Under the pieces are notes generated by a model, which ran no database searches, had not been told where the DNA came from, and was given only the letters and a program-made list of their open reading frames with translations. 64,000 nt of DNA from Streptomyces sp. NBC_00654 (GTDB lineage: Bacteria; Actinomycetota; Actinomycetes; Streptomycetales; Streptomycetaceae). Numbering within the stretch: position 1 is the stretch's first letter; the number at the start of each line of letters is the position of its first letter. The stretch is taken from positions 124,001-188,000 of the forward strand of contig NZ_JAPEOB010000001.1 of the NCBI RefSeq assembly GCF_026341775.1, in the 5' to 3' direction. The position numbers and the translations under genes were made by a program. Positions 1 to 64,000 of this stretch are shown piece by piece.

Positions 1-638
1 CCGACGACGGGGCGGACCGCGGGGAGGCGAAGAGCGGTCAGGAGCCCGCGCCGGAGGTCGCACCCGAGCGCGCCGCGCAGCTCGCCCGGCAGCGGGCCGT
101 CCTGACCGCCACGAAGAAGAAGCGGATCCGCGACGCCGACCCCGAGCGTTCCGGGCTGCGCCGCTCGGTGCTGGCCGAGGCGGCCGTCGCTGTGGTGCTG
201 CTCGCCGTGGCGACGGTCCTGACGTCCACCGAACCGGCACGCACCGAGGAGGAGGCCGCCCGCGGCACCACGGCGGCGACCGGTCAGGGCGCCTCCGGCC
301 CCGTCAACCTGAGCATGCCCTTCGACACCGGCGGCCAGAACGGCAAGGGGACCGTCCGGATCGACCTCGACCCCGGTGGCACCGGCTCCAACGAACTGCA
401 CATCTGGGTCGACGGCAGCGACGGGAAGCCGATGGACGTTCCCGAGGTGAAGCTCGCCCTCACCCTGGAGTCCAAGGACATCGGCCCGCTGCCGGTCGTC
501 CCCGACCGGCTCGCCGAGGGGCACTGGACGGCGAGCGGTGTCCGGATCCCGATCGCGGGCGACTGGAAGATCGCTGTGACGGTGCGTACGTCGGACATCG
601 ACCAGGCCACCATCGACAAGAACGCAAAGATCGGCTGA
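1..638 (+). CDS. CopC/CopD-like copper resistance protein, C-terminal part
   Basis: The reading frame is open from the first base, so the start lies upstream of the window. The visible part has a Lys/Arg-rich cytoplasmic stretch, then one membrane helix beginning around LRRSVLAEAAVAVVLL, then an extracytoplasmic beta-rich domain of about 130 residues. A final CopD helix followed by a FixG/CopC-like domain ending near DWKIAVTVRTSDIDQA is typical of Streptomyces fused copper-transport proteins. The role is inferred as copper binding or transport at the membrane. The next gene, a Tat-exported DyP peroxidase, starts 5 bases downstream, so the two are probably co-transcribed. Family assignment rests on the tail only. 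Confidence 0.75.
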   Translation, partial: DDGADRGEAKSGQEPAPEVAPERAAQLARQRAVLTATKKKRIRDADPERSGLRRSVLAEAAVAVVLLAVATVLTSTEPARTEEEAARGTTAATGQGASGPVNLSMPFDTGGQNGKGTVRIDLDPGGTGSNELHIWVDGSDGKPMDVPEVKLALTLESKDIGPLPVVPDRLAEGHWTASGVRIPIAGDWKIAVTVRTSDIDQATIDKNAKIG

Positions 639-643
639 GCACG

Positions 644-2092
644 GTGAGCAAGAGCACGAAGAGTGTGAAGGGCGCGGGGAACGCGAGGGGTACGAAGGAC
701 ACCTCGGGCTCCGCACGAACGACTGCGGGCGCGGGAACGGGTGCCGGAGCGGGAACAGCGGCCGGCGCGAGTGCCGGCTCGCAGGGCCGTACCGGCACGG
801 ATGCCGTCGGCGTCTCGCGGCGGCGGCTGCTCGGCAGTGCGGGGGCCGCCGGGGCCGCCGGCCTGGTGCTCGGCGCCGCGGGGGGCGCGGCCGGGTACGC
901 CGCGTCCCGCCCCGACGAGCCGGCCGCGCTGACCGCCATCGGGGCCACCGAGGCGATGTTTCACGGGAAACATCAACCGGGGATCACCACTCCGCTTCAG
1001 GCCCGGGGTCATCTGATCGCCTTCGACCTGGCACCGGGCGCGGGCCGCAAGGAGGCCGCCGCGCTGATGCGCCGCTGGTCGGCCGTGGCGCGGGAGCTCA
1101 TGGCGGGGCGCCCGTCCACGGCCGGCGGCACGGACGGGCCCGGCCATGACACCGGCATCGCCCTCGACGCCGGGCCCTCCTCACTGACCGTCACCTTCGG
1201 CTTCGGCCGCACCTTCTTCGACCGCACCGGTCTGACCGGCCGCCGGCCCGCCGGGCTCGACCCGCTGCCCCCGTTCTCCGCGGACCAGCTCGACGCCAGG
1301 CGCTCCAACGGCGATCTGTGGGTGCAGATCGGCGCCGACGACGCGCTGGTCGCCTTCCACGCCCTGCGCGCCATCCAGAAGGAGGCCGTGGGGGCGGCCG
1401 GGGTGCGCTGGCAGATGAACGGCTTCAACCGCACTCCCGGTGCCACCGGGCGTCCGATGACCGCGCGCAATCTGATGGGCCAGATCGACGGCACCGGCAA
1501 TCCGAAGCGGACCGACGACGACTTCGACACCCGGATCTTCGTACCGTCCGCTGCGGATGCTGCGGATGCTGCGGGGGCCTCGGGGCCTCCGGATGCCTCG
1601 CAGGACTGGCTGGCCGGTGGCTCCTACGCCGTCGTGCGGCGCATCAGGATGCTGCTGGACGACTGGGAGAAGCTTCCGGTGGACCGGCAGGAGCGGGTCA
1701 TAGGGCGGCGCAAGTCGGACGGGGCCCCGCTCAGCGGCGGCACCGAGACCACCCCGATGGACCTCGGCAAGGCCGGTCCCGACGGCAGGCTCGTGATCCC
1801 GGACAACGCCCACGCCCGGATCTCCTCGCCCGAGAAGAACGGTGGCGCCGCCATGCTGCGGCGCCCCTTCTCGTACCACGACGGCATCTCGGCGGACGGC
1901 ACCCCGGACGCCGGGCTGCTGTTCATCTGCTGGCAGGCGGATCCGTTCCGGGGCTTCGTCCCGGTGCAGCGCAAGCTCGACCGGGGCGACGCGCTCTCGC
2001 CGTTCCTCCGGCACGAGGCGAGCGGCCTCTTCGCCGTGCCGGGCGGCGCCGCGAAGGGTGAGTACGTGGGTCAGCGGCTGCTGGAATCCTGA
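644..2092 (+). CDS. Tat-exported Dyp-type (EfeB-like) heme peroxidase
   Basis: 482 aa from a GTG start. A low-complexity Ala/Gly/Thr leader precedes a twin-arginine signal (SRRRLLGSAGAAGAAG) and hydrophobic segment around residues 58-90, so the protein should be exported folded with heme. The DyP signature GxxDG is seen as MGQIDGTGNPK, and a conserved His occurs in the segment DNAHARISSPEKN, as expected for the proximal heme ligand. DyP peroxidases oxidise dyes, phenols and other substrates with H2O2; EfeB types work in iron or heme metabolism. Translational proximity to the copper protein suggests a metal-handling operon. A near-parS palindrome lies inside the gene at 958-971, and its last codons are partly duplicated just downstream. 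Confidence 0.9.
   Translation: MSKSTKSVKGAGNARGTKDTSGSARTTAGAGTGAGAGTAAGASAGSQGRTGTDAVGVSRRRLLGSAGAAGAAGLVLGAAGGAAGYAASRPDEPAALTAIGATEAMFHGKHQPGITTPLQARGHLIAFDLAPGAGRKEAAALMRRWSAVARELMAGRPSTAGGTDGPGHDTGIALDAGPSSLTVTFGFGRTFFDRTGLTGRRPAGLDPLPPFSADQLDARRSNGDLWVQIGADDALVAFHALRAIQKEAVGAAGVRWQMNGFNRTPGATGRPMTARNLMGQIDGTGNPKRTDDDFDTRIFVPSAADAADAAGASGPPDASQDWLAGGSYAVVRRIRMLLDDWEKLPVDRQERVIGRRKSDGAPLSGGTETTPMDLGKAGPDGRLVIPDNAHARISSPEKNGGAAMLRRPFSYHDGISADGTPDAGLLFICWQADPFRGFVPVQRKLDRGDALSPFLRHEASGLFAVPGGAAKGEYVGQRLLES
958..971. other. Degenerate parS-like site
   Basis: GTTTCACGGGAAAC differs from the Streptomyces parS consensus GTTTCACGTGAAAC at one central base. It lies inside the DyP peroxidase gene. 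Perfect parS sites occur elsewhere in the window; whether ParB binds this one cannot be judged from sequence. Confidence 0.4.
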
Positions 2093-2173
2093 GACTCCGG
2101 CCATCGGGGCCGAGGCTCCGGGCGCTGGAATCCTGAGGCTCGCTGCCGGGGGGCGAGGCTCCGGCCATCGGGG
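2080..2173. repeat. Short imperfect direct duplication after the DyP gene
   Basis: GCTGGAATCCTGAG (last codons and stop of the peroxidase) at 2080-2093 recurs at 2124-2137. A GGCCATCGGGG-containing block near 2099-2109 recurs near 2163-2173. This looks like a local slippage duplication in the intergenic region before pheA. Confidence 0.6.
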
Positions 2174-2239
2174 TCCCGCGGCTCCGGATGCCGGCCGGAC
2201 CGCATTCCGAGACGGCCCGGCACCAGGCGTACGGCGCAT

Positions 2240-2251
2240 TAGGGTGACCGT
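2240..2251 (+). promoter_or_regulatory. Putative leaderless promoter -10 of pheA
   Basis: TAGGGT at 2240-2245 is followed by six bases and the pheA ATG at 2252. A TANNNT hexamer six to seven bases before the start codon is the usual layout of leaderless actinobacterial transcripts. No ribosome binding site is visible. The -35 is not clear. Confidence 0.45.
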
Positions 2252-3187
2252 ATGTCAGCCACGCGCTACGCCTATCTCGGCCCCGAAGGCACCTTCACCG
2301 AGGTCGCCCTCCGCACGCTCCCGGAAGCCGCCACCCGGGAGCTCGTCCCGATGGTCTCCGTACCGGCCGCCCTGGACGCCGTACGCAGCGGGGCGGCGGC
2401 GGCAGCGCTCGTACCGATCGAGAATTCCGTCGAGGGCGGCATCACCGCGACGCTCGACGAGCTGACCTCCGGCGAACCGCTGATGATCTACCGCGAAGTG
2501 CTGCTCTCCATCACCTTCGCGCTGCTGGTGCGCCCCGGGACCAAGCTGTCCGACATCAAGACGGTCACCGCGCACCCGGCCGCCCAGCCGCAGGTGCGCA
2601 ACTGGATGGCGGCCCATCTCCCGCAGGCGGCATGGGAATCGGCCGCCTCCAACGCGGACGGGGCGCGGCTGGTCCAGGAGGGGCGCTACGACGCCGCCTT
2701 CGCGGGTGAGTTCGCCGCGGCGACCTACGGCCTGGAACCTCTGGTGACGGAGATCCACGACGCGGAGAACGCCCAGACGCGCTTCGTCCTCGTGGGCCGG
2801 CCGGCCCGGCCCTCGGCCCCGACCGGTGCGGACAAGACGTCCGTGGTGATCTGGCTGGGCGACGACCACCCCGGTGCGCTGCTCGAACTCCTCCAGGAGT
2901 TCGCCGTCCGCGGGGTCAACCTGATGCTCATCCAGTCGCGTCCGACCGGAGAGGGCATCGGGAACTACTGCTTCGCCGTGGACGCCGAGGGGCACATCGC
3001 GGACCGGCGGGTCGGCGAGGCGCTGATGGGGCTGAAGCGGATCTGTCCGAACGTGCGGTTCCTCGGTTCGTACCCGCGGGCCGGAGTGACGCCCGACGAG
3101 GTGGGGCCGCTGCGGGCGGGGACCTCGGACCGGGAGTTCACGGACGCCTCGGACTGGCTGGCGCGCAGCCAGGACGGCCGGGTCTGA
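2252..3187 (+). CDS. pheA: Prephenate dehydratase
   Basis: 311 aa. Converts prephenate to phenylpyruvate in phenylalanine synthesis. It opens with AYLGPEGTFTEVAL, the hallmark N-terminus of the PDT domain (about residues 1-185). The catalytic Thr-Arg-Phe motif is visible in NAQTRFVLVGR near residue 175. A C-terminal ACT domain follows (about 195-275), with the Phe-binding region seen as LIQSRPTGEG, so feedback inhibition by phenylalanine is expected. Length is normal for a monofunctional actinobacterial enzyme. It appears to be a single gene; a hisC-like aminotransferase elsewhere in the window (30501-31580) could supply the next step. Confidence 0.95.
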   Translation: MSATRYAYLGPEGTFTEVALRTLPEAATRELVPMVSVPAALDAVRSGAAAAALVPIENSVEGGITATLDELTSGEPLMIYREVLLSITFALLVRPGTKLSDIKTVTAHPAAQPQVRNWMAAHLPQAAWESAASNADGARLVQEGRYDAAFAGEFAAATYGLEPLVTEIHDAENAQTRFVLVGRPARPSAPTGADKTSVVIWLGDDHPGALLELLQEFAVRGVNLMLIQSRPTGEGIGNYCFAVDAEGHIADRRVGEALMGLKRICPNVRFLGSYPRAGVTPDEVGPLRAGTSDREFTDASDWLARSQDGRV

Positions 3188-3801
3188 CCCCCGTCGGCCG
3201 TACGGGATCGCCGGGGCGAGGGCCGCACGGGTTTTCCGCTCCGGTCCGACCTGCAGATTTTCATGTACCCACAGAGTTATCCACAGGGTGGCGGCTCGAC
3301 CTGGGGATAAGTCGACACCGCAATGCGACATCGTCGACAAATCGCCCAGCGATCCCAGATGTACCCGGGGAAGCCCAGGGGCTCCAATGTCAGCCCAATT
3401 CCCTTGATCAACTCTTTGGGGCGAGGAATTCCCACCCGAATGAGCGTGTGGGGCGGGTTTGGGAGGAGATTCCATGAGCCTTCACCCAGCCCCCGGAACG
3501 ACTCCTTCCAGCATCCACAGAACTTCTTCACAGCCTGTGGATAACTAATTCTCCACAGACCCCCTGTGGACAACACCGGGACGACCACTCCCCAACTCCC
3601 CTTACGGGGAAGGCCAGTACGTCAAGACAAGCCACCCCTTCTGCCCTGTTTAGGGGAATACACTCCCCTAATTGACGCCCCCGCTCACCCCTGTACCCGA
3701 CGATTCCTCCCCAGGAATATCAATTCCGGCAATACGGGCAAAGTGACACGCACGGCAATATCGGTTCGAGCGCCAGAAGCGCGCACCGGTAGCCTGGAGG
3801 G
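3188..3801. other. 614-bp gene-free region with DnaA-box-like sites before serS
   Basis: No convincing gene. The stretch is clearly less GC-rich than its surroundings. It holds three exact 9-mers matching Streptomyces DnaA boxes: TTATCCACA at 3277-3285, its complement TGTGGATAA at 3536-3544, and TGTGGACAA at 3565-3573, plus weaker TCCACAG copies. An 8-bp hairpin TTAGGGGA/TCCCCTAA lies at 3650-3671. Two short open frames inside (3323-3544, 3566-3805) have no ribosome binding site or recognisable product and were not called. Confidence 0.6.
3790..3801 (+). promoter_or_regulatory. Putative leaderless promoter -10 of serS
   Basis: TAGCCT at 3790-3795 is followed by six bases and the serS GTG at 3802. 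The GGAGGG between them ends directly at the start codon, too close to act as a ribosome binding site, which favours a leaderless transcript beginning at or near the GTG. Confidence 0.45.
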
Positions 3802-5079
3802 GTGATTGACCTTCGCCTGCTCCGTGAGGACCCCGACCGTGTTCGCGCCTCCCAGCGCGCCCGTGGAGAGGACGTCGCGCTCGTCGACGCCCTGCTCTCC
3901 GCCGACGAGCTGCGCAGGTCGTCCGGCGTCCGCTTCGACGAACTCCGCTCCGAGCAGAAGTCGCTCGGCAAGCTGATCCCCAAGGCCTCCCCCGAGGAGC
4001 GCGCCGAGCTGCTGAAGAAGGCCGATCAGCTCAAGGCCGACGTCAAGGCGGCCGACGCCGCCCAGGACGCGGCCGACGCCGAGGCCAAGCGGCTGCTGCT
4101 CCAGCTCGGCAACATCGTCCACGAGGACGTGCCGGTCGGCGGCGAGGAGGACTTCGTCGTCCTGGAGACGCACGGCACCATCCGCGACTTCGGAGCCGAG
4201 GGCTTCGAGCCGAAGGACCACCTGGAGCTCGGTGAGAAGCTCGGCGCCATCGACATGGAGCGCGGTGCCAAGGTCTCCGGTTCGCGTTTCTACTACCTGA
4301 CGGGGGTCGGCGCGCTGCTGGAGCTCGCCCTCGTCAACGCGGCGATCGCCCAGGCCACCGAGGCGGGCTTCGTCCCGATGCTGACCCCGGCGCTGGTCCG
4401 TCCGCGCGCCATGGAGGGCACCGGATTCCTCGGCCAGGCCGCGGAGAACGTGTACCACCTGGAGAAGGACGACTACTACCTGGTCGGGACCTCCGAGGTA
4501 CCCCTCGCCGCGTACCACATGGACGAGATCATCGACGCCGACAAGCTGCCCCTGCGGTACGCGGGCTTCTCCCCGTGCTTCCGCCGCGAGGCCGGTACGT
4601 ACGGCAAGGACACCCGGGGCATCTTCCGCGTCCACCAGTTCGACAAGGTCGAGATGTTCTCGTACGTCGACCCGGCGGACGCCGAGGCGGAGCACCGCCG
4701 GCTCCTGGACTGGGAGAAGCAGTGGCTCACCGGTCTCGGGCTGCCCTTCCAGGTGATCGACGTCGCCACCGGTGACCTCGGGTCCTCGGCCTCGCGCAAG
4801 TTCGACTGCGAGGCCTGGATCCCGACCCAGGGCAAGTACCGCGAGCTGACCTCCGCGTCGAACTGCGACGGCTTCCAGGCGCGCCGTCTCTCCGTCCGGA
4901 TGCGGGACGGCAAGAAGGTCCAGCCCCTCTCCACGCTCAACGGCACGCTCTGCGCCGTACCGCGCACGATCGTGGCGATCCTGGAGAACCACCAGCTGGC
5001 CGACGGTTCGGTCCGGGTGCCCGAGGTGCTCCGTCCGTACCTGGGCGGGCGTGAGGTTCTGGAGCCGGTCTCCAAGTGA
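3802..5079 (+). CDS. serS: Seryl-tRNA synthetase
   Basis: 425 aa, normal length for a bacterial SerRS. Charges tRNA-Ser with serine. The N-terminus [13 protein letters not shown] and the following alpha-helical region (about residues 30-105, Lys/Glu/Ala rich) form the tRNA-binding coiled-coil arm. The class II catalytic core shows motif 2 around [20 protein letters not shown] and motif 3 around [18 protein letters not shown]. The GTG start was chosen because the canonical SerRS N-terminus begins there. The following HAD gene overlaps its stop as GTGA, so the two are translationally coupled. Confidence 0.96.
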
Positions 5080-5888
5080 CCTTCCCCTACAAGCTCGTCG
5101 CGACCGACCTGGACGGCACGCTGCTGCGTGACGACGACACGGTCTCGGAGCGCACACGTGAGGCGCTGGCCGAGGTCACCGCGACCGGGGCCGCGCACAT
5201 CATCGTCACCGGACGCGGCGTCCCGTGGACCCGGCACATCCTGGACGACCTGGGATACGACGGTCTCGCGGTCTGCGGGCAGGGCGCGCAGGTCTACCAC
5301 GCGGGCGAGCGCAGGCTGCTGACCTCCCTGACCCTGGACCGGCAGCTCGCGGGGCTCGCACTGTCCAGGATCGAGTCGGAGATCGGCCCGCTGGCGCTGG
5401 CCGCGAGCCGGGACGGGCTCGACGGCGAGGTGCTGTTCGGCCCCGGCTACCGGATCCAGGAGGGCCCGCTCCCGGCCGTCTTCGTGGACGATGCGACCGA
5501 GATGTGGGCCGCCCCGCTGAACAAGATCTACATCCAGCACCCGGAGCTCGACGACGACGCCCTGGCACGGTCCGCCCGGGAAGCCGTCGGCAGCCTGGTG
5601 GACGTGGTCATGGCCGGTCCCGGTGTCGTGGAGATCCTGCCACTGGGACTGAGCAAGGCCACCGGCCTCTCGCTGGCCGCGCGACGGCTGGGCGTGAAGG
5701 CCGCGGACACGCTGGCCTTCGGCGACATGCCGAACGACATCCCGATGTTCGGCTGGGCCCAGCACGGCGTGGCGATGGCCAACGCGCACGACGACCTGAA
5801 GGCCGTGGCCCACGAGGTCACGGCCTCGAACCAGCACGACGGCATCGCTGTGGTGCTGGAGGAGTTGCTGAGGACGTCCCGCCCGTAA
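5076..5888 (+). CDS. HAD-superfamily (Cof-type) sugar/nucleotide phosphatase
   Basis: 270 aa. HAD motif I is DLDGTLL with the nucleophilic Asp near residue 10; motif II is the Thr in IIVTGRG; motif III/IV is the Lys in LGLSKATG and the [13 protein letters not shown] segment. The C2-type cap between motifs II and III places it in the Cof/YidA class, which dephosphorylates small sugar or nucleotide phosphates. Substrate cannot be predicted. Its GTG start overlaps the serS TGA, so expression follows serS. A paralogue with the same motifs lies at 19632-20477. Confidence 0.88.
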
Positions 5889-5945
5889 CGGAGCCTGTTT
5901 CGCGGTGCTGCCCGTATCGGTGCCCGTCCCGCAGCCACGCCGTTC

Positions 5946-5980
5946 CGACTGCCCGCGACCGCGAAGGTCGCGGGCAGTCG
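5946..5980. terminator. Strong bidirectional hairpin terminator
   Basis: A 15-bp perfect stem (5946-5960 with 5966-5980) closes a GCGAA loop. It lies between the serS/HAD operon and the convergent gene 6011-6709, so it can terminate transcripts from both sides. Confidence 0.8.
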
Positions 5981-6010
5981 TCGTCCCGACCGGCCTCGCG
6001 GGCCGAGGGG

Positions 6011-6709
6011 TCAGCGGCGCCTGTTACGGCGCAGATCCTTCAACCGGTGGACGAGAGCGTCCATGCGGGCGTCGATACGCGTGATGTCCTGCGAGACGTC
6101 CGACAGCCGGACACTGATGGCTCCGACCACCTGATGCGTCGCTTCCACTTTCCGGTCGAGGCTGTCGAACCGCTCCGACATCCGGCACAGCACCGGGCCG
6201 AGCTCCTGGAGCGCGCTGCCGACTCCGGCGAGGCAGCTCTCGATGCGCGTGACGCGCCGGTCGAGCGAGTCGTACCTCGACCGCAGGTCCTCCTCCGCGT
6301 CGAGAAGGTACGTACGGACGCAGCGGGCGATGTCGCTGTCGCGAAGAAGCATGGCGACGTTGAGCACGGTACGGCGGGTGTAGAGCCGCAGTTTGGCGGC
6401 GGCCTGTGGATAACTCTCCACCCCCTCGACCTTCCATAGCGACAGCATGTCGCTATGGAAGGTACGCAGCTCAGAGCCGCACAGAAGTCGCATCCCATTC
6501 TCGGCGAGCTCTTGCTGATGCCGGTCTGTCAGCCTCCTGACCGAGGCTGTGGATACTTCGAAGTAACGAGCGACGTCCTCTGTGCGAACGTGAATTCCGT
6601 CCGGGAGCATGACAAGGCTCTTGACCTTGTCGAGGATGTCGACGCGCCCCATCCGCTCGACGCGCAGCGCGCGCGATTCGAGCAGGGCGAGTTCCGTGGG
6701 CATGGGCAT
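6011..6709 (-). CDS. Putative DNA-binding protein with antirepressor-like N-terminus and coiled coil
   Basis: 232 aa, function unknown. Residues about 20-110 (GRVDILDKVKSLVMLPDGIHVRTEDVARYF...) contain a helix-turn-helix-like stretch, EDVARYFEVSTASVRRLTDRH, resembling N-terminal domains of phage antirepressor-type and Streptomyces DNA-binding proteins. From about 125 to the end, heptad-like repeats (YDSLDRRVTRIESCL, FDSLDRKVEATHQVV, ITRIDARMDAL) predict a long coiled coil, and the tail is Arg-rich (KDLRRNRRR). The repeated SLDRRV/SLDRKV units look like internal duplications. A TGTGGATAA DnaA-box-like word lies inside the gene at 6406-6414. It stands alone in its orientation. I infer a DNA-associated structural or regulatory role; no enzyme motif is visible. 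Confidence 0.65.
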   Translation of the reverse strand: MPMPTELALLESRALRVERMGRVDILDKVKSLVMLPDGIHVRTEDVARYFEVSTASVRRLTDRHQQELAENGMRLLCGSELRTFHSDMLSLWKVEGVESYPQAAAKLRLYTRRTVLNVAMLLRDSDIARCVRTYLLDAEEDLRSRYDSLDRRVTRIESCLAGVGSALQELGPVLCRMSERFDSLDRKVEATHQVVGAISVRLSDVSQDITRIDARMDALVHRLKDLRRNRRR

Positions 6710-6939
6710 GCCTTTCGTATGCGGGAACGACGACGGACTGCCCAGTCCCCGGGCTCCAGGGGTGGAGAACGCTCACGGTTGCCACTCACTCGATGACCGG
6801 CCCGACGGGCGGTGTCCCACCCGTGCCGGCACTCCCCGATGTCACGAAAGCTACGACGCCTCAGAATCCAGTTGCCTCCACGCACCCTGCACAACGAACC
6901 GATAACCGCACAGTTACGCGTACAACGGTCCGCTCATAG

Positions 6940-6970
6940 GACAACCCCCGTCCATCGGACGGGGGTTGTC
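6940..6970. terminator. Hairpin terminator downstream of the ABC operon
   Basis: GACAACCCCCGTCC (6940-6953) pairs with GGACGGGGGTTGTC (6957-6970) around a 3-base loop. It lies about 310 bp beyond the last ABC gene, on the far side of the MITE-like element, and was probably its terminator before that element inserted. Confidence 0.75.
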
Positions 6971-7067
6971 GTGCGGACACCGCGAGATCCCGGGCAGGGG
7001 CTTCGCAAGGTCCCTCAGGGGCCCGCGAGGGCCCGTATCGGCCAGAGGCCCCTGCGCCGGGCACCTC

Positions 7068-7265
7068 CTGGGGCGTGTGTCGAAAGTAGCGCCGTCCGCC
7101 CGAAGGGCGGGGCTCACGGCGTCCGGTGCGTGCGATCGCACGGCGGAGGAGTGTCCTCGTACTGGACGTACAAGGACACTCCAACAACGCGGACAACGCC
7201 AACAACGCGGCGAGCGTGCGTGCCGGGCGTCGCGAGCCAGGCGGGACTTTCGACACACGCCCTAG
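7068..7265. mobile_element. MITE-like non-coding inverted-repeat element
   Basis: About 198 bp bounded by terminal inverted repeats: GGGCGTGTGTCGAAAGT at 7071-7087 and its exact complement at 7246-7262. The match extends three more bases on each side (CTG outside left, TAG outside right) with one mismatch. Inside are a 12-bp palindrome GTGCGATCGCAC near 7129-7140 and a longer hairpin around GTGTCCT...AGGACAC. It encodes no transposase. The layout fits short non-autonomous elements that recur between genes in many Streptomyces genomes (recollection, not searched). It ends 16 bp after the stop of the ABC permease gene. Confidence 0.7.
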
Positions 7266-7281
7266 ACCTGGAGGAAGCCGC

Positions 7282-8001
7282 TCACTCCTCGCCGGCCAGC
7301 TTCAGCGCACGCAGCTTCTGGCCCGCGTACCAGGTGGCCGCCACCGTCACGGCGACCAGCAGCACCGTCGCGAGCGGCAGACCCACGTCGGAGGTGATCG
7401 CGCCTTCCCGGCCGACCTTCTCGGCGACCGCGAGGGACCACTGCTGCACGCTCAGCGTCCGCGCTCCCGGCACCAGGCTGCCGAACAGGGTCTCCCACAC
7501 CAGGGCGTACACCAGGCCGAGCACCACCGCGTGGCGGCTGATCGTGCCCAGCAGCAGGAACAGCGCGCTGTAAGCGATCGAGGCGACCAGCGCCGCGATC
7601 GTGTAGGCCACGGCGATCTGCTGCCCGTTGCCGTTCAGGATCAGCCCGGCGACGAGGGTCGGCAGGGCGGAGAACACCATCGTGACGGCGATGGCCACGA
7701 TCAGCTTCGTGAAAATGATCGTCGGCCGTTTCACCGGCTTGGCCAGCAGATAGACGATCGAACCGTCGTCGATTTCGGGGCCGATGGCGCCCGTGCCCGC
7801 GATCACACCGATCAGCGGCACCATCGTGGCGATGGCGAAGCCGCCGAGCACGTTCGCGGCGACCTGGTCATCGGCCCCCGCGAAGGCGCGGACGGCCACG
7901 GCGAGGGCCACCAGCAGCGCGGGCAGGACGAACAGGATGGCGGCCCGGCGCCGGCCGAGCAGGGCCCGGTAGGTGAGCCGGGCGACTGTGGGGTCGTACA
8001 T
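7282..8001 (-). CDS. ABC-2 type transporter permease (second of pair)
   Basis: 239 aa with about six hydrophobic segments: AAILFVLPALLVALAVAV, IATMVPLIGVIAGTGAIG, LIVAIAVTMVFSALPTL, TIAALVASIAYSALFLLL, VVLGLVYALVWETLF and LPLATVLLVAVTVAATW. The EIDDGSIVYLLAKPVKR segment is characteristic of ABC-2 membrane subunits. It is the last gene of a four-gene minus-strand operon and should pair with the ATPase at 8032-8943, 30 bp upstream. Cargo unknown; export of a lipid, peptide or drug is typical of the class. Confidence 0.85.
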   Translation of the reverse strand: MYDPTVARLTYRALLGRRRAAILFVLPALLVALAVAVRAFAGADDQVAANVLGGFAIATMVPLIGVIAGTGAIGPEIDDGSIVYLLAKPVKRPTIIFTKLIVAIAVTMVFSALPTLVAGLILNGNGQQIAVAYTIAALVASIAYSALFLLLGTISRHAVVLGLVYALVWETLFGSLVPGARTLSVQQWSLAVAEKVGREGAITSDVGLPLATVLLVAVTVAATWYAGQKLRALKLAGEE

Positions 8002-8031
8002 GACGCTTCACAGCTCCTTTCAGGCCACTAC

Positions 8032-8943
8032 TCAGGCCGCTACGAGATAGGAAAAGACCGATTCGAGGGACTCGTCGGACGGCGAAACGGTCAGCAGCCG
8101 GATGCCCTGTTCACGTGCCACCCTGGGCAGCAGTTCGGTGAAGCGCCCGAAGTCGACGGCCTGGATCCGCAGGGCCTGTTCGCTCAGGTCGACCTCGATC
8201 CCCGCCGTGGAGGGGTCGGCGATGAGCGCGGCCGCGAGGGCCCGGTCGTCACTGGACCGTACGAGATACCGGTGCGGCCGGTCCGTCATCAGGCGGCGGA
8301 TCTTCCGGAAGTCACCGGACGCGGCATGCCGCCCCGCCACGATCACTTCGATGTGCGTGGCGAGCTGCTCGACCTCTTCGAGGATGTGGGAGGAGAACAG
8401 GACCGTACGGCCCTGCGCTCCCATCTGCCGCAGCAGCTCCATCAGCTGCATCCGCTGACGCGGGTCCATCCCGTTGAACGGCTCGTCCAGCAGCAGCACG
8501 GACGGCTCGTGGACCAGGGCGGACGCCATCTTCACGCGCTGGCGCATGCCCTTGCTGTACGTCGAGATCTTGCGGTCCTGCGCGTACTCCATCTGGACCG
8601 TGGCCAGCGCCCGCTGCGCCTCCGCCGCGCCCAGTCCCTGGAGTTCGGCGTTGGCGACGACGAACTCCTGGCCGGTCAGGAAGTCGTACATGCCCTCCCG
8701 CTCCGGGACGATGCCGATCTCCTTGTAGACCGACTCGTTGCGCCAGATCGTGCGGCCGTCGAGCGTGACCGTGCCCGTCGACGGGGCGAGGAACCCGGCC
8801 ATCATGTTGATCAGCGTGGACTTCCCGGCGCCGTTGGGGCCGAGCAGCCCGGTCACGCCGGGCCCCACGGTCATGCTCACGTCGTTGACGGCGACCACAT
8901 TGCCGAACCAGCGCGAGGTGTGGTCGATCTCGATGGTGGTCAC
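8032..8943 (-). CDS. ABC transporter ATP-binding protein (second of pair)
   Basis: 303 aa. Walker A is LLGPNGAGKST near residues 36-46; the signature region reads YSKGMRQRVKMASALV; Walker B is VLLLDEPFNGMDP; the switch His is in FSSHILEEVE. The C-terminal 90 residues form the variable domain of ABC-2 exporter ATPases. The GTG start at 8943 gives the expected TTIEIDHTSRWFGN opening and overlaps the upstream permease stop by GTGA; a longer reading to 9327 would run through that permease and is rejected. Confidence 0.9.
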   Translation of the reverse strand: MTTIEIDHTSRWFGNVVAVNDVSMTVGPGVTGLLGPNGAGKSTLINMMAGFLAPSTGTVTLDGRTIWRNESVYKEIGIVPEREGMYDFLTGQEFVVANAELQGLGAAEAQRALATVQMEYAQDRKISTYSKGMRQRVKMASALVHEPSVLLLDEPFNGMDPRQRMQLMELLRQMGAQGRTVLFSSHILEEVEQLATHIEVIVAGRHAASGDFRKIRRLMTDRPHRYLVRSSDDRALAAALIADPSTAGIEVDLSEQALRIQAVDFGRFTELLPRVAREQGIRLLTVSPSDESLESVFSYLVAA

Positions 8944-9851
8944 AGCCCGACCCTCCGGTAACGGCGCATCAGGACGGCGTACGAGCCGGCGACGAGCGCG
9001 AGAACAACGATCAGGTAGACCACCCCGGCGCCCGCCCCCGGGCCTTCCCCTCCGGGGAAGGCCGAGGTGGCGCCGAGGAACGCGGTCTGGACGCCGTCGA
9101 TCAGGGTGATCGGCGAGAAGAGCCCCAGCCACTGCACGGCTCCGGTGGAGCCCGTTTCCCAGGCGATGGCCTGGACCGTGGAGACCGCGCCGTAGGAGAT
9201 GGTCAGTACGGCGATCACCGCGGCGACGCCGAACCCGCGGCGCGGGGTGAGCGCGGCCATCACCAGTCCCAGACCGGCGAACAGCACGGACAGCAGCGCC
9301 ACCGACACCAGCCCCTGGCCGAACCACTTGGTCTGATCGGCGAAATCGAACTTCGCGAGCAGGGAGCCCACATACAGGACGAGCAACGGCACCCCGGTGA
9401 TCACGAACAGCGCCGACGCCATGGCCGCGAACTTGGCGACCACGTAGTCGACCCGTTCGATCGGCCGCGAGAAGTACAGGGGCACGCTCTTGAAACGGAG
9501 GTCCCTGGAAACGGCCTGCGGCGCCTGTGCGGCGATGAAGAGGCCGATGACGGCCTGAAGGTAGATCGCGTACGACGTGTACTTGACCACCAGCTTCGTC
9601 GCGTCCGGGACGGCCATGGAGACCGCCACCAGGATCGCCGCGACCAGGGTCATCACACCGAACAGCAGCATCGGCAGCACCTTGGACTTGGCGGAACGGC
9701 CCAGTCCGAAGGAGCCCCGCAGGGTCTGCGAGTAGAGCGAGCGGCGGGCGTAGGCACGGCCCAGGCGCGGCCCGTCGTACGAGCGGTACCCGATGTTGTG
9801 GATCCGGGAGGTGTCGCTCCCGCTCACGGCCCCGGTCTCAGTGCTGCTCAT
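8940..9851 (-). CDS. ABC-2 type transporter permease (first of pair)
   Basis: 303 aa. A hydrophilic N-terminus (about 60 residues, RIHNIGYRSYDGPRLGRAYA) precedes six or so membrane segments, including VLPMLLFGVMTLVAAILVAV, YLQAVIGLFIAAQA, ALFVITGVPLLVLYVG, SVALLSVLFAGLGLVMAAL, FGVAAVIAVLTISYGA and VYLIVVLALVAGSYAVL. The LRFKSVPLYFSRPIERVDYV segment is an ABC-2 hallmark. It overlaps the preceding ATPase gene by 14 bp and the following ATPase gene by 4 bp, so all are translationally coupled. Confidence 0.87.
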   Translation of the reverse strand: MSSTETGAVSGSDTSRIHNIGYRSYDGPRLGRAYARRSLYSQTLRGSFGLGRSAKSKVLPMLLFGVMTLVAAILVAVSMAVPDATKLVVKYTSYAIYLQAVIGLFIAAQAPQAVSRDLRFKSVPLYFSRPIERVDYVVAKFAAMASALFVITGVPLLVLYVGSLLAKFDFADQTKWFGQGLVSVALLSVLFAGLGLVMAALTPRRGFGVAAVIAVLTISYGAVSTVQAIAWETGSTGAVQWLGLFSPITLIDGVQTAFLGATSAFPGGEGPGAGAGVVYLIVVLALVAGSYAVLMRRYRRVGL

Positions 9852-10875
9852 CGCGACCGTTCCCCTTCTGCTGTACGGCCCCGGCGGTCACGGACGCGGC
9901 CCCTGCCACGTCCCGGTCCGCGGGAGCCTGTTCGGTACGGAAGACCTCGGCGATGTGGTGACGCCGCTGTTCCATCCGTACGAGGCCGAGTCCGAGCCCG
10001 GCGACGCTGTCGCGGACGATGTCGTACGTCTCCTCACCGGTCGCCTCGACCAGCAGGATGTGGCCCGCGCCGGGCAGCCCTTCCGCGTCGAGTCCGTCGT
10101 GGCCGATGAGCGTGACCCCGGCCGCGGTGAGCGCCCCGCGCAGGGCGCCCGTGCCGTCGGGGTGGGTGTCGCTGTCGGTCACCTCGACCGCGAGGGTGGT
10201 GGTGGTCTGGGTGAAGTCGCTGGTGGAGCTGGACCTCAGCAGAGAGCCGCCGTCGATGACGACGACATGGTCGCAGGTGCGTTCCAGCTCGCCCAGGAGG
10301 TGCGAGGTGACCAGCACGGAGATGCCGAAGTCGGTGTGGATGCGCCGGATGAGGCCGAGCATCTCGTCGCGGCCGACCGGGTCCAGGCCGTTGGTCGGCT
10401 CGTCGAGAAGGACCAGCTGCGGGTCGTGGACCAGCGCCTGGGCCAGCTTCACGCGCTGCTTCATACCGGTCGAGTACCCGCCGATGGGGCGGTAGCGCTC
10501 CTCGTAGAGGCCGACATGGCGCAGCGTGTCGGCGGTGCGCTCACGCGCCGCTGTCGGCGGCAGACCGGACATCCGGGCCATGTGCACGACGAACTCGGTC
10601 GCCGAGACGTCCGGCGGCAGGCAGTCGTGCTCGGGCATGTAGCCCACCCGTTCCCGGATGGCGGCGCCGCTGGTCGCCACGTCCAGCCCGAGCACCGCGG
10701 CCCGGCCCTCGGTGGCGGGGGAGAGACCCAGCAGGATCTTGATCAGTGTGGACTTGCCGGCTCCGTTGGAACCCACCAGGCCGGTCACACCGGTTCCGAT
10801 GTCCAAGGAGAGCCGGTCAAGAGCGGTCACCCGGGGGAACCGCTTGCTCAGGCTTTCGGTCGCGATCACAGTCAC
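9838..10875 (-). CDS. ABC transporter ATP-binding protein (first of pair)
   Basis: About 345 aa. Walker A is LVGSNGAGKST, the signature region is YSTGMKQRVKLAQALV, Walker B is LVLLDEPTNGLDP and the switch His is in VTSHLLGELE. It is the promoter-proximal gene of the operon ATPase-permease-ATPase-permease. Two GTG starts (10875 and 10869) both give the ATESLSKRFPRVTALDRL opening; neither has a good ribosome binding site. The open frame runs on to 11091 as repetitive Pro/Gly-rich sequence (LPGQLPGQLPG), judged to be non-coding upstream DNA. Confidence 0.87.
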   Translation of the reverse strand: MTVIATESLSKRFPRVTALDRLSLDIGTGVTGLVGSNGAGKSTLIKILLGLSPATEGRAAVLGLDVATSGAAIRERVGYMPEHDCLPPDVSATEFVVHMARMSGLPPTAARERTADTLRHVGLYEERYRPIGGYSTGMKQRVKLAQALVHDPQLVLLDEPTNGLDPVGRDEMLGLIRRIHTDFGISVLVTSHLLGELERTCDHVVVIDGGSLLRSSSTSDFTQTTTTLAVEVTDSDTHPDGTGALRGALTAAGVTLIGHDGLDAEGLPGAGHILLVEATGEETYDIVRDSVAGLGLGLVRMEQRRHHIAEVFRTEQAPADRDVAGAASVTAGAVQQKGNGRDEQH

Positions 10876-10983
10876 GTCTACGAAGGTAGTGGCGCGGGCC
10901 ACAGCGGTCGTCAGCCCTGGCGGCTGGTTCCGCCTCAGACTCCAGGTGTACGGACCCGTAGGGGACCCCACAGGGGAGGAGCC

Positions 10984-11034
10984 CGGGAGTTGTCCGGGGA
11001 GTTGTCCTGGGAGGAGCCCGGGGAGTTGTCCACA
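10984..11034. repeat. GAGTTGTCC direct repeats ending in a DnaA-box-like 9-mer
   Basis: A GGGAGTTGTCC-like unit occurs three times (near 10985, 10998 and 11021). The last copy reads on into TTGTCCACA at 11026-11034. The repeats lie in the 263-bp space between the divergent ABC operon and the M24 peptidase gene. Confidence 0.5.
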
Positions 11035-11138
11035 GGTCGTCGCACGCCTCTTGACGTAGCCGCCGGACATTGTCACATTCATCAGTGTCACGTTACGGGC
11101 ACGTACCGCACACGGCAGGGAACGGACGGTGGCACGGC

Positions 11139-11990
11139 ATGACCTCGGCGGTGAAGGACGGAACGGCCCCGGAACTGCGGGGGTTCAGAGAGGTGCAGCG
11201 CCTCGCCTACGACTGCGCGGAGGCGGTCGCCGCCCAGCTCCGGCCGGGGGTGACGGAGCGCGATGCGGCCCGGATGCAGCGGGAATGGCTGCGCCGGAGG
11301 GGGGTGCGGGACTGGTTCCACCTCCCCTTCGCCTGGTTCGGGGACCGCACGGCGTTCACCGGCTTCAAGGTGCCGCTCCAGTTCTTCCCGACCAACCGGA
11401 AGCTGGAGCCGGGAATGCCGTTCATTCTCGACATGGCCCCGGTGTACAAGGGGTTCACGGCGGACATCGGGTATTCCGGCTGTCTCGGTCCCAGCCCGCT
11501 TCACGACAAGCTGATGGCCGACCTGGAAGCCCATCGTGAGCTGATCCTGCGCGAGGTGCGCGAACGCCGCTCGCTGCGCGACATCTACGAGGACGTCGAA
11601 CGCCTCATGGTCAGGCAGGGTTACGCGAACCGGCACCGCGCCTACCCCTTCGGTGTCATCGCCCACAAGGTGGACCGGGTGGCCGAACACCGTTGGTCCC
11701 CACAGGTGTTCGGGTTCGGCACCCAGTCGCTCAAGGGCCTGGTGAGCGACGCGCTGCACGGGCACCGGGACGGCTGGTCGCCGCTGTGGAGTCCGTACCG
11801 CTTCTCCGACCATCCCCCGCGGCCCGGACTGTGGGCGGTCGAACCTCACCTCGGATTCCGGGGTACGGGCGCCAAGTTCGAGGAGATCCTGGTCGTCACC
11901 GACTCCCGGGACCCCGAGCAGAGCGCCTTCTGGCTGGACGACGATCTGCCGCATGTGCGGCGCTGGGCCGAGGAGAAGGTGGCGGCGTGA
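11139..11990 (+). CDS. M24-family metallopeptidase (Xaa-Pro aminopeptidase-like)
   Basis: 283 aa. The pita-bread fold metal ligands can be placed: Asp in FILDMAPVYKG, Asp in FTADIGYSG, His in FGVIAHKVDR, Glu in WAVEPHLGF and Glu in AKFEEILVV. The family cleaves N-terminal residues from peptides or acts as a creatinase-like hydrolase; some members have lost peptidase activity. The ATG at 11139 is chosen; the frame extends upstream to 11070 with no better signal. Its TGA overlaps the GTG of the next gene, making it the first of three coupled genes. Confidence 0.82.
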   Translation: MTSAVKDGTAPELRGFREVQRLAYDCAEAVAAQLRPGVTERDAARMQREWLRRRGVRDWFHLPFAWFGDRTAFTGFKVPLQFFPTNRKLEPGMPFILDMAPVYKGFTADIGYSGCLGPSPLHDKLMADLEAHRELILREVRERRSLRDIYEDVERLMVRQGYANRHRAYPFGVIAHKVDRVAEHRWSPQVFGFGTQSLKGLVSDALHGHRDGWSPLWSPYRFSDHPPRPGLWAVEPHLGFRGTGAKFEEILVVTDSRDPEQSAFWLDDDLPHVRRWAEEKVAA

Positions 11991-13759
11991 ATCTGTCAGG
12001 AGCGCGCGAACGCCGGGTGCGTACGGGCGGAATCGAGCTGTGCGTCGCCGAGCTGGGCGATGAGCGGCGGCCGACGGTGGTCCTGGTGCACGGCTACCCG
12101 GACAGCAAGGAGGTCTGGTCGGACGTCGCGGTGCGGCTGGCCGAGCACTGGCATGTGGTGCTCTACGACGTGCGGGGACACGGCAGGTCCACGGCGCCGA
12201 AGCCGCTGCGCGGCGGCTTCACGCTGGAGAAGCTCACCGACGACTTCCTGGCGGTCGCCGACGCCGTCAGCCCGGACCGGCCGGTGCATGTGGTGGGGCA
12301 CGACTGGGGGTCGGTCCAGTCGTGGGAGTTCGCCACGGTCAAGCGTACCGAGGGCCGGATCGCCTCGTTCACCTCGATGTCCGGTCCCTCCCTGGACCAC
12401 TTCGGACACTGGATCAAGCGGCGCATGACCCGCCCCACCCCCCGGCGCGTGGGCCAGCTCCTCGGCCAGGGCGCCAAGTCCTGGTACGTGTACATGCTGC
12501 ATACGCCGGTGCTCCCGGAGCTCGCCTGGCGCGGGCCGCTCGGCAAGCGGTGGCCCCGGATCCTGGAGCGGATGGAGAAGGTGCCCGCGGGCGACTATCC
12601 GACGTCCTCCCTGCCCGACGACGCGGCGCACGGCGCCTGGCTCTACCGCGACAACATCCGCTACCGGCTGCGCAGGCCGCGTGCCGACGCCTACGCCCAT
12701 GTGCCGGTCCAGCTCATCACACCGACCGGGGACGCCTTCCTCTCGGAGACGCTCTACGACGAACTGGAACACTGGGTCCCGCAGTTGGTACGCCGCTCGC
12801 TGCCGGCCAAGCACTGGGTGCCGCGGACCAGGCCGGACCAGCTCGCGTCCTGGATCAGTGAGTTCGTCACGGCCAACGAGGACGCCCGGCACGAGGGCCG
12901 GCCGGTGCGGGACACCGCGGCCAGGGGCGCCTACGCCGAGCGGTTCGGTGGTCAGCTGGTGCTGGTCACCGGCGCGGCGGGCGGCATCGGGCGGGCCACC
13001 GCCTTCGCCTTCGCCGAGGCCGGGGCCCGGGTGGTGGCGGTGGACCGGGACGGCGAGGGGGCGGCCAGGACGGCGGAGATGGCCCTGCTGATCGGTGCCC
13101 CGGCCGCCTGGGCCGAGACCGTCGACGTGAGCGACGAGCAGGCGATGGAGGAGCTCGCGGAGAAGGTCGCCGCGGAGTGCGGAATCGTCGACGTCCTGGT
13201 CAACAACGCGGGGATCGGGCTGTCCGGCCCGTTCCTGGAGACCACCAGCGAGGACTGGAAGAACGTCCTCGACGTCAATCTGTGGGGCGTCATCCACGGC
13301 TGCCGGATCTTCGGCAGGCAGATGGCCGAGCGCGGCCAGGGCGGCCACATCGTCAACACCGCCTCGGCGGCGGCCTATCAGCCCTCCCGTGCGCTGCCCG
13401 CGTACAGCACGTCCAAGGCGGCCGTGCTGATGCTGAGCGAGTGCCTGCGGGCGGAGCTGGCGGAGCGGTCGATCGGGGTCAGCGCGATCTGCCCCGGCAT
13501 CGTCAACACCAACATCACCTCGACCACGCACTTCGCGGGTGCCGACGAGACGGAGGAGAGGCGTCTCCAGCAGCGGACCAGCCGGCTGTACGGGCTCCGC
13601 AACTACCCGCCGGAGAAGGTCGCCGACGCCATCCTCAAGGCCGTGGTGCGCAACCAGGCCGTGGTGCCGGTGACACCGGAGGCCCGGGGTGCCCGGCTGC
13701 TGTCCAGGATCAGCCCCGGCGTGCTGCGCGGGGTCGCCCGGCTGAAGCCGCCGCTGTGA
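11987..13759 (+). CDS. Bifunctional alpha/beta hydrolase - short-chain dehydrogenase fusion
   Basis: 590 aa, two enzymes in one chain. Residues about 1-295 are an alpha/beta hydrolase of epoxide-hydrolase type: the HGYP motif (VLVHGYPDSKEVW) and the nucleophile elbow VVGHDWGSVQSW, where Asp replaces Ser. Residues about 320-590 are a classical SDR: TGAAGGIGRATA cofactor loop, NNAG, the active-site Ser in NTASAAAYQP and the YSTSK catalytic pair. A hydrolase feeding an NAD(P)-dependent oxidoreductase suggests sequential attack on one substrate, perhaps an epoxide or ester to alcohol to ketone; this is inference. The GTG start overlaps the M24 stop, and the next gene overlaps its stop. Confidence 0.88.
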   Translation: MNLSGARERRVRTGGIELCVAELGDERRPTVVLVHGYPDSKEVWSDVAVRLAEHWHVVLYDVRGHGRSTAPKPLRGGFTLEKLTDDFLAVADAVSPDRPVHVVGHDWGSVQSWEFATVKRTEGRIASFTSMSGPSLDHFGHWIKRRMTRPTPRRVGQLLGQGAKSWYVYMLHTPVLPELAWRGPLGKRWPRILERMEKVPAGDYPTSSLPDDAAHGAWLYRDNIRYRLRRPRADAYAHVPVQLITPTGDAFLSETLYDELEHWVPQLVRRSLPAKHWVPRTRPDQLASWISEFVTANEDARHEGRPVRDTAARGAYAERFGGQLVLVTGAAGGIGRATAFAFAEAGARVVAVDRDGEGAARTAEMALLIGAPAAWAETVDVSDEQAMEELAEKVAAECGIVDVLVNNAGIGLSGPFLETTSEDWKNVLDVNLWGVIHGCRIFGRQMAERGQGGHIVNTASAAAYQPSRALPAYSTSKAAVLMLSECLRAELAERSIGVSAICPGIVNTNITSTTHFAGADETEERRLQQRTSRLYGLRNYPPEKVADAILKAVVRNQAVVPVTPEARGARLLSRISPGVLRGVARLKPPL

Positions 13760-14724
13760 GCGGGCCGGCCGCGTCCTCGCCGGCGGAGGTCCGGGCCGGG
13801 GCGGAGTACCGGATCGAGGATCTGGCGCATGCGAGCGGCGCCACGGTGCGCACGATCCGCGCCTACCAGGACCGGGGGCTGCTGCCCACTCCGGAGCGGC
13901 GCGGGCGGGCCAATGTGTACCGGGAGACCCACCTCGCCCGGTTGCGGCAGATCGCCGACCTGCTGGACCGCGGCTACACCCTGGCCAGCATCAAGGAGCT
14001 GCTGGAGGCCTGGGACGCGGGGCGCGGCCTCGGCGGGGTGCTCGGGCTGGTCGCCGAGGTGCACGGCCCATGGACCGACGAGGAGGCCGACCGGATCACC
14101 CGGGCCGAGCTGGAGGCGAGGTTCGGCGGAGCACAGGACGACGAGGCGGTCGCCGAAGCGGTGGAGCTGGGCATCCTCGAACGCGTTCCGGGCCGGGAGG
14201 ACGAATTCCTCGTACCGAGCCCGCAAGAGCTGGCTGTGGCCGTGGAGTTGCATGCCGCAGGGGTTCCCCTGCCCGCAATCTCCGGACATCTGCGGGAGCT
14301 TCGCGGGCAGGTCGAGCACATAGCGTCCCGCTTCCTGGAGTTCACCACCGAGCACGTCTTCGCCCGCTACCTCGGCCACCGCCCTCCGGAGGACGCCGAC
14401 GCGGCGGAAGCCGCCTCGATGGTGCGAAGGCTCCGCCCGCTGGCCCAGCAGACCGTCGATGCCGAACTGGCCCGTGCCATGCGGACCTTCGCCACCCGGC
14501 ATCTGCACCACCACCTCGGCGCCGAGGGTGACGTCACCGACCCGCAGGAGCCGCGTCCGGTCCTCGTGCCCGCTCGGACAACGCAGGCGGTCCAGGCACT
14601 CGTTGGTCCACAGAACGTAGCCGCGTTTGTCACTGCCGCGACCGAACGAGAGGTACAAGCACGGACATTGGACGCACTTACCCCATCAAGCCCAAAACAT
14701 AAGGAGATTGACCAAATGGATTAA
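13756..14724 (+). CDS. MerR-family transcriptional regulator with long C-terminal domain
   Basis: 322 aa. The winged helix-turn-helix is clear at residues about 15-85: YRIEDLAHASGATVRTIRAYQ, then a GLLPTPERRGRANVY wing and RLRQIADLLDRGYTLASIKELL. The remaining 230 residues, a helical domain with no Cys metal site visible, are long for MerR and probably sense a small organic ligand. The GTG start overlaps the fusion-enzyme stop (GTGA), so regulator and enzymes are co-translated; autoregulation of the three-gene operon is likely. Confidence 0.88.
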   Translation: MSGPAASSPAEVRAGAEYRIEDLAHASGATVRTIRAYQDRGLLPTPERRGRANVYRETHLARLRQIADLLDRGYTLASIKELLEAWDAGRGLGGVLGLVAEVHGPWTDEEADRITRAELEARFGGAQDDEAVAEAVELGILERVPGREDEFLVPSPQELAVAVELHAAGVPLPAISGHLRELRGQVEHIASRFLEFTTEHVFARYLGHRPPEDADAAEAASMVRRLRPLAQQTVDAELARAMRTFATRHLHHHLGAEGDVTDPQEPRPVLVPARTTQAVQALVGPQNVAAFVTAATEREVQARTLDALTPSSPKHKEIDQMD

Positions 14725-14736
14725 ATCCAAGGTGAC

Positions 14737-14790
14737 TTGTCCACAGAATCGCCAAATTACCTGTGGATAACCCTAGTTGGCTGTGGATCA
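14737..14790. other. Cluster of DnaA-box-like 9-mers
   Basis: TTGTCCACA at 14737-14745, TGTGGATAA at 14762-14770 and near-match TGTGGATCA at 14782-14790 lie within 54 bp of an AT-rich intergenic stretch between the MerR gene and kptA. Confidence 0.5.
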
Positions 14791-14871
14791 AACCTGGGGA
14801 AAGAAATTACTGCCTGAACGCTGGGAGAAATCCTGATGCGCCGGAAAGCGGGTTGCGGGCACCCTGGCACG

Positions 14872-15414
14872 ATGGACGGACAACGCACCGTGAAGGTGTC
14901 GAAGTACCTCTCGAAACATCTCCGGCACCAGCCCGAACGGATCGGCATCACCCTCGACGCCCACGGCTGGGTGACCGTCGATGAACTGCTGCGCGCGACC
15001 GCCCGGCACGGCCTCGCCCTCACCCGCGCCGAACTCGACCATGTCGTCGCCGCCAACGACAAGCAGCGCTTCACCCTGGACGGAGACCGCATCCGCGCCA
15101 ATCAGGGCCACACCGTCGCCGTCGACCTGGACCTCCCGCCGGCCGAGCCGCCCGCGTACCTCTACCACGGCACGGTCGCCCGGGTCCTGGACGTGATCCG
15201 CGCCGAGGGGCTGCGCCCCATGGACCGCCACCACGTCCATCTTTCCGCCGACCGTGAGACGGCCACCCGCGTGGGCGCCCGCCGGGGCCGGCCCCTCGTC
15301 CTCTCCGTGGACGCGGGAGCCATGCACCGCGCGGGCCACACCTTCCGTGTCAGCGCCAACGGCGTCTGGCTCGCGGACGCCGTACCCCCGGAGTTCCTGC
15401 GCCTGCCCGGCTGA
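14872..15414 (+). CDS. kptA: RNA 2'-phosphotransferase (Tpt1/KptA family)
   Basis: 180 aa from the ATG at 14872 (another ATG in frame at 14836). The family transfers a 2'-phosphate from RNA to NAD+, giving ADP-ribose 1'',2''-cyclic phosphate. Family motifs are visible: VSKYLSKHLRH at the N-terminus, the GWVTVDELL winged-helix segment, YLYHGTVARVLDVI, RHHVHLSADRETA and a C-terminal NGVWLADAVPPEFL. Length matches the bacterial enzyme. It stands alone, and the bacterial substrate is unknown because these organisms lack fungal-type tRNA splicing. Confidence 0.9.
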   Translation: MDGQRTVKVSKYLSKHLRHQPERIGITLDAHGWVTVDELLRATARHGLALTRAELDHVVAANDKQRFTLDGDRIRANQGHTVAVDLDLPPAEPPAYLYHGTVARVLDVIRAEGLRPMDRHHVHLSADRETATRVGARRGRPLVLSVDAGAMHRAGHTFRVSANGVWLADAVPPEFLRLPG

Positions 15415-15445
15415 CGCGTCCACACCGCGGTAGAGGCCGTCGCGC

Positions 15446-15736
15446 CTACCGCGCCAAATTCGACAGACCGGTACGGAGATCGTCGAGGTTCATGACCGGC
15501 TGCAGGCTCACCTTGGCACCGGCCTGGAAGAACCGCTCGCTGATCGGCGGCATCTGCGCGGACTCCTGCATGTCGAAGACGAGCATGCACGTACGTACGC
15601 CGTCCACGGGGGCGAAATACGCCGCTTCGGGCTTGAGGTGCTCGACGACCTCATTGATGATCTTGGTCATCGTCCCGTCGTTGACCGCGCGGTTCGCGGC
15701 CTCGGTTTCCATCCGTGCGGTGAGCAGCATCCTCAT
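15446..15736 (-). CDS. Small conserved protein, probable dimeric alpha/beta-barrel fold
   Basis: 96 aa, function unknown. The arrangement MRMLLTARMETEAANRAV (strand then helix), a TMTKIINEVVEHLKPEAAYF helix-strand unit, RTCMLVFDMQESAQMPPISERFF and a final LQPVMNLDDLRTGL resembles small ferredoxin-like dimeric barrel proteins of the DUF3303 kind. No catalytic residues stand out. Convergent with kptA, 31 bp between stops. It has no partner gene on its strand. Confidence 0.7.
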   Translation of the reverse strand: MRMLLTARMETEAANRAVNDGTMTKIINEVVEHLKPEAAYFAPVDGVRTCMLVFDMQESAQMPPISERFFQAGAKVSLQPVMNLDDLRTGLSNLAR

Positions 15737-16037
15737 GACGTCTCATCCTTCCGGCGAACCACGCCCCGGCGCCGCGCACTCGCGCGCGAAGATCCCGGGC
15801 GGGCTCGACACCAGCCTCTCGCCGGCAATGCCCCGCGGCAACCACTGTCGCCGGACCCCGCCACGTATTACGGCGCGGCCCCACCGCGCGGGACGAAGCC
15901 CGGAAATCAGGGCGGCCGCGCCCCGAGGAGATGGGCTTCCGCGTCGCGTCGCACACCTGCGACCACCTGTCCTGTCGAACCTTCCGTGACGGCCCGCGGA
16001 TCAGCGCGGTTCCGACCCCGGCCATGACAGAGACCGG
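15737..16037. other. Intergenic stretch holding a gene remnant
   Basis: No intact gene. The right half (15919-16023) is a remnant of an LLM flavin oxidoreductase gene, listed separately. The left half shows nothing I recognise. Confidence 0.5.
15919..16023 (+). pseudogene. Remnant of an LLM-class flavin oxidoreductase gene
   Basis: The plus-strand frame reads RPEEMGFRVASHTCDHLS followed by CRTFRDGPRISAVPT. This aligns with RAEELDFHAAYTYDHLS and WRTFRDGPWFGAVPT of the intact LLM gene at 18606-19502, with one extra codon. The DNA is also closely similar (for example CGACCACCTGTCCTG is shared exactly). Similarity is lost on both sides, and there is no start or downstream body, so this is a fragment of about 35 codons from the N-terminal part. 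Confidence 0.75.
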
Positions 16038-16172
16038 TCAACTCACGCTCCTGCCACGGTCCGGCCACTGGCCGCGCTCCTCACGCAGCGCGTTGATCTT
16101 CCGGGACGCCTTGAGGAACGAGTAGTCCGTCCGGCCGTCGTCGGCCGACGACGTGCGGGGTTCCTTGTTCAT
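16038..16172 (-). pseudogene. Out-of-frame C-terminal piece following the toxin-like gene
   Basis: A 44-codon frame begins two bases after the stop of gene 16175-16882. Its sequence (MNKEPRTSSADDG, then DYSFLKASRKINALREE and RGQWPDRG) looks like the natural continuation of that protein's ending VRYEFGDGPDSFRDT: a small Streptomyces domain ending in a KI-LR-E-G-WP pattern. Adding one base before the TGA at 16175 (ACC CTG ACC ATG AAC) would join the two. I therefore read it as a frameshifted tail; independent translation from the ATG remains possible. Confidence 0.5.
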
Positions 16173-16174
16173 GG

Positions 16175-16882
16175 TCAGGTGTCGCGAAAGCTGTCCGGAC
16201 CGTCCCCGAACTCGTAGCGGACCAGCTCCGCGTCCTCGGAGATCTTCCGGAAGCAGACGAGTGCGGCCACTACCACTCCCCCGAAGCCTTCCCGCTTGTT
16301 CAACGGTACGGAATCCTGCCAATTGTGCGTTTCGATGGCGACCCGATGCGCTTCCTGGTAGGTCGCTCCGGGATTCTCCGGAGATGGGGCGAGCTCGGCC
16401 AGCTCGTGCTCCAGCAGGAGTCTGTCCTCGGGCAGAGAGTTCCCGGATCTCAGGCGAATCCACGCATCTGCGATCTCCGCATCGGCGTCGAACTTGCGCA
16501 CGACGACCTTCCCTGTTTCGTAGTCCTTGATGGGGTGTTCCGTGTCGAAGACATGCTTCTTGATCGCCGTGATCTCCTGCGAGGAGAATCCCGTCGCTCC
16601 GTTGTCGCGAGCCAGCCCCTGCGTGTGGATGCTGATGGCGTCGATGTCCCGCGAGTCCCGCATGAAGTCCGCGTACGCGTCCTCGGCCCACCGTGTCCGG
16701 GCGGGATCGTCCAGGATGTCCCTCGGACGTCTGCGGGCGCCTGTCAGCCACTCGTCGGCATGCCGGATCCCGGATTGGGCCGTCCCTTCAAGTCCTTCCC
16801 GTGCGGCGACGCACAGTCCCGCCCGGGCCCCGCCGAATACGCGCAGGTCCAATCTGCGGGCGACATCCAGCCATACGGTCAT
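16175..16882 (-). CDS. Polymorphic-toxin-like C-terminal domain protein, probably frameshifted
   Basis: 235 aa. Residues about 95-185 resemble a toxin-tip domain found at the C-terminus of secreted polymorphic toxins in actinobacteria: FSSQEITAIKKHVFDTEHPI, then VRKFDADAEIADAWIRLRSG, LLLEHELAE and GATYQEAHRVAIETHNW. The HELAE segment could be an active site. There is no signal peptide, WXG100 or RHS part, so the delivery portion is missing. The last 35 residues (VVVAALVCFRKISEDAELV...) look like the start of a second small domain whose remainder is out of frame at 16038-16172. It follows the 409-aa gene by 54 bp. The toxin assignment is from recalled family patterns and is tentative. Confidence 0.55.
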   Translation of the reverse strand: MTVWLDVARRLDLRVFGGARAGLCVAAREGLEGTAQSGIRHADEWLTGARRRPRDILDDPARTRWAEDAYADFMRDSRDIDAISIHTQGLARDNGATGFSSQEITAIKKHVFDTEHPIKDYETGKVVVRKFDADAEIADAWIRLRSGNSLPEDRLLLEHELAELAPSPENPGATYQEAHRVAIETHNWQDSVPLNKREGFGGVVVAALVCFRKISEDAELVRYEFGDGPDSFRDT

Positions 16883-16936
16883 GCCACGGTGCCGACGGGA
16901 GAGCTTTGAGAGGGCCTCGCGGGCGCTTCACAGTGA

Positions 16937-18166
16937 CTACCGGCTGCCGGCGGCGAGCCTGCTGAGACGGTCGCCGATGGCGGAAACGCCCGGACGGGGC
17001 TCGTTCTCGTAGTACCAAGGCTTGCGTCGGCGCAGCAGCGTCTCACCATGCTCGCTCCAGGTGAAGCCGGGTTTCCGCAGGAGCTTCCGGAACACCTCGT
17101 CAGCGGTCTTCGGGTGAACGGCGGCCAGACGACGGATCGGCAATGGAGCGATCGACTCCTCACGCAGGTACGTACGCAGCAGATCCTGGTGTCGCCTGCG
17201 GCCCGTGAGGGCGGGGTCCGCGAAGAGGTCCCGCAGCATCCCGTAGTCGGCGTAGAAGTTGAGCCCGTCGATCCGGTCGTAGATGACACCGATGGTGTCC
17301 GAGTCCGCCAGTTCCGGCGGAAGTTCGAAGAAGGGCAGGTCCAGGCAAGGCAGCCGACTGCGCCGGGCACTGCCAGGCTGTGCGGCGACGGCGGCCTCCT
17401 GACGGTGGCGGTAGTAGGCGTTGAGAAGGTCCTCGGTTTCGGCAGGCGAAAGGACCAGCTCGTCGCTGCCGCAGAACTCTACGAACGCGGCCCGGTCCTC
17501 CCGCATCCGCTGCCACCCCTGCTCAATCTTCTCGGGGTTGCGGAAGACCAGCTCGGGTTGGCTGGTGGCCAGTTCGAGCGCCGCCTGTGCGATGTCGGTG
17601 GCACTGGACCTGGGGTAGTACGACATCGCCCCGGACACCAGCCACGCCCCGTCGCCCGAGTGGACGGGTACCAGGCAGGTGTGGAGGAATCCCCCCTTGG
17701 ACACGCCACGGAACGCCGCCGGCCCGACATTCGAGTACGTGCGGTACTCCAGGTCGTCGACAAGGTTCAGCAGGACGACGGCATCCCCGTCCTTGCGCTG
17801 GATCTCGAAGATGCCCTCGACCGGGTCACGCCAGCCGAGCAGCATCTCCCGGTCGGCCGCGGTCAAGTCCTTCCGTCCGGCGACGAACCGGTCCACCACG
17901 CTCGAACCGTCCGGCAGGCGATACCGCAGGATGAAGTGGTCGGTGATCCGGATCGCCTCACCTTCGTCCAGTTGCCTTGCGGGCCCAGCGGCATCCAGCA
18001 GGAGGGGCGTCAACCACCGGTCGAAGCGGGCGCTCTGAGCGAAGGTGACCAGCTTCCCTTTCAACTCGGCGCTGTGCTCGATGAGATCGGCCAGCGACGG
18101 TTCACCGGCACCCTGATGCGCGCCTTGTGCGGCCTCAGCCACGTTCAGCCCTTTCGTACGAACCAT
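16937..18166 (-). CDS. Conserved protein of unknown function
   Basis: 409 aa from the ATG at 18166. I do not recognise a domain with certainty. Visible features: an N-terminal helical segment (SLADLIEHSAELKGKLVTFA), a block with DREMLLGWRDPVEGIFEIQRKDG around residue 130, a compact alpha/beta middle (DAVVLLNLVDDLEYRTYSN, FLHTCLVPVHSGDGAWLVSG), and a helical C-terminal half with PFFELPPELADSD and DRIDGLNFYADYGML. No signal peptide or membrane helix. Related proteins carrying the WRD-V-GIF pattern are spread among actinobacteria and bacilli (recollection). It begins 28 bp after the small gene 18195-18506 and precedes the toxin-like gene. Confidence 0.7.
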   Translation of the reverse strand: MVRTKGLNVAEAAQGAHQGAGEPSLADLIEHSAELKGKLVTFAQSARFDRWLTPLLLDAAGPARQLDEGEAIRITDHFILRYRLPDGSSVVDRFVAGRKDLTAADREMLLGWRDPVEGIFEIQRKDGDAVVLLNLVDDLEYRTYSNVGPAAFRGVSKGGFLHTCLVPVHSGDGAWLVSGAMSYYPRSSATDIAQAALELATSQPELVFRNPEKIEQGWQRMREDRAAFVEFCGSDELVLSPAETEDLLNAYYRHRQEAAVAAQPGSARRSRLPCLDLPFFELPPELADSDTIGVIYDRIDGLNFYADYGMLRDLFADPALTGRRRHQDLLRTYLREESIAPLPIRRLAAVHPKTADEVFRKLLRKPGFTWSEHGETLLRRRKPWYYENEPRPGVSAIGDRLSRLAAGSR

Positions 18167-18194
18167 TTCCGCGTGAAGTGAGAGGCGCCCGGCC

Positions 18195-18506
18195 TCAACC
18201 GGCCCAGTGGCGGTACGCCTCGATCCAGTCCGCCCCCTCGGGCGCCGGGCTGGGCAACGGCAGCTCCAGGATGCCGATCGACTGCCGGACACGGCCACGA
18301 GAGCACATGGCGACGATCCTGCCGTCGGGCGTGAGGTCGACGCCGTGCACAGTCACCTCGACGCCGAGAACCGCGGTGGTGAAGGGTAGGTCGAGGCACT
18401 CCTCAAGCATGGTGAACAGACCGGTCAGCTGCTCGTCCTCGTTGTGGGCGTCGACAGTCGCCTCTTCGATCATGGCCTCGAGTTCGGCCCTATCCAGCGT
18501 GCCCAT
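18195..18506 (-). CDS. Small conserved actinobacterial protein (calcium-binding-protein-like)
   Basis: 103 aa from the ATG at 18506. It begins MGTLDRAELEAMIEEATVDA followed by an acidic NEDEQ run, then FTMLEECLDLPFTTAVLG, a beta-rich centre and the ending GADWIEAYRHW. Homologues are commonly labelled calcium-binding protein, but no EF-hand loop is visible, so that label should be used with care. It is the first gene of a three-gene minus-strand group and is divergent from the LLM oxidoreductase, with 99 bp between starts. Confidence 0.75.
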   Translation of the reverse strand: MGTLDRAELEAMIEEATVDAHNEDEQLTGLFTMLEECLDLPFTTAVLGVEVTVHGVDLTPDGRIVAMCSRGRVRQSIGILELPLPSPAPEGADWIEAYRHWAG

Positions 18507-18593
18507 GACGCCACGGTAGCGACCCCATCGCGACATCGGCGTGGCTTCCCGGATCTGCTCCGTCGGCATATCCGTGGCAGCAGGAAGCACGCG

Positions 18594-18605
18594 TATCGTC
18601 GGGCC
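18594..18605 (+). promoter_or_regulatory. Putative leaderless promoter -10 of the LLM oxidoreductase
   Basis: TATCGT at 18594-18599 is followed by six bases and the ATG at 18606, with no ribosome binding site. Confidence 0.4.
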
Positions 18606-19502
18606 ATGCGTCTGAGCACTGTCATTCTGCCCATCCACCGCTGGACCGAAGGCCAAAAGGTCTGGCAGCGCGCCGAGGAGCTGGATTTCCACGCCGCGTA
18701 CACCTACGACCACCTGTCCTGGCGGACCTTCCGTGACGGTCCGTGGTTCGGTGCGGTTCCGACCCTGACCGCGGCGGCCCTCGCCACCGAGCGGCTGCGG
18801 CTCGGCACCCTTGTCACCTCGCCCAACTTCCGGCACCCGGTGACGCTCGCCAAGGACCTCATGACGCTGGACGACGTCTCCGAGGGGCGGATCACCCTCG
18901 GGATCGGCGCGGGCGGCAACGGCTTCGACGCCACGGCCCTGCGCCGCGGCGGCGAGGAGCCGTGGACGCCGCGCGAGCGGGCGGATCACTTCGGGGAGTT
19001 CGTGCCGCTGCTGGACAAGCTGCTGCGCGAGCCCTCGGTGACGTACGAGGGGGAGTTCTACTCCGCGAACGAGGCCCGCAACATCCCCGGATGTGTCCAG
19101 CGCCCCCGGCTGCCCTTCGCGGTCGCCGCCACCGGTCCGCGCGGGCTGAAGCTCGCCGCGCGGTACGGCCAGGCATGGGTGACCACCGGCGACCCGAAGG
19201 TGTTCGAGACCGGGACCCCCGAGCAGTCCGTGGCAGCCATCCGCGGACAGTTCGCGAAGCTCGGGGAGGCCTGCGAGTCGGTCGGACGGGACGTGGCGGA
19301 ACTGGACAAGATCCTGCTCACCGGCTTCACCCCCGACAACCCGCTGGACTCCTTCGACGCGTTCGTCGACTTCGCCGGAACCCACTTCGCGCTGGGCTTC
19401 ACGGAGATCGTCCTGCACTGGCCGGTCCCCGGGTCCGACTTCGCCGCGGACGAGAAGGTCTTCGAGCGGATCGCCACCGAGGGACTGGCGCAGCTCGCCT
19501 GA
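18606..19502 (+). CDS. LLM-class (luciferase-like, probably F420-dependent) oxidoreductase
   Basis: 298 aa. A TIM-barrel luciferase-like monooxygenase pattern: RLSTVILPIHRW at the start, YDHLSWRTF, LRLGTLVTSPNFRHPVTLAKDLMTLDDVSEGRITLGIGAG (shown here as a recognisable cofactor-binding region near residues 60-105 rather than an exact motif boundary), and PFAVAATGPRGLKLAARYG. Such enzymes use FMN or F420; in Streptomyces F420 is the more likely cofactor. Substrate unknown. It ends before a strong hairpin (19563-19594). A fragment of a related gene lies at 15919-16023 on the same strand. Confidence 0.87.
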   Translation: MRLSTVILPIHRWTEGQKVWQRAEELDFHAAYTYDHLSWRTFRDGPWFGAVPTLTAAALATERLRLGTLVTSPNFRHPVTLAKDLMTLDDVSEGRITLGIGAGGNGFDATALRRGGEEPWTPRERADHFGEFVPLLDKLLREPSVTYEGEFYSANEARNIPGCVQRPRLPFAVAATGPRGLKLAARYGQAWVTTGDPKVFETGTPEQSVAAIRGQFAKLGEACESVGRDVAELDKILLTGFTPDNPLDSFDAFVDFAGTHFALGFTEIVLHWPVPGSDFAADEKVFERIATEGLAQLA

Positions 19503-19562
19503 CCGACGGAGCGGTACAGCGATGCCACCTTCCGGCACATGCCGGAGGGATGTTTCGCAGTT

Positions 19563-19594
19563 CAGGGGCGCGCGTTCTCAGATGCGCGCCCCTG
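19563..19594. terminator. Hairpin terminator after the LLM gene
   Basis: CAGGGGCGCGC (19563-19573) pairs with GCGCGCCCCTG (19584-19594), an 11-bp stem with a 10-base loop, 61 bp after the stop. Confidence 0.7.
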
Positions 19595-19631
19595 CGCACG
19601 CCCGTGCACCCTCGTACGCGAGAATGAACCG

Positions 19632-20477
19632 GTGACCCCAGCTACCGACTCGCCTCCGCCTGCCCCGACCCGGCTGATCGCCACCGATCTGGACGGCACC
19701 CTGCTGCGCGACGACAAGACCGTGTCCGAGCGCACGATCGCCGCCCTCGCCGCAGCCGAGGAGGCCGGGATCGAGGTCTTCTTCGTCACGGGCCGGCCGG
19801 CCCGCTGGATGGACGTCGTCAGCGACCACGTCCACAGCCACGGCCTGGCGATCTGCGCGAACGGGGCGGCCGTCGCCGATCTGCGTGCCGACGGCAAGCT
19901 GCTCACGGTCCACGCCCTGGAGCGCGAAGCCGCCCTCCACACCATCCACACCCTGCGCGAACGGGCCCCCGGCACCTCGTTCGCCATCGAGCTGACCACC
20001 GGTATCAACTACGAACCGGCCTACCCTCCGTTCCATCTGGACCCGGCGGCCGCGGTGGCCGTCGCCGAGAAGCTGCTCCACGAGGACGCCCCGGGCACCG
20101 GTGCCCCTGTGCTCAAGGTCCTCGCCCACCACACCGAGCTCGCCCCGGACGAGTTCCTCTCGCTGGCCCGCGCGGCCGCCGGTGACCGGGCCTCCTTCAC
20201 CCGGTCCAGCCCCTCGGCGCTCCTGGAGGTCAGCGGGCTCGGGGTCTCCAAGGCCAGCACCCTGGCCGAATGCTGCGCGCGGCGCGGCATCTCCCCCTCC
20301 GAGGTCGTCGCCTTCGGTGACATGCCCAATGACGTGGAGATGCTCAGCTGGGCCGGTGCCTCGTACGCCATGGGCAACGCCCACCCCGCTGCCCTGGCCG
20401 CCGCGTCGGGCCGGACCCTCACCAACAACGAGGACGGCGTCGCGGTCGTCATCGAGCGGATCATCGCCGCCCGCTGA
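19632..20477 (+). CDS. HAD-superfamily (Cof-type) phosphatase
   Basis: 281 aa from a GTG at 19632. Motif I is [12 protein letters not shown], motif II is the Thr in FFVTGRPAR, motif III is LGVSKASTLAECC, and motif IV is [16 protein letters not shown]. The large C2 cap between II and III marks the Cof/YidA type, acting on small phosphorylated metabolites. It is a paralogue of the enzyme encoded after serS (5076-5888); the two share [11 protein letters not shown] and GDMPND. It appears monocistronic and is convergent with the M23 peptidase gene. Confidence 0.87.
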   Translation: MTPATDSPPPAPTRLIATDLDGTLLRDDKTVSERTIAALAAAEEAGIEVFFVTGRPARWMDVVSDHVHSHGLAICANGAAVADLRADGKLLTVHALEREAALHTIHTLRERAPGTSFAIELTTGINYEPAYPPFHLDPAAAVAVAEKLLHEDAPGTGAPVLKVLAHHTELAPDEFLSLARAAAGDRASFTRSSPSALLEVSGLGVSKASTLAECCARRGISPSEVVAFGDMPNDVEMLSWAGASYAMGNAHPAALAAASGRTLTNNEDGVAVVIERIIAAR

Positions 20478-20513
20478 CCTTCCCGTACGCCGCCGGGCCC
20501 GGCCCGCACCGGG

Positions 20514-21674
20514 TCAGATCCGCACGCCGTGCTCGCGCAGCCAGCGTGCCGGATCGACGCCGGAACCCAGCTGGGGAGTGAGACGCACCTCGAAGTGGAG
20601 GTGCGGGCCGGTCGAGTTCCCCGTGGTGCCCGACTGGCCGACCCACTGGCCCGCGTGCACCTGTTCGCCCTGGTCCACGGCGACGCCCGCCAGATGCGCG
20701 TACTGCGTGTAGTAGCCACCCGGGTGCCGCACCAGGACCTCGACGCCGAACGCGCCCCCGCAGGAGACCGACACCACCCGGCCCGCGCCCACCGAGCGCA
20801 CCGGCGTGCCGATGTCCACGGCGAAGTCCTGCCCCGTGTGCCGGTTCGCCCAGTGCGCGCCCGCGCTGTCGAACCCCGCCGACAACGCGTACGTCTCCAC
20901 CGGCGCGGCCCAGCTCCGCCCGTCGGGCGGGCCCTTCGGCTGCTCGACACGTACGGCACCGGCGCACTTCCCGGCCGCCACGCTGCGTTCCGCCTCGCTC
21001 TGGAGCCGCCATTGGGCCGCCTCCAGTTTGTCCGCGATGCCCCGCTTGACCTCGGCCAGCCCGATCATGCGCACGTCCAGGTCGTGCCAGGCCTTCCGCG
21101 CGCGCCGCTCGGCGGTGCTGAGTACGCGTCCGGCCCGCCGGGCGCGTTCCAGCAGCCGGGTCACCACCCGCTCCGCCTGCCCGGCCAGCCGATGGGCGCG
21201 CAGCAGCTGCTCGGGGTCATCGGCGAGCAGGAGCCGTGCGGCGTACGGGAGGCCGGCCCCCTCGCCGCGGTACTGGGCACGGGCCAGCCGCCCCAGGTCG
21301 GCGTCGATGGCCGCGAGGGTGCGCCGATGTGCCGTCAGCGCCTTCTCGTACCGCTCCGCCTCCGCCCGCTGCACGGCGGCGGAACGCCTGCCCCTCTCGT
21401 ACGCCTCGGCCGCCCTCGCGGCTTCCTCGTACAGCCGGGTGACCACGGCGCCCGCGTGGGGCGTGCCGGACGGGCCGGGCGGCCGGGGAGGCCCGGGAGC
21501 GGCCGCGGCGGGCAGTGTGAGCAGGGCGAGCAGAGCACAGACCAGCAGTACGGCCGGCCGGCCACGGCCACGCCGGGGAGCAGGGGCAAAACCGGGGCCA
21601 GGGGCAGAACCCGTACCCGTACCCGTACCCGTACCCGTACCAGGACGACAGCGACTCGGTGCGGCGGAAGCCAT
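20514..21674 (-). CDS. Secreted M23-family (LytM/NlpD-type) peptidase with coiled coil
   Basis: About 386 aa. After a Gly/Thr-rich leader comes a membrane-spanning or signal segment (RPAVLLVCALLALLTLPAAAA), so it acts outside the membrane. Residues about 80-230 are long helices rich in Arg/Ala/Glu, predicted coiled coil. The C-terminal M23 domain shows the zinc ligands in RHTGQDFAVD and STGPHLHFEVRL. It likely cuts or remodels peptidoglycan, or regulates an amidase. The start is uncertain: the ATG at 21674 is taken, with the open frame reaching 21734. A hexanucleotide repeat (CCCGTA units) at 21610-21640 encodes Gly-Thr repeats in the leader, so that part may vary between strains. Confidence 0.85.
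   Translation of the reverse strand: MASAAPSRCRPGTGTGTGTGTGSAPGPGFAPAPRRGRGRPAVLLVCALLALLTLPAAAAPGPPRPPGPSGTPHAGAVVTRLYEEAARAAEAYERGRRSAAVQRAEAERYEKALTAHRRTLAAIDADLGRLARAQYRGEGAGLPYAARLLLADDPEQLLRAHRLAGQAERVVTRLLERARRAGRVLSTAERRARKAWHDLDVRMIGLAEVKRGIADKLEAAQWRLQSEAERSVAAGKCAGAVRVEQPKGPPDGRSWAAPVETYALSAGFDSAGAHWANRHTGQDFAVDIGTPVRSVGAGRVVSVSCGGAFGVEVLVRHPGGYYTQYAHLAGVAVDQGEQVHAGQWVGQSGTTGNSTGPHLHFEVRLTPQLGSGVDPARWLREHGVRI
21610..21640. repeat. CCCGTA hexanucleotide tandem repeat
   Basis: Five consecutive CCCGTA units lie in the 5' part of the M23 peptidase gene and encode alternating Gly-Thr on the minus strand. Unit length is a multiple of three, so copy-number change would keep the frame. 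Confidence 0.8.
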
Positions 21675-21812
21675 CTCCGGATGGTCACCCCCGGCCGCCG
21701 CGATTCCCGGGACCGCGAGGTGTCGTACGGCCAACCGGCCTACTCCCGCCCGGCCGCGAGAGGTCCCGGCCGAGAGAGGCCCCGGAGCCGCGAGAGCCGC
21801 CCGACCGCGAGA

Positions 21813-21865
21813 GCCGCCGGGCGCGTCCCCGGAGCCGCCGGGCAGCCGGGGACGCGCCCGGCGGC
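21813..21865. terminator. Strong hairpin terminator of the histidine kinase gene
   Basis: A perfect 20-bp stem (21813-21832 with 21846-21865) and 13-base loop begin 8 bp beyond the kinase stop on the minus strand. The adjoining 21675-21812 is low-complexity GAGAGCCGC-type sequence with nothing else recognisable. Confidence 0.8.
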
Positions 21866-21872
21866 CCGCCTG

Positions 21873-23579
21873 TCAGAGCGGGGCCTGCCACACCACCGTC
21901 GTACCGCCCCCGTCCTCGCCGATCCCCGGCCCGAACCAGCTCGCCCCGCCCAGCGACTCGGCGCGACGGGCCAGGTTGCGCAGTCCGCTGCGGCGACCGT
22001 CCTGCGGGATGCCCACCCCGTCGTCGGCGACCGAGAGGCGTACCGCGTCACGCCCGTCCGGCAGTGTGGCGGTCGCGTCGACGACCACGTCGATGAGGGA
22101 GGCGTTCGCATGCCGGAAGGCGTTGGACAGGGCCTCGCGCAGGGCGGCGATGAGATTCTTGCCGGTCAGCTCACCGACGAGTGAATCGACGGGGCCGAGG
22201 AAGCGGTGCGACGGCTTGAAGCCCAGCGGCACCGCCGCCATGTTGATCTCGCGCATGACGCGGGTGCGCAGCCCCGACGGCGCTTCGGCGGGTTCCTGCT
22301 GGAGCGCGAAGATGGCGGTGCGGATCTCCTGGATGGTCACGTCCAGTTCGTCGACCGCACGGCCGACGCCGGTCTGCACCTCGGGGACCTCCGACCGGCG
22401 CTGCGCGCTCTCCAGCATCATCCCGGTGGCGAACAGCCGCTGGATGACCAGGTCGTGGAGGTCGCGGGCGATCCGGTCGCGGTCCTCGTACACGGCGAGC
22501 CGTTCCCGGTCCCGCTGTGCCTCGGCCATCATCAGCGCGAGCGCGGCCTGGGAGGCGAACTGGGTGGCCAGCGTCCGTTCGGTCTCCGTGAACGGGCGGC
22601 CGCCCCGGGCCCGGGGCGTGGCCAGCGCACCGAGCACCCGGCCCCCGCTGTGCAGCGGCAGCAGCATGCTCGGGCCGAACCGGTCGGCCAGCCTGGTGAT
22701 CATGCGGGAGTCGGTGGCCGAGTCGTCTATGAACACCGGATCGCCGTCGAGCAGCGTCGCCACCACCGAGCTCTCCGCCGGAATGATCACTCCGAGCGAC
22801 GCGGTGGGATCGTCGGCGGAGACGGCGACGATCTCCAGACCGCCCTCCGCGGCCGGCAGCAGCACGATCCCGGCGGCGGAGTCGGCGAGATGGCGGGCCT
22901 GTTCGGCGACGACGGCCAGGGCGTCGTCGGCGTCGCCGCCGGAGAGCAGCGCGGTGGTCACGGCCACCGAACCGTCGATCCACCGCTCCCGCTGCCGCGC
23001 CTCCTCGTAGAGGCGGGCGTTGCCGATCGCGATCCCGGCCTCGGTCGCGAGCACCCGCACCATGTGCAGGTCGTAGTCGTTGAATTCGGCCCCGTCGTGC
23101 TTCTCGGTCAGATACAGGTTGCCGAAGATCTCTCCCTGCACCCGGATCGGTACGCCGAGGAAGGTACGCATCCGGGGATGTCCGGGCGGGAAGCCGGCGG
23201 ACCTCGGATCGGCCGTCAGATCGGCCAGCCGGACGGGGACGGGGTCGTGGATCAGGGCGCCGAGGAGACCCCGGTGCCCGTCGGGCCTGCGCCCGATCGC
23301 GCGCGCCACGTCGTCCGGGACCCCGAAGGTGACGAAGTCGGAGAGCCCTTCGCCCGCTTCGTCGACGACGCCGATCGCCGCGTAGCGGGCGTGCGCGAGT
23401 TCGGCCGCGGTCTCGCAGATGCGGTCGAGGGTGGAGTGCAGTTCCAGGCCGGTGCCGACGGACCGCATCGCCTCCAGCAGCTGCGGGACACGGGCGGTGA
23501 GCTCGGTGGAGAGCCCTCGCAGGCTGCGCGTCGCCTGTGTCGCGGCTTCGAGTGAGTCCTTCGGGTCCTGCTCTGACAT
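21873..23579 (-). CDS. Orphan GAF-domain sensor histidine kinase (DevS-like)
   Basis: 568 aa, soluble, no membrane helix. Two GAF sensor domains (about residues 55-200 and 225-365) are followed by a HisKA_3 dimerisation helix with the phospho-acceptor His near residue 375 in RDRIARDLHDLVIQ, and a HATPase_c domain with the N-box Asn in REALSNAFRHA near 486 and DDGVGIP. The arrangement matches the DevS/DosS group that senses gases or redox state through GAF-bound heme or flavin; I cannot tell which ligand is bound here. No response regulator is adjacent. Lying just downstream of the cytochrome bd locus, it may take part in oxygen or redox control (inference). Confidence 0.9.
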   Translation of the reverse strand: MSEQDPKDSLEAATQATRSLRGLSTELTARVPQLLEAMRSVGTGLELHSTLDRICETAAELAHARYAAIGVVDEAGEGLSDFVTFGVPDDVARAIGRRPDGHRGLLGALIHDPVPVRLADLTADPRSAGFPPGHPRMRTFLGVPIRVQGEIFGNLYLTEKHDGAEFNDYDLHMVRVLATEAGIAIGNARLYEEARQRERWIDGSVAVTTALLSGGDADDALAVVAEQARHLADSAAGIVLLPAAEGGLEIVAVSADDPTASLGVIIPAESSVVATLLDGDPVFIDDSATDSRMITRLADRFGPSMLLPLHSGGRVLGALATPRARGGRPFTETERTLATQFASQAALALMMAEAQRDRERLAVYEDRDRIARDLHDLVIQRLFATGMMLESAQRRSEVPEVQTGVGRAVDELDVTIQEIRTAIFALQQEPAEAPSGLRTRVMREINMAAVPLGFKPSHRFLGPVDSLVGELTGKNLIAALREALSNAFRHANASLIDVVVDATATLPDGRDAVRLSVADDGVGIPQDGRRSGLRNLARRAESLGGASWFGPGIGEDGGGTTVVWQAPL

Positions 23580-23795
23580 GCACCGAGCCTAATTAGTCCC
23601 GATTGGCAACGAAAGTCGGACCTCCCGTCCGGCCTCCGCCGGTATGGGCGCCACACCCCTCGGCGTGACGTCCGTACACGGGTCCGTACCGAGCCCCGGG
23701 GCCCAGCTCCCCCGAGTCCGCTGAGCCCCCGAGGCCCCGCTCCCCCGCTCCCCCGAGTCGCTGAGCCCCTGAGTCCCTGAGCCCCTGAGCCCTGG

Positions 23796-26700
23796 CTACC
23801 GGCTGCTCCCCACACTCTCCCGCGTGGACTCCCGCGCCGCCCCTTCCCCCACCGTCGTCTCCCGCTCGCGCTCCAGCATGCGGCGCAGCGGCCCGTCCTG
23901 GGCCACGAGATCGGCGTACGGGCCACGCTGCACCACCCGGCCCGTGTCCATGACCAGCACCTCGTCGACGGCCTCCAGGCCCTCGATGCGATGGGTGATC
24001 AGCACGGTCGTCCGCCCCCGGGTCGCGGCCAGCAGGTCGGCGGTCAGGGCGTCCGCGGTGGCCAGATCAAGGTGTTCGGCGGGCTCGTCGAGGACGAGCA
24101 CGGGGAAGTCGGCGAGCAGCGCACGGGCCAGCGCGAGCCTCTGACGCTGCCCGCCCGAGAGCCGGGCGCCGTGTTCGCCCACCAGGGTGTCCAACCCCTC
24201 CGGCAGCGCCTCGGCCCAGTCCAGCAGCCGGGCGCCGGCCAGGGCGTCGCGCAGTTCGGCGTCGGTCGCACCGGTCCGGGCCAGGCGCAGATTCTCGCGG
24301 ATGGAACTGTCGAAGACATGGGCGTCCTGGGCGCACAGCCCGACGAACGCGCGGACCGTGTCCCCGTCCAGCTCGAAGGCGTCGGTCCCGCCGAGCCGGT
24401 ACGTCCCCTCCCGCGCGTCCAGGAAGCGGAGGAGAACCTGGGCCAGCGTGGTCTTGCCCGCACCGGAGGGTCCGACGACGGCCACCCGCCTGCCGGGCAC
24501 CAGGGTCAGGTCGACGGACTCCAGAGCGTTCCGCCCGGCTCCCGCGTACCTGGCCGTCAGCCCCCGTACCTCCAGCGGGAAGGGCGAGGAGGGCTGCTGT
24601 GCCGGGCTCACGGGCTCCCGCACCGGTACGGGGGCGTCGAGCACCTCGTACACCCGCTCCGCGCTCCGGCGGACCCGCTGGCGGTACTGCACGGCGAGCG
24701 GCAGTCCGGCCACGGCCTCGAAGGCGGCGAGCGGGGTGAGCACCACCACCGCGAGCGCGACGCCCTCCAGCCGTCCGTCGTACACGGCGGGTACGGCGAC
24801 GAGGGCGGCGGCCACCACGGTGAGTCCGCAGATCAGGGCGGAGAGCCCGCTGCCGAGCGCGGTCGCGGCGGCGGCCCGGGAGGCGATCCGGGTGAGCAGA
24901 CCGTCGGCCTCGCGCACCCGCGTGTGGCGGCGGGGCAGCGCCCCGGCGACGGTCAGTTCGGCCGTACCGCCGAGCAGATCGGTGACACGGGTGGCCAGTG
25001 CGGCGCGGGCGGGGGCGAGTTGGCGTTCCGCGTGCCGGGCGCAGGCGCCGCTGACCAGCGGTACGCCCACTCCGGCGAGCAGCAGTCCGACGGCGAGCAC
25101 CACGCCCGCCTCGGGGAGCAGCCAGCCGGTGAAGCCGGCCGCCCCGGCCCCGACGACGACCGCGGTCCCCACGGGCAGCAGCCAGCGCAGCCAGTAGTCC
25201 TGGAGCGCGTCCACGTCGGCGACGAGCCGGGACAGCAGGTCGCCGCGGCGCGTCGTGCGCAGACCGGCGGGCGCGATGCGCTCCAGTCCGCGGTACACGG
25301 CCACCCGCAGTTCGGCGAGCATCCTGAGCACCGCGTCGTGGGAGACGAGCCGCTCCGCGTAGCGGAAGACGGCCCGGCCGATGCCGAAGGCGCGGGTCGC
25401 GGTGACGGCGACCATCAGATAGAGCACGGGGGGCTGCTCGGAGGCTCGGGAGATCAGCCAGCCGGAGACGGCCATGAGGCCGACGGCCGAACCCACGGCG
25501 AGGCTGCCCAGCAGCAGGGCGAGCGCCAGCTGTCCGCGGCGCGCGCCGGCGGCCTCCCGGACCCGGGCCAGCACCCGGCCGCCGGGCCGGGGCTCGGTGT
25601 CGCGCAGCACGGGTTCGAGGTGATCCCCGGGGGCGACGGCGGTGAGCGGCTCGGTACCGGCGGGGCGCCGCTGCGCGGCCGCCGAAGCGGCTTCCGCCGC
25701 CCCCTCGGCGGCCGCGGCGGACCGTTCCCCGGGCTCCTTGCCAACGGCCGCCACAGACCGCTCCTGGGGCTCCCTGGGCTCCAGCGCCACCACGCGGTCG
25801 GCGACCGCCAGCAGCGCCGGGCGGTGCACCACCAGCAGCACGGTCCGCCCGGCCGCCAGCCGCCGTACGGCCTCGACGATGCCCGCCTCCGTCTCGCCGT
25901 CCAGGCTCGCGGTCGGCTCGTCGAGCAGCAGCAGCGGCCGGTCGGCGAGGAACGCCCGCGCGAGGGCGAGGCGCTGACGCTGGCCGGCCGAGAGCCCGGC
26001 ACCGTCCTCGCCCAGCGGTGTCCCCGCCCCTTCCGGCAGCTCGGCGACGAAGTCGTACGCCCCGGCGTCCCGCAGTGCCGCCGCCACGGCCTCGTCGTCC
26101 GCGTCCGGCCGGGCGAGGCGTACGTTCTCGGCGATCGTGCCCGCGAAGAGGTGCGGGCGCTGCGGCACCCAGGCGATCCGCTCGCGCCAGCGCTCGGGGG
26201 AGAGCTCCGCGAGATCGGTGCCACCGACCCGTACCCGCCCCTCGTCGGGAACCTCGAAGCCCAGCACCACATTGAGGAGGGTGGACTTGCCGATGCCGCT
26301 CGGGCCGACCAGGGCGACGGTCTCCCCCGGCTCGACGACCAGGGACGCGGCGTCGAGCGACGGTTCGCCGCGGCCGCCGTGCCGGACCGTGACGTCCTCC
26401 AGCTCCAGCCGCAGCGATGCGGGGACGGCCTGTGTGCCGTCGGCCCGCGGTTCGGTCTCCAGGACCGCGAAGATCTCCTCGGCGGCCGAGAGGCCCTCCG
26501 CCGCCGCGTGGTACTGCGCCCCCACCTGCCGGATCGGCAGATAGGCCTCGGGCGCGAGGATCAGGACCACCAGTCCGGTGTAGAGATCGAGTTCACCGTG
26601 GACGAGCCGCATCCCGATGGTGACGGCGACGAGCGCCACCGACAGCGTCGCCAGCAGCTCCAGGGCGAAGGAGGACAGGAACGCGATCCGCAGCGTCCGC

Positions 26701-27413
26701 ATGGTGGCCCGGCGGTACTGCGACGTGATCGTCCGGATCGCTTCCGCCTGCGCCTTGGCCCGCCCGAAGACCTTCAGGGTCGGCAGCCCGGCGACCACGT
26801 CCAGGAAGTGCCCGGACAGCCGGGAGAGCAGCTGCCACTGACGGTCCATGCTGGACTGGGTGGCCCAGCCGATCAGGATCATGAACAGCGGAATGAGCGG
26901 CAGCGTGACCACGATGATCGCGGCCGACACCCAGTCCTCGGTGACGATCCTCGCCAGGACCGCCACCGGCACGACCACCGCGAGTCCGAGCTGCGGCAGA
27001 TAGCGGGCGAAGTAGTCGTCGAGCGCGTCGACCCCGCGGGTGGCCAGCGCCACCAGGGAGCCGGTGCGCTCGCCGCTCAGCCATCCTGGCCCGAGCCGCG
27101 TGGCCCGTTCCAGGAGCCTGCCGCGCAGTTCGGACTTGACCGCCGCGCTCGCCCGGTACGCGGCCAGTTCGGTGAGCCAGGCGACGAGCGCCCGCCCCAG
27201 CGCGACCGCGGCGAGCAGAAGCAGTGGTGTGCGGAGTTCGGAGACCGTCATCCGGCCTTCGAATCCGCCCACCACCACCTCGGCGATGAGCATGGCCTGG
27301 GCGATCACCAGCGTCGCACCGACGAGTCCGAGTGCCACCACGGCCGCCAGGAAGAAGCGGGTGGCCCTGGCGTACCGGAGCAGGCGCGGGTCGATCGGTT
27401 TCACGTGAAACAT
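23796..27413 (-). CDS. cydDC: Fused CydDC-type thiol/heme ABC exporter
   Basis: About 1205 aa: two complete ABC exporter halves in one chain. The first half has six membrane helices, Walker A VGPSGIGKST, signature LSAGQRQRLALARAFL and Walker B LLLLDEPTASLD; the second has six more helices, Walker A VGPSGAGKTT, signature LSGGQRQRLALARALL and LVLDEPAEHLD. The order is CydD then CydC. The complex exports thiols such as glutathione-like reductants or cysteine and is needed to assemble cytochrome bd. It lies 86 bp downstream of cydB. The start is unclear: the ATG at 27413 directly follows a GGGAG, whereas the in-frame GTG at 27404 has better spacing; a perfect parS site covers both. Confidence 0.93.
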   Translation of the reverse strand: MFHVKPIDPRLLRYARATRFFLAAVVALGLVGATLVIAQAMLIAEVVVGGFEGRMTVSELRTPLLLLAAVALGRALVAWLTELAAYRASAAVKSELRGRLLERATRLGPGWLSGERTGSLVALATRGVDALDDYFARYLPQLGLAVVVPVAVLARIVTEDWVSAAIIVVTLPLIPLFMILIGWATQSSMDRQWQLLSRLSGHFLDVVAGLPTLKVFGRAKAQAEAIRTITSQYRRATMRTLRIAFLSSFALELLATLSVALVAVTIGMRLVHGELDLYTGLVVLILAPEAYLPIRQVGAQYHAAAEGLSAAEEIFAVLETEPRADGTQAVPASLRLELEDVTVRHGGRGEPSLDAASLVVEPGETVALVGPSGIGKSTLLNVVLGFEVPDEGRVRVGGTDLAELSPERWRERIAWVPQRPHLFAGTIAENVRLARPDADDEAVAAALRDAGAYDFVAELPEGAGTPLGEDGAGLSAGQRQRLALARAFLADRPLLLLDEPTASLDGETEAGIVEAVRRLAAGRTVLLVVHRPALLAVADRVVALEPREPQERSVAAVGKEPGERSAAAAEGAAEAASAAAQRRPAGTEPLTAVAPGDHLEPVLRDTEPRPGGRVLARVREAAGARRGQLALALLLGSLAVGSAVGLMAVSGWLISRASEQPPVLYLMVAVTATRAFGIGRAVFRYAERLVSHDAVLRMLAELRVAVYRGLERIAPAGLRTTRRGDLLSRLVADVDALQDYWLRWLLPVGTAVVVGAGAAGFTGWLLPEAGVVLAVGLLLAGVGVPLVSGACARHAERQLAPARAALATRVTDLLGGTAELTVAGALPRRHTRVREADGLLTRIASRAAAATALGSGLSALICGLTVVAAALVAVPAVYDGRLEGVALAVVVLTPLAAFEAVAGLPLAVQYRQRVRRSAERVYEVLDAPVPVREPVSPAQQPSSPFPLEVRGLTARYAGAGRNALESVDLTLVPGRRVAVVGPSGAGKTTLAQVLLRFLDAREGTYRLGGTDAFELDGDTVRAFVGLCAQDAHVFDSSIRENLRLARTGATDAELRDALAGARLLDWAEALPEGLDTLVGEHGARLSGGQRQRLALARALLADFPVLVLDEPAEHLDLATADALTADLLAATRGRTTVLITHRIEGLEAVDEVLVMDTGRVVQRGPYADLVAQDGPLRRMLERERETTVGEGAARESTRESVGSSR
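27398..27411. other. parS site (perfect) at the cydDC start
   Basis: GTTTCACGTGAAAC, the Streptomyces ParB-binding sequence. It encodes the Phe-His-Val-Lys codons that follow the initiating Met of CydDC. Confidence 0.88.
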
Positions 27414-27499
27414 CTCCCAGAGGGCTCGGTGCGCGTCGACACGTACACGTACATACGCGTCGGTACCTCCATGTACACGCACACGTTCGTGCGGGTACG

Positions 27500-28501
27500 T
27501 CAGTGCGCGTCGGCGATGTGCTGCGTGCCGATGCGCTTACGGAACACCCAGTACGTCCACCCCTGGTACATCAGCACCACGGGCGTCGCGATCCCGGCGC
27601 ACCAGGTCATGATCTTCAGGGTGTACGGGCTGGACGAGGCGTTGGTGACCGTGAGGTTCCAGGCGTCGTTCAGCGAGGACGGCATGACGTTCGGGAAGAG
27701 CGTCAGGAAGAGCATCGCGACCGCCGCGGTGATCGTCACTCCCGAGAGCGCGAACGACCAGCCCTCGCGTCCCGCCGCGATGGTGCCGATCGCGCCGACC
27801 AGCGCCACCACGGCGATGATCATCGCGAGCAGGCTCCAGCCGTCGCCGTTGTCCGCCTGCGTCCAGATCAGGAAGCCCAGCGCGAGCACCGCGGTGACCA
27901 GGCCCAGCTTCAGAGCGAGCTTGCGCGCCCGGGTCCGGATGTCCCCGACCGTCTTGAGCGCGGCGAACACCGCGCCGTGGAAGGTGAACAGGAAGAGCGT
28001 GACCAGTCCGCCGAGGATGGAGTACGGGTTGAGCAGGTCCCAGAAGTTCCCGACGTACTCCATGTCGGCGTCGATCTTGACGCCGCGCACGATGTTTCCG
28101 AACGCCACTCCCCACAGCAGTGCGGGAATCAGTGAGGTCCAGAAGATCGCGTTCTCCCAGTTGGTCTGCCACCTCTCCTCGGGCCGCTTGGCGCGGTACT
28201 CGAAGGCGACCCCGCGCACGATCAGGCACAGCAGGATGATCAGCAGCGGCAGGTAGAACCCGGAGAAGAGGGTGGCGTACCACTCCGGGAAGGCCGCGAA
28301 GGTCGCGCCTCCCGCGGAGAGCAGCCAGACCTCGTTGCCGTCCCAGACGGGGCCGATCGTGTTGATCAGGACCCGCCGCTCCTTGCGGTCGCGGGCCAGC
28401 AGCTTGGTGAGGACTCCGATGCCGAAGTCGAATCCCTCCAGGAAGAAGTAGCCGATCCAGAGGACGGCGATGAGTACGAACCAGACGTCGTGGAGTTCCA
28501 T
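27500..28501 (-). CDS. cydB: Cytochrome bd oxidase subunit II
   Basis: 333 aa with about eight membrane segments. It opens with DVWFVLIAVLWIGYFFLEGFDFGIG, the diagnostic CydB N-terminus, and shows GPVWDGNEVWLLSAGGATFAAFPEWY at residues 50-75 only in part here. It forms the quinol oxidase with CydA, reducing O2 to water at low oxygen. It starts 18 bp after cydA with an AGAGGAG ribosome binding site. Operon order cydA-cydB-cydDC. Confidence 0.96.
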   Translation of the reverse strand: MELHDVWFVLIAVLWIGYFFLEGFDFGIGVLTKLLARDRKERRVLINTIGPVWDGNEVWLLSAGGATFAAFPEWYATLFSGFYLPLLIILLCLIVRGVAFEYRAKRPEERWQTNWENAIFWTSLIPALLWGVAFGNIVRGVKIDADMEYVGNFWDLLNPYSILGGLVTLFLFTFHGAVFAALKTVGDIRTRARKLALKLGLVTAVLALGFLIWTQADNGDGWSLLAMIIAVVALVGAIGTIAAGREGWSFALSGVTITAAVAMLFLTLFPNVMPSSLNDAWNLTVTNASSSPYTLKIMTWCAGIATPVVLMYQGWTYWVFRKRIGTQHIADAH

Positions 28502-28519
28502 CTCTCAGCTCCTCTGCTC

Positions 28520-30031
28520 TCAGTAGGAGAAGGCCATGGGCCGGTCGGCGTCGTCATCGTCGTGACCGCCGATCCTGGTGGGCGGGTTGAGGTCGGATTC
28601 CGTGAGTTCCGGCGGTCCGGCCTTGATGTACTTCACGAGCAGCTTGACCTCGATCACGGCGAGCACCGCGTAGAGCAGGGTGAAGACGATCATCGATGTG
28701 AGCACCTCTCCCTGCGAGACACCGGGGGAGACCGCGTCACGGGTCTGGAGGACGCCGTAGACGACCCAGGGCTGACGCCCCATCTCTGTGAAGATCCAGC
28801 CCCAGGAGTTGGCGATCAGCGGGAAGAGCAGGGTCCAGAGCGCCACGATCCAGTAGAGCTTGGTGAGCCTGGGGCTCAGCGCCTTGTTCTTGAACAGGAC
28901 CAGATGCGGCACTTCGTCCTCACCGGTGCGCATCCCCGGTGGCAGCATGAACTTCTTCCGGGTCAGCCACAGCCCCAGGATGCCGAGGGCGAAGGAGGCC
29001 ATCCCGAAGCCGATCATCCAGCGGAAGCTCCAGAAGGCGACGGGGATGTTCGGCCGGTAGTCGCCGGGCCCGTACTTCTCCTGCTCGGCCTTGTTGATGT
29101 CGTTGATGCCGGGGACGTACGAGTTGAAGTCGTCGTCCGCGAGGAAGGACAGTATCCCCGGGATCGAGATCTCCACGGAGTTGTGGCCCTTGCTGACATC
29201 CCCGTACGCGAAGACCGAGAAGGGCGCGGCGTTCTGGCCGTCCCACAGCGCCTCGGCCGCCGCCATCTTCATCGGCTGCTGCTTGAACATCACCTTGCCC
29301 AGCAGGTCGCCGCTGACGGCGGTGAGCAGTCCGGCGATCACGACCGTGACCAGGCCCAGCCGCAGCGAGGTGCGCATCACCGGGATGTGCTTCTTTCGCG
29401 CCAGGTGGAAGGCCGCGATGCCGACCATGAAGGCGCCACCGACGAGGAAGGCGGCCGTGATGGTGTGGAAGAACTGGGTGAGCGCCGTGTTCTGCGTGAG
29501 CACGTGCCAGAAGTCGGTGAGCTCGGCGCGGCCGCGTTCCTCGTTGATGCGGTAGCCGACCGGGTGCTGCATCCAGGAGTTGGCCGCCAGGATGAAGAAC
29601 GCGGAGAGGATCGTGCCGATCGAGACCATCCAGATGCAGGCGAGGTGGATCTTCTTCGGCAGCTTGTCCCAGCCGAAGATCCACAGCCCGATGAAGGTGG
29701 ACTCGAAGAAGAACGCGATCAGCGCCTCGAAGGCGAGCGGCGCTCCGAAGATGTCGCCGACGAACCGCGAGTAGTCGGACCAGTTCATCCCGAACTGGAA
29801 CTCCTGGACGATGCCGGTGACCACACCCATGGCGATGTTGATCAGGAAGAGCTTGCCCCAGAACTTGGTGGCCCTGAGGTACTTCTCGTTGCTCGTCCGG
29901 ACCCAGGCGGTCTGCAGGCCGGCGGTGAGCGCGGCGAGCGAGATCGTCAGCGGGACGAAGAGGAAGTGGTAGACGGTGGTAATGCCGAACTGCCATCGCG
30001 CCAGGGTTTCCGGCGCCAGAGCCAGGTCCAC
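28520..30031 (-). CDS. cydA: Cytochrome bd oxidase subunit I
   Basis: 503 aa. It begins DLALAPETLARWQFGITTVYH, with the His that ligates heme b595 or d at the N-terminal region, and carries the Q-loop and heme regions typical of CydA (FGWDKLPKKIHLACIW, HPVGYRINEERGRAELTDF). The GRQPWVVYGVLQT motif near residue 435 is a CydA signature. A GTG start is preceded by AAGGAG at good spacing. A Rex-type palindrome lies 80-105 bp upstream, so transcription should be released when NADH rises under oxygen limitation. Confidence 0.96.
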   Translation of the reverse strand: MDLALAPETLARWQFGITTVYHFLFVPLTISLAALTAGLQTAWVRTSNEKYLRATKFWGKLFLINIAMGVVTGIVQEFQFGMNWSDYSRFVGDIFGAPLAFEALIAFFFESTFIGLWIFGWDKLPKKIHLACIWMVSIGTILSAFFILAANSWMQHPVGYRINEERGRAELTDFWHVLTQNTALTQFFHTITAAFLVGGAFMVGIAAFHLARKKHIPVMRTSLRLGLVTVVIAGLLTAVSGDLLGKVMFKQQPMKMAAAEALWDGQNAAPFSVFAYGDVSKGHNSVEISIPGILSFLADDDFNSYVPGINDINKAEQEKYGPGDYRPNIPVAFWSFRWMIGFGMASFALGILGLWLTRKKFMLPPGMRTGEDEVPHLVLFKNKALSPRLTKLYWIVALWTLLFPLIANSWGWIFTEMGRQPWVVYGVLQTRDAVSPGVSQGEVLTSMIVFTLLYAVLAVIEVKLLVKYIKAGPPELTESDLNPPTRIGGHDDDDADRPMAFSY

Positions 30032-30109
30032 GTCTTCTCCTTAAGTCGCCGTGGTCACAGCCGCAGTTTGCCCCGCTAATCCCATAGAACAGGGGATGAA
30101 CCAGGACAC

Positions 30110-30137
30110 GCTTGTGAACGCGTTCACATTCACAAGC
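30110..30137. promoter_or_regulatory. Rex-type redox operator upstream of cydAB
   Basis: TGTGAACGCGTTCACA at 30113-30128 is a perfect 16-bp palindrome matching the Streptomyces Rex operator pattern. A wider nested inverted repeat, GCTTGTGAA (30110-30118) with TTCACAAGC (30129-30137), overlaps it and supplies further half-sites. The NADH-sensing repressor Rex is known to control cyd genes in Streptomyces. Confidence 0.85.
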
Positions 30138-30301
30138 ATTATGGCGCACAGACTTTCGGGACCTTCGTGCGGGGTACCCCTCTTCGGGCTTTCGGCATGA
30201 TCCCGCCCATACTCCGCCCAGATGACCGGGCAGGACGGTGGCCCTGGGCAGGGCGGGGGGCCCTGGGCAGGGCGGTGAGCCCGGACGATCCAGCGGCCCT
30301 G

Positions 30302-30391
30302 GACAGCACGTGGTCGCGGACAGCTCGGCGGTCCTGGACAGCTCGGCGGTCCCGGACAGCACGGTGGCCCCGGACAGCACGGTGGCCCCGG
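30302..30391. repeat. 18-bp imperfect tandem repeat
   Basis: About five copies of an 18-bp unit of the form GGACAGC(A/T)CGG(C/T)GG(T/C)CC(T/C), the last ones identical (GGACAGCACGGTGGCCCC). The final copy runs into the terminator stem at 30380. Confidence 0.7.
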
Positions 30392-30420
30392 ACCTCACCG
30401 ATCGAGGTCCGGGGCCACCG
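30380..30420. terminator. Hairpin terminator of the hisC-like gene
   Basis: CGGTGGCCCCGGACCTC (30380-30396) pairs perfectly with 30404-30420, a 17-bp stem with a 7-base loop, about 80 bp beyond the aminotransferase stop on the minus strand. Confidence 0.75.
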
Positions 30421-30500
30421 GCACATACATCGCCCGTTTCACCGCCGGGTCACGGCCGCTCCCGCGACCGGGGCACGTCCACGCCACGGCGGGGCGGGGC

Positions 30501-31580
30501 CTACAGCCGGCTGCGGTACTCCTCCGCGACCTTCAGGAACAGGTCGTTCGCCTCGCTCTCGCCGACCGTGACGCGCACCCCCTCGCCCGCGAACGGGCGC
30601 ACGACCACACCGGCCTGCTCACAGGCCGCGGCGAAGTCGACCGTGCGCTCACCGAGCCGCAGCCAGACGAAGTTGGCCTGGGACTCCGGAACGGTCCACC
30701 CCTGCCCCACCAGCCCCTCGTACACCCTGGCGCGCTCGCCGACCAGAGTGCCGACCCGTCCCAGCAGTTCGTCCTCGGCCCGGAGCGAGGCGACCGCGGC
30801 GTCCTGCGCGAGCTGGCTGACACCGAACGGGACGGCCGTCTTCCGCAGCGCGGCGGCCACCGGCTCATGGGCCACCGCGAACCCGACCCGGAGCCCCGCG
30901 AGGCCGTACGCCTTGGAGAAGGTCCGCAGCACCGCCACATTGGGCCGGTCCCGGTAGATCTCGATGCCGTCCGGCACCTCGACATCACGGACGAACTCCT
31001 TGTACGCCTCGTCGAGGACCACGAGCACATCGCCCGGCACCCGGTCGAGGAACCGTTCCAGCTCGGCCCGGCGCACGGCGGTGCCGGTCGGGTTGTTCGG
31101 GTTGCAGACGAAGATCAGCCGGGTCCGGTCGGTGATCGCGTCCGCCATCGCGTCGAGGTCGTGCACCTCACCGTCGGTCAGCGGCACCTTCACCGAGGTC
31201 GCCCCGCTGACCTGCGTGATGATCGGGTACGCCTCGAACGAGCGCCAGGCGTAGATGACCTCGTCGCCGGGGCCCGAGGTGGCCTGGAGCAGCTGCTGCG
31301 CCACACCGACCGAACCCGTGCCCGTGGCCAGGTGCGCGAGCGGCACACCGAAACGGTTCGCCAGTTCGTTCATCAGGCCGGTGCACGCCATGTCCGGGTA
31401 CCGGTTGAACCGCTCGGCCGCGGCGAGGGTGGACTCCAGCACGCCGGGCAGCGGCGGGTACGGATTCTCGTTGGAGGACAGCTTGAAGGCGACCGGTCCG
31501 TCCGCAGCGGCCGGCTTGCCCGGCACATAGGCGGGAACACCGTCCAGCGCAGCACGCAGCTTGGGGCTCGTCTCGCTCAC
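30501..31580 (-). CDS. hisC: Histidinol-phosphate/aromatic aminotransferase (HisC/Pat type)
   Basis: 359 aa from the GTG at 31580, preceded by AGGAGG at good spacing; the frame extends to 31613 without a better signal. Fold-type I PLP enzyme: [15 protein letters not shown] at the N-terminus, the cofactor contacts in [12 protein letters not shown] and [10 protein letters not shown], and the Schiff-base Lys in [15 protein letters not shown]. The class transfers amino groups to histidinol phosphate or to phenylpyruvate-type aromatic keto acids. It stands outside a his operon, so an aromatic aminotransferase role (completing phenylalanine synthesis after PheA) is as likely as a second HisC. Confidence 0.85.
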
Positions 31581-31937
31581 CGCAGGTCCTCCTAGGCCAT
31601 CAGTACGGATCAATACTGCTCACCTTATGAGGATGGGGCGCCCCTGCGAATGGCGGAGCGAGGAATCGTTTCCTGGGGGGAGCGTTTCCCGTCCCGGCGC
31701 GCGCCGGTGGCTCACTCCGTGGCGCGCGTCCCCCGAAGAGGTGAGTTGAGACCTCTTCGAAACATCGAACATTTATGAGGCTCACACCGGTCCACGCATG
31801 ACACACTTATGCCCAGGCGGCCAACACCCTTGATTTGCAAGGTATTTGGTTACGGATGACCATGCAGAAACGTGCCTGTCAACGCGTGCATATGCGACCG
31901 GACCGACCGCCCTCCGGAGCCCTAATATCGGCTCGCC
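31581..31937. other. 357-bp divergent intergenic region with an inverted repeat
   Basis: No gene. CGAAGAGGT (31734-31742) and ACCTCTTCG (31751-31759) form a perfect 9-bp inverted repeat with an 8-base spacer, a possible operator. A TAATAT hexamer at 31923-31928, nine bases before the LacI ATG, could be its -10. Confidence 0.5.
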
Positions 31938-33050
31938 ATGACAGCAGCAGGGAAGCACCAGGTGAGCCGGACGGAGACACCCCGGCGCAACGGCCGGCCG
32001 GGACGAGCGGGGATCCGTGATGTGGCCGCCGCGGCCGGGGTCTCGATCACGACCGTCTCCGACGCGCTCAACGGCAAGGGCAGGCTCCCGGACGCCACCC
32101 GCCGCCATGTCCGAGAGGTCGCAGAGCGCCTGGGCTACCGCCCGTCCGCCGCGGCCCGAACCCTCCGTACGGGCAGATCCGGCCTGATCGGCCTGACCGT
32201 GACCACGTACGGGAATGAACCTTTCACCTTCACCGAATTCGCCTACTTCGCGGAGATGGCCAGAGCCGCGACCTCCGCGGCCCTCGACCGCGGGTACGCC
32301 CTCGTCATCCTCCCCGCCACCTCCCGCCACGACGTCTGGTCGAACGTCGCGCTCGACGGCACCGTCGTCATTGACCCCTCCGACCAGGACCCGGTCGTCA
32401 CCGAACTCGTACGCCAGGGCTTACCCGTCGTCTCGGACGGCCGCCCGGCCGGCACGCTTCCGGTCACCGCCTGGGTCGACAACGACCACCGGGCCGCCGT
32501 GCTCGACCTCCTGGACCATCTCGCCGCCGCCGGGGCGCGCCGCATCGGCCTGCTGACCGGCACCACCACCGACACGTACACCCGGCTGTCCACCACCGCG
32601 TATCTCCACTGGTGCGAGCGGGTGGGTCAGGACCCGGTCTACGAGTCCTACCCCGCCCACGACCCCTGCGCGGGCGCGGTCGCCGCCGACCGCCTCCTCG
32701 CCCGCCCGGACCGGCCGGACGCCGTGTACGGGCTCTTCGACCCCAACGGGACCGATCTGCTGGCGGCCGCCCGCCGCTACGGTCTGCGGGTCCCGGAGGA
32801 CCTGCTGCTGGTCTGCTGCAGCGAATCCACGGTGTACGCGAGCACCGAACCGCCCATCACGACACTCTCGCTCAAGCCGCGCCGCATCGGCACGGCGGTC
32901 GTCCAGCTCCTCATCGACGCCATCGAAGGCGTCGAGCACGACGGTCCGGTGGAGCAGGTGATACCGACGGAGCTCATCGTCCGGACCTCCTCGCAACGCC
33001 GTCCGCCCCGCACCACGGTCAGCGCGCCACGATCTCCCAGCGGGGACTGA
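31938..33050 (+). CDS. LacI-family transcriptional regulator
   Basis: 370 aa. Residues about 30-80 are a LacI DNA-binding domain: IRDVAAAAGVSITTVSDALN, then GRLPDATRRHVREVAERLGY and the hinge ARTLRTGRSGLIGL. The remaining 280 residues are a periplasmic-binding-protein-like sensor domain (TVVIDPSDQDPVVTEL, ARRIGLLTGTT, PDAVYGLFDPNGTDLLAAARRYG). A sugar or purine-like effector is typical of the class. No transporter or catabolic operon sits next to it, so targets are unknown. Divergent from the hisC-like gene. The 30-residue N-terminal extension is variable and the start may lie slightly downstream. Confidence 0.88.
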   Translation: MTAAGKHQVSRTETPRRNGRPGRAGIRDVAAAAGVSITTVSDALNGKGRLPDATRRHVREVAERLGYRPSAAARTLRTGRSGLIGLTVTTYGNEPFTFTEFAYFAEMARAATSAALDRGYALVILPATSRHDVWSNVALDGTVVIDPSDQDPVVTELVRQGLPVVSDGRPAGTLPVTAWVDNDHRAAVLDLLDHLAAAGARRIGLLTGTTTDTYTRLSTTAYLHWCERVGQDPVYESYPAHDPCAGAVAADRLLARPDRPDAVYGLFDPNGTDLLAAARRYGLRVPEDLLLVCCSESTVYASTEPPITTLSLKPRRIGTAVVQLLIDAIEGVEHDGPVEQVIPTELIVRTSSQRRPPRTTVSAPRSPSGD

Positions 33051-33224
33051 TCGTATTATTTCGGACCAAACGGCGGGTGAACCGTGAGTGCGCCCGGATT
33101 CACCACCCCTGGTGCGTCACACAGCACGATCCGCATTCCTATGATGGGCGCACGACACCGCGGACCACCTCTACCAGGCACGGCCCGTCAGGTGTACGGC
33201 GGCGCGACGGTGGTGGAGGGGTCG

Positions 33225-34283
33225 ATGACTCAGGGGGCCGGTCAGGAACCCGTGGTGCGGACGGCGACGTTGCGCGACTTCCGCGTACCTCCGTACGCGC
33301 GGACACCCGTGCCCCAGCACCCACCGCACCCCGGCAACGCCGTGGTGGGCCAGGAACCGCCGGAGGGCTACACGCCCACCGAGCGCGACCTTCCCGTCAT
33401 CAACCGCGGTGACACCGTCCAGGTACAGGCCGCCGTGGCCCCGCGGAGCGCCACGGAGTCGGAGCGCGGCCCGCTGTATGTCGTCGGGGACGTCCACGGC
33501 TATCTGGACGAGCTGCTGGCCGCCCTCGCCGAACAGGGTCTCGTCGACGCCGACGGCAACTGGACCGCGGGCAACGCCCGGCTGTGGTTCCTCGGCGACT
33601 TCACGGACCGCGGGCCCGACGGCATCGGCGTCATCGACCTCGTCATGCGGCTCTCCGCCGAGGCCGCGGCCGCCGGCGGCTACTGCAAGGCCCTGATGGG
33701 CAACCACGAGCTCCTGCTGATCGGCGCCAAGCGGTTCGCCGACACCCCGGTCAACTCCGGGGCCGGCACCGCCACCTTCCAGGCGGCCTGGCTGCTCAAC
33801 GGCGGCCAGAAGACCGACATGGAGCGGCTCCAGGACGTCCACCTCCAGTGGATGTCCCGGCTCGACGCGGTCGTCGAGGAGGACGGGCATCTGCTGATGC
33901 ACTCCGACACGACGGCCTACCTCGACTACGGGTCCACCATCGAGGACGTCAACGACACGGTCCACGCCATTCTCACGCGCAACGACGCCGACGAGTGCTG
34001 GGACCTCTTCCGCAAGCTCACCAAGCGGTTCGCCTTCCGCGACGAGGGCGGTGCGCAGGCGGTGCGGGAGCTGATGTCGACGTACGGTGGACAGCGCGTC
34101 GTCCATGGTCACAGCCCCATTCCCTATCTGCTCGGCGAGGTCGGCTCGGAGGACGGCGAGAACGGCGCGGGTCCGCTCGTGACCGGCCCGCACGTGTACG
34201 CGGACGGGCTCGCCATCGCCATGGACGGCGGAGTGACCATGGCCGGAAAGCTCTTGGTGGTCCAACTCCCCCTGCATGACTGA
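33225..34283 (+). CDS. Metallophosphoesterase (PPP-like)
   Basis: 352 aa from the ATG at 33225, which has GGAGGGG at good spacing; an upstream open extension to 33084 is rejected. All dinuclear-metal motifs are present in order: GDVHGYLDELL, GDFTDRGPDG, GNHELLLIG and HGHSPIPYL, with a further His in LLMHSDTTA. This is the serine/threonine-phosphatase-like (PPP) class that includes diadenosine tetraphosphatases. About 80 N-terminal residues are Pro-rich and probably disordered. Substrate may be a phosphoprotein or a nucleotide; the context does not decide. Confidence 0.87.
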   Translation: MTQGAGQEPVVRTATLRDFRVPPYARTPVPQHPPHPGNAVVGQEPPEGYTPTERDLPVINRGDTVQVQAAVAPRSATESERGPLYVVGDVHGYLDELLAALAEQGLVDADGNWTAGNARLWFLGDFTDRGPDGIGVIDLVMRLSAEAAAAGGYCKALMGNHELLLIGAKRFADTPVNSGAGTATFQAAWLLNGGQKTDMERLQDVHLQWMSRLDAVVEEDGHLLMHSDTTAYLDYGSTIEDVNDTVHAILTRNDADECWDLFRKLTKRFAFRDEGGAQAVRELMSTYGGQRVVHGHSPIPYLLGEVGSEDGENGAGPLVTGPHVYADGLAIAMDGGVTMAGKLLVVQLPLHD

Positions 34284-34464
34284 CGGCTGCCGGGGAAGAC
34301 GCATCATCGACCTGACCGCTCCGATCACCGGGCCTATTTACGGAAACACCCTGTCACCCCGTGCCGTGGGCGCTCTACCATCGGCGTATCAGTAGCAGGC
34401 TCTCCTCCGTTTCCGCCCGATCGCCCGGTCCACGCGGCAGTCAGGCCCTACGGAGCATCGGGGG

Positions 34465-35316
34465 ATGCACATGAATAGCGCTCCGCACCTGCTGGCCGAG
34501 GACCGACCCGAGTACGAGCGGATCCTGGGCGACGCACTGCGCCATGCTCATGAACGCCCGGATCTGGACGGCGTCGGGGACCGTCTCAACACGGAACAGC
34601 TGCGCACCATGGCGCTGAACGCGACGGACCTGATCACCGAGGCCGCCGCCACCGAGTACGACCACTATGTGCGCGCCCGCGGTGAGCTGCGCAGGCCCAC
34701 CGGCGCCGCGGACCTGGACCCGGACGACGAGCAGGGCCAGGACCACGCCCTCGGTGGCGCGGGGACGGACGGAACCGTGCGTACGGGCGCGGGCATAGGC
34801 GCGGTCGTCACCGTCCTGGCCCCGGTCCTGGCGGGCACGGCGGCCGCGATCTTCCTGCTGGTCGGCTATCTGCTGAAGGCCGTCAGCCCGTCCCTCGCGT
34901 TCGCCGGCACGATGGTCACGGCCGGCTGGTTCTTCGCGGCGGCCGCCGCGGCGGCCATCCTCGTCGCTGCCGTGGGGCTGCTGATCACGGCCCTGCGCAA
35001 CGGGGCGACCTCGCTCTCCGCCGAGAACGAGGAACAGGAGCTTCCGGAAGAGATCGCACGGGCCCGGGAAGCCTGGCGCCACGCCCTGCTGGAGCGCGGC
35101 ATCCTGCCGTTCCTGCGGGACGCCCTGGCCGATCCCACGGCCGGCCCTGCGGCGCGGACCCCGCACCGCTCCCCGAACCGCATCCCCAGGATCGGCTACA
35201 GCAGGCCGGACTTCTCCGGTCCGGAGGACGGCCCCGCGGCGGGCCCGAGGCCCACGTTCACCAGCCCGGATTTCACCAGTCCGGACTTCGGCGGCCCCGA
35301 GCACCAGCCGGAGTAA
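34465..35316 (+). CDS. Membrane protein with two helices, unknown function
   Basis: 283 aa. An acidic and helical N-terminal region (about 1-105) is followed by two hydrophobic segments, IGAVVTVLAPVLAGTAAAIFLLVGYLL and a long Ala-rich helix GTMVTAGWFFAAAAAAAILVAAVGLLI, then a charged helical stretch and a Pro-rich tail with short repeats (PDFSGPED, TSPDFTSPDFGGPE). The tail repeats suggest a flexible cytoplasmic end. No enzyme motif. The layout is common in Streptomyces, with no known role that I can name. A second ATG at 34471 is equally possible as start. Confidence 0.75.
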   Translation: MHMNSAPHLLAEDRPEYERILGDALRHAHERPDLDGVGDRLNTEQLRTMALNATDLITEAAATEYDHYVRARGELRRPTGAADLDPDDEQGQDHALGGAGTDGTVRTGAGIGAVVTVLAPVLAGTAAAIFLLVGYLLKAVSPSLAFAGTMVTAGWFFAAAAAAAILVAAVGLLITALRNGATSLSAENEEQELPEEIARAREAWRHALLERGILPFLRDALADPTAGPAARTPHRSPNRIPRIGYSRPDFSGPEDGPAAGPRPTFTSPDFTSPDFGGPEHQPE

Positions 35317-35471
35317 CGCTCCTGCACGCGGAAGTCCGCGCGCACGGGCGGTCGCCCGCGCCTCGGACGGCGCCTCGGACGGCGCCTCGGACACGGCGAA
35401 GGCCGGGGCAGCTCGCGCTGCACCCGGCCCGTGCGGTGCTCCGGCCCGTAACGGCACCGGAGCGGTGAGAA

Positions 35472-35828
35472 TCAGACGCCCTGCGGCGACAGCTTCGGGT
35501 TGGCGCCGTACTCGTTCGCCTCGTACTTGCCCTCGGTGGCCAGGAAGACGAGCAGGATGATGCCGCCGACCAGCGGGACGAGCGAGATCAGGATCCACCA
35601 GCCCGAGCGGCCGGTGTCGTGCAGACGGCGCACGATGACGGCGAGCGACGGGACGATGACGGCGACGATGTAGATGTAGTACGGGACCTGCGTGTCTATC
35701 GCCGCACCGATGGCCATCAGGATCACGGCCGCGATGAAGTTGAAGAGTACGAACATCCAGTACTCCTTGCGGCGTGCGCGACCGCTGAAGCCTGCGTAGT
35801 TCTTGAGTACGTCCAGGTACCAGTTCAT
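35472..35828 (-). CDS. DUF805-family inner membrane protein
   Basis: 118 aa. Recognisable from NWYLDVLKNYAGFSGRARRKEYWMF at the start and RRLHDTGRSGWW in the middle, the DUF805 hallmarks. Four hydrophobic segments: FVLFNFIAAVILMAIGAAI, YYIYIVAVIVPSLAVIV, WWILISLVPLVGGIILLVFL and the short N-terminal one. A good GGGAGGG ribosome binding site precedes the ATG. The biochemical role of DUF805 proteins is unknown. Convergent with the preceding membrane protein gene. Confidence 0.88.
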   Translation of the reverse strand: MNWYLDVLKNYAGFSGRARRKEYWMFVLFNFIAAVILMAIGAAIDTQVPYYIYIVAVIVPSLAVIVRRLHDTGRSGWWILISLVPLVGGIILLVFLATEGKYEANEYGANPKLSPQGV

Positions 35829-36068
35829 GGTGATTCCCTCCCCGGGCCCCCGTGCGAGGGCTCACATTTTTCGGCCAGGCATGCCGGAAAGTAAGGCACA
35901 GATAAGGAAACGGTCAAGCTCTGGTGGACCCACGGCGGAACGTACATCCAGCTGCAGCACTACCGTGTCCATACCGTCGCTCAACCTGCATGAAAAACCG
36001 GGCCAGATGACCACTGACCCGCTCAAATGTCGCGTACAAGACAAACGTTGCGGCTCTCCGCACGCGGA

Positions 36069-36115
36069 GAACGGCGCCGTCCCCGGCGGGAGACCCGCCC
36101 GGAACAACGCCGTTC
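36069..36115. terminator. Nested hairpin terminator of thiC
   Basis: GAACGGCG (36069-36076) pairs with CGCCGTTC (36108-36115), enclosing an inner stem GGCGGG/CCCGCC (36085-36090 with 36094-36099). It lies just beyond the thiC stop on the minus strand. Confidence 0.6.
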
Positions 36116-36151
36116 ATGCCCTCCGTACGCCGTCGGAGACCCGGCCGTCCG

Positions 36152-38090
<1,939 letters not shown>

Positions 38091-38169
38091 GTGCAAAGGT
38101 GCCACCACGCTAGCGTCCTTCCTGGCGAGCTGAACAGAGGCCCCCTCCCGTTCTTGCGATGATCGCCCC

Positions 38170-39501
38170 GTGACTTCCCCCCAAAGCGACCCCGCATCCC
38201 AGGGCCACGCACATGGCCACTCGCACAGTCACGGCCCCGCCGCGCCCGTCTCCAAGCATCTGCGCAAGGTCATCGCGGCCGTGCTGATCCCCTTCGCCAC
38301 CGCGGTCGTCGTCGGTCTCGTGGTCTTCTGGCCCGGCGGCGTCCCGGCGCACGAGCGCACCGGCGTCGGCTTCGACCGGCAGACCCAGGAGGGCACGGTG
38401 GTGCGGGTCGACAAGGTCGACTGCAAGGACGTCAACGCCGCACAGGTGCCGCCGACCGGGGGCACCTCCACTCCGTCCGGGCGGGAAGCGGTCAACGAGC
38501 AGTCGGGGCAGTGCGAGAAGGCCACGATCGAGGTGACCACCGGCAACGACAAGGGCCGTGAGTTCGTCGAGGTGATCCAGCCCGACGCTCCCCGGCAGCT
38601 GCGCGAGGGACAGGACGTCGTCGTGGCGTACGCGCCCGACGCGCCGCACGACCTCCAGTACTCGGTCATCGATGTGGACCGGACGGTCCCGATGGCTCTG
38701 CTGGCCGGGATCTTCGCCCTCGCGGTCGTCGTCGTGGGCAGGCTGCGCGGGGTGATGGCGCTGGTGGCGCTCGCCGTGTCGTTCGCCGTACTGACCCTGT
38801 TCATCCTGCCGGCGATCCTTCAGGGGTCGAATCCCCTGGTCGTCGCGGTGATCGGGGCCAGCGCCATCATGCTGGCAGCCCTCTACATGTGCCACGGGCT
38901 GACGGCACGTACGTCCGTCGCGGTCGTCGGCACACTGATCTCACTGCTGCTGATCGGGCTGCTCGGCTCGCTCTTCATCGACTGGGCGAGCCTGACGGGC
39001 AACACCGACGACAACACCGGCCTCATCCACGGCCTGTACCCGGACATCGACATGAGCGGCCTGCTGCTGGCCGGGATCATCATCGGCTCGCTCGGCGTGC
39101 TCGACGATGTGACCGTCACCCAGACCTCGGCCGTCTGGGAACTGCACCAGGCGGACCCGCGGATGGGTTGGCGGGCGCTGTACCGGGCAGGGATCCGTAT
39201 CGGAAGGGACCACATCGCCTCGGTCGTCAACACCCTGGTGCTCGCCTACGCGGGCGCGGCACTGCCGCTGCTGCTGCTCTTCACCATCGCCCAGAGCAGT
39301 GTGGGATCGGTCGCCAACAGCGAGCTGGTGGCTGAGGAGATCGTCCGGACGCTGGTCGGATCGATCGGACTGGTCGCCTCGGTACCGGTGACCACGGTGC
39401 TCGCCGCTCTGGTCGTCTCCGCGGACCGCACAGGGCTCGGCGCGGAAGCCGGAGCTCCTGCACCCGTACGGACCGGGAGAGGCCGTCGTCGCAAGGCATG
39501 A
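38170..39501 (+). CDS. YibE/F-family membrane protein
   Basis: 443 aa from a GTG start. A His-rich N-terminus (HAHGHSHSHG), then one membrane helix, an extracytoplasmic domain of about 110 residues with two Cys, and seven or so membrane helices (ALLAGIFALAVVVVGRLRGVMALVALAVSF begins them). The segments SGLLLAGIIIGSLGVLDDVTVTQTSAVWELHQ and RIGRDHIASVVNTLVLAYAGAALPLLLLF are YibE/F hallmarks, described here in part. The family is of unknown function; the His-rich end hints at metal binding. Divergent from the riboswitch-controlled thiC. Confidence 0.87.
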   Translation: MTSPQSDPASQGHAHGHSHSHGPAAPVSKHLRKVIAAVLIPFATAVVVGLVVFWPGGVPAHERTGVGFDRQTQEGTVVRVDKVDCKDVNAAQVPPTGGTSTPSGREAVNEQSGQCEKATIEVTTGNDKGREFVEVIQPDAPRQLREGQDVVVAYAPDAPHDLQYSVIDVDRTVPMALLAGIFALAVVVVGRLRGVMALVALAVSFAVLTLFILPAILQGSNPLVVAVIGASAIMLAALYMCHGLTARTSVAVVGTLISLLLIGLLGSLFIDWASLTGNTDDNTGLIHGLYPDIDMSGLLLAGIIIGSLGVLDDVTVTQTSAVWELHQADPRMGWRALYRAGIRIGRDHIASVVNTLVLAYAGAALPLLLLFTIAQSSVGSVANSELVAEEIVRTLVGSIGLVASVPVTTVLAALVVSADRTGLGAEAGAPAPVRTGRGRRRKA

Positions 39502-39665
39502 CCGCGAACGACCGGCGTACCACCCGCTCAACCGGCACTCAACCGCGCTTCAACCGACACCTCGCTTCCGCCGGCGACAACCACCCCGCTTCCTCCCACG
39601 GACGCCGCGCCGCTCCTCGGCAGGCGTCGCGCCGCTCTCCTGAACCGGCAAGGGGCCTGTCCGTC

Positions 39666-40103
39666 TCAACCGGCGTTCTGCTCCTCGGCGAGGATCCGGC
39701 CGAGCGCCTCTTCGAGGTTTCCGTCGAAGTCACCCAGCGTGTGCTCCTGGCCCAGCGGCACCAGCTTGTCCGTCCGGTCGAGAAACGCCACGAGGGGCGC
39801 CGTACCGGCCCGGAACAACGCGCGGTCCGCGCCGACCTGCAAACGGATGTGCACATCGCTCAGCCCTTCGGGCTCGGTCGGCCCGATGTGCACATCACCG
39901 TCCCCACTGGGACTGTTCAGACCGTCCAACAGCAACTCACGGCCGAACGCCCAGGTCACAGGGGCGTCGCCAGGCAAGTGGAACGTCATTCGGATCGCGT
40001 ACGGATCACCGACCTCGTACCTGAGCTCCACCGGAATTCGGAAAGAGAGCTCCTCGGAGACGAGAAAGCTCATCATGACCTCTGCTTGAACCGACTCGCG
40101 CAT
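39666..40103 (-). CDS. ssgA: Sporulation and cell division protein SsgA
   Basis: 145 aa from the ATG at 40103. The SsgA-like fold is recognised from MSFLVSEELSFRIPVELRYE, FHLPGDAPVTWAFGRELL, GDGDVHIGPTEPEG and LVAFLDRTDKLVPLG. SsgA-family proteins are unique to morphologically complex actinomycetes and direct septum placement during sporulation by recruiting SsgB and FtsZ. An internal start at MSFLVSEEL (ATG near 40070, preceded by AGAGG) is also plausible and gives the length I recall for S. coelicolor SsgA. The IclR gene upstream, ssgR, is its known activator, which supports the assignment to SsgA. Confidence 0.9.
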   Translation of the reverse strand: MRESVQAEVMMSFLVSEELSFRIPVELRYEVGDPYAIRMTFHLPGDAPVTWAFGRELLLDGLNSPSGDGDVHIGPTEPEGLSDVHIRLQVGADRALFRAGTAPLVAFLDRTDKLVPLGQEHTLGDFDGNLEEALGRILAEEQNAG

Positions 40104-40204
40104 CGTTCAACCCCGCAGTAGATGAAACTGGCCAGGAATGATCCCCCATGGCCCTATTGACGCCATCGTGGTGCACGCGATAGCAGATCACAAGGAGTGA
40201 TTTT

Positions 40205-40975
40205 TCAGATACTGATAGAGAACACGAACGAACGCAAGAGGCTCGTCACTTCACCACGTAGCTGTTCGACTGCGGGGAGCAACCGATCCGCCTGGTCAAG
40301 GGGTAAGGAAATGGCCACTGCGGCGACCGTGGAACCTGCGGTGATCGGGATGGCGGCGCAGACCGTGCCCAGTGCGTACTCCTGTCGCTCGATGACAGGT
40401 TCCGTACGCTCCATCGTTCTGAACCGCTCAAGAAGCGACTCGCGATCTCGCACTGAGTAACGGGTGAGCGGTTGGACCGGATGGCGGTCGAGATGTTCCT
40501 CGCGGGCCTTCTCGTCCAGCTGGCTCAGCAGACACTGGCCGATCGCATGCGCGTGCCCCGTCTCCCGGAACGCGGCCCACTCGTTCACGGCGGGAGCGGC
40601 CGGGGTGTCCGCGACCGCGATGAGTTCGATCTCACCCTCGCGGTAGACGGCGCAGTACACCGGGGCACCGATGACGTCGCGCAGATGCGCGAGCGAGTCG
40701 GTGACGGAGCTGCGACGATTCTGCACCGCCGGCAGCCCGGTCAGTTTCTCGGCGGCCGCGCCGAAGACGAAGACGCCTTTCTCCCTGCGGAGATAGCCCT
40801 CATGGGTCAGGGTGCGCAGCAGGTGGTACGCGGTGGGAAGCGGAAGACCCGCCTCCCGCGCTAGCTGCTTCGCTGGTGCCCCGTCCCGATGGGTGCCCAC
40901 AGCCTCCAGCAGCCTCAGCGCCCGCTGAACCGAACCGATCAGCGTCGGGACAGCGGCATTCGTTGCCGTGGTCAA
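40205..40975 (-). CDS. ssgR: IclR-family regulator SsgR
   Basis: 256 aa. Winged HTH at about residues 12-75 (GSVQRALRLLEAVGTHR, QLAREAGLPLPTAYHLLRTL), then an IclR effector-binding domain (VYCAVYREGEIELIAVADT, TGHAHAIGQCLLSQLDE, GTVCAAIPITAGSTVAAVAISLP as scattered segments). Adjacency to ssgA, 101 bp away in the same direction, identifies it as SsgR, the developmental activator of ssgA in Streptomyces. Confidence 0.9.
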   Translation of the reverse strand: MTTATNAAVPTLIGSVQRALRLLEAVGTHRDGAPAKQLAREAGLPLPTAYHLLRTLTHEGYLRREKGVFVFGAAAEKLTGLPAVQNRRSSVTDSLAHLRDVIGAPVYCAVYREGEIELIAVADTPAAPAVNEWAAFRETGHAHAIGQCLLSQLDEKAREEHLDRHPVQPLTRYSVRDRESLLERFRTMERTEPVIERQEYALGTVCAAIPITAGSTVAAVAISLPLDQADRLLPAVEQLRGEVTSLLRSFVFSISI

Positions 40976-41172
40976 AGGTCACCCCCAGGCATGGTGACGG
41001 GCGGTCAGCCCTCCCGTGGGGGCCGCCCCCACGGGCCTGCCGCGATCTTGGGGTCCGGCAAACGGACTGTCATACAAACCACTGGTCAGGGTGGTGACGG
41101 ACGGTTACATCCCAGATGGCGGCAGCGGTACCCCACTGTATCCGTACCGCCCGTTTCGGGATGCGGTTTCCT

Positions 41173-41192
41173 GGGGGACTTAGCTCAGCTGG
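41173..41192 (+). other. tRNA 5'-half-like fragment
   Basis: GGGGGACTTAGCTCAGCTGG resembles the acceptor strand and D-arm of a bacterial tRNA. No anticodon arm, T-arm or matching 3' acceptor strand follows, so this is at most a remnant. It lies in a 286-bp gene-free gap between ssgR and the DUF5326-like gene. Confidence 0.3.
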
Positions 41193-41261
41193 CCTAACCT
41201 TCGTCGCTCTGCGTGTTCATCGGACCTGCGCCGCGCCTGCCGCCGCGCGGCGCCCGCGTTC

Positions 41262-41480
41262 CTACCAGTCGCCGCGCGACGAGGACGACGACATGAACTT
41301 CCGGACGATGAAGACGACACCGCCCACCAGGACGACGAAGACCAGCACCTTGAAGAGCAGGCCGATGACGAACCCGACCACGCTGGCGATGAGCCCGCCG
41401 AACACGACGATCGCGATGACGGGCACCGCGACCCACTTCACCCACCACGGCATCCCCGCGAATATCTCCCGCACGGCCAT
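41262..41480 (-). CDS. DUF5326-like small membrane protein
   Basis: 72 aa. MAVREIFAGMPWWVKWVAVP is followed by two long hydrophobic segments, VIAIVVFGGLIASVVGFVIG and VLVFVVLVGGVVFIVRKF, and a Ser-rich tail. It is a short actinobacterial membrane protein conserved next to ssgR-type loci in Streptomyces (recollection). No known function. Single gene. Confidence 0.8.
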   Translation of the reverse strand: MAVREIFAGMPWWVKWVAVPVIAIVVFGGLIASVVGFVIGLLFKVLVFVVLVGGVVFIVRKFMSSSSSRGDW

Positions 41481-41600
41481 CGCTCTACCTCGTCTCTGTG
41501 AGTTCCTGCCTCGATGCTAGAGGCGCGAGGTGGCCCGGCGGGGGCTCCGCAGCCCTTGGAGTCCCCTGATCGAACCCCTAGGGAACCCGGGGTTCCGGGC

Positions 41601-41918
41601 TCAGCTCTCGGGCGGCGAGAAGACCACCATCACCCGGAGGTCCTCGGTGATGTGGTGGAACTTGTGGGCCACCCCGGCGGGGACGTACACGACGCTTCCC
41701 CGGCCGACCGGGGTCGTCTCCATGCCGACCGTGATCGCCGCCCGGCCGCTGACGACGAAGTACACCTCGTCCTGCTGGTGCGGCTGCTGGGGGTCGAGCT
41801 CACCGGCGTTCAGCGCGTACAGGCCGACGGACATGTTGCGTTCCCGCACGAACTGAAGATACGCACCGTCGTTGGCGGCCCGCTCCGCCTCCAGCTCGTC
41901 CAGTCTGAATGCCTTCAT
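41601..41918 (-). CDS. Cupin-domain protein
   Basis: 105 aa from the ATG at 41918; a longer frame to 41987 lacks support. Cupin motif 1 appears as HQQDEVYFVVSGRAAITVG and motif 2 as GSVVYVPAGVAHKFH, with His/Glu/His metal ligands. It is a small single-domain cupin; such proteins are isomerases, dioxygenases or metal sensors, and the substrate cannot be told. Divergent from the holin-like gene, with 69 bp between starts. Confidence 0.85.
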   Translation of the reverse strand: MKAFRLDELEAERAANDGAYLQFVRERNMSVGLYALNAGELDPQQPHQQDEVYFVVSGRAAITVGMETTPVGRGSVVYVPAGVAHKFHHITEDLRVMVVFSPPES

Positions 41919-41966
41919 GGCCCGTCCGCCCCTTTGTACCTGTCGTGCCGGTGTCAGCCACCGATC

Positions 41967-41987
41967 GTGTCTGCCACGATCAGACAC
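41967..41987. promoter_or_regulatory. Inverted repeat abutting the start of the holin-like gene
   Basis: GTGTCTG (41967-41973) and CAGACAC (41981-41987) are a perfect 7-bp inverted repeat ending directly before the ATG at 41988. It could be an operator or a hairpin that masks translation initiation. No ribosome binding site is visible between the repeat and the ATG. Confidence 0.4.
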
Positions 41988-42365
41988 ATGAAGAATTTCC
42001 TAGTCAAGACGATCGCCAACGCGGGTGCGCTGGCCGTGGCCATCTGGCTGGTCCAGGACATCACGCTCGACGGAGGGAGCACCGGGCGCAAGGCGCTCAC
42101 CCTGATCGTGGTGGCCCTGCTCTTCGGGCTGGTGAACTTCCTCGTCAAGCCCGTGGTGAAGCTGCTCACGTTTCCGCTGTTCATCCTGACGCTCGGGCTG
42201 ATCACCCTGGTCGTCAATGCCCTGATGCTGATGCTGACCTCATGGCTGGCCGGCCTGTTCGATCTCAGTTTCCATGTCGACGGGTTCTGGACCGCCGTAC
42301 TCGGCGGCCTGATCATCTCCGTCGTGTCCTGGGCACTCAACGTCGTCCTGCCCGAAGAGGACTGA
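41988..42365 (+). CDS. Phage-holin-family-like (YvlD/DUF360) membrane protein
   Basis: 125 aa with four hydrophobic helices: TIANAGALAVAIWLVQDI, ALTLIVVALLFGLVNFLV, LLTFPLFILTLGLITLVVNALML and the final VLGGLIISVVSWALNVVL. The pattern FGLVNFLVKPVVKLLTFPLF is the YvlD/DUF360 signature. Despite the holin family name these chromosomal proteins are not lysis proteins; their role is unknown, perhaps envelope stress. No phage genes are nearby. Confidence 0.87.
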   Translation: MKNFLVKTIANAGALAVAIWLVQDITLDGGSTGRKALTLIVVALLFGLVNFLVKPVVKLLTFPLFILTLGLITLVVNALMLMLTSWLAGLFDLSFHVDGFWTAVLGGLIISVVSWALNVVLPEED

Positions 42366-42451
42366 CCGAGGGGCCGCCGAAGCCCGCTCCGGGGCCCCTG
42401 GAACAGTGCTGGGCGGACCGGTGACGCCGGGAAGAGAAGCGAGGAATCAAC

Positions 42452-43576
42452 ATGAGCACGATGGGCGACGGGACACGGGCGGTACGGGCGGGGCTTCCCG
42501 AACCGGAGCAGTACGAACCCACCCTGCCCGGTCCGGTCTTCGCCGCGCACTTCCATCTGTCCGGCGAACCGGTCGGCCCGTACACCTACGGCCGGGACTC
42601 CAACCCTACGTGGACCCATCTGGAGCGGGCCATCGGCGAGCTGGAGGCGCCGGGGGAGGACGTCGAGACCACGGTGTTCGCCTCCGGAATGGCGGCCATC
42701 TCGGCGGTGCTGCTGTCCCAGACGCGCACGGGTGACACCGTGGTGCTGCCGGACGACGGCTACCAGGCGCTGCCGCTGGTGCGTGAACAGCTGGAGGCGT
42801 ACGGCGTCGGGGTACGGACCGCGCCGACGGGAGGCGACGCCCAGCTCGCCGCCCTGGACGGCGCCGGGCTCCTGTGGATCGAGACCCCGTCCAACCCGGG
42901 CCTCGATGTCTGCGACGTACGACGGCTCGTCGACGCCGCGCACGCGGCGGGCGCGCTGGTCGCCGTCGACAACACCCTGGCCACCCCGCTCGGCCAGCGC
43001 CCGCTGGAACTGGGAGCCGACTTCTCGGTGGCCAGTGACACCAAGGGCATGACCGGACACGGCGACCTCCTCCTCGGCCATGTGACCTGCCGTGATCCCC
43101 GGCTGTCGGCAGGGGTACGGCGCTGGCGCAAGGTCGTCGGAGCGATTCCGGGGCCCATGGAGGCGTGGCTCGCGCACCGCTCGCTGGCCACCCTGCACCT
43201 GCGGATCGACCGGCAGTGCAGCACCGCACTCGCGCTCGCCGAGGCCCTGGGCGAGCGTCCGGAGGTGACCGGGCTGCGGTATCCGGGACTGCCCGGCGAC
43301 CCCTCGTACCCCAACGCCGTGCGGCAGATGCGGCGCTTCGGTTCCGTGGTCTCGTTCGTGCTGGCCGACCGGGAGACCGCCGAGCGCTTCCTGACCGCGC
43401 TGCGGCTGGTGGACGACGCGACGAGCTTCGGCGGCGTGCGCTCCACCGCCGAACGCCGGGGCCGGTGGGGCGGCGACGCCGTACCGGAAGGCTTCATCCG
43501 CTTCTCGGTCGGCGCGGAGGACCCGGAGGACCTGCTGGCCGATGTGGAGCGGGCACTGGACGAGGCGGTGCGCTGA
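42452..43576 (+). CDS. Cystathionine gamma-lyase/synthase-type PLP enzyme
   Basis: 374 aa. Cys/Met metabolism PLP family: start TRAVRAGLPEPEQYEP, PYTYGRDSNPTWTHLE, TTVFASGMAAISAVLL, LLWIETPSNPGLDVCDV, VDNTLATPLGQRPLELGADF and the Schiff-base Lys in SVASDTKGMTGHGD. The C-terminal DDATSFGGVRSTAERR replaces the usual SLGG. The enzyme should cleave or form C-S bonds via cystathionine, in the transsulfuration pathway. No other sulfur gene adjoins it. A strong terminator follows. Confidence 0.87.
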   Translation: MSTMGDGTRAVRAGLPEPEQYEPTLPGPVFAAHFHLSGEPVGPYTYGRDSNPTWTHLERAIGELEAPGEDVETTVFASGMAAISAVLLSQTRTGDTVVLPDDGYQALPLVREQLEAYGVGVRTAPTGGDAQLAALDGAGLLWIETPSNPGLDVCDVRRLVDAAHAAGALVAVDNTLATPLGQRPLELGADFSVASDTKGMTGHGDLLLGHVTCRDPRLSAGVRRWRKVVGAIPGPMEAWLAHRSLATLHLRIDRQCSTALALAEALGERPEVTGLRYPGLPGDPSYPNAVRQMRRFGSVVSFVLADRETAERFLTALRLVDDATSFGGVRSTAERRGRWGGDAVPEGFIRFSVGAEDPEDLLADVERALDEAVR

Positions 43577-43601
43577 GGACCGGCGGAGCAGAGCGTCGAC
43601 C

Positions 43602-43638
43602 GGCGGTCCGAGCCTCCCCCCTCGTGGCTCGGACCGCC
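43602..43638. terminator. Hairpin terminator after the cystathionine enzyme gene
   Basis: GGCGGTCCGAGCC (43602-43614) pairs perfectly with GGCTCGGACCGCC (43626-43638), a 13-bp stem, 25 bp after the stop. Confidence 0.75.
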
Positions 43639-43776
43639 CCGGTTCTCCGCGCGAAGAACCTTCTGGACAAGGCTAGTTGACTCTGCGTCAGTGTCCAATC
43701 ACAGTAGCGGCAGCGACCTATCGACAAATCTATCGTTGTCCGGATCCACAGGTGCACGGCTGGGAGGGGACGGGAC

Positions 43777-44673
43777 ATGGACCTGGCCCTGCTCCGCACG
43801 TTCGTCACCGTGCACCGGGCTGGCTCCTTCACCCGGGCCGCAGCCCTTCTGGGGCTTTCCCAGCCCGCCGTCACCTCACAGATCCGCACCCTGGAACGGC
43901 AGCTGGGCCGCCCCCTCTTCCTGCGCAGGGCCCGTGGAGTCACCCCGACCAGCATCGGCGACGAACTCGCCCACCGGGCGGCTCCCCATCTGGACGCGCT
44001 GATCGAGATCGCCGAGACCGGGCTCGACGAGGAGTCGGGCGTACGCACCCTGCATCTGGCCGGTCCGCCGGAGTTCACCTCCGTACGCGCGCTGCCCGCA
44101 CTGACACCACTGGTCTCGCAGGGCCTCGCACTGCGGAGCGCCTTCGTCCCGAACGCCGAAGAGACGTTGGAGGGCCTGGCCGCCGGCCATCACGACCTGG
44201 CCATCACCACGGCCCGGCCGCGCGGCGGTCTGCTCACCTCGACAGCCCTCTGCGACGAGGAACACGTCCTGGTGGCCGCACCGCGCTGGGCCGGACGGCT
44301 GGGACCCGGGACACTGCGCCACAAGGGCCCCATGGTGCTGGAGCAGTTGCCGGTGGTCGAGGTGCACGAGAGCCTGCCGCTGGTCTCCCGCTACTGGGCC
44401 GCCGTCTTCGAGAGCCGGCCCGCCGCGTCCGCCGCCGTCGTCGCTCCGGATCTGCGGGCGGTCCTGGAGTGCGCGGTGGCAGGTGCCGGGCTCGCCGTCC
44501 TGCCGCGCTACCTCTGCGAGCGCGCACTGGAACGGGGCGAGGTCGTGGCCCTGCTCGATCCCCCGGTGCCACCGCTGCGGACGTACTTCCTCGCCGTACG
44601 GACCGGCACACTCGCCCTGCCGCACCTCGCGCGGGCGCACGAATCGCTGGTGCGTGCTGCCGTCGCCTGGTGA
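43777..44673 (+). CDS. LysR-family transcriptional regulator
   Basis: 298 aa. N-terminal winged HTH typical of LysR: DLALLRTFVTVHRAGSFTRA, LLGLSQPAVTSQIRTLE and GRPLFLRRARGVTPT. The rest is a type 2 periplasmic-binding-like effector domain. A GGGAGGGG ribosome binding site precedes the ATG. No divergent gene is adjacent (the upstream gene is on the same strand), so its targets are unclear. Confidence 0.9.
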   Translation: MDLALLRTFVTVHRAGSFTRAAALLGLSQPAVTSQIRTLERQLGRPLFLRRARGVTPTSIGDELAHRAAPHLDALIEIAETGLDEESGVRTLHLAGPPEFTSVRALPALTPLVSQGLALRSAFVPNAEETLEGLAAGHHDLAITTARPRGGLLTSTALCDEEHVLVAAPRWAGRLGPGTLRHKGPMVLEQLPVVEVHESLPLVSRYWAAVFESRPAASAAVVAPDLRAVLECAVAGAGLAVLPRYLCERALERGEVVALLDPPVPPLRTYFLAVRTGTLALPHLARAHESLVRAAVAW

Positions 44674-44725
44674 CCCGGCGGGCCCGGGGAGTTTCGGAAC
44701 GCGTTTCCCGGGCCACGCTCTTGCC

Positions 44726-45205
44726 ATGACCGAACGTCCTGTGGTCAAGCGCACCGCACGCGCCATCCTGCTCGACGGCGAGGACCTCGTCCTCATCAAG
44801 CGCACCAAGCCGGGGGTGGATCCGTACTGGCTGACGCCCGGCGGCGGGGTCGAGCCGGAGGACGCGACCGTGGTGGACGCCCTGCACCGCGAGGTCGACG
44901 AAGAGCTCGGCGCCAAGATCGTCGACGTGGTGCCGTGCTTCGTCGACACCGTCGAGCACATCGCGGACGGCGGGGTGACGGGAGTGAAGGTCCAGCACTT
45001 CTTCGTCTGCCGGCTGGAGTCGATGGACCTGTCACGACGCCACGGCCCCGAGATCGACGACCCCTGTGGGGAGTACGAGATCGTCCGGGTGCCGTTCAGC
45101 AGGGTCGGGATCGCGGCGGTCCATCTCGTACCACTGTCGCTGCGGCACTATCTGGACGGCAACATCGAGGGTGTACGGGCCATGCACGCACCGGACCTCG
45201 GCTGA
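44726..45205 (+). CDS. NUDIX hydrolase
   Basis: 159 aa. The Nudix box is present as GGGVEPEDATVVDALHREVDEELG across residues 31-54 (positions given because of length), with the REVDEEL core intact. It hydrolyses a nucleoside diphosphate linked to another group; target unknown. It starts 52 bp after the LysR gene on the same strand. An 8-bp tandem repeat follows. Confidence 0.88.
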   Translation: MTERPVVKRTARAILLDGEDLVLIKRTKPGVDPYWLTPGGGVEPEDATVVDALHREVDEELGAKIVDVVPCFVDTVEHIADGGVTGVKVQHFFVCRLESMDLSRRHGPEIDDPCGEYEIVRVPFSRVGIAAVHLVPLSLRHYLDGNIEGVRAMHAPDLG

Positions 45206-45227
45206 CACACCCGACGGCCGGCACGGG

Positions 45228-45283
45228 GCTTCAGGGCTTCAGGGCTTCAGGGCTTCAGGGCTTCAGGGCTTCAGGGCTTCAGG
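45228..45283. repeat. GCTTCAGG octanucleotide repeat, seven copies
   Basis: Seven perfect tandem copies of GCTTCAGG occupy the gap between the convergent NUDIX and globin-reductase genes. The last copy overlaps the 3' end of the globin-reductase gene (stop at 45279), so copy number could change the end of that protein or its mRNA. Confidence 0.9.
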
Positions 45284-46499
45284 GGGATGGTGCGGCCGCC
45301 GTCAGTTCCTCGACCGCGTCGTGGCGTATGCGCTCGGCGGGCAGGCCGATGTCCCTGAGCACCTGCACGCCGCTGCGGATCATGCCCGGCGGGCCGGACA
45401 GAAAGGCCTCGTACTCCCGCCATCTCCATGCACCGCCCTCCCGCACCGCGTCGGGCAGCAGTCCCGCCGTCCCCCGCCCCGGGCCCCCGGGCACCACCGG
45501 GTGGACCGCGAGCCACGGGTGGGTCCGCTGGAGGCGCATCATCGTGTCGAGGTCATAGAGGTCGCGTTCGCTGCGCGCCCCGTAGAAGACCTCGACCGGA
45601 CGCCGGTCACCGTATTCGGCGACGCCCTCGACCAGCGCCCTGATGGGCGCGATGCCCGTACCGCCGCCCAGACAGAGAAGGCCGTGGTGCGTGGTGTGGT
45701 CGACCGTCATCGAACCCGTCGGCGCCCCCAGCCGCAGGATGTCGCCCGGCCGGGCGCGGTGCACCAGCGCGTTGGACACCCAGCCCGCCGGGACCGCCCT
45801 GACGTGGAACGAGAGCAGTCCGTCCCTCCGGGGCGCCGACGCGAACGAGTAGTGCCGCCATATTCGTGGCCACCAGGGCGTCTCCAGGGCCGTGTACTGC
45901 CCGGCCAGAAACGGATAGGCCTGGTCGGGACGGACGGTGAGCACCGCTATGTCCGGCGTTCTCCGGTCGTGCGAGACCACCTCCGCCTGCCACCAGGCGG
46001 GCGCCCGCCTCTCGTCCTCGGCCGCCGCGTCGATCATGATCTGCGAGATCCCGGTGTAGGCGCGCACCCAGGCCGCCTCGGTCTCGCCGTCCCAGGTGGT
46101 GAGCGCGTAGCGGCTCAGGGCTCCCAGCAGGGCCTCGCCGACAGCGGGATAGTGCGCGCTGCGTGTGCCGTACTTCCGGTGGCCGCGCCCCAGCCCGCCG
46201 AGGTACTGGACGAGCGCCTCCTGTTCGTCCAGCAGGCCGGCGGCGGTGAGGATCGCCCGGAACAGACGGTCGCGCTGGGTGTCCATCGCCACCGGGAACA
46301 GGTCCCGCAACTCCGGGTGCCGGATGAACAGCAGGGCGTAGAAGTATGAGGTGGCCCGGTCCGCGACGGGCCCGACCTCCGCGAGAGTGCGGTGGATCAG
46401 GACCGCATCGGCTGACGGGGAGGGCGCCGTGGGTCCTCTTGTCCCCGCGGGTCCGCTCGTCCCGGTGGTGTCGGCCGATGTGGTGGCCGGAGCGTCCAT
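45279..46499 (-). CDS. Flavohemoprotein-like globin/FAD-NAD reductase
   Basis: 406 aa. A single-domain globin covers about residues 25-165, with the proximal His in GRGHRKYG. It is joined to a ferredoxin-NADP reductase-type module: the FAD motif RHYSFASAP, then GDILRLGAPTGSM, and the NAD motif LLCLGGGTGIAPIRAL and FLSGPPGMIRSG. The domain order matches flavohemoglobins, which turn NO and O2 into nitrate using NAD(P)H. The first 25 residues are Thr/Pro-rich. A tandem 20-bp duplication lies upstream (46547-46586). Confidence 0.87.
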   Translation of the reverse strand: MDAPATTSADTTGTSGPAGTRGPTAPSPSADAVLIHRTLAEVGPVADRATSYFYALLFIRHPELRDLFPVAMDTQRDRLFRAILTAAGLLDEQEALVQYLGGLGRGHRKYGTRSAHYPAVGEALLGALSRYALTTWDGETEAAWVRAYTGISQIMIDAAAEDERRAPAWWQAEVVSHDRRTPDIAVLTVRPDQAYPFLAGQYTALETPWWPRIWRHYSFASAPRRDGLLSFHVRAVPAGWVSNALVHRARPGDILRLGAPTGSMTVDHTTHHGLLCLGGGTGIAPIRALVEGVAEYGDRRPVEVFYGARSERDLYDLDTMMRLQRTHPWLAVHPVVPGGPGRGTAGLLPDAVREGGAWRWREYEAFLSGPPGMIRSGVQVLRDIGLPAERIRHDAVEELTAAAPSP

Positions 46500-46546
46500 A
46501 TCTGTGCCTCGCCTCGAACGTCTGCTGATGACCGGACCCACAGCGC

Positions 46547-46586
46547 GGAGTACCGGGCGGAACTGTGGAGTACCGGGCGGGACTGT
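46547..46586. repeat. Tandem 20-bp duplication upstream of the globin gene
   Basis: GGAGTACCGGGCGG(A/G)ACTGT occurs twice in a row (46547-46566 and 46567-46586) with one difference, 48 bp upstream of the globin-reductase start. It may be a promoter-region duplication or a paired protein site. Confidence 0.6.
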
Positions 46587-46731
46587 GCGACACGGTTCAG
46601 GCTCTCCTGCCCCATGGCCGTGCGGGTAGCCCCCCGCGCACCCGGGAGCCGAGGGCAGCGGTTCGTACTCCGAGGCCAGTATCGACGGATACTCCCCGCG
46701 GCAGACGACCCGTCGCCTCTCGCTTGGCACC

Positions 46732-47268
46732 GTGTTTCACGTGAAACCACTCAAGCGTCCCGTCCGCCGAGGTCTCCTCGTCGCCCATATCGCCGTCTCA
46801 GTGAGCTGGCTCGGCCTCACCGTCGGTCTGCTGACCCTCGGTCTCACGGCCTTCCTCACGGGTGACGCCACAACCGCCGAGGCGGCCACCCGCGCCATGA
46901 AGATCTTCGGGGACTGGCTGGTCGTCCCCGTGGCCCTTCTCGCGCTTCTCAGCGGCTTGGTCCTCGCCCTCGGCACCCCATGGGGACTGGCGCGGCATCG
47001 CTGGGTCTGGACGAAGTTCTGGCTGACCCTCATCACGGCGGGACTGTCGATCTTCTCGCTGCGCCCCGGGATCGATCACGCCGCGGCGAGCGGCACCGTG
47101 GACATCGATCTGGTCGTCGCGCCCGCGGTGGCCACGGCGACGTATCTCTTCATCACCGCCGTCTCGGTGCTCAAGCCGTGGGGCCCGACCCGGCGCGGCC
47201 GACGGCCGCGCGTCTCGGCGAGTTCCGTCAAAGGGGTGGACGGGCGATCATCGCGTCGGACAGCCTGA
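46732..47268 (+). CDS. DUF2269-like membrane protein
   Basis: 178 aa with four hydrophobic helices (LLVAHIAVSVSWLGLTVGLL, LVVPVALLALLSGLVLAL, FWLTLITAGLSIFSL, LVVAPAVATATYLFITAV) and a basic tail. A small integral membrane protein; the HIAVSVSWLG pattern fits DUF2269. The perfect parS site at 46734-46747 covers codons 1-6, so the protein begins FHVKP after the initiator, as CydDC does. A second GTG at 46741 is an alternative start. The next gene starts 5 bp later. Confidence 0.8.
   Translation: MFHVKPLKRPVRRGLLVAHIAVSVSWLGLTVGLLTLGLTAFLTGDATTAEAATRAMKIFGDWLVVPVALLALLSGLVLALGTPWGLARHRWVWTKFWLTLITAGLSIFSLRPGIDHAAASGTVDIDLVVAPAVATATYLFITAVSVLKPWGPTRRGRRPRVSASSVKGVDGRSSRRTA
46734..46747. other. 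parS site (perfect) at a membrane-protein gene start
   Basis: GTTTCACGTGAAAC overlapping the start codon of gene 46732-47268. Confidence 0.88.
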
Positions 47269-47273
47269 CCTCT

Positions 47274-48158
47274 ATGCACCGCCCACAGCCCCGGCCGCTC
47301 GCCGAACTGCCCATCCGGCGTCTCACCCGGGAAGACCTGGTCGCCTGCGCCGATCTCTGCGAGGACCGCGGCTGGCCACGCGATGAGCCCCGATGGGGCC
47401 TGCTGCTCTCCGCCGGGACGGGATACGGCATCGACGACCCCGACGGCAAAGGTCTGGTGGCAGCCTGTGTGGTGACCTCGTACGGGCCTCGGCTCGCCGC
47501 CATCGGCATGCTGCTCGTCGCCGGGCGCCACACCAGGCAGGGCGTCGCGCGGAGGCTGATGGAGCATGTCATCGAGGCCGCCGACGGCACGCCGCTCTCG
47601 CTGTACGCGACAGCTCAGGGACAGCCTCTCTACGAACAGCTCGGCTTCGGGCTCCTGGGCTGGTCGAACCGCGTCGGCGGACAGTTCCGCCCGCGCGGTG
47701 ACGCGCACGGTGCCGCGGCTTCGGCGTCCGTGACCACCCGCCCGGCCGCGGCCGACGACCTTCGGACGATGATCCGGCTGGACCACACGGTCTTCGGGAC
47801 CGACCGGACACATGTGCTCGCCCGGCTCCCGGCCTTCTCCGACAGGCTCCGGGTCGCGGAGGCCGACGGCGAACTCGTCGGTTACGCGGCGCTCTGGCCC
47901 AGCGGGAACGCGCATGTGGTCGGCCCGCTGATCGCGCGGGACACGGCCACGGCCAAGGCCCTCGTCGCCTCGCTGGCCGCGACGACGGACCGTCCGCTGC
48001 GGGCGGACATCGACGCGCGCCACAAGGAGCTGCTGGGCTGGTTCGAGGAGCACGGCCTGGAGCCGGGCTCCCGTACGGCTGTGATGACGTACGGGAGCCA
48101 CGACCTGCCGGGGGACTGGACCCGCCGGTTCGCCCCGCTGACCGTGGCGACGGGCTGA
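47274..48158 (+). CDS. Double-domain GNAT acetyltransferase
   Basis: 294 aa. The first GNAT domain (about 15-140) shows AAIGMLLVAGRHTRQGVARRLMEHVIE, an acetyl-CoA-binding pattern, and LYEQLGFGLLGWSN; the second (about 155-290) is more degenerate (RPAAADDLRTMIRLDHTVFG, LRVAEADGELVGYAAL). Tandem GNATs of this layout are common in Streptomyces, with unknown substrates. The ATG is 5 bp after the membrane-protein stop, so the two are an operon. Confidence 0.85.
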   Translation: MHRPQPRPLAELPIRRLTREDLVACADLCEDRGWPRDEPRWGLLLSAGTGYGIDDPDGKGLVAACVVTSYGPRLAAIGMLLVAGRHTRQGVARRLMEHVIEAADGTPLSLYATAQGQPLYEQLGFGLLGWSNRVGGQFRPRGDAHGAAASASVTTRPAAADDLRTMIRLDHTVFGTDRTHVLARLPAFSDRLRVAEADGELVGYAALWPSGNAHVVGPLIARDTATAKALVASLAATTDRPLRADIDARHKELLGWFEEHGLEPGSRTAVMTYGSHDLPGDWTRRFAPLTVATG

Positions 48159-48211
48159 CCCCGCGCGGTCACACGGTGCCACCCGTCCGGTCGGGCCCGG
48201 AGGCAGGGTGT

Positions 48212-49423
48212 TCAGTCCCGGGCCGCCGCGACGGACGCCGGCTCGGGAATGTGCGAGGCGACGATCCGGCCTCGGACGGCCGTACGCCGCTCCAGGGTGC
48301 TGGAGACGACCGCGAGCACCAGCGCCGAGGCAGCCAGGGCGGCTCCGACCCAGTTGGGCGCGGTGTAACCGAATCCCGCCGCGATCACGATGCCGCCGAG
48401 CCAGGCGGCCAGGGCGTTGCCGAGGTTGAAGGCTCCGATGTTGACGGCGGAGGCAAGGGTGGGCGCACCCGCCGCCTGGTCGAGCACCCGCTTCTGGAGC
48501 GGCGGTACGGTCGCGAAGCCCAGGGCGCCGATCAGGAAGATGGTGACGGCTGCGGCGGTCTTGTCGTGGGCGGTCATGGTGAAGAGGCCCAGAACCACGG
48601 CGAGCGCGCCGAGCGACACGTACAGCATCGGCATGAGGTGGCGGTCGGCGAACCTGCCTCCGACCAGGTTGCCGCCGACCATGCCGAGCCCGAAGAGGAC
48701 CAGCAGCCACGTGACGGACGATGTGGAGTATCCAGCGGTCCCGGTCATCATCGGGGTGATGTAGGTGATCGCGGCGAAGACTCCGCCGAAGCCCAGGACG
48801 GTCATCGCCATCGCGAGCAGGACCTGCACATTGCGGAACGCGGCCAGTTCGTGCCGGAGACGTACGCCTTCGGCCCTGGGCTGTTCCGGTACGAGCTTCG
48901 CCACGCCGAGGAGTCCGAGCACACCGAGTCCGGCGACGATGAGGAACGTGGTCCGCCAGCCGGCGGTCTGGCCGATGAATGTGCCGAGGGGTACGCCGAC
49001 GACGTTGGCGACGGTGAGTCCGGTGAACATCATGGCGATGGCGCCGGCCTTCTTCTGCGGGGCGACCAGACCGGCCGCGACGACCGACCCGATACCGAAG
49101 AAGGCGCCGTGGGCGAGCGAGGCGATCACGCGTCCGGCGAGCATGACGCCGAATACGGGAGCGACGGCGGACACCACGTTGCCGACGATGAACAGCCCCA
49201 TCAGGAGCATGAGCATGCGTTTACGGGTGATCCGGGTGCCGAGCATCGTCATCAGCGGGGCACCGAGCACGACACCCAGCGCGTACCCGGTGACCAGGAA
49301 TCCTGCGGTCGGGATCGACACCTGGAAATCCGCGGCAACCTCGGGGAGCAGTCCCATGATCACGAACTCGGTGGTTCCGATACCGAATGCCCCGATGGCG
49401 AGGGCGAGGAGCGCGAGCGGCAT
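48212..49423 (-). CDS. MFS transporter (AraJ/YdhP-like DHA1 family)
   Basis: 403 aa, 12 hydrophobic segments. The DHA1 pattern is visible in ALAIGAFGIGTTEFVIMGLLP at the start, the loop 2-3 motif GTRITRKRMLMLLM and motif C-like GAFFGIGSVVAAGLVAP, with the second half beginning near FRNVQVLLAMAMTVLG. Drug or sugar efflux is likely. It is divergent from a MarR gene, with inverted repeats between them, so it is probably the efflux pump under that repressor. Confidence 0.9.
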   Translation of the reverse strand: MPLALLALAIGAFGIGTTEFVIMGLLPEVAADFQVSIPTAGFLVTGYALGVVLGAPLMTMLGTRITRKRMLMLLMGLFIVGNVVSAVAPVFGVMLAGRVIASLAHGAFFGIGSVVAAGLVAPQKKAGAIAMMFTGLTVANVVGVPLGTFIGQTAGWRTTFLIVAGLGVLGLLGVAKLVPEQPRAEGVRLRHELAAFRNVQVLLAMAMTVLGFGGVFAAITYITPMMTGTAGYSTSSVTWLLVLFGLGMVGGNLVGGRFADRHLMPMLYVSLGALAVVLGLFTMTAHDKTAAAVTIFLIGALGFATVPPLQKRVLDQAAGAPTLASAVNIGAFNLGNALAAWLGGIVIAAGFGYTAPNWVGAALAASALVLAVVSSTLERRTAVRGRIVASHIPEPASVAAARD

Positions 49424-49445
49424 GGGTTCACCTTCCCTGGAGATT

Positions 49446-49485
49446 GCGCCTGCATCTTACGAGCGTCCACAATAATTGCAGGCGC
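49446..49485. promoter_or_regulatory. Inverted repeat, likely MarR operator for the MFS gene
   Basis: GCGCCTGCA (49446-49454) and TGCAGGCGC (49477-49485) form a perfect 9-bp inverted repeat, in the region between the divergent MFS and MarR starts. A further TTTGCAAGCG at 49492-49501 adds a partial half-site. Confidence 0.55.
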
Positions 49486-49562
49486 CGTTTATTTGCAAGC
49501 GCTGACTATTGCGGACGTCCCCTATCCTGGAAGCACGCAGCTCCCGCACGGAGGAGAGACCC

Positions 49563-50021
49563 ATGACAGCGACCGACCCCGCACTGACAGCCCTCGCCCA
49601 GGGCTGGTGCGCGCTCTCTCTGCTCCACGGGAAGATCGAGGCACATGTCGAACGGGCGCTGCAGTCCGGCCATGGCCTCAGCGTCCGTGAGTACTCGCTG
49701 CTGGACGTCCTGAGCCGGCAGCACAACGGGCCGGGCGGACATCTCCAGATGAAGCAGGTGGCCGACGCCGTCGTCCTCAGCCAGAGCGCCACCACCAGGC
49801 TGGTCACCCGCCTGGAGGACCGCGGACTGCTGACCCGGTATCTCTGCGACACGGACCGCCGGGGCATCTACACCGATGTCACCGATGCCGGTCTCGCCCT
49901 GCTCGACCAGGCCCGGCCGACCAATGACACCGCGCTGCGTACCGCGCTGGACGAGGCCGCCGAGAATCCCGAACTGGCACCGCTCGTCAGGGCGGTCGAA
50001 GGACTGAAGGTCCCGGTGTAG
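49563..50021 (+). CDS. MarR-family transcriptional regulator
   Basis: 152 aa from the ATG at 49563, after GGAGGAGAG. The winged HTH is visible in HLQMKQVADAVVLSQSATTRLVTRLEDRG and LLTRYLCDTDRRGIYTDVTDAG (read as one wing region). The divergent MFS gene is the expected target. The GNAT gene follows 27 bp later. Confidence 0.9.
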   Translation: MTATDPALTALAQGWCALSLLHGKIEAHVERALQSGHGLSVREYSLLDVLSRQHNGPGGHLQMKQVADAVVLSQSATTRLVTRLEDRGLLTRYLCDTDRRGIYTDVTDAGLALLDQARPTNDTALRTALDEAAENPELAPLVRAVEGLKVPV

Positions 50022-50035
50022 CCCGGCGGGCTGCG

Positions 50036-50048
50036 TATTCTGCCGATC
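50036..50048 (+). promoter_or_regulatory. Putative leaderless promoter -10 of the GNAT gene
   Basis: TATTCT at 50036-50041 followed by seven bases and ATG at 50049; no ribosome binding site. Confidence 0.4.
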
Positions 50049-50501
50049 ATGAGCGATCTCGAGATACGCCCTGCCGTCCTCACGGACCTCCCGGCCGTCG
50101 TGGCCATGCTCGCCGACGACCCGCTCGGCGCCCAGCGCGAATCGCCCGACGACCTGGCCCCGTACCGGGCCGCGTTCCAGCGGCTGAACGAGGACCCGAA
50201 CCAGCATCTCGTCGTCGCCGTGCGCGAGGACCGCGTCGTCGGGACCCTGCAACTGACCGTTGTCCCGGGGCTGTCCCGGCGTGGAGCCACCCGCTCGATC
50301 ATCGAGGGTGTCCGTATCCACGGCGACGAGCGCGGCAGCGGCCTCGGAACCCGGCTGATCCAGTGGGCGGTGGACGAATCACGGCGTCAGGAATGCCAGT
50401 TGGTGCAGCTGACCTCTGATGTCACCCGTACCGACGCGCATCGCTTCTACGAGCGGCTCGGGTTCACGGCCAGCCATGTGGGCTTCAAGCTGGCACTCTG
50501 A
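50049..50501 (+). CDS. GNAT-family N-acetyltransferase
   Basis: 150 aa. Acetyl-CoA loop in VRIHGDERGSGLGTRLIQWAVDE and the C-terminal HRFYERLGFTASHVGFKLAL complete the fold. Small-molecule or protein N-acetylation; substrate unknown. It lies 27 bp after the MarR gene and has its own putative -10. The parS-bearing terminator (50522-50553) follows. Confidence 0.88.
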   Translation: MSDLEIRPAVLTDLPAVVAMLADDPLGAQRESPDDLAPYRAAFQRLNEDPNQHLVVAVREDRVVGTLQLTVVPGLSRRGATRSIIEGVRIHGDERGSGLGTRLIQWAVDESRRQECQLVQLTSDVTRTDAHRFYERLGFTASHVGFKLAL

Positions 50502-50521
50502 CCGGGCCGTCCGGACCGGGC

Positions 50522-50553
50522 GGGGTGCGTGTTTCACGTGAAACACGCACCCC
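50522..50553. terminator. Perfect 32-bp palindrome with parS at its centre (bidirectional terminator)
   Basis: GGGGTGCGT (50522-50530), the parS site GTTTCACGTGAAAC (50531-50544) and ACGCACCCC (50545-50553) together form a 32-bp perfect palindrome between the stops of the convergent GNAT and beta-lactamase-fold genes. As RNA it folds into a strong hairpin, so it should terminate transcription from both sides; as DNA it contains a ParB site. Confidence 0.8.
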
Positions 50554-50559
50554 CGGGAT

Positions 50560-51942
50560 TCAGCTGCCGAGCCCCCGCCAGCCACCCTCGTCCACACCGC
50601 CGGGAATGGCCGCCCCCGCGTCGTACGGCTCACGGGTGAAGACGAACGAGCCCAGGTCCAGATGATCCACCGTCCCGTCGTCGGCGCGGACGACACGCAG
50701 GGTCTCCCCCGCGTAGTAGCCGCCGAGGCCCGTCCAGGTTCCGTCCTGTTCGGCTCGGAAGGCCGCACCACGGCCCGCGGCGCGCAACGGCCGGAGCTCC
50801 AGACCGCGGTCCGCGATCAGCTTCAGCGCGAAGGTGTGGGTGCCCCAGTACCAGAGCCCGGTCAGGGCCAGCAGCTGCCCGTCCACCTCTGGCAGGGGAC
50901 GCCACGGCTCGGGGATCCGCGGCTCCGCCTCCGCGACGATCCGTACGAGGTCGGCGGCCACCTCCCCGGTGAACGGCCCGGACGTGGCGTTGCTGAGCAC
51001 GACAGCGGCGACGTCGTCCTCCACGCTGAACCACAGGGCGGCGAGGAAGCCGGGGAGCGACCCGGTGTGCCCGACGAGAGTACGGCCGCCCCGCCGCACG
51101 ACCTGGACGCCCAGACCGTAACCGCTCTGCCAGTCACCGGACTCGGACGGCGCCGAAGGTTCGCGCATCTCCCGCACGGAGGCGGCACACAGGACCCGTT
51201 CGTCCCCCTCCACGAGGAACGCGGCGAACCGGAGAAGATCGGCCGCGGTCGACCAGAGCTGACCGGCCGGCGCCATCAGACCGAGGTCCTCGACCTGCTC
51301 GGGCAGCAGGACATCGGCCCAGGGGTGCACGGCCCAGCCGCCCGCGTGCGGCGCCTGCGGCTGGGCGGACGTACGCCGCAGGCCCAGCGGCTCCAGGATC
51401 TCGCGGCGCAGCACCTCTTCCCAGGACGCTCCGCGCACCGCCTCGATCAGCGAACCGAGCAGGGTGTAGCCGGGGTTGGAGTAGTGGTGCCGGTGGCCGG
51501 CCGGGTGCGGCTGCGGCTTCTCACCGAGGACATCGGCGAGCTCCGGGCGGATGGTCCCCGGGGTCCGCTCCCACCAGGGAGAGGGCGCCTCGGCCCCCAG
51601 CCCCGCGCTGTGTCCCAGGAGCTGGTAGACGGTCACGTCACCCACTCCCGTGCCGGGAAGGTGCTTCTCCAGCGGGTCGTCCAGATGGATCAGGCCCTCG
51701 TCGCGCAACCGCATCACCAGTACGGCGGTGAACGTCTTGGTGATCGAGCCGATCCTGAACTGCGTATCGCTGTCCGGGGCATGCCCCTCGACACAGGTAC
51801 GGGCGCCGCTCCAGACAGGCTGTCCCTGCCGCTGAACCGCGGCCACGAGCGAGGGGGCACGCCCTTCGGCCTGCGCGGTGGCAGCACGGTGCAGCAGGGC
51901 ACGCCGGGTGCTGGGGAACAGTTCTTCGCTTGGAGTGGTCAT
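50560..51942 (-). CDS. Beta-lactamase-fold serine hydrolase
   Basis: 460 aa from the ATG at 51942 (frame open to 51999). Class C/esterase-type motifs: SITK (catalytic Ser-x-x-Lys) in RIGSITKTFTAVLV, YSN in HHYSNPGYTLLG and HTG in LVGHTGSLPGF. A C-terminal 100-residue beta domain follows. No signal peptide, so it is probably a cytoplasmic esterase or D-aminopeptidase-like enzyme rather than a classical secreted beta-lactamase. Confidence 0.87.
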   Translation of the reverse strand: MTTPSEELFPSTRRALLHRAATAQAEGRAPSLVAAVQRQGQPVWSGARTCVEGHAPDSDTQFRIGSITKTFTAVLVMRLRDEGLIHLDDPLEKHLPGTGVGDVTVYQLLGHSAGLGAEAPSPWWERTPGTIRPELADVLGEKPQPHPAGHRHHYSNPGYTLLGSLIEAVRGASWEEVLRREILEPLGLRRTSAQPQAPHAGGWAVHPWADVLLPEQVEDLGLMAPAGQLWSTAADLLRFAAFLVEGDERVLCAASVREMREPSAPSESGDWQSGYGLGVQVVRRGGRTLVGHTGSLPGFLAALWFSVEDDVAAVVLSNATSGPFTGEVAADLVRIVAEAEPRIPEPWRPLPEVDGQLLALTGLWYWGTHTFALKLIADRGLELRPLRAAGRGAAFRAEQDGTWTGLGGYYAGETLRVVRADDGTVDHLDLGSFVFTREPYDAGAAIPGGVDEGGWRGLGS

Positions 51943-52122
51943 GGTCCACACATACCCGGCCGCCCGGCCTGTGACGAGCCCTTTTCGCCAGGCGCCCACG
52001 GGCCCGCCGGACGGACGGCGGGCGCGGGGACGGCCACAGGGGAGGGACGGGCCGGCAAGCAGGGACGGCGGCGGAGAAGCAGGGCCGGGGGCGGAGAAGC
52101 AGGGCCGGGGGGGCGGTGCGCG

Positions 52123-52707
52123 TCAGTCCTTGCGGCTGTACTTCCTGACCAGCACCCCGTTCTCGAAGGAGCGCACGTCCTCCAGCGTGAATTCGGTGAC
52201 CGCGAAGTCCGACCCGAACATCGGCATCCCGCTCGCGTACACCAGTGGATACGTCTTGATCACCAGCTCGTCGATCTCGTCGAGCAGCTCTCCCGCCAGC
52301 TGCGAGCCACCGCAGAGCCAGATGTCCAGCTCGCTGTCCTCGGCCTTGAGCTCCCTGACCCGGGCGACCAGGCCCTCGGAGATGATCTCCACATTCGGGT
52401 CCGGTGACTCGGCGAGCGTCCGGGACGCCACGAACTCCCTCAGATGGCCGTACGGGCTGGTGATGCCCATGTCCAGCGCCAGCTGATAGCTGGACCGCCC
52501 CTGGACCACGGTGTCGAAGCGCCCGTGCTTCGCGTCGTGGAGTCCGTGCGCCTCGCGGCCCTGGACCGCGATCGTCTCCGGGTACTCCGAGGTGAGAAAC
52601 CCGAGGAACTCCTCGCTGACGAAGGGATACATCGTCGACGCATCGCCCTGGGGATCGCCGATGAACCCGTCGATCGAGCAGGCGATGAAGTACGTGAGCT
52701 TTCGCAT
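52123..52707 (-). CDS. Dihydrofolate-reductase-family protein (RibD C-terminal type)
   Basis: 194 aa. DHFR-like fold: RKLTYFIACSIDGFIGD at the N-terminus and DIWLCGGSQLAGELLDEIDELVIKTYPLV in the centre. In Streptomyces such stand-alone RibD-C/DHFR-like reductases are abundant, with unknown substrates. Divergent from a TetR gene with an operator-like inverted repeat between, so it is probably controlled by it. Confidence 0.88.
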   Translation of the reverse strand: MRKLTYFIACSIDGFIGDPQGDASTMYPFVSEEFLGFLTSEYPETIAVQGREAHGLHDAKHGRFDTVVQGRSSYQLALDMGITSPYGHLREFVASRTLAESPDPNVEIISEGLVARVRELKAEDSELDIWLCGGSQLAGELLDEIDELVIKTYPLVYASGMPMFGSDFAVTEFTLEDVRSFENGVLVRKYSRKD

Positions 52708-52786
52708 GTGTTCCCCGTTCCACGTTCGGCACAGGCCGAAGAGTCCTGTTCAAGGTGACAGCCACGGCATCCACGCACCGCGCCTC

Positions 52787-52822
52787 AACCACTTCGCTTA
52801 TAGTGCTTCATGTGTAGTGGTT
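52787..52822. promoter_or_regulatory. Inverted repeat between DHFR-like and TetR genes
   Basis: AACCACT (52787-52793) and AGTGGTT (52816-52822) are a perfect inverted repeat in the divergent intergenic region, in an AT-richer stretch, a probable TetR operator. Confidence 0.5.
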
Positions 52823-52876
52823 AAGCAAGCCTCTTTTGCGGGAGGCGATCAGCGGAGACCTGCGAGGAGAAGAGCC

Positions 52877-53452
52877 ATGGCGAAGAACCCCGAGCGCAGA
52901 ACGGCGCTCACGGACGCGGCGATCGAGGTGCTGGCGCACGAAGGAGCGCGCGGGCTCACCTTCCGCGCGGTGGATGGGCGGGCCGGTGTGCCGGTGGGCA
53001 CGGCCTCCAACTACTTCAGCAGCCGCGACGACCTGTTCATGCAGGCGGGCGCGCGCATCAACAGCCGTATGACACCCGACCCGGACCGGGTCGAACAGGC
53101 GATGCGCCCCGCGCCCTCCCGCGAACTGATCGCCGATCTGATGCGCTGGCTCGTCCAGCGCATGGCCGAGGACCGCACCGGCTATCTGGCCATGCTGGAA
53201 CTCCGGCTGGAGGCCACCCGCCGGCCCGCCCTGCGGGCACAGCTGACGCGGACGGTGCGCACGGCCTTCGACGAGAGCGCCCGGTTCCACCGGGACGCGG
53301 AACTCCCCGGCGACTCCGACGCGTTCCTCGTCCTCTACCTGGCCATGACCGGTGTGCTCCTGGAGCACTTCACCCTGCCCGACATGCTCGGCGACACCGA
53401 ACTGGACCGGGTGGTGGAGACCGTCGTCACGCGCGTCATGCCCCTGCGGTAG
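52877..53452 (+). CDS. TetR-family transcriptional regulator
   Basis: 191 aa from the ATG at 52877, preceded by GAGGAGAAG. HTH: RTALTDAAIEVLAHEGARGLTFRAV then AGVPVGTASNYFSSRDDLF, the standard TetR pattern. The C-terminal helical domain begins near residue 70. It sits opposite the DHFR-like gene and probably represses it and itself. Confidence 0.9.
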   Translation: MAKNPERRTALTDAAIEVLAHEGARGLTFRAVDGRAGVPVGTASNYFSSRDDLFMQAGARINSRMTPDPDRVEQAMRPAPSRELIADLMRWLVQRMAEDRTGYLAMLELRLEATRRPALRAQLTRTVRTAFDESARFHRDAELPGDSDAFLVLYLAMTGVLLEHFTLPDMLGDTELDRVVETVVTRVMPLR

Positions 53453-53624
53453 ACGGCCACGAGGCGTCGGCACGGTTCATCACCCGCAGCGACCGGGGCA
53501 CGGTACGGACGCACAGGGGCGCCGGGGCTTCTTGCCGGGAGGATGTCGCCGACAGCCGACAGCCGGCGGACGAGAGGGGAAAGGGGAGTACCCACGCCTT
53601 TCCACTCTCAACATATAGCGCATG

Positions 53625-53647
53625 GGGGGCCTTGCGGCAAGGCCCCC
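53625..53647. promoter_or_regulatory. Rifamycin-associated element (RAE)-type palindrome upstream of helR
   Basis: Eleven bases GGGGGCCTTGC (53625-53635), a central G, then the exact complement GCAAGGCCCCC (53637-53647). The core GGCCTTGCGGCAAGGCC corresponds to the rifamycin-associated element known upstream of rifamycin-inactivating genes and helR in actinomycetes. It lies 92 bp before the chosen start codon, in a spot where it can act as the promoter element. Confidence 0.8.
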
Positions 53648-53739
53648 TCCGTACCGCAGAATCGTCCGCCGAGGCCACCGCCGGCCCGAACGTCCCGCCG
53701 GACGCGACGGCCGCAACGGCCTCAGATCGGAGTCATGCC

Positions 53740-55887
53740 GTGCACCCCCTGACCACCAGCGCGTTCGACCTTCCCGACCGTCTCTCCCCCAAGGCCGACC
53801 CGGCGCTGATCGCCGCCGACGAGCGTCACTTCGCGGCCATCGCGGACTGCCTCGAAGCGTCGCTCGCCGAACTGTCCGACCGCCTCGACGCCGAGCGCCG
53901 GGCGCCCGGGGTCATCGGCCGGCAGGCCATGGACCGGGACCTGGAGATCCACCGGCTGACCGCGCGCCTGCGCGCACTGCGCCGCTTCGGCCTGGACCTG
54001 TGCCTCGGGCACATGGTCAGCGAGGAGAGCGGCGAAACCGTGTACGTCGGACGGTTCGGCCTGACGGACAGCGCGGACCGCCGGCTCCTGCTCGACTGGC
54101 GCTCCCCCGCCGCCGAGCCGTTCTTCGGGGCCACCCACGCCAACCCGATGGGACTGACCAGCCGCCGCAGGTACCGCTGGACCCGCGGCCGGATCAGCGA
54201 CTACTGGGACGAGGTGTTCACCTCGGACGGGTTCGCCGGGAACGCCGCACTCGACGACCAGTCCGCCTTCATCGCCAGCCTGGGCAGCAACCGGTCCGCG
54301 CGGATGCGCGATGTGCTCGGCACCATCCAGGCCGACCAGGACGCCATCATCCGCGCGGGCTCCCGCGGCGCTCTCGTCGTCGACGGCGGGCCGGGCACGG
54401 GCAAGACCGTCGTCGCCCTGCACCGCTCCGCCTATCTCCTCTACTCCGACCCCCGCCTCGGTCACCGCCGCGGCGGCGTCCTGTTCGTCGGTCCGCACCA
54501 GCCCTACCTGGGGTACGTCGCCGATGTCCTCCCCAGCCTCGGCGAGGAGGGCGTGCGGACCTGCACCCTGCGCGACCTCGTCACCGAAGGAGCCGAGGCG
54601 ACGGCCGAGACCGACCCGGCCGTGGCCCGGCTGAAGTCCTCCGCGGAGCTGGTCAAGGCGGTCGAGACGGCCGTCAGGTTCTACGAGGACCCGCCCGCCG
54701 GGGGAATGACGGTCACGACCCACTGGTCCGACATCCGGCTGAGCGCCGGCGACTGGGCCGCGGCGTTCGAAGCGGCGGAACCCGGTACGCCGCACAACGA
54801 GGCGCACGACCAGATCTGGGAGGAGCTGCTCACGATCCTCGTGGACAAGCACGACGGCGATGCCCCGGACGACCAGCTCCGCGCGTCGCTGACGCGGAAC
54901 AGGGAACTGCGCACGGCCTTCAACCGCGCATGGCCGCTGCTCGAAGCGGCCGACATCGTCGGAGACCTGTGGTCGGTACCCGCGTATCTGCGCAAGTGCG
55001 CTCCCTGGCTCGGATCCGACGAGGTGGCGCTGCTGCAGCGCGGGGACGCCCGTGCCTGGACGGTGTCCGACCTGCCGATCCTGGACGCGGCACGGCAGCG
55101 GATCGGCGACCCGGAGGCGTCGCGGCGCAGGCGGCGGCACAGAGCGGCGGTCGCCGCCGAACGCGAGCACATGGACAAGGTCGTCGACGCCCTGCTCGAA
55201 GCCGACGACGACGGGGAGGGCCTGGTCACGATGCTGCGCGGGAAGGACATCCAGAACACCCTGGTCGACGAGAGCGCACCGACCGGCATCGAGCCCGACC
55301 TGCTCGCCGGCCCGTTCGCGCACATCGTCGTGGACGAGGCCCAGGAACTGACCGACGCGGAGTGGCAGATGCTGCTGCTCCGGTGCCCCTCCCGGAGCTT
55401 CACCATCGTCGGCGACCGGGCCCAGGCCAGGCACGGCTTCACGGAGTCATGGCAGGAACGGCTCGAACGGGCCGGCCTCGACCGGATCGGCCTGGCCTCC
55501 CTGAGCGTCAACTACCGGACGCCGGAAGAGATCATGGCGGAAGCCGAGCCGGTCATCCGCGCGGTGCTCCCGGACGCCAACGTCCCGGCCTCGATCCGCA
55601 GCAGCGGTCTCCCCGTCGTCCACGGATCCGTCGCCGAACGGGACTCGATCCTCGGTGCCTGGCTCGCCGCGCATACCGACGGGATCGCCTGCGTCATCGG
55701 CGATCCCACGTTCCCGGAGACGCCCCGCGTCCGGTCGCTGACCCCGGAGCTGTCGAAGGGACTCGAATTCGACCTGGTCGTCCTCATCGACCCGGACACG
55801 TTCGGCGAGGGCGTCGGAGGAGCGGTCGACCGCTATGTCGCGATGACCCGGGCCACCCAGCAACTCGTCATCCTCACGAGCGGCTGA
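53740..55887 (+). CDS. helR: HelR-type helicase-like protein protecting RNA polymerase
   Basis: 715 aa from the GTG at 53740 (GGAG upstream at 53729-53732). An open frame to 53632 would start inside the RAE and is rejected. The N-terminal about 110 residues hold a coiled coil, as in HelD/HelR where it enters the polymerase. The superfamily 1 motor has Walker A GGPGTGKTVVALHRSA near residue 216, Walker B VVDEAQELTDAEW near 530, and LTPELSKGLEFDLVVL and MTRATQQLVIL near the end. The class displaces RNA polymerase from DNA; HelR also dislodges rifamycins. The RAE upstream supports HelR over housekeeping HelD. Confidence 0.87.
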   Translation: MHPLTTSAFDLPDRLSPKADPALIAADERHFAAIADCLEASLAELSDRLDAERRAPGVIGRQAMDRDLEIHRLTARLRALRRFGLDLCLGHMVSEESGETVYVGRFGLTDSADRRLLLDWRSPAAEPFFGATHANPMGLTSRRRYRWTRGRISDYWDEVFTSDGFAGNAALDDQSAFIASLGSNRSARMRDVLGTIQADQDAIIRAGSRGALVVDGGPGTGKTVVALHRSAYLLYSDPRLGHRRGGVLFVGPHQPYLGYVADVLPSLGEEGVRTCTLRDLVTEGAEATAETDPAVARLKSSAELVKAVETAVRFYEDPPAGGMTVTTHWSDIRLSAGDWAAAFEAAEPGTPHNEAHDQIWEELLTILVDKHDGDAPDDQLRASLTRNRELRTAFNRAWPLLEAADIVGDLWSVPAYLRKCAPWLGSDEVALLQRGDARAWTVSDLPILDAARQRIGDPEASRRRRRHRAAVAAEREHMDKVVDALLEADDDGEGLVTMLRGKDIQNTLVDESAPTGIEPDLLAGPFAHIVVDEAQELTDAEWQMLLLRCPSRSFTIVGDRAQARHGFTESWQERLERAGLDRIGLASLSVNYRTPEEIMAEAEPVIRAVLPDANVPASIRSSGLPVVHGSVAERDSILGAWLAAHTDGIACVIGDPTFPETPRVRSLTPELSKGLEFDLVVLIDPDTFGEGVGGAVDRYVAMTRATQQLVILTSG

Positions 55888-55899
55888 GGGCCGTCCCGG

Positions 55900-56274
55900 C
55901 TACTCCGCGTGTGCGGCAGCGGCCTCGGCCAGCTGGTCGAAGGTGCGGACCAGTACCGCCCGCCGTTCCTCCTTGTAGTCCTGCGAGGGTTCCAGATCGT
56001 CGATCGTCCGCTCCCAGACGGCTATGAAGTGCTTCTTCCACTTCTCCACCAGCTCCGGGCGCAGCAGGGTGTCCGAGGTGTGGCCGGCCCGGGTGAGGAC
56101 GGTCAGCAGCTCCAGCTGGCACGGCACGGCCACGCCCCAGTACTCGTCGGCCTCGATCTCGACCGGATCGCCGTCCATCGCCTCGGCGACCTCCGCGACG
56201 AGCCGGTCGATGAAGGACGACACATAGTCCCTGGCCGTGTCGCTCTCGAAGTTCCCGCTGCCCCACGTGCCCAT
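55900..56274 (-). CDS. DUF4259-domain protein
   Basis: 124 aa from the ATG at 56274. It opens MGTWGSGNFESDTARDYVSS, the DUF4259 signature, and the rest is mostly helical with many Glu. Function unknown; homologues often sit near immunity-type genes, but nothing here decides that. Convergent with helR, 12 bp between stops. Confidence 0.85.
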   Translation of the reverse strand: MGTWGSGNFESDTARDYVSSFIDRLVAEVAEAMDGDPVEIEADEYWGVAVPCQLELLTVLTRAGHTSDTLLRPELVEKWKKHFIAVWERTIDDLEPSQDYKEERRAVLVRTFDQLAEAAAAHAE

Positions 56275-56377
56275 GGCTTCTCCTCCGCATGGTGGCGTCA
56301 CATCACGATGGGGACATCGAAGCAGGGAGCACTGACAAAGCGGTCCGGGGAGACCTTCGCCGCGGCACGGCGAACGC

Positions 56378-56878
56378 TCAAGCGGTACGGGTGTGGTGGT
56401 CCAGCAGGCACGTGAGCAACCGCGTGAACTGCTCGCGCTCGGCCGGAGTCAACGGCGCGAGCAGTTCGTCGTGGAGGCCGTCCAGGACGTCGTCGAGAAG
56501 GCGGAGCTGACGGCGGCCCCGGGCGGAGATCGTGATGATGTTGCGGCGCCGGTCGGCGGGATCCGGTGCCCGCTCGACGAACCCGCGCTCGGCCAGTTCG
56601 TTGAGCACGCCGACCATGTCGCTGCGGTAGATGCCGGTACGCCGGCTCAGCAACGCCTGGCTGCCGGGCCCCAGATCCTGGAGCGAGGCGAGCACGGCGT
56701 AGTGCCACTTACGGGTGCCGACCCGGGTCAGCCCCTCGGAGATCAGCCGGTCCGACCGTACGGTCAGCTGCGACAGCAGCTGGCTCGCCCGCCGGCGCAG
56801 CCTGTCGGGCGTCTTGAGCGCGCCGTCGTCGGGCAGGTCCGCGGCCTCGGATCCGGTCATGGCGCCCATCCTACTCAT
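56378..56878 (-). CDS. MarR-family transcriptional regulator
   Basis: 166 aa from the ATG at 56878; an inner ATG at 56860 (GGATGGG upstream) is possible. The winged HTH lies in YAVLASLQDLGPGSQALLSRRTGIYRSDMVGVLNELAERG and the wing PDPADRRRNIITISARG. Divergent from the dienelactone hydrolase, with two matching palindromes between (56881-56897 and 56922-56938), it very probably represses both. Confidence 0.9.
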   Translation of the reverse strand: MSRMGAMTGSEAADLPDDGALKTPDRLRRRASQLLSQLTVRSDRLISEGLTRVGTRKWHYAVLASLQDLGPGSQALLSRRTGIYRSDMVGVLNELAERGFVERAPDPADRRRNIITISARGRRQLRLLDDVLDGLHDELLAPLTPAEREQFTRLLTCLLDHHTRTA

Positions 56879-56880
56879 TG

Positions 56881-56897
56881 CGTTAGTCCGACTAACG
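56881..56897. promoter_or_regulatory. MarR operator copy 1
   Basis: CGTTAGTCCGACTAACG: arms CGTTAGT/ACTAACG, next to the MarR start. Confidence 0.8.
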
Positions 56898-56921
56898 ATG
56901 TAGGTTCGCTCGCGCCAAGAT

Positions 56922-56938
56922 CGTTAGTGCAACTAACG
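56922..56938. promoter_or_regulatory. MarR operator copy 2
   Basis: CGTTAGTGCAACTAACG carries the same arms as copy 1. Centres are 41 bp apart, about four helical turns, so two dimers would bind on one face. Confidence 0.8.
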
Positions 56939-56969
56939 TTGTTCGAGCGGACTCCAAGGAAGGAAGATC

Positions 56970-57719
56970 TTGCCCACCACGACAGTACTGATTCCCACCC
57001 CGGACGGCCGGGCCGACGCTTTCGCCGCTTTCCCCGACGGTGGCGAGCGGCACCCGGGGGTGCTGCTGTACCAGGACGCCTTCGGCCTGCGGCCCGAGTT
57101 GGAGGACAAGGCCCGCGAACTGGCCGCGCACGGCTACTACGTGCTCGTCCCCAACGTCTACTACCGGCACGGCCCGGCACCGGTGACCGAGCTTCCCGGG
57201 CACATCGGGAAGGAGATCCGGCCCGCGGTCATCGACCGGCTGATGCCCCTGATCACGGGACACACCACCGAAACGGTCCTGCGCGACGCCGACGCGTACC
57301 TCACGTTCCTCACCACCCGGCCCGAGGTCACCGCCGGACCCGTCGCCGCGATCGGCTACTGCATGGGCGGCGCCCTGGCCGTACGCACCGCGGCGGCCCA
57401 CCCCGGCCGGGTCGCCGCCGTCGCCGGATTCCACCCCAGCCCCCTGGTCACCGACGCGCCCGACAGCCCGCACCACCTCTTCGGCGAACTCACCGCACAG
57501 GTCCATCTCGGGCTCGCCGAGGGCGACATGACCCCCGAGACCACCCGTGGACTCCTCCAGACCCTGGACGCCGCGGGTGTCGAGCACACCACGGAGATCT
57601 ACCCCGGTACCGTCCACGGCTTCACCATGTCCGACACCGACGCCTTCAGCCCCTTGGCGGTGCGGCGCCACTGGGACCGCCTGCTCCTGCTGCTCCGCCG
57701 GACCCTGCCCGCCGTCTGA
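56970..57719 (+). CDS. Dienelactone-hydrolase-family protein
   Basis: 249 aa from a TTG start at 56970, with AAGGAAG upstream. The DLH nucleophile Cys is in AIGYCMGGALAV, and the His of the triad is in GTVHGFTMSD. The enzyme hydrolyses dienelactone or related esters in aromatic degradation or detoxification; substrate unknown. Divergent from a MarR gene whose operators overlap its promoter, so it should be induced by an aromatic-type compound. Its stop is directly adjacent to that of convergent dnaB. Confidence 0.88.
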   Translation: MPTTTVLIPTPDGRADAFAAFPDGGERHPGVLLYQDAFGLRPELEDKARELAAHGYYVLVPNVYYRHGPAPVTELPGHIGKEIRPAVIDRLMPLITGHTTETVLRDADAYLTFLTTRPEVTAGPVAAIGYCMGGALAVRTAAAHPGRVAAVAGFHPSPLVTDAPDSPHHLFGELTAQVHLGLAEGDMTPETTRGLLQTLDAAGVEHTTEIYPGTVHGFTMSDTDAFSPLAVRRHWDRLLLLLRRTLPAV

Positions 57720-59195
57720 TCAGGTCTGCGCCATGTCGACGAAGCGGGAGTAGTGGCCCTGGAAGGCCACGGTGATGGTGGCCGTCGGGCCGTTACGGTG
57801 CTTGGCCACGATCAGGTCCGCCTCGCCGGCCCGGGGCGACTCCTTCTCGTACGCGTCCTCGCGGTGCAGCAGGATGACCATGTCCGCGTCCTGCTCGATG
57901 GAGCCGGACTCACGCAGGTCGGAGACCATCGGCTTCTTGTCCGTACGCTGCTCCGGTCCACGGTTCAGCTGCGAGAGGGCGATGACCGGGAGCTCCAGCT
58001 CCTTGGCCAGCAGCTTGAGGTTTCGGGACATGTCCGAGACCTCCTGCTGCCGGCTCTCGGCGCGCTTCGCGCCGCCGGACTGCATCAGCTGGAGATAGTC
58101 GATGACCACGAGCTTGAGTTCGTTGCGCTGCTTGAGGCGACGGCACTTCGCGCGGATCTCCATCATGGAGAGGTTCGGCGAATCGTCGATGTACAGCGGG
58201 GCTGCCGAGACATCGGGCATCCGCCGGGCGAGCCGCGTCCAGTCCTCGTCGGTCATCGTGCCGGAGCGCATGTGGTGCAGAGCCACCCGCGCCTCCGCGG
58301 ACAGCAGACGCATCGCGATCTCGTTGCGCCCCATTTCGAGCGAGAAGATCACGCTCGGCAGGTTGCTCTTGATCGAACAGGCCCGCGCGAAGTCCAGGGC
58401 CAGTGTGGACTTTCCCATGGCGGGACGCGCCGCGATGACAATCATCTGGCCGGGGTGCAGCCCGTTCGTCAGGGCGTCCAGATCCGTGAAGCCGGTCGGC
58501 ACACCGGTCATCTCGCCGCTGCGCGAACCGATCGCCTCGATCTCGTCGAGCGCGCCTTCCATGATGTCGCCGAGCGGCAGATAGTCCTCGCTGGTCCGCT
58601 GCTCGGTGACGGCGTAGATCTCGGCCTGCGCGGAGTTGACGATCTCGTCGACGTCCCCGTCGGCCGCGTATCCCATCTGCGTGATCTTCGTGCCGGCCTC
58701 GACGAGCCGCCGGAGGACCGCCCGCTCGTGGACGATCTCCGCGTAGTACGAGGCGTTGGCCGCGGTCGGCACCGACTGGACCAGGGTGTGCAGATACGGG
58801 GCTCCGCCGACCTTGGTGATCTCCCCCCGCTTGACCAGTTCGGCGGCGACCGTGATCGGGTCGGCCGGCTCGCCCTTGGCGTAGAGGTCGAGGATCGCGG
58901 TGTAGACCGTCTCATGGGCCGGGCGGTAGAAGTCGTGGCCCTTGATGATCTCCACGACGTCGGCGATGGCGTCCTTGGACAGCAGCATGCCGCCGAGCAC
59001 CGACTGCTCCGCGTCGAGATCCTGCGGCGGCACCCGCTCGAAGCCGGGGGAGCCACCGTCCCAGCCGTCCTCCGAGCCCCGGTCGTGCCGGTCCTCGCGC
59101 CCCTTGCGGTCTCCGCGGCGCTGACGGGAAACGGGCAGACGGTCACTGGGACCGGTGTCGGCCCAGGGGTCGTCCAAAGGCTCGGGAATGCTCAC
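57720..59195 (-). CDS. dnaB: Replicative DNA helicase DnaB
   Basis: 491 aa from the GTG at 59195, preceded by GGAGGAGG; the frame extends to 59234 in Arg/Gly-rich sequence that I leave out. N-terminal domain begins near PPQDLDAEQSVLGGMLLS; the RecA-like domain has Walker A AARPAMGKST near residue 258, SLEMGRNEIAMRLLSAEA, VVIDYLQLMQ (Walker B) and the C-terminal RGSGSIEQDADMV-like segment. No intein interrupts the motifs. It unwinds DNA at the fork. It lies opposite the MATE gene, with DnaA-box-like words between. Confidence 0.96.
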   Translation of the reverse strand: MSIPEPLDDPWADTGPSDRLPVSRQRRGDRKGREDRHDRGSEDGWDGGSPGFERVPPQDLDAEQSVLGGMLLSKDAIADVVEIIKGHDFYRPAHETVYTAILDLYAKGEPADPITVAAELVKRGEITKVGGAPYLHTLVQSVPTAANASYYAEIVHERAVLRRLVEAGTKITQMGYAADGDVDEIVNSAQAEIYAVTEQRTSEDYLPLGDIMEGALDEIEAIGSRSGEMTGVPTGFTDLDALTNGLHPGQMIVIAARPAMGKSTLALDFARACSIKSNLPSVIFSLEMGRNEIAMRLLSAEARVALHHMRSGTMTDEDWTRLARRMPDVSAAPLYIDDSPNLSMMEIRAKCRRLKQRNELKLVVIDYLQLMQSGGAKRAESRQQEVSDMSRNLKLLAKELELPVIALSQLNRGPEQRTDKKPMVSDLRESGSIEQDADMVILLHREDAYEKESPRAGEADLIVAKHRNGPTATITVAFQGHYSRFVDMAQT

Positions 59196-59653
59196 CGGGC
59201 CACCTCCTCCCGTCCGCTTCGCGGACCTAGCCATGCCACTCTTTCTTACGGCACGGCACCGACAAACAGGACGCCCGACTCCGCTTCCGGCGCGTCGAGT
59301 TCTGCGGGTTCCGAGGCCGGAACGGAGTGCGGGCGCCGGACCACGGTAGGCCGCTCCGCACCGTCAGCCAATCTGGTTATCCACAGGGCATGTGGACGAC
59401 GGACCAGATGCTGTGGAGAACTCCGCCGAACCTGTGCACGGACCAGGGGACAGCACTGTGGACAAACTCATAGCCAACCGACCATCAATGCCCTGACCTG
59501 CATGTTCTCCATCCACTGACTGTGGGGGAGAAAAACTTTTGCCCTCGGCTCAAGTTCGCCGCGCACCGCGCACACATGCGCGCACAGCCAGGGCAAAAGT
59601 AAGGACTGAAATGGCATTGCATCTCTTACCTGTGGAAGATTAGATTAACCCCC
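59196..59653. other. 458-bp divergent intergenic region between dnaB and the MATE gene
   Basis: No gene. DnaA-box-like exact words TTATCCACA at 59377-59385 and TGTGGACAA at 59457-59465, with TGTGGACGA and TGTGGAGAA near-matches between. A TAGATT at 59641-59646, seven bases before the MATE ATG, looks like a leaderless -10. Confidence 0.6.
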
Positions 59654-60991
59654 ATGACCCAGGCCTCCGCGACCCCGCCGTCCAGCCGCAGAAGGCATGA
59701 CCGCGAGATCATCGCACTCGCCGTCCCCGCCTTCGGCGCACTCGTCGCCGAGCCCCTGTTCGTGATGGTCGACAGCGCCATCGTCGGCCATCTCGGCACC
59801 CCTCAGCTGGCCGGTCTCGGCGTCGCCGCCGCACTGCTGATGACCGCTGTGAGCGTCTTCGTCTTCCTCGCGTACGCCACCACCGCCGCCGTCGCGCGCC
59901 GGGTCGGCGCGGGTGACCTGCCGTCCGCGATCCGCCAGGGCATGGACGGCATCTGGCTCGCACTGCTGCTCGGCGCTGTCGTGGTGGCACTCGCCCTCCC
60001 CTCCGCGCCCTGGCTCGTCGAGGTCTTCGGCGCATCCGACACCGCGGCCCCGTACGCCACCACGTATCTGCGGATCTCCAGCCTCGGCATCCCCGCCATG
60101 CTGGTGGTGCTCGCCGCGACGGGTGTTCTGCGCGGTCTCCAGGACACGCGCACTCCCCTCTACGTCGCCATCGGCGGTTTCGCGGCCAATGGCGCGCTCA
60201 ACGCGGCCCTCGTCTACGGCGCCGGCCTCGGCATCGCCGGATCCGCCTGGGGCACCGTGATCGCCCAGGTCGGTATGGCCATCGCCTATCTGATCGTGGT
60301 GGTGCGGGGAGCACGCCGGCATGGAGCCTCCCTGCGCCCCGATGCCACCGGGATCAGAGCCAGTGCCCAAGCGGGCGTCCCCCTGCTGGTCCGTACGCTG
60401 TCGCTGCGCGCCGTCCTGATGATCGCCACCGCTGTCGCCGCCCGCCTCGGGGACACGGACATCGCCGCGCACCAGATCATCCTGTCGCTCTGGAGCCTCA
60501 CCGCCTTCGCCCTCGACGCGATCGCCATCGCGGGACAGGCCATCATCGGCCGCTATCTCGGGGCGAACGACGCCAAGGGCGCACGTGAGGCCTGCCGCCG
60601 CATGGTCGAGTGGGGGATCGGCTGCGGAGTGGTGCTCGGCGTACTGATCATTCTTGCCCGGCCCCTGTTCATCCCGCTGTTCACCAGTGACCCGTCCGTC
60701 AAGGACACCCTGCTCCCGGTACTGCTGGTCATAGCGATCTCCCAGCCGATCGCAGGTGTGGTCTTCGTCCTGGACGGCGTACTGATGGGAGCGGGAGACG
60801 GGCGCTATCTCGCCTGGGCCATGCTGATCACCCTGGCCGTCTTCGCCCCGGTGGCCCTGCTCGTCCCCACCCTCGGCGGTGGCCTCACGGCACTCTGGTG
60901 GGCCATGACCCTGATGATGGCGGTCCGGCTGGTGACGCTGTGGCTGCGCACCCGGTCGGGCCGCTGGATCGTCACCGGCGCCACACGCTGA
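59654..60991 (+). CDS. MATE-family efflux transporter (DinF-like)
   Basis: 445 aa, 12 hydrophobic segments. The start IIALAVPAFGALVAEPLFVMVDSAIVGHLGT (positions 17-47) is the MATE/DinF hallmark, and the second half repeats as TLSLRAVLMIATAVAARLG, with IAGQAIIGRYLGAND. MATE pumps export drugs or oxidised lipids using Na+ or H+. A putative leaderless promoter precedes it. Divergent from dnaB and convergent with rplI. Confidence 0.9.
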   Translation: MTQASATPPSSRRRHDREIIALAVPAFGALVAEPLFVMVDSAIVGHLGTPQLAGLGVAAALLMTAVSVFVFLAYATTAAVARRVGAGDLPSAIRQGMDGIWLALLLGAVVVALALPSAPWLVEVFGASDTAAPYATTYLRISSLGIPAMLVVLAATGVLRGLQDTRTPLYVAIGGFAANGALNAALVYGAGLGIAGSAWGTVIAQVGMAIAYLIVVVRGARRHGASLRPDATGIRASAQAGVPLLVRTLSLRAVLMIATAVAARLGDTDIAAHQIILSLWSLTAFALDAIAIAGQAIIGRYLGANDAKGAREACRRMVEWGIGCGVVLGVLIILARPLFIPLFTSDPSVKDTLLPVLLVIAISQPIAGVVFVLDGVLMGAGDGRYLAWAMLITLAVFAPVALLVPTLGGGLTALWWAMTLMMAVRLVTLWLRTRSGRWIVTGATR

Positions 60992-61077
60992 CCCAGACAC
61001 ACCCAGGGTGACCCAGCCACACCCACACGCTGCCCCAGCCACACTGAACCGAGCCGGCTCCACCCGCCGCCTTCGCC

Positions 61078-61091
61078 GTTTCACGTGAAAC
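61078..61091. other. parS site (perfect), first of a pair
   Basis: GTTTCACGTGAAAC between the MATE gene and the rplI operon. Its centre is 33 bp from the next copy. Confidence 0.88.
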
Positions 61092-61110
61092 CGCGACCAC
61101 GGCCACCGTT

Positions 61111-61124
61111 GTTTCACGTGAAAC
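61111..61124. other. parS site (perfect), second of a pair
   Basis: GTTTCACGTGAAAC, lying just before the rplI terminator hairpin. Confidence 0.88.
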
Positions 61125-61127
61125 GAC

Positions 61128-61158
61128 GAAGGGCCGCACCCACTGGGTGCGGCCCTTC
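61128..61158. terminator. Hairpin terminator of the rpsF-ssb-rpsR-rplI operon
   Basis: GAAGGGCCGCACCC (61128-61141) pairs with GGGTGCGGCCCTTC (61145-61158) around a 3-base loop, 25 bp beyond the rplI stop. It can also end the MATE transcript. Confidence 0.8.
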
Positions 61159-61182
61159 ACCTTGCTCTGCTGAGCTCTGCCC

Positions 61183-61629
61183 TTAGGCAGCAACGACCTC
61201 GATGCCGAGCTTCGCTGCGACCTCGGGGTGCAGACGCACGGACACCTGGTGTCCGCCGAGCGTCTTGATCGGCGAGCCGAGCTCGACGCGACGCTTGTCG
61301 ACGTCGGGGCCACCGGCAGCCTTGATCGCCGAGGCGACGTCGGCCGGGGTGACGGAGCCGAAGAGACGGCCGGCGTCGCCGGAGCGAACAGCCAGACGGA
61401 CCTTCACGGCCTCGAGCTTGGCCTTGATCTCGTTGGCCTGCTCGATCGTCGCGATCTCGTGGATCTTGCGGGCGCGGCGGATCTGCGCCACGTCCTTCTC
61501 GCCACCCTTGGTCCAGCGGATGGCGAAGCCACGCGGAACCAGGTAGTTACGGGCGTACCCGTCCTTGACGTCGACGACGTCGCCGGCGGCACCGAGGCCG
61601 GAGACCTCGTGGGTGAGGATGATCTTCAT
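61183..61629 (-). CDS. rplI: 50S ribosomal protein L9
   Basis: 148 aa, normal length. N-terminal [33 protein letters not shown] (positions 2-34) is diagnostic of L9; the long central helix ([19 protein letters not shown]) and the C-terminal domain are present. It binds 23S rRNA at the base of the L1 stalk. Last gene of the operon, 18 bp after rpsR. Confidence 0.97.
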
Positions 61630-61647
61630 GCTCTTGTCACCCTTCCC

Positions 61648-61884
61648 TTATCGCGCGGTGGACGTGTAGGGCAGCAGCGCCATCTCACGGCTGTTCTTGA
61701 CTGCCGTGGCGACGTCACGCTGGTGCTGCGTGCAGTTGCCGGTGACGCGGCGGGCACGGATCTTGCCACGGTCGGAAATGAACTTCCGCAGCATGTTCGT
61801 GTCCTTGTAGTCCACGTACTGGGTCTTGTCCTTGCAGAATGCGCAGACCTTCTTCTTAGGCTTGCGCACAGGCGGCTTCGCCAT
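61648..61884 (-). CDS. rpsR: 30S ribosomal protein S18
   Basis: 78 aa. It begins [20 protein letters not shown] and has two Cys in the CxxC pattern (CAFC), so it is the zinc-binding (C+) form; a zinc-free paralogue is common in Streptomyces. The core [24 protein letters not shown] is typical. It pairs with S6 in the platform of the 30S subunit. It begins 43 bp after ssb. Confidence 0.96.
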
Positions 61885-61927
61885 GGTGTTTCTCCTGTGT
61901 GATCAAGAAGTGGGGGTACGAGCTGCC

Positions 61928-62542
61928 CTAGAAGGGCGGCTCGTCCGAGTAGCCGCCGCCAGAGCCGCCGGAACCGCCGGAGCTTCCGCCCCAGCCGCCT
62001 CCGCCGCCCTGCTGGCCCCCGCCCTGCTGGCCGCCTGCCGGCGCGCCGGTGGCCCACGGGTCGTCGGCGGGAGCACCGCCACCACCCTGCTGGCCACCGC
62101 CACCGGGACCGCCGCCCCAGTTGCCGCCGCCCTGCTGGCCGCCGCCGTATCCACCCTGGCCGCCCTGGCCACCGCGACCCGTGGTCTTGGTGACCTTGGC
62201 CGTGGCGTTCTTGAGGCTGGGGCCGACTTCCTCGACGTCCAGCTCGTAGACCGTGCGCTTGACGCCCTCACGGTCCTCGTAGGACCGCTGCTTCAGCCGG
62301 CCCTGCACGACAACGCGCATGCCTCGCTGGAGCGACTCCGCGACGTTCTCCGCCGCCTGACGCCAGACCGAGCAGGTGAGGAACAGGCCTTCGCCGTCCT
62401 TCCACTCATTGGTCTGCCGGTCGAAGATGCGGGGAGTGGACGCGACACGGAACTTCGCGACCGCCGCACCGGACGGGGTGAAGCGCAGCTCGGGGTCGTC
62501 GACGAGATTGCCGACGACCGTGATGACGGTCTCGCCTGCCAT
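61928..62542 (-). CDS. ssb: Single-stranded DNA-binding protein
   Basis: 204 aa. OB-fold about residues 1-110 ([41 protein letters not shown]); then a Gly/Gln-rich linker with [12 protein letters not shown] repeats of about 80 residues; and the acidic partner-binding tip SDEPPF at the end. It protects single-stranded DNA and recruits repair and replication proteins. Its place between rpsF and rpsR is the standard arrangement. Confidence 0.96.
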
Positions 62543-62600
62543 GGGTGAACCTCTCGGCGGGGATTGCTTCTGGCTGCTTGCTGCTACTCGAACCCGATGA

Positions 62601-62623
62601 CCACTGAGCTAGATGCTCAGTGG
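62601..62623 (-). promoter_or_regulatory. Hairpin overlapping the rpsF stop codon
   Basis: CCACTGAGC (62601-62609) pairs with GCTCAGTGG (62615-62623) around TAGAT. The stem includes the rpsF stop codon (62617-62619), before ssb. It may tune ssb expression relative to rpsF by RNA structure or processing. Confidence 0.5.
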
Positions 62624-62907
62624 GTCTCGGGACGGAGGACCTTGGTCCGGAGGACCGACTCGTTCAGGCTCATCTGGCGGTCGAGCTCCTTGACGATCGC
62701 AGGCTCGGCCTGCAGATCGATGACCGAGTAGATGCCCTCGGGCTTCTTCTTGATCTCGTAAGCGAGCCGACGACGGCCCCAGGTGTCGACCTTCTCAACC
62801 TTTCCGTTGCCCTCACGGACGACGGAGAGGAAGTTCTCGATCAGCGGGGAGACTGCTCGCTCCTCGAGATCGGGGTCGAGGATGACCATCACCTCGTAGT
62901 GACGCAT
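62617..62907 (-). CDS. rpsF: 30S ribosomal protein S6
   Basis: 96 aa from the ATG at 62907, preceded by AAAGGAGGTGGG. The [18 protein letters not shown] and [21 protein letters not shown] segments are diagnostic. It is the first gene of the operon rpsF-ssb-rpsR-rplI. The open frame continues upstream to 63138, but the good ribosome binding site and conserved start fix the end. Confidence 0.97.
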
Positions 62908-63188
62908 GTGGAACCCACCTCCTTTGGACTCAGCGGCCACGGTCGTTCCGTGGCAGGAGGGTCGTGATGCGTAAGCAACAGTGTCTCCGAGTAAAACAGC
63001 CGCCACTGACAAATCCGCTCCGTGAAGAGGGACTCGCTCTGTGCTGGCCTGGGCAGACACCGGTGCAGACCGTACAGAGTACCCGTAGACCGGCTTCCGG
63101 TTGAAATCCGGTGCCCGAAGGACGCAATCTGTACACATCGGATGTGAGCGGCGCTACAGTGCGCCGCCTTCCGGCCAGGAGGTACTCC

Positions 63189-63503
63189 ATGGCACAGGCA
63201 ATGCGACCCCGTCCCCCCGTCTCCCTCTTCGCCACGGACGGCAAGGCCCATCCGCTGCAGGACGGCCTGATGGCGGTGACCCTGGTCCTCGGCGCTCTCG
63301 CGTTCGTGACGGCGATGTTCCACAACCTGCACCTGATCAGCTCGTGGGCCGGTCTGATCGGCATCCTCACGGGCGCCTACGGGCAGTACATATCGGTGAC
63401 CACCCGCGAGAGGTTCCCGCTCATCCTCGGCCTCGGAGCGTCCGCCATCGGATTCTTCCTGGGGATGGCCCACGGAGGCCTCTTCGGCGGTGTGATCGGC
63501 TGA
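63189..63503 (+). CDS. Small conserved membrane protein
   Basis: 104 aa from the ATG at 63189, with AGGAGGTACTCC upstream. A hydrophilic N-terminus (ATDGKAHPLQDGLM) and three hydrophobic segments: AVTLVLGALAFVTAMFHNLH, WAGLIGILTGAYGQYIS and FPLILGLGASAIGFFLGMAHGG. Unknown function; conserved in this neighbourhood in Streptomyces as I recall. Divergent from rpsF. Confidence 0.82.
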   Translation: MAQAMRPRPPVSLFATDGKAHPLQDGLMAVTLVLGALAFVTAMFHNLHLISSWAGLIGILTGAYGQYISVTTRERFPLILGLGASAIGFFLGMAHGGLFGGVIG

Positions 63504-63521
63504 CCGCCCGTCCGCCCGCGG

Positions 63522-63552
63522 CCGGGCCCCGGCCCCAGGGGGCGGGGCCCGG
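63522..63552. terminator. Hairpin terminator after the small membrane protein
   Basis: CCGGGCCCCG (63522-63531) pairs with CGGGGCCCGG (63543-63552), a 10-bp stem, 18 bp after the stop. Confidence 0.65.
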
Positions 63553-63654
63553 TCCGGGCGGGGCCAGGCCGGGCGCTCCTCGGTCACAGTAGGCTTCGGC
63601 GCGAGAGCCGGAGCCCCTGACCGATGGGGACACACCTGCCGAGGAGCGCCCCGC

Positions 63655-64000
63655 ATGAGCCTGACCCTGAGGACCATCAGCCGAGAGCAGCATCTGGCGT
63701 ACATCCAGAGCCTGCCCTCGGCCAGTCACTGCCAGGTCCCGGCGTGGGCTGATGTGAAGACCGAATGGCGCTCGGAGAACCTGGGCTGGTTCGACCGCAA
63801 CGGCGACATGGTGGGCGCGGGTCTCGTCCTCTACCGCCAGCTGCCCAAGATCAAGCGCTACCTCGCGTACCTCCCCGAGGGCCCGGTCATCAACTGGTAC
63901 GCGCCCAACCTGGACGACTGGCTCCGGCCGATGCTCGCCCACCTCAAGCAGCAGGGCGCGTTCTCGGTGAAGATGGGCCCGCCGGTGGTCATCCGGCGCT
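63655..64000 (+). CDS. FemX/FemAB-type peptidoglycan peptidyltransferase (N-terminal part)
   Basis: 115 codons are visible; the gene continues beyond the window. LTLRTISREQHLAYIQSLPSASHCQ, WADVKTEWRSENLGW, YLAYLPEGPVINWY and FSVKMGPPVVIRR match the first part of the FemABX family, which adds amino acids from aminoacyl-tRNA to lipid II to form the peptidoglycan cross-bridge. In Streptomyces FemX adds the first Gly. The identity is supported by the position, next to rpsF, of the known femX in related genomes (recollection). Confidence 0.85.
   Translation, partial: MSLTLRTISREQHLAYIQSLPSASHCQVPAWADVKTEWRSENLGWFDRNGDMVGAGLVLYRQLPKIKRYLAYLPEGPVINWYAPNLDDWLRPMLAHLKQQGAFSVKMGPPVVIRR

What the first reader, a model, noticed from the sequence alone, without database searches (positions are those of the whole stretch)
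53625..55887. helR-type RNA polymerase helicase preceded by a rifamycin-associated element
Seen: an exact 23-bp palindrome with core GGCCTTGCGGCAAGGCC at 53625-53647, and a superfamily 1 helicase-like gene with N-terminal coiled coil downstream. Known: the RAE marks rifamycin-responsive genes, and HelR protects RNA polymerase from rifamycins. Inference: this strain carries inducible low-level rifamycin tolerance in its core chromosome.
Basis: partly seen in the sequence, partly recalled or inferred. Interest (0 to 1): 0.78.

Follow-up and report, generated by a model that had tools for sequence, protein, structure and literature searches.

The report
Rifamycin switch with two opposed promoters
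The gene is a real rifamycin-protection gene with the expected control palindrome, and comparison with relatives suggests that this palindrome is the shared middle of two promoters pointing opposite ways, one towards the resistance gene and one that often stops at once, which gives a testable idea of how these bacteria sense the antibiotic.

Summary
Confirmed: 53625-53647 is a perfect 23-bp palindrome, and 53740-55887 (GTG, 715 aa) encodes HelR (1286.9 bits, cut-off 750). The genome has exactly two such cores; the other precedes a rifampin monooxygenase. That much is a new member of a known kind, and not a core gene: 0 of 13 same-genus relatives have helR here. New is the context. The palindrome (RAE) sits in a conserved ~120-bp module. 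A TTGCSG hexamer on each strand of the palindrome lies 19 bp from a -10-like hexamer at mirror positions: CANAAT towards the gene, TANNNT away from it (A2/T6 and T1/A2/T6 in 164 of 166 modules). The leftward start would fall on a hairpin with a terminator-like T-tract in 79 of 147 cases (not in the window). Of 24 actinobacterial loci found by the core alone, 24 have both hexamers and 24 precede a rifamycin-resistance-type gene; of 12 viral core matches none has both. I read the RAE as the common core of two back-to-back, mutually exclusive promoters, the left one often a dead end. How rifamycin shifts the balance is unsolved: plain competition predicts the wrong sign, so a factor bound at the RAE is likely.

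The parts
53570..53698 (+). whole conserved RAE module (helR copy)
   Evidence: covariance model R1, 116.3 bits, 1-129/129; only two full hits in the genome
53625..53647 (.). RAE, perfect 23-bp palindrome, centre 53636
   Evidence: core present twice in the genome
53632..53637 (+). predicted -35 of rightward promoter, TTGCGG
   Evidence: 19 bp from the right hexamer
53657..53662 (+). predicted -10 of rightward (helR) promoter, CAGAAT; start predicted near G 53668
   Evidence: A2 and T6 in 164 of 166 modules at +21..+26
53635..53640 (-). predicted -35 of leftward promoter, TTGCCG, overlapping the rightward one
   Evidence: palindrome read on the other strand
53610..53615 (-). predicted -10 of leftward promoter, TATGTT
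   Evidence: T1, A2 and T6 in 164 of 166 modules at the mirror position -21..-26
53578..53603 (-). hairpin at the predicted leftward start (G 53603): GGAAAGG, 12-base loop, CCTTTCC; in the window without a T-tract
   Evidence: covariation of this helix across modules
53729..53732 (+). ribosome-binding site GGAG
53740..55887 (+). helR, 715 aa, GTG start
   Evidence: NCBIfam NF041254 1286.9 bits, cut-off 750

Best explanation
The window carries a HelR gene under a rifamycin-associated element. HelR binds RNA polymerase and helps it shed rifamycin (known for relatives; inferred here). The RAE is the shared -35 and operator core of two overlapping back-to-back promoters. One reads right into helR (TTGCGG-19-CAGAAT). 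The other reads left (TTGCCG-19-TATGTT), starts 33 bp left of the RAE centre and runs at once into a hairpin that in about half of the modules with a hairpin is a T-tract terminator, so there it would make only a ~35-nt dead-end RNA. Since both use the same few bases, RNA polymerase can sit in only one orientation. The left -10 keeps the better first base (T against C), so I infer that the left arm is the default and holds the right arm low, and that rifamycin shifts use to the right arm. Shown by sequence: gene identity, module, mirror hexamers, hairpin and tract. Inferred: that both are promoters, mutual exclusion, left arm as brake. Unsolved: what rifamycin acts on; the nearly invariant GGG/CCC and C/G of the RAE outside the -35 bases suggest a protein bound there.
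For: Gene. Module: in 76 of 80 HelR loci (two of the four misses have under 400 bp upstream), 111 of 121 genomes of the family, 143 of 296 of the class. Mirror hexamers: 74 of 74 RAEs picked without using the flanks have A-26, T-22, A-21, A+22 and T+26; 164 of 166 distinct modules on each side, the next best register reaching 56 of 166 for A2 and T6 only; 24 of 24 loci found by core alone, 10 of them outside the class, while the middle bases of TANNNT vary freely. Control: 0 of 12 viral core matches have both. G at each of the two positions of the predicted left start in 164 of 166. Hairpin in 147 of 166; T-tract in 79 of 147 against 42 of 2940 random upstream 12-mers; 5.11 against 1.62 A per 10 bases, p = 1.6e-23. 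Left hexamer kept whether the upstream neighbour is tandem (60 of 60) or divergent (67 of 67; 128 of 166 modules examined, one unclear, rough gene calls), so it does not serve that gene. The review PMC10719064 (section 9 read) reports that the RAE overlaps the -35 of the mapped downstream promoter in M. smegmatis, which fits the right arm.
Against: No transcription start was measured here. The 19-bp spacers are long, and the tool's consensus scan found no promoter in either own module (it allows 16-18 only). Simple competition has the wrong sign: rifamycin-arrested polymerase on the left arm would block the right arm too, and in B. subtilis steric overlap abolished induction (PMC12802891 section 48). 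The window's own hairpin lacks a T-tract, as do 68 of 147. In 5 of 8 mycobacterial-type HelD loci no RAE was found in the fetched flanks; of the three with one, one has the left hexamer shifted by 1 bp, and the hairpin is weak or absent by eye. PMC10719064 reports two rightward promoters in M. smegmatis; the upstream one is not explained by my model. Hairpin covariation shows no strand preference.
Confidence: 0.6

Rival explanations
1. Conventional view: the RAE is the operator of an unknown rifamycin-responsive transcription factor that controls one rightward promoter; the conserved left block is an extra protein site or an accident of palindromic descent.
For: RAE bases outside the -35 hexamers (C/G at +-5, GGG/CCC at +-7 to +-9) are invariant or nearly so in 166 modules, which a -35 alone does not need; PMC12802891 (passages) and PMC10719064 (section 9) both name an unknown factor as possible.
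Against: Does not explain TANNNT at the exact mirror of the right -10 with free middle bases in 24 of 24 core-only loci, GG at the start distance, or the leftward terminator-like hairpin at that start. No such factor is identified in the papers I read.
Confidence: 0.22
2. RNA element: the module is a structured leader RNA (hairpin 1, invariant linker, RAE hairpin) acting as attenuator or riboswitch in the sense transcript.
For: Hairpin 1 covaries: 96 cells changed on both sides against 36.3 in shuffles and at most 17 in slid controls (the alignment was fitted to the structure and leans towards it).
Against: Sense G.T and antisense A.C cells are about equal (47 and 49 on A3, 39 and 43 on A4; 39 and 41), so no sense-RNA wobble preference; the T-tract lies on the antisense side; the RAE stem never covaries; no Rfam match in 53300-53900; no conserved rightward promoter upstream of the hairpin was seen (by eye).
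Confidence: 0.07
3. Convergent dual-promoter alarm as in B. subtilis: an antisense promoter inside the leader runs left across the sense promoter and ends at the hairpin.
For: B. subtilis has exactly such an antisense RNA ended by an intrinsic terminator upstream of helD, and its antisense promoter also has a 19-bp spacer (PMC12802891 sections 45, 48). The right sign of response comes for free.
Against: Right of +61 the modules are not conserved, the window copy lacks most of the +31..+61 conservation (by eye), and the one leftward promoter-like element kept in nearly all modules points away from the sense promoter.
Confidence: 0.08

Closest known systems
HelR (class II HelD; NCBIfam NF041254; S. 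venezuelae SVEN_6029 as named in PMC10719064)
   Same: Full-length profile match, Walker A, DWRSP motif, acidic loop region, RAE upstream; four other HelD paralogues in the same genome, which has no third RAE. PMC8655204 (passages) says the same of S. venezuelae: five helD genes, one with RAE.
   Different: No experimental data; acidic tip reads DDGE rather than the E-D pair of mycobacterial proteins.
Rifamycin-associated element, 19-bp palindrome
   Same: Core, position before helR and rox, overlap with the -35 of the rightward promoter.
   Different: Here placed within a ~120-bp module with a mirror leftward promoter-like element and, in most copies, a hairpin; the papers I read describe only the palindrome and rightward promoters.
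B. subtilis dual-promoter rifampicin alarm (PMC12802891)
   Same: A leftward promoter opposes the resistance promoter, 19-bp spacer, short terminated RNA upstream of the gene.
   Different: There convergent with 39 bp between starts; here back to back, sharing the -35, predicted starts about 65 bp apart.
Bidirectional promoters of E. coli (PMC12825309, abstract and introduction read)
   Same: RNA polymerase can bind in only one of two orientations; activation of one direction can repress the other.
   Different: Those share the -10 and have starts mostly 18, 10 or 23 bp apart; here the -35 is shared.

Membership tests
HelR | score above NCBIfam motor_HelR curated cut-off | tested here: met
   1286.9 bits against 750
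HelR | class II HelD related to the solved M. smegmatis HelD over full length | tested here: met
   6yxu_H, E 1.5e-97, residues 37-712
HelR | Walker A and DWR[AS]P motif | tested here: met
   GPGTGKT at 217 (81 of 81 proteins), DWRSP at 119 (77 of 81)
HelR | acidic tip of the primary-channel loop | tested here: inconclusive
   D490 75/81, D491 74/81, E493 72/81; the alignment puts D-G opposite the M. smegmatis E484-D485 (read by hand); the predicted structure was too poor to place the loop
HelR | separate from housekeeping HelD in a tree | tested here: met
   15 HelR-type rows one clade, 100/100; own 4 paralogues outside, some on long branches
HelR | binds RNA polymerase, displaces rifamycin, raises MIC | not testable with these tools
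   no experiment
Rifamycin-associated element | 19-bp palindrome upstream of rifamycin-resistance genes | tested here: met
   two in genome, before helR and rox
Rifamycin-associated element | needed for induction by rifamycin | not testable with these tools
   no expression data
B. subtilis-type convergent dual promoter | antisense promoter downstream of and facing the sense promoter | tested here: not met
   the only conserved leftward element lies left of the RAE and points away
E. coli-type bidirectional promoter | shared -10, starts mostly 18, 10 or 23 bp apart | tested here: not met
   hexamers at +-21..26, predicted starts about 65 bp apart
Known Rfam RNA family | covariance-model match | tested here: not met
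   0 matches up to E 1 in 53300-53900

The most novel reading that the evidence does not exclude
The RAE needs no dedicated rifamycin receptor: RNA polymerase itself is the sensor. In drug-free cells it is drawn into the dead-end leftward orientation; rifamycin disturbs that cycle and lets drug-free polymerase fire the opposite promoter. One module of this design would drive at least five unrelated resistance families (helR, rox, rgt, rph, arr) across the phylum. My evidence does not exclude this, but a kinetic step giving the right sign is missing.
Probability: 0.22. Interest if true: 0.87.

Novelty: new variant of a known kind. Interest (0 to 1): 0.62.

Why it matters
How the RAE works is stated to be open in the newest paper I read on it (PMC12802891, January 2026, passage). 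A concrete architecture, two opposed promoters on one -35 palindrome with an often dead-end arm, turns that into a test with one reporter and one 5'-end map. If right, it links rifamycin sensing in actinobacteria with the dual-promoter alarm of B. subtilis as a second solution of similar design. The palindrome together with both hexamers also seems a specific probe for rifamycin-resistance genes: 24 of 24 core-only genomic loci have both and precede such a gene, while 0 of 12 viral core matches have both.

Tried and rejected
RNA-leader idea: tested by covariation and strand wobble; hairpin 1 covaries but without sense preference, and its T-tract is on the other strand. The RAE itself as a covarying stem: invariant, so no evidence either way. 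Extra pairing between the linker and the bases right of the RAE was tried by eye and dropped for lack of compensation. A sense promoter at TATAGC: dropped, position 6 is C in 74 of 74 there. Structure prediction: mean pLDDT 51, not used for a fold search. The first tree held two wrong reading frames and was rebuilt with one corrected and one left out. The first orientation script confused the two strands of the palindrome and was replaced by covariance-model strands.

Selection effects and dropped rows: the 166 modules come from 174 model hits (duplicates and rows with under 120 bp upstream dropped); the model R1 was built on 74 HelR loci whose RAE was picked by core and palindrome only, plus the two own modules. 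The sets not chosen by flanks are the 74 and the 24; some of the 24 are also among the 166, and one locus per genome was opened there although several genomes had more sites. In one search (38 further loci) the hexamers were part of the score that chose the orientation, so 38 of 38 left and 37 of 38 right hexamers there are not independent; all 38 precede a gene or piece matching helR, rox, rgt or rph. The rox-like genes were identified by BLAST to the own Rox only (38-84% identity), and the partial Rph frames score below the cut-off set for whole proteins. Absences: 153 of 296 class genomes had no module at E 1e-4 and 271 of 296 phylum genomes no exact core.

Full report
1. The observation. 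The 23 bases 53625-53647 form a perfect palindrome centred on 53636. Two other perfect palindromes of that size in the window are terminator-like, so size alone proves little, but the core SSNCTTGCGGCAAGNSS occurs exactly twice in the 9.6-Mb genome. The second site lies about 155 bp before an open frame that scores 866.9 bits to NCBIfam rifampin monooxygenase (cut-off 800). The RAE consensus used is recalled; papers seen here describe a 19-bp palindrome before rifamycin-resistance genes (PMC10719064, passages and section 9; PMC12802891, passages).

2. The gene. The reading frame starts best at GTG 53740 and ends at 55887 (715 aa). It scores 1286.9 bits to motor_HelR (cut-off 750), 429.1 to motor_HelR_2 and 386.5 to HelD_MYCSM, and matches the solved M. 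smegmatis HelD over residues 37-712. It is the only gene of the genome over the motor_HelR cut-off; four further HelD-like genes score lower. In a tree of 25 proteins it falls with 14 other HelRs (100/100), while those four lie outside, some on long branches. An acidic stretch DDGE is conserved near where mycobacterial HelD has the loop tip needed for rifampicin resistance (D490 75 of 81, D491 74 of 81, E493 72 of 81), but the exact correspondence is uncertain. RpoB is single and its rifampicin region reads [30 protein letters not shown], which I take, from recall, as the sensitive form.

3. Not a core gene. Of the 15 same-genus relatives listed I fetched the dnaB neighbourhood (10-11 kb) of 13: 12 have the beta-lactamase-like gene in that stretch, 0 of 13 have helR or the window's RibD-like, TetR, DUF4259, MarR or dienelactone-hydrolase-like genes (tblastn, E 1e-15). 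Of 80 HelR loci from named genomes, 0 have dnaB in their flanks (up to 4 kb, some shorter). So helR sits in a lineage-specific insert between the beta-lactamase-like gene (50560-51999) and dnaB (57720-59234).

4. The module. I aligned the regions around RAEs found by core and palindrome in 74 of the 80 HelR loci. Conservation extends from about -60 to +61 around the RAE centre and fades on both sides. A covariance model of this stretch (R1) finds full modules in 76 of 80 HelR loci (the misses are L017, L029, L063, L069, the last two with 284 and 380 bp upstream), exactly two full ones in the own genome, in 111 of 121 genomes of the family and 143 of 296 of the class, 51 of 114 genera.

5. Two opposed promoters. 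On 166 distinct modules, the bases +21..+26 read CANAAT, with A2 and T6 in 164 of 166; the mirror bases -21..-26, read on the other strand, are TANNNT, with T1, A2 and T6 in 164 of 166. Each hexamer lies 19 bp from a TTGCGG or TTGCCG hexamer of the palindrome on its own strand. The next best register reaches 56 of 166 for A2 and T6. On both sides the third base of the hexamer is the freest. To escape selection by the model, I searched 296 genomes of the phylum with the core pattern alone: 25 had it. The 24 loci opened apart from the own one (one per genome) all carry both hexamers, 10 of them from other classes, and the left one varies freely in the middle (TAAATT, TATCCT, TATAGT, TAAAGT, TAAGGT, TACAAT and others). 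All 24 precede a gene of a rifamycin-resistance kind: 11 rox-like (38-84% identity to the own Rox), 6 helR, 1 rgt, 3 arr and 3 rph. As a negative control, 12 viral contigs with an exact core match show both hexamers in 0 of 12 and no match to these genes downstream.

6. A dead end on the left. Seven bases after the left hexamer begins GG, each G in 164 of 166. These are the first bases of a hairpin (score 14 or more in 147 of 166), whose right arm ends at -33 in 122 of 147 while the loop varies from 3 to 15. The helix covaries. On the leftward strand it is followed by at least 5 T in 8 in 79 of 147, against 42 of 2940 random upstream 12-mers; A to the left of the hairpin is 5.11 per 10 against 1.62 expected (p = 1.6e-23). 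In the own rox module the tool's terminator scan reports GGCAAGGAG...CTCCTTGCC followed by TTTTGTTTTT on the minus strand; the helR copy has the hairpin without a T-tract. The left hexamer is kept with tandem (60 of 60) and divergent (67 of 67) upstream neighbours (128 of 166 modules examined, one unclear, rough GC3-based gene calls). So it does not exist to express the neighbour.

7. Mechanism. The two -35 hexamers overlap, so polymerase can hold only one orientation. E. coli bidirectional promoters obey that rule, and activation of one side can repress the other (PMC12825309, abstract and introduction). The right hexamer begins with C in 160 of 166, the left with T in 165 of 166, so I infer that the left arm is the default and a brake on the right arm. 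In B. subtilis a stronger antisense promoter, also with a 19-bp spacer and a terminated short RNA, holds down helD until low rifampicin arrests it (PMC12802891 sections 45 and 48). The geometry differs: convergent there, back to back here; and there steric overlap destroyed induction. Arrested polymerase on our left arm should block the right arm, which is the wrong sign. RAE bases outside the -35s (C/G at +-5 in 166 of 166 on both sides; GGG/CCC at +-7 to +-9 in at least 158) ask for another reader of the palindrome. I therefore favour a factor that sets the orientation, and keep the factor-free version as the novel case.

8. What the module drives. Among 166 modules the first recognised gene within 2.6 kb is helR 88 (two of them, L102 and L139, of the other HelD type), rgt 34 (21 followed by helR), rox 29, rph 10, a DrrA-type ABC transporter 3, none 2 (families of examples). 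In 42 modules before helR (31), rox (8) or rph (3) the start of an rgt gene is still readable (score above all 166 shuffled controls). I read this as rgt lost in place, or the module moved together with the first codons of rgt.

9. Print. Searches of the held CC-licensed library showed me no account of a leftward promoter or terminator at the RAE; most subscription papers, among them the original RAE and HelR papers, are not held and were not read.

Noticed in passing
L168:594-2191 +, L167, L169 (one family, f14): A full RAE module precedes a DrrA-type ABC transporter ATPase (over the drrA cut-off in L168 and L169, below it in L167, whose frame I took short), in L168 followed by an ABC-2 permease: a candidate rifamycin exporter.
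   Followed up: partly
L176:2058-2978 -: An RAE module precedes an alpha/beta hydrolase without an NCBIfam match at E 1e-20, possibly a rifamycin-modifying enzyme.
   Followed up: partly
downstream of modules in many loci, e.g. L025, L035, L106: Relics of the start of rgt between RAE and helR, rox or rph: repeated decay of rgt in place.
   Followed up: partly
L066: helR with its RAE module lies on a record titled Streptomyces nigrescens HEK616 plasmid SNP1.
   Followed up: no
L064:3204-3332 - and L065:8043-8172 +: A second full RAE module in the same 10-kb locus; its gene was not examined.
   Followed up: no
L197, upstream of a mycobacterial-type helD: TTCGAACCCATGTTCGAT, which looks like a LexA box (recalled motif), left of the RAE: possible link of the helD neighbourhood with the DNA-damage response.
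   Followed up: no
window 61109-61124: TGTTTCACGTGAAACG, one base off the parS consensus as I recall it, near dnaB.
   Followed up: no
window 52123-57719: Variable insert between a beta-lactamase-like gene and dnaB (RibD-like, TetR, helR, DUF4259, MarR, a dienelactone-hydrolase-like frame named from recall); none of these six found beside dnaB in 13 relatives.
   Followed up: partly
L102 and L139: An RAE module followed by a HelD of the HelR_2/HelD_MYCSM type instead of motor_HelR.
   Followed up: no
L180:447-2798 +: A helR split over two frames after an RAE module; described only.
   Followed up: no
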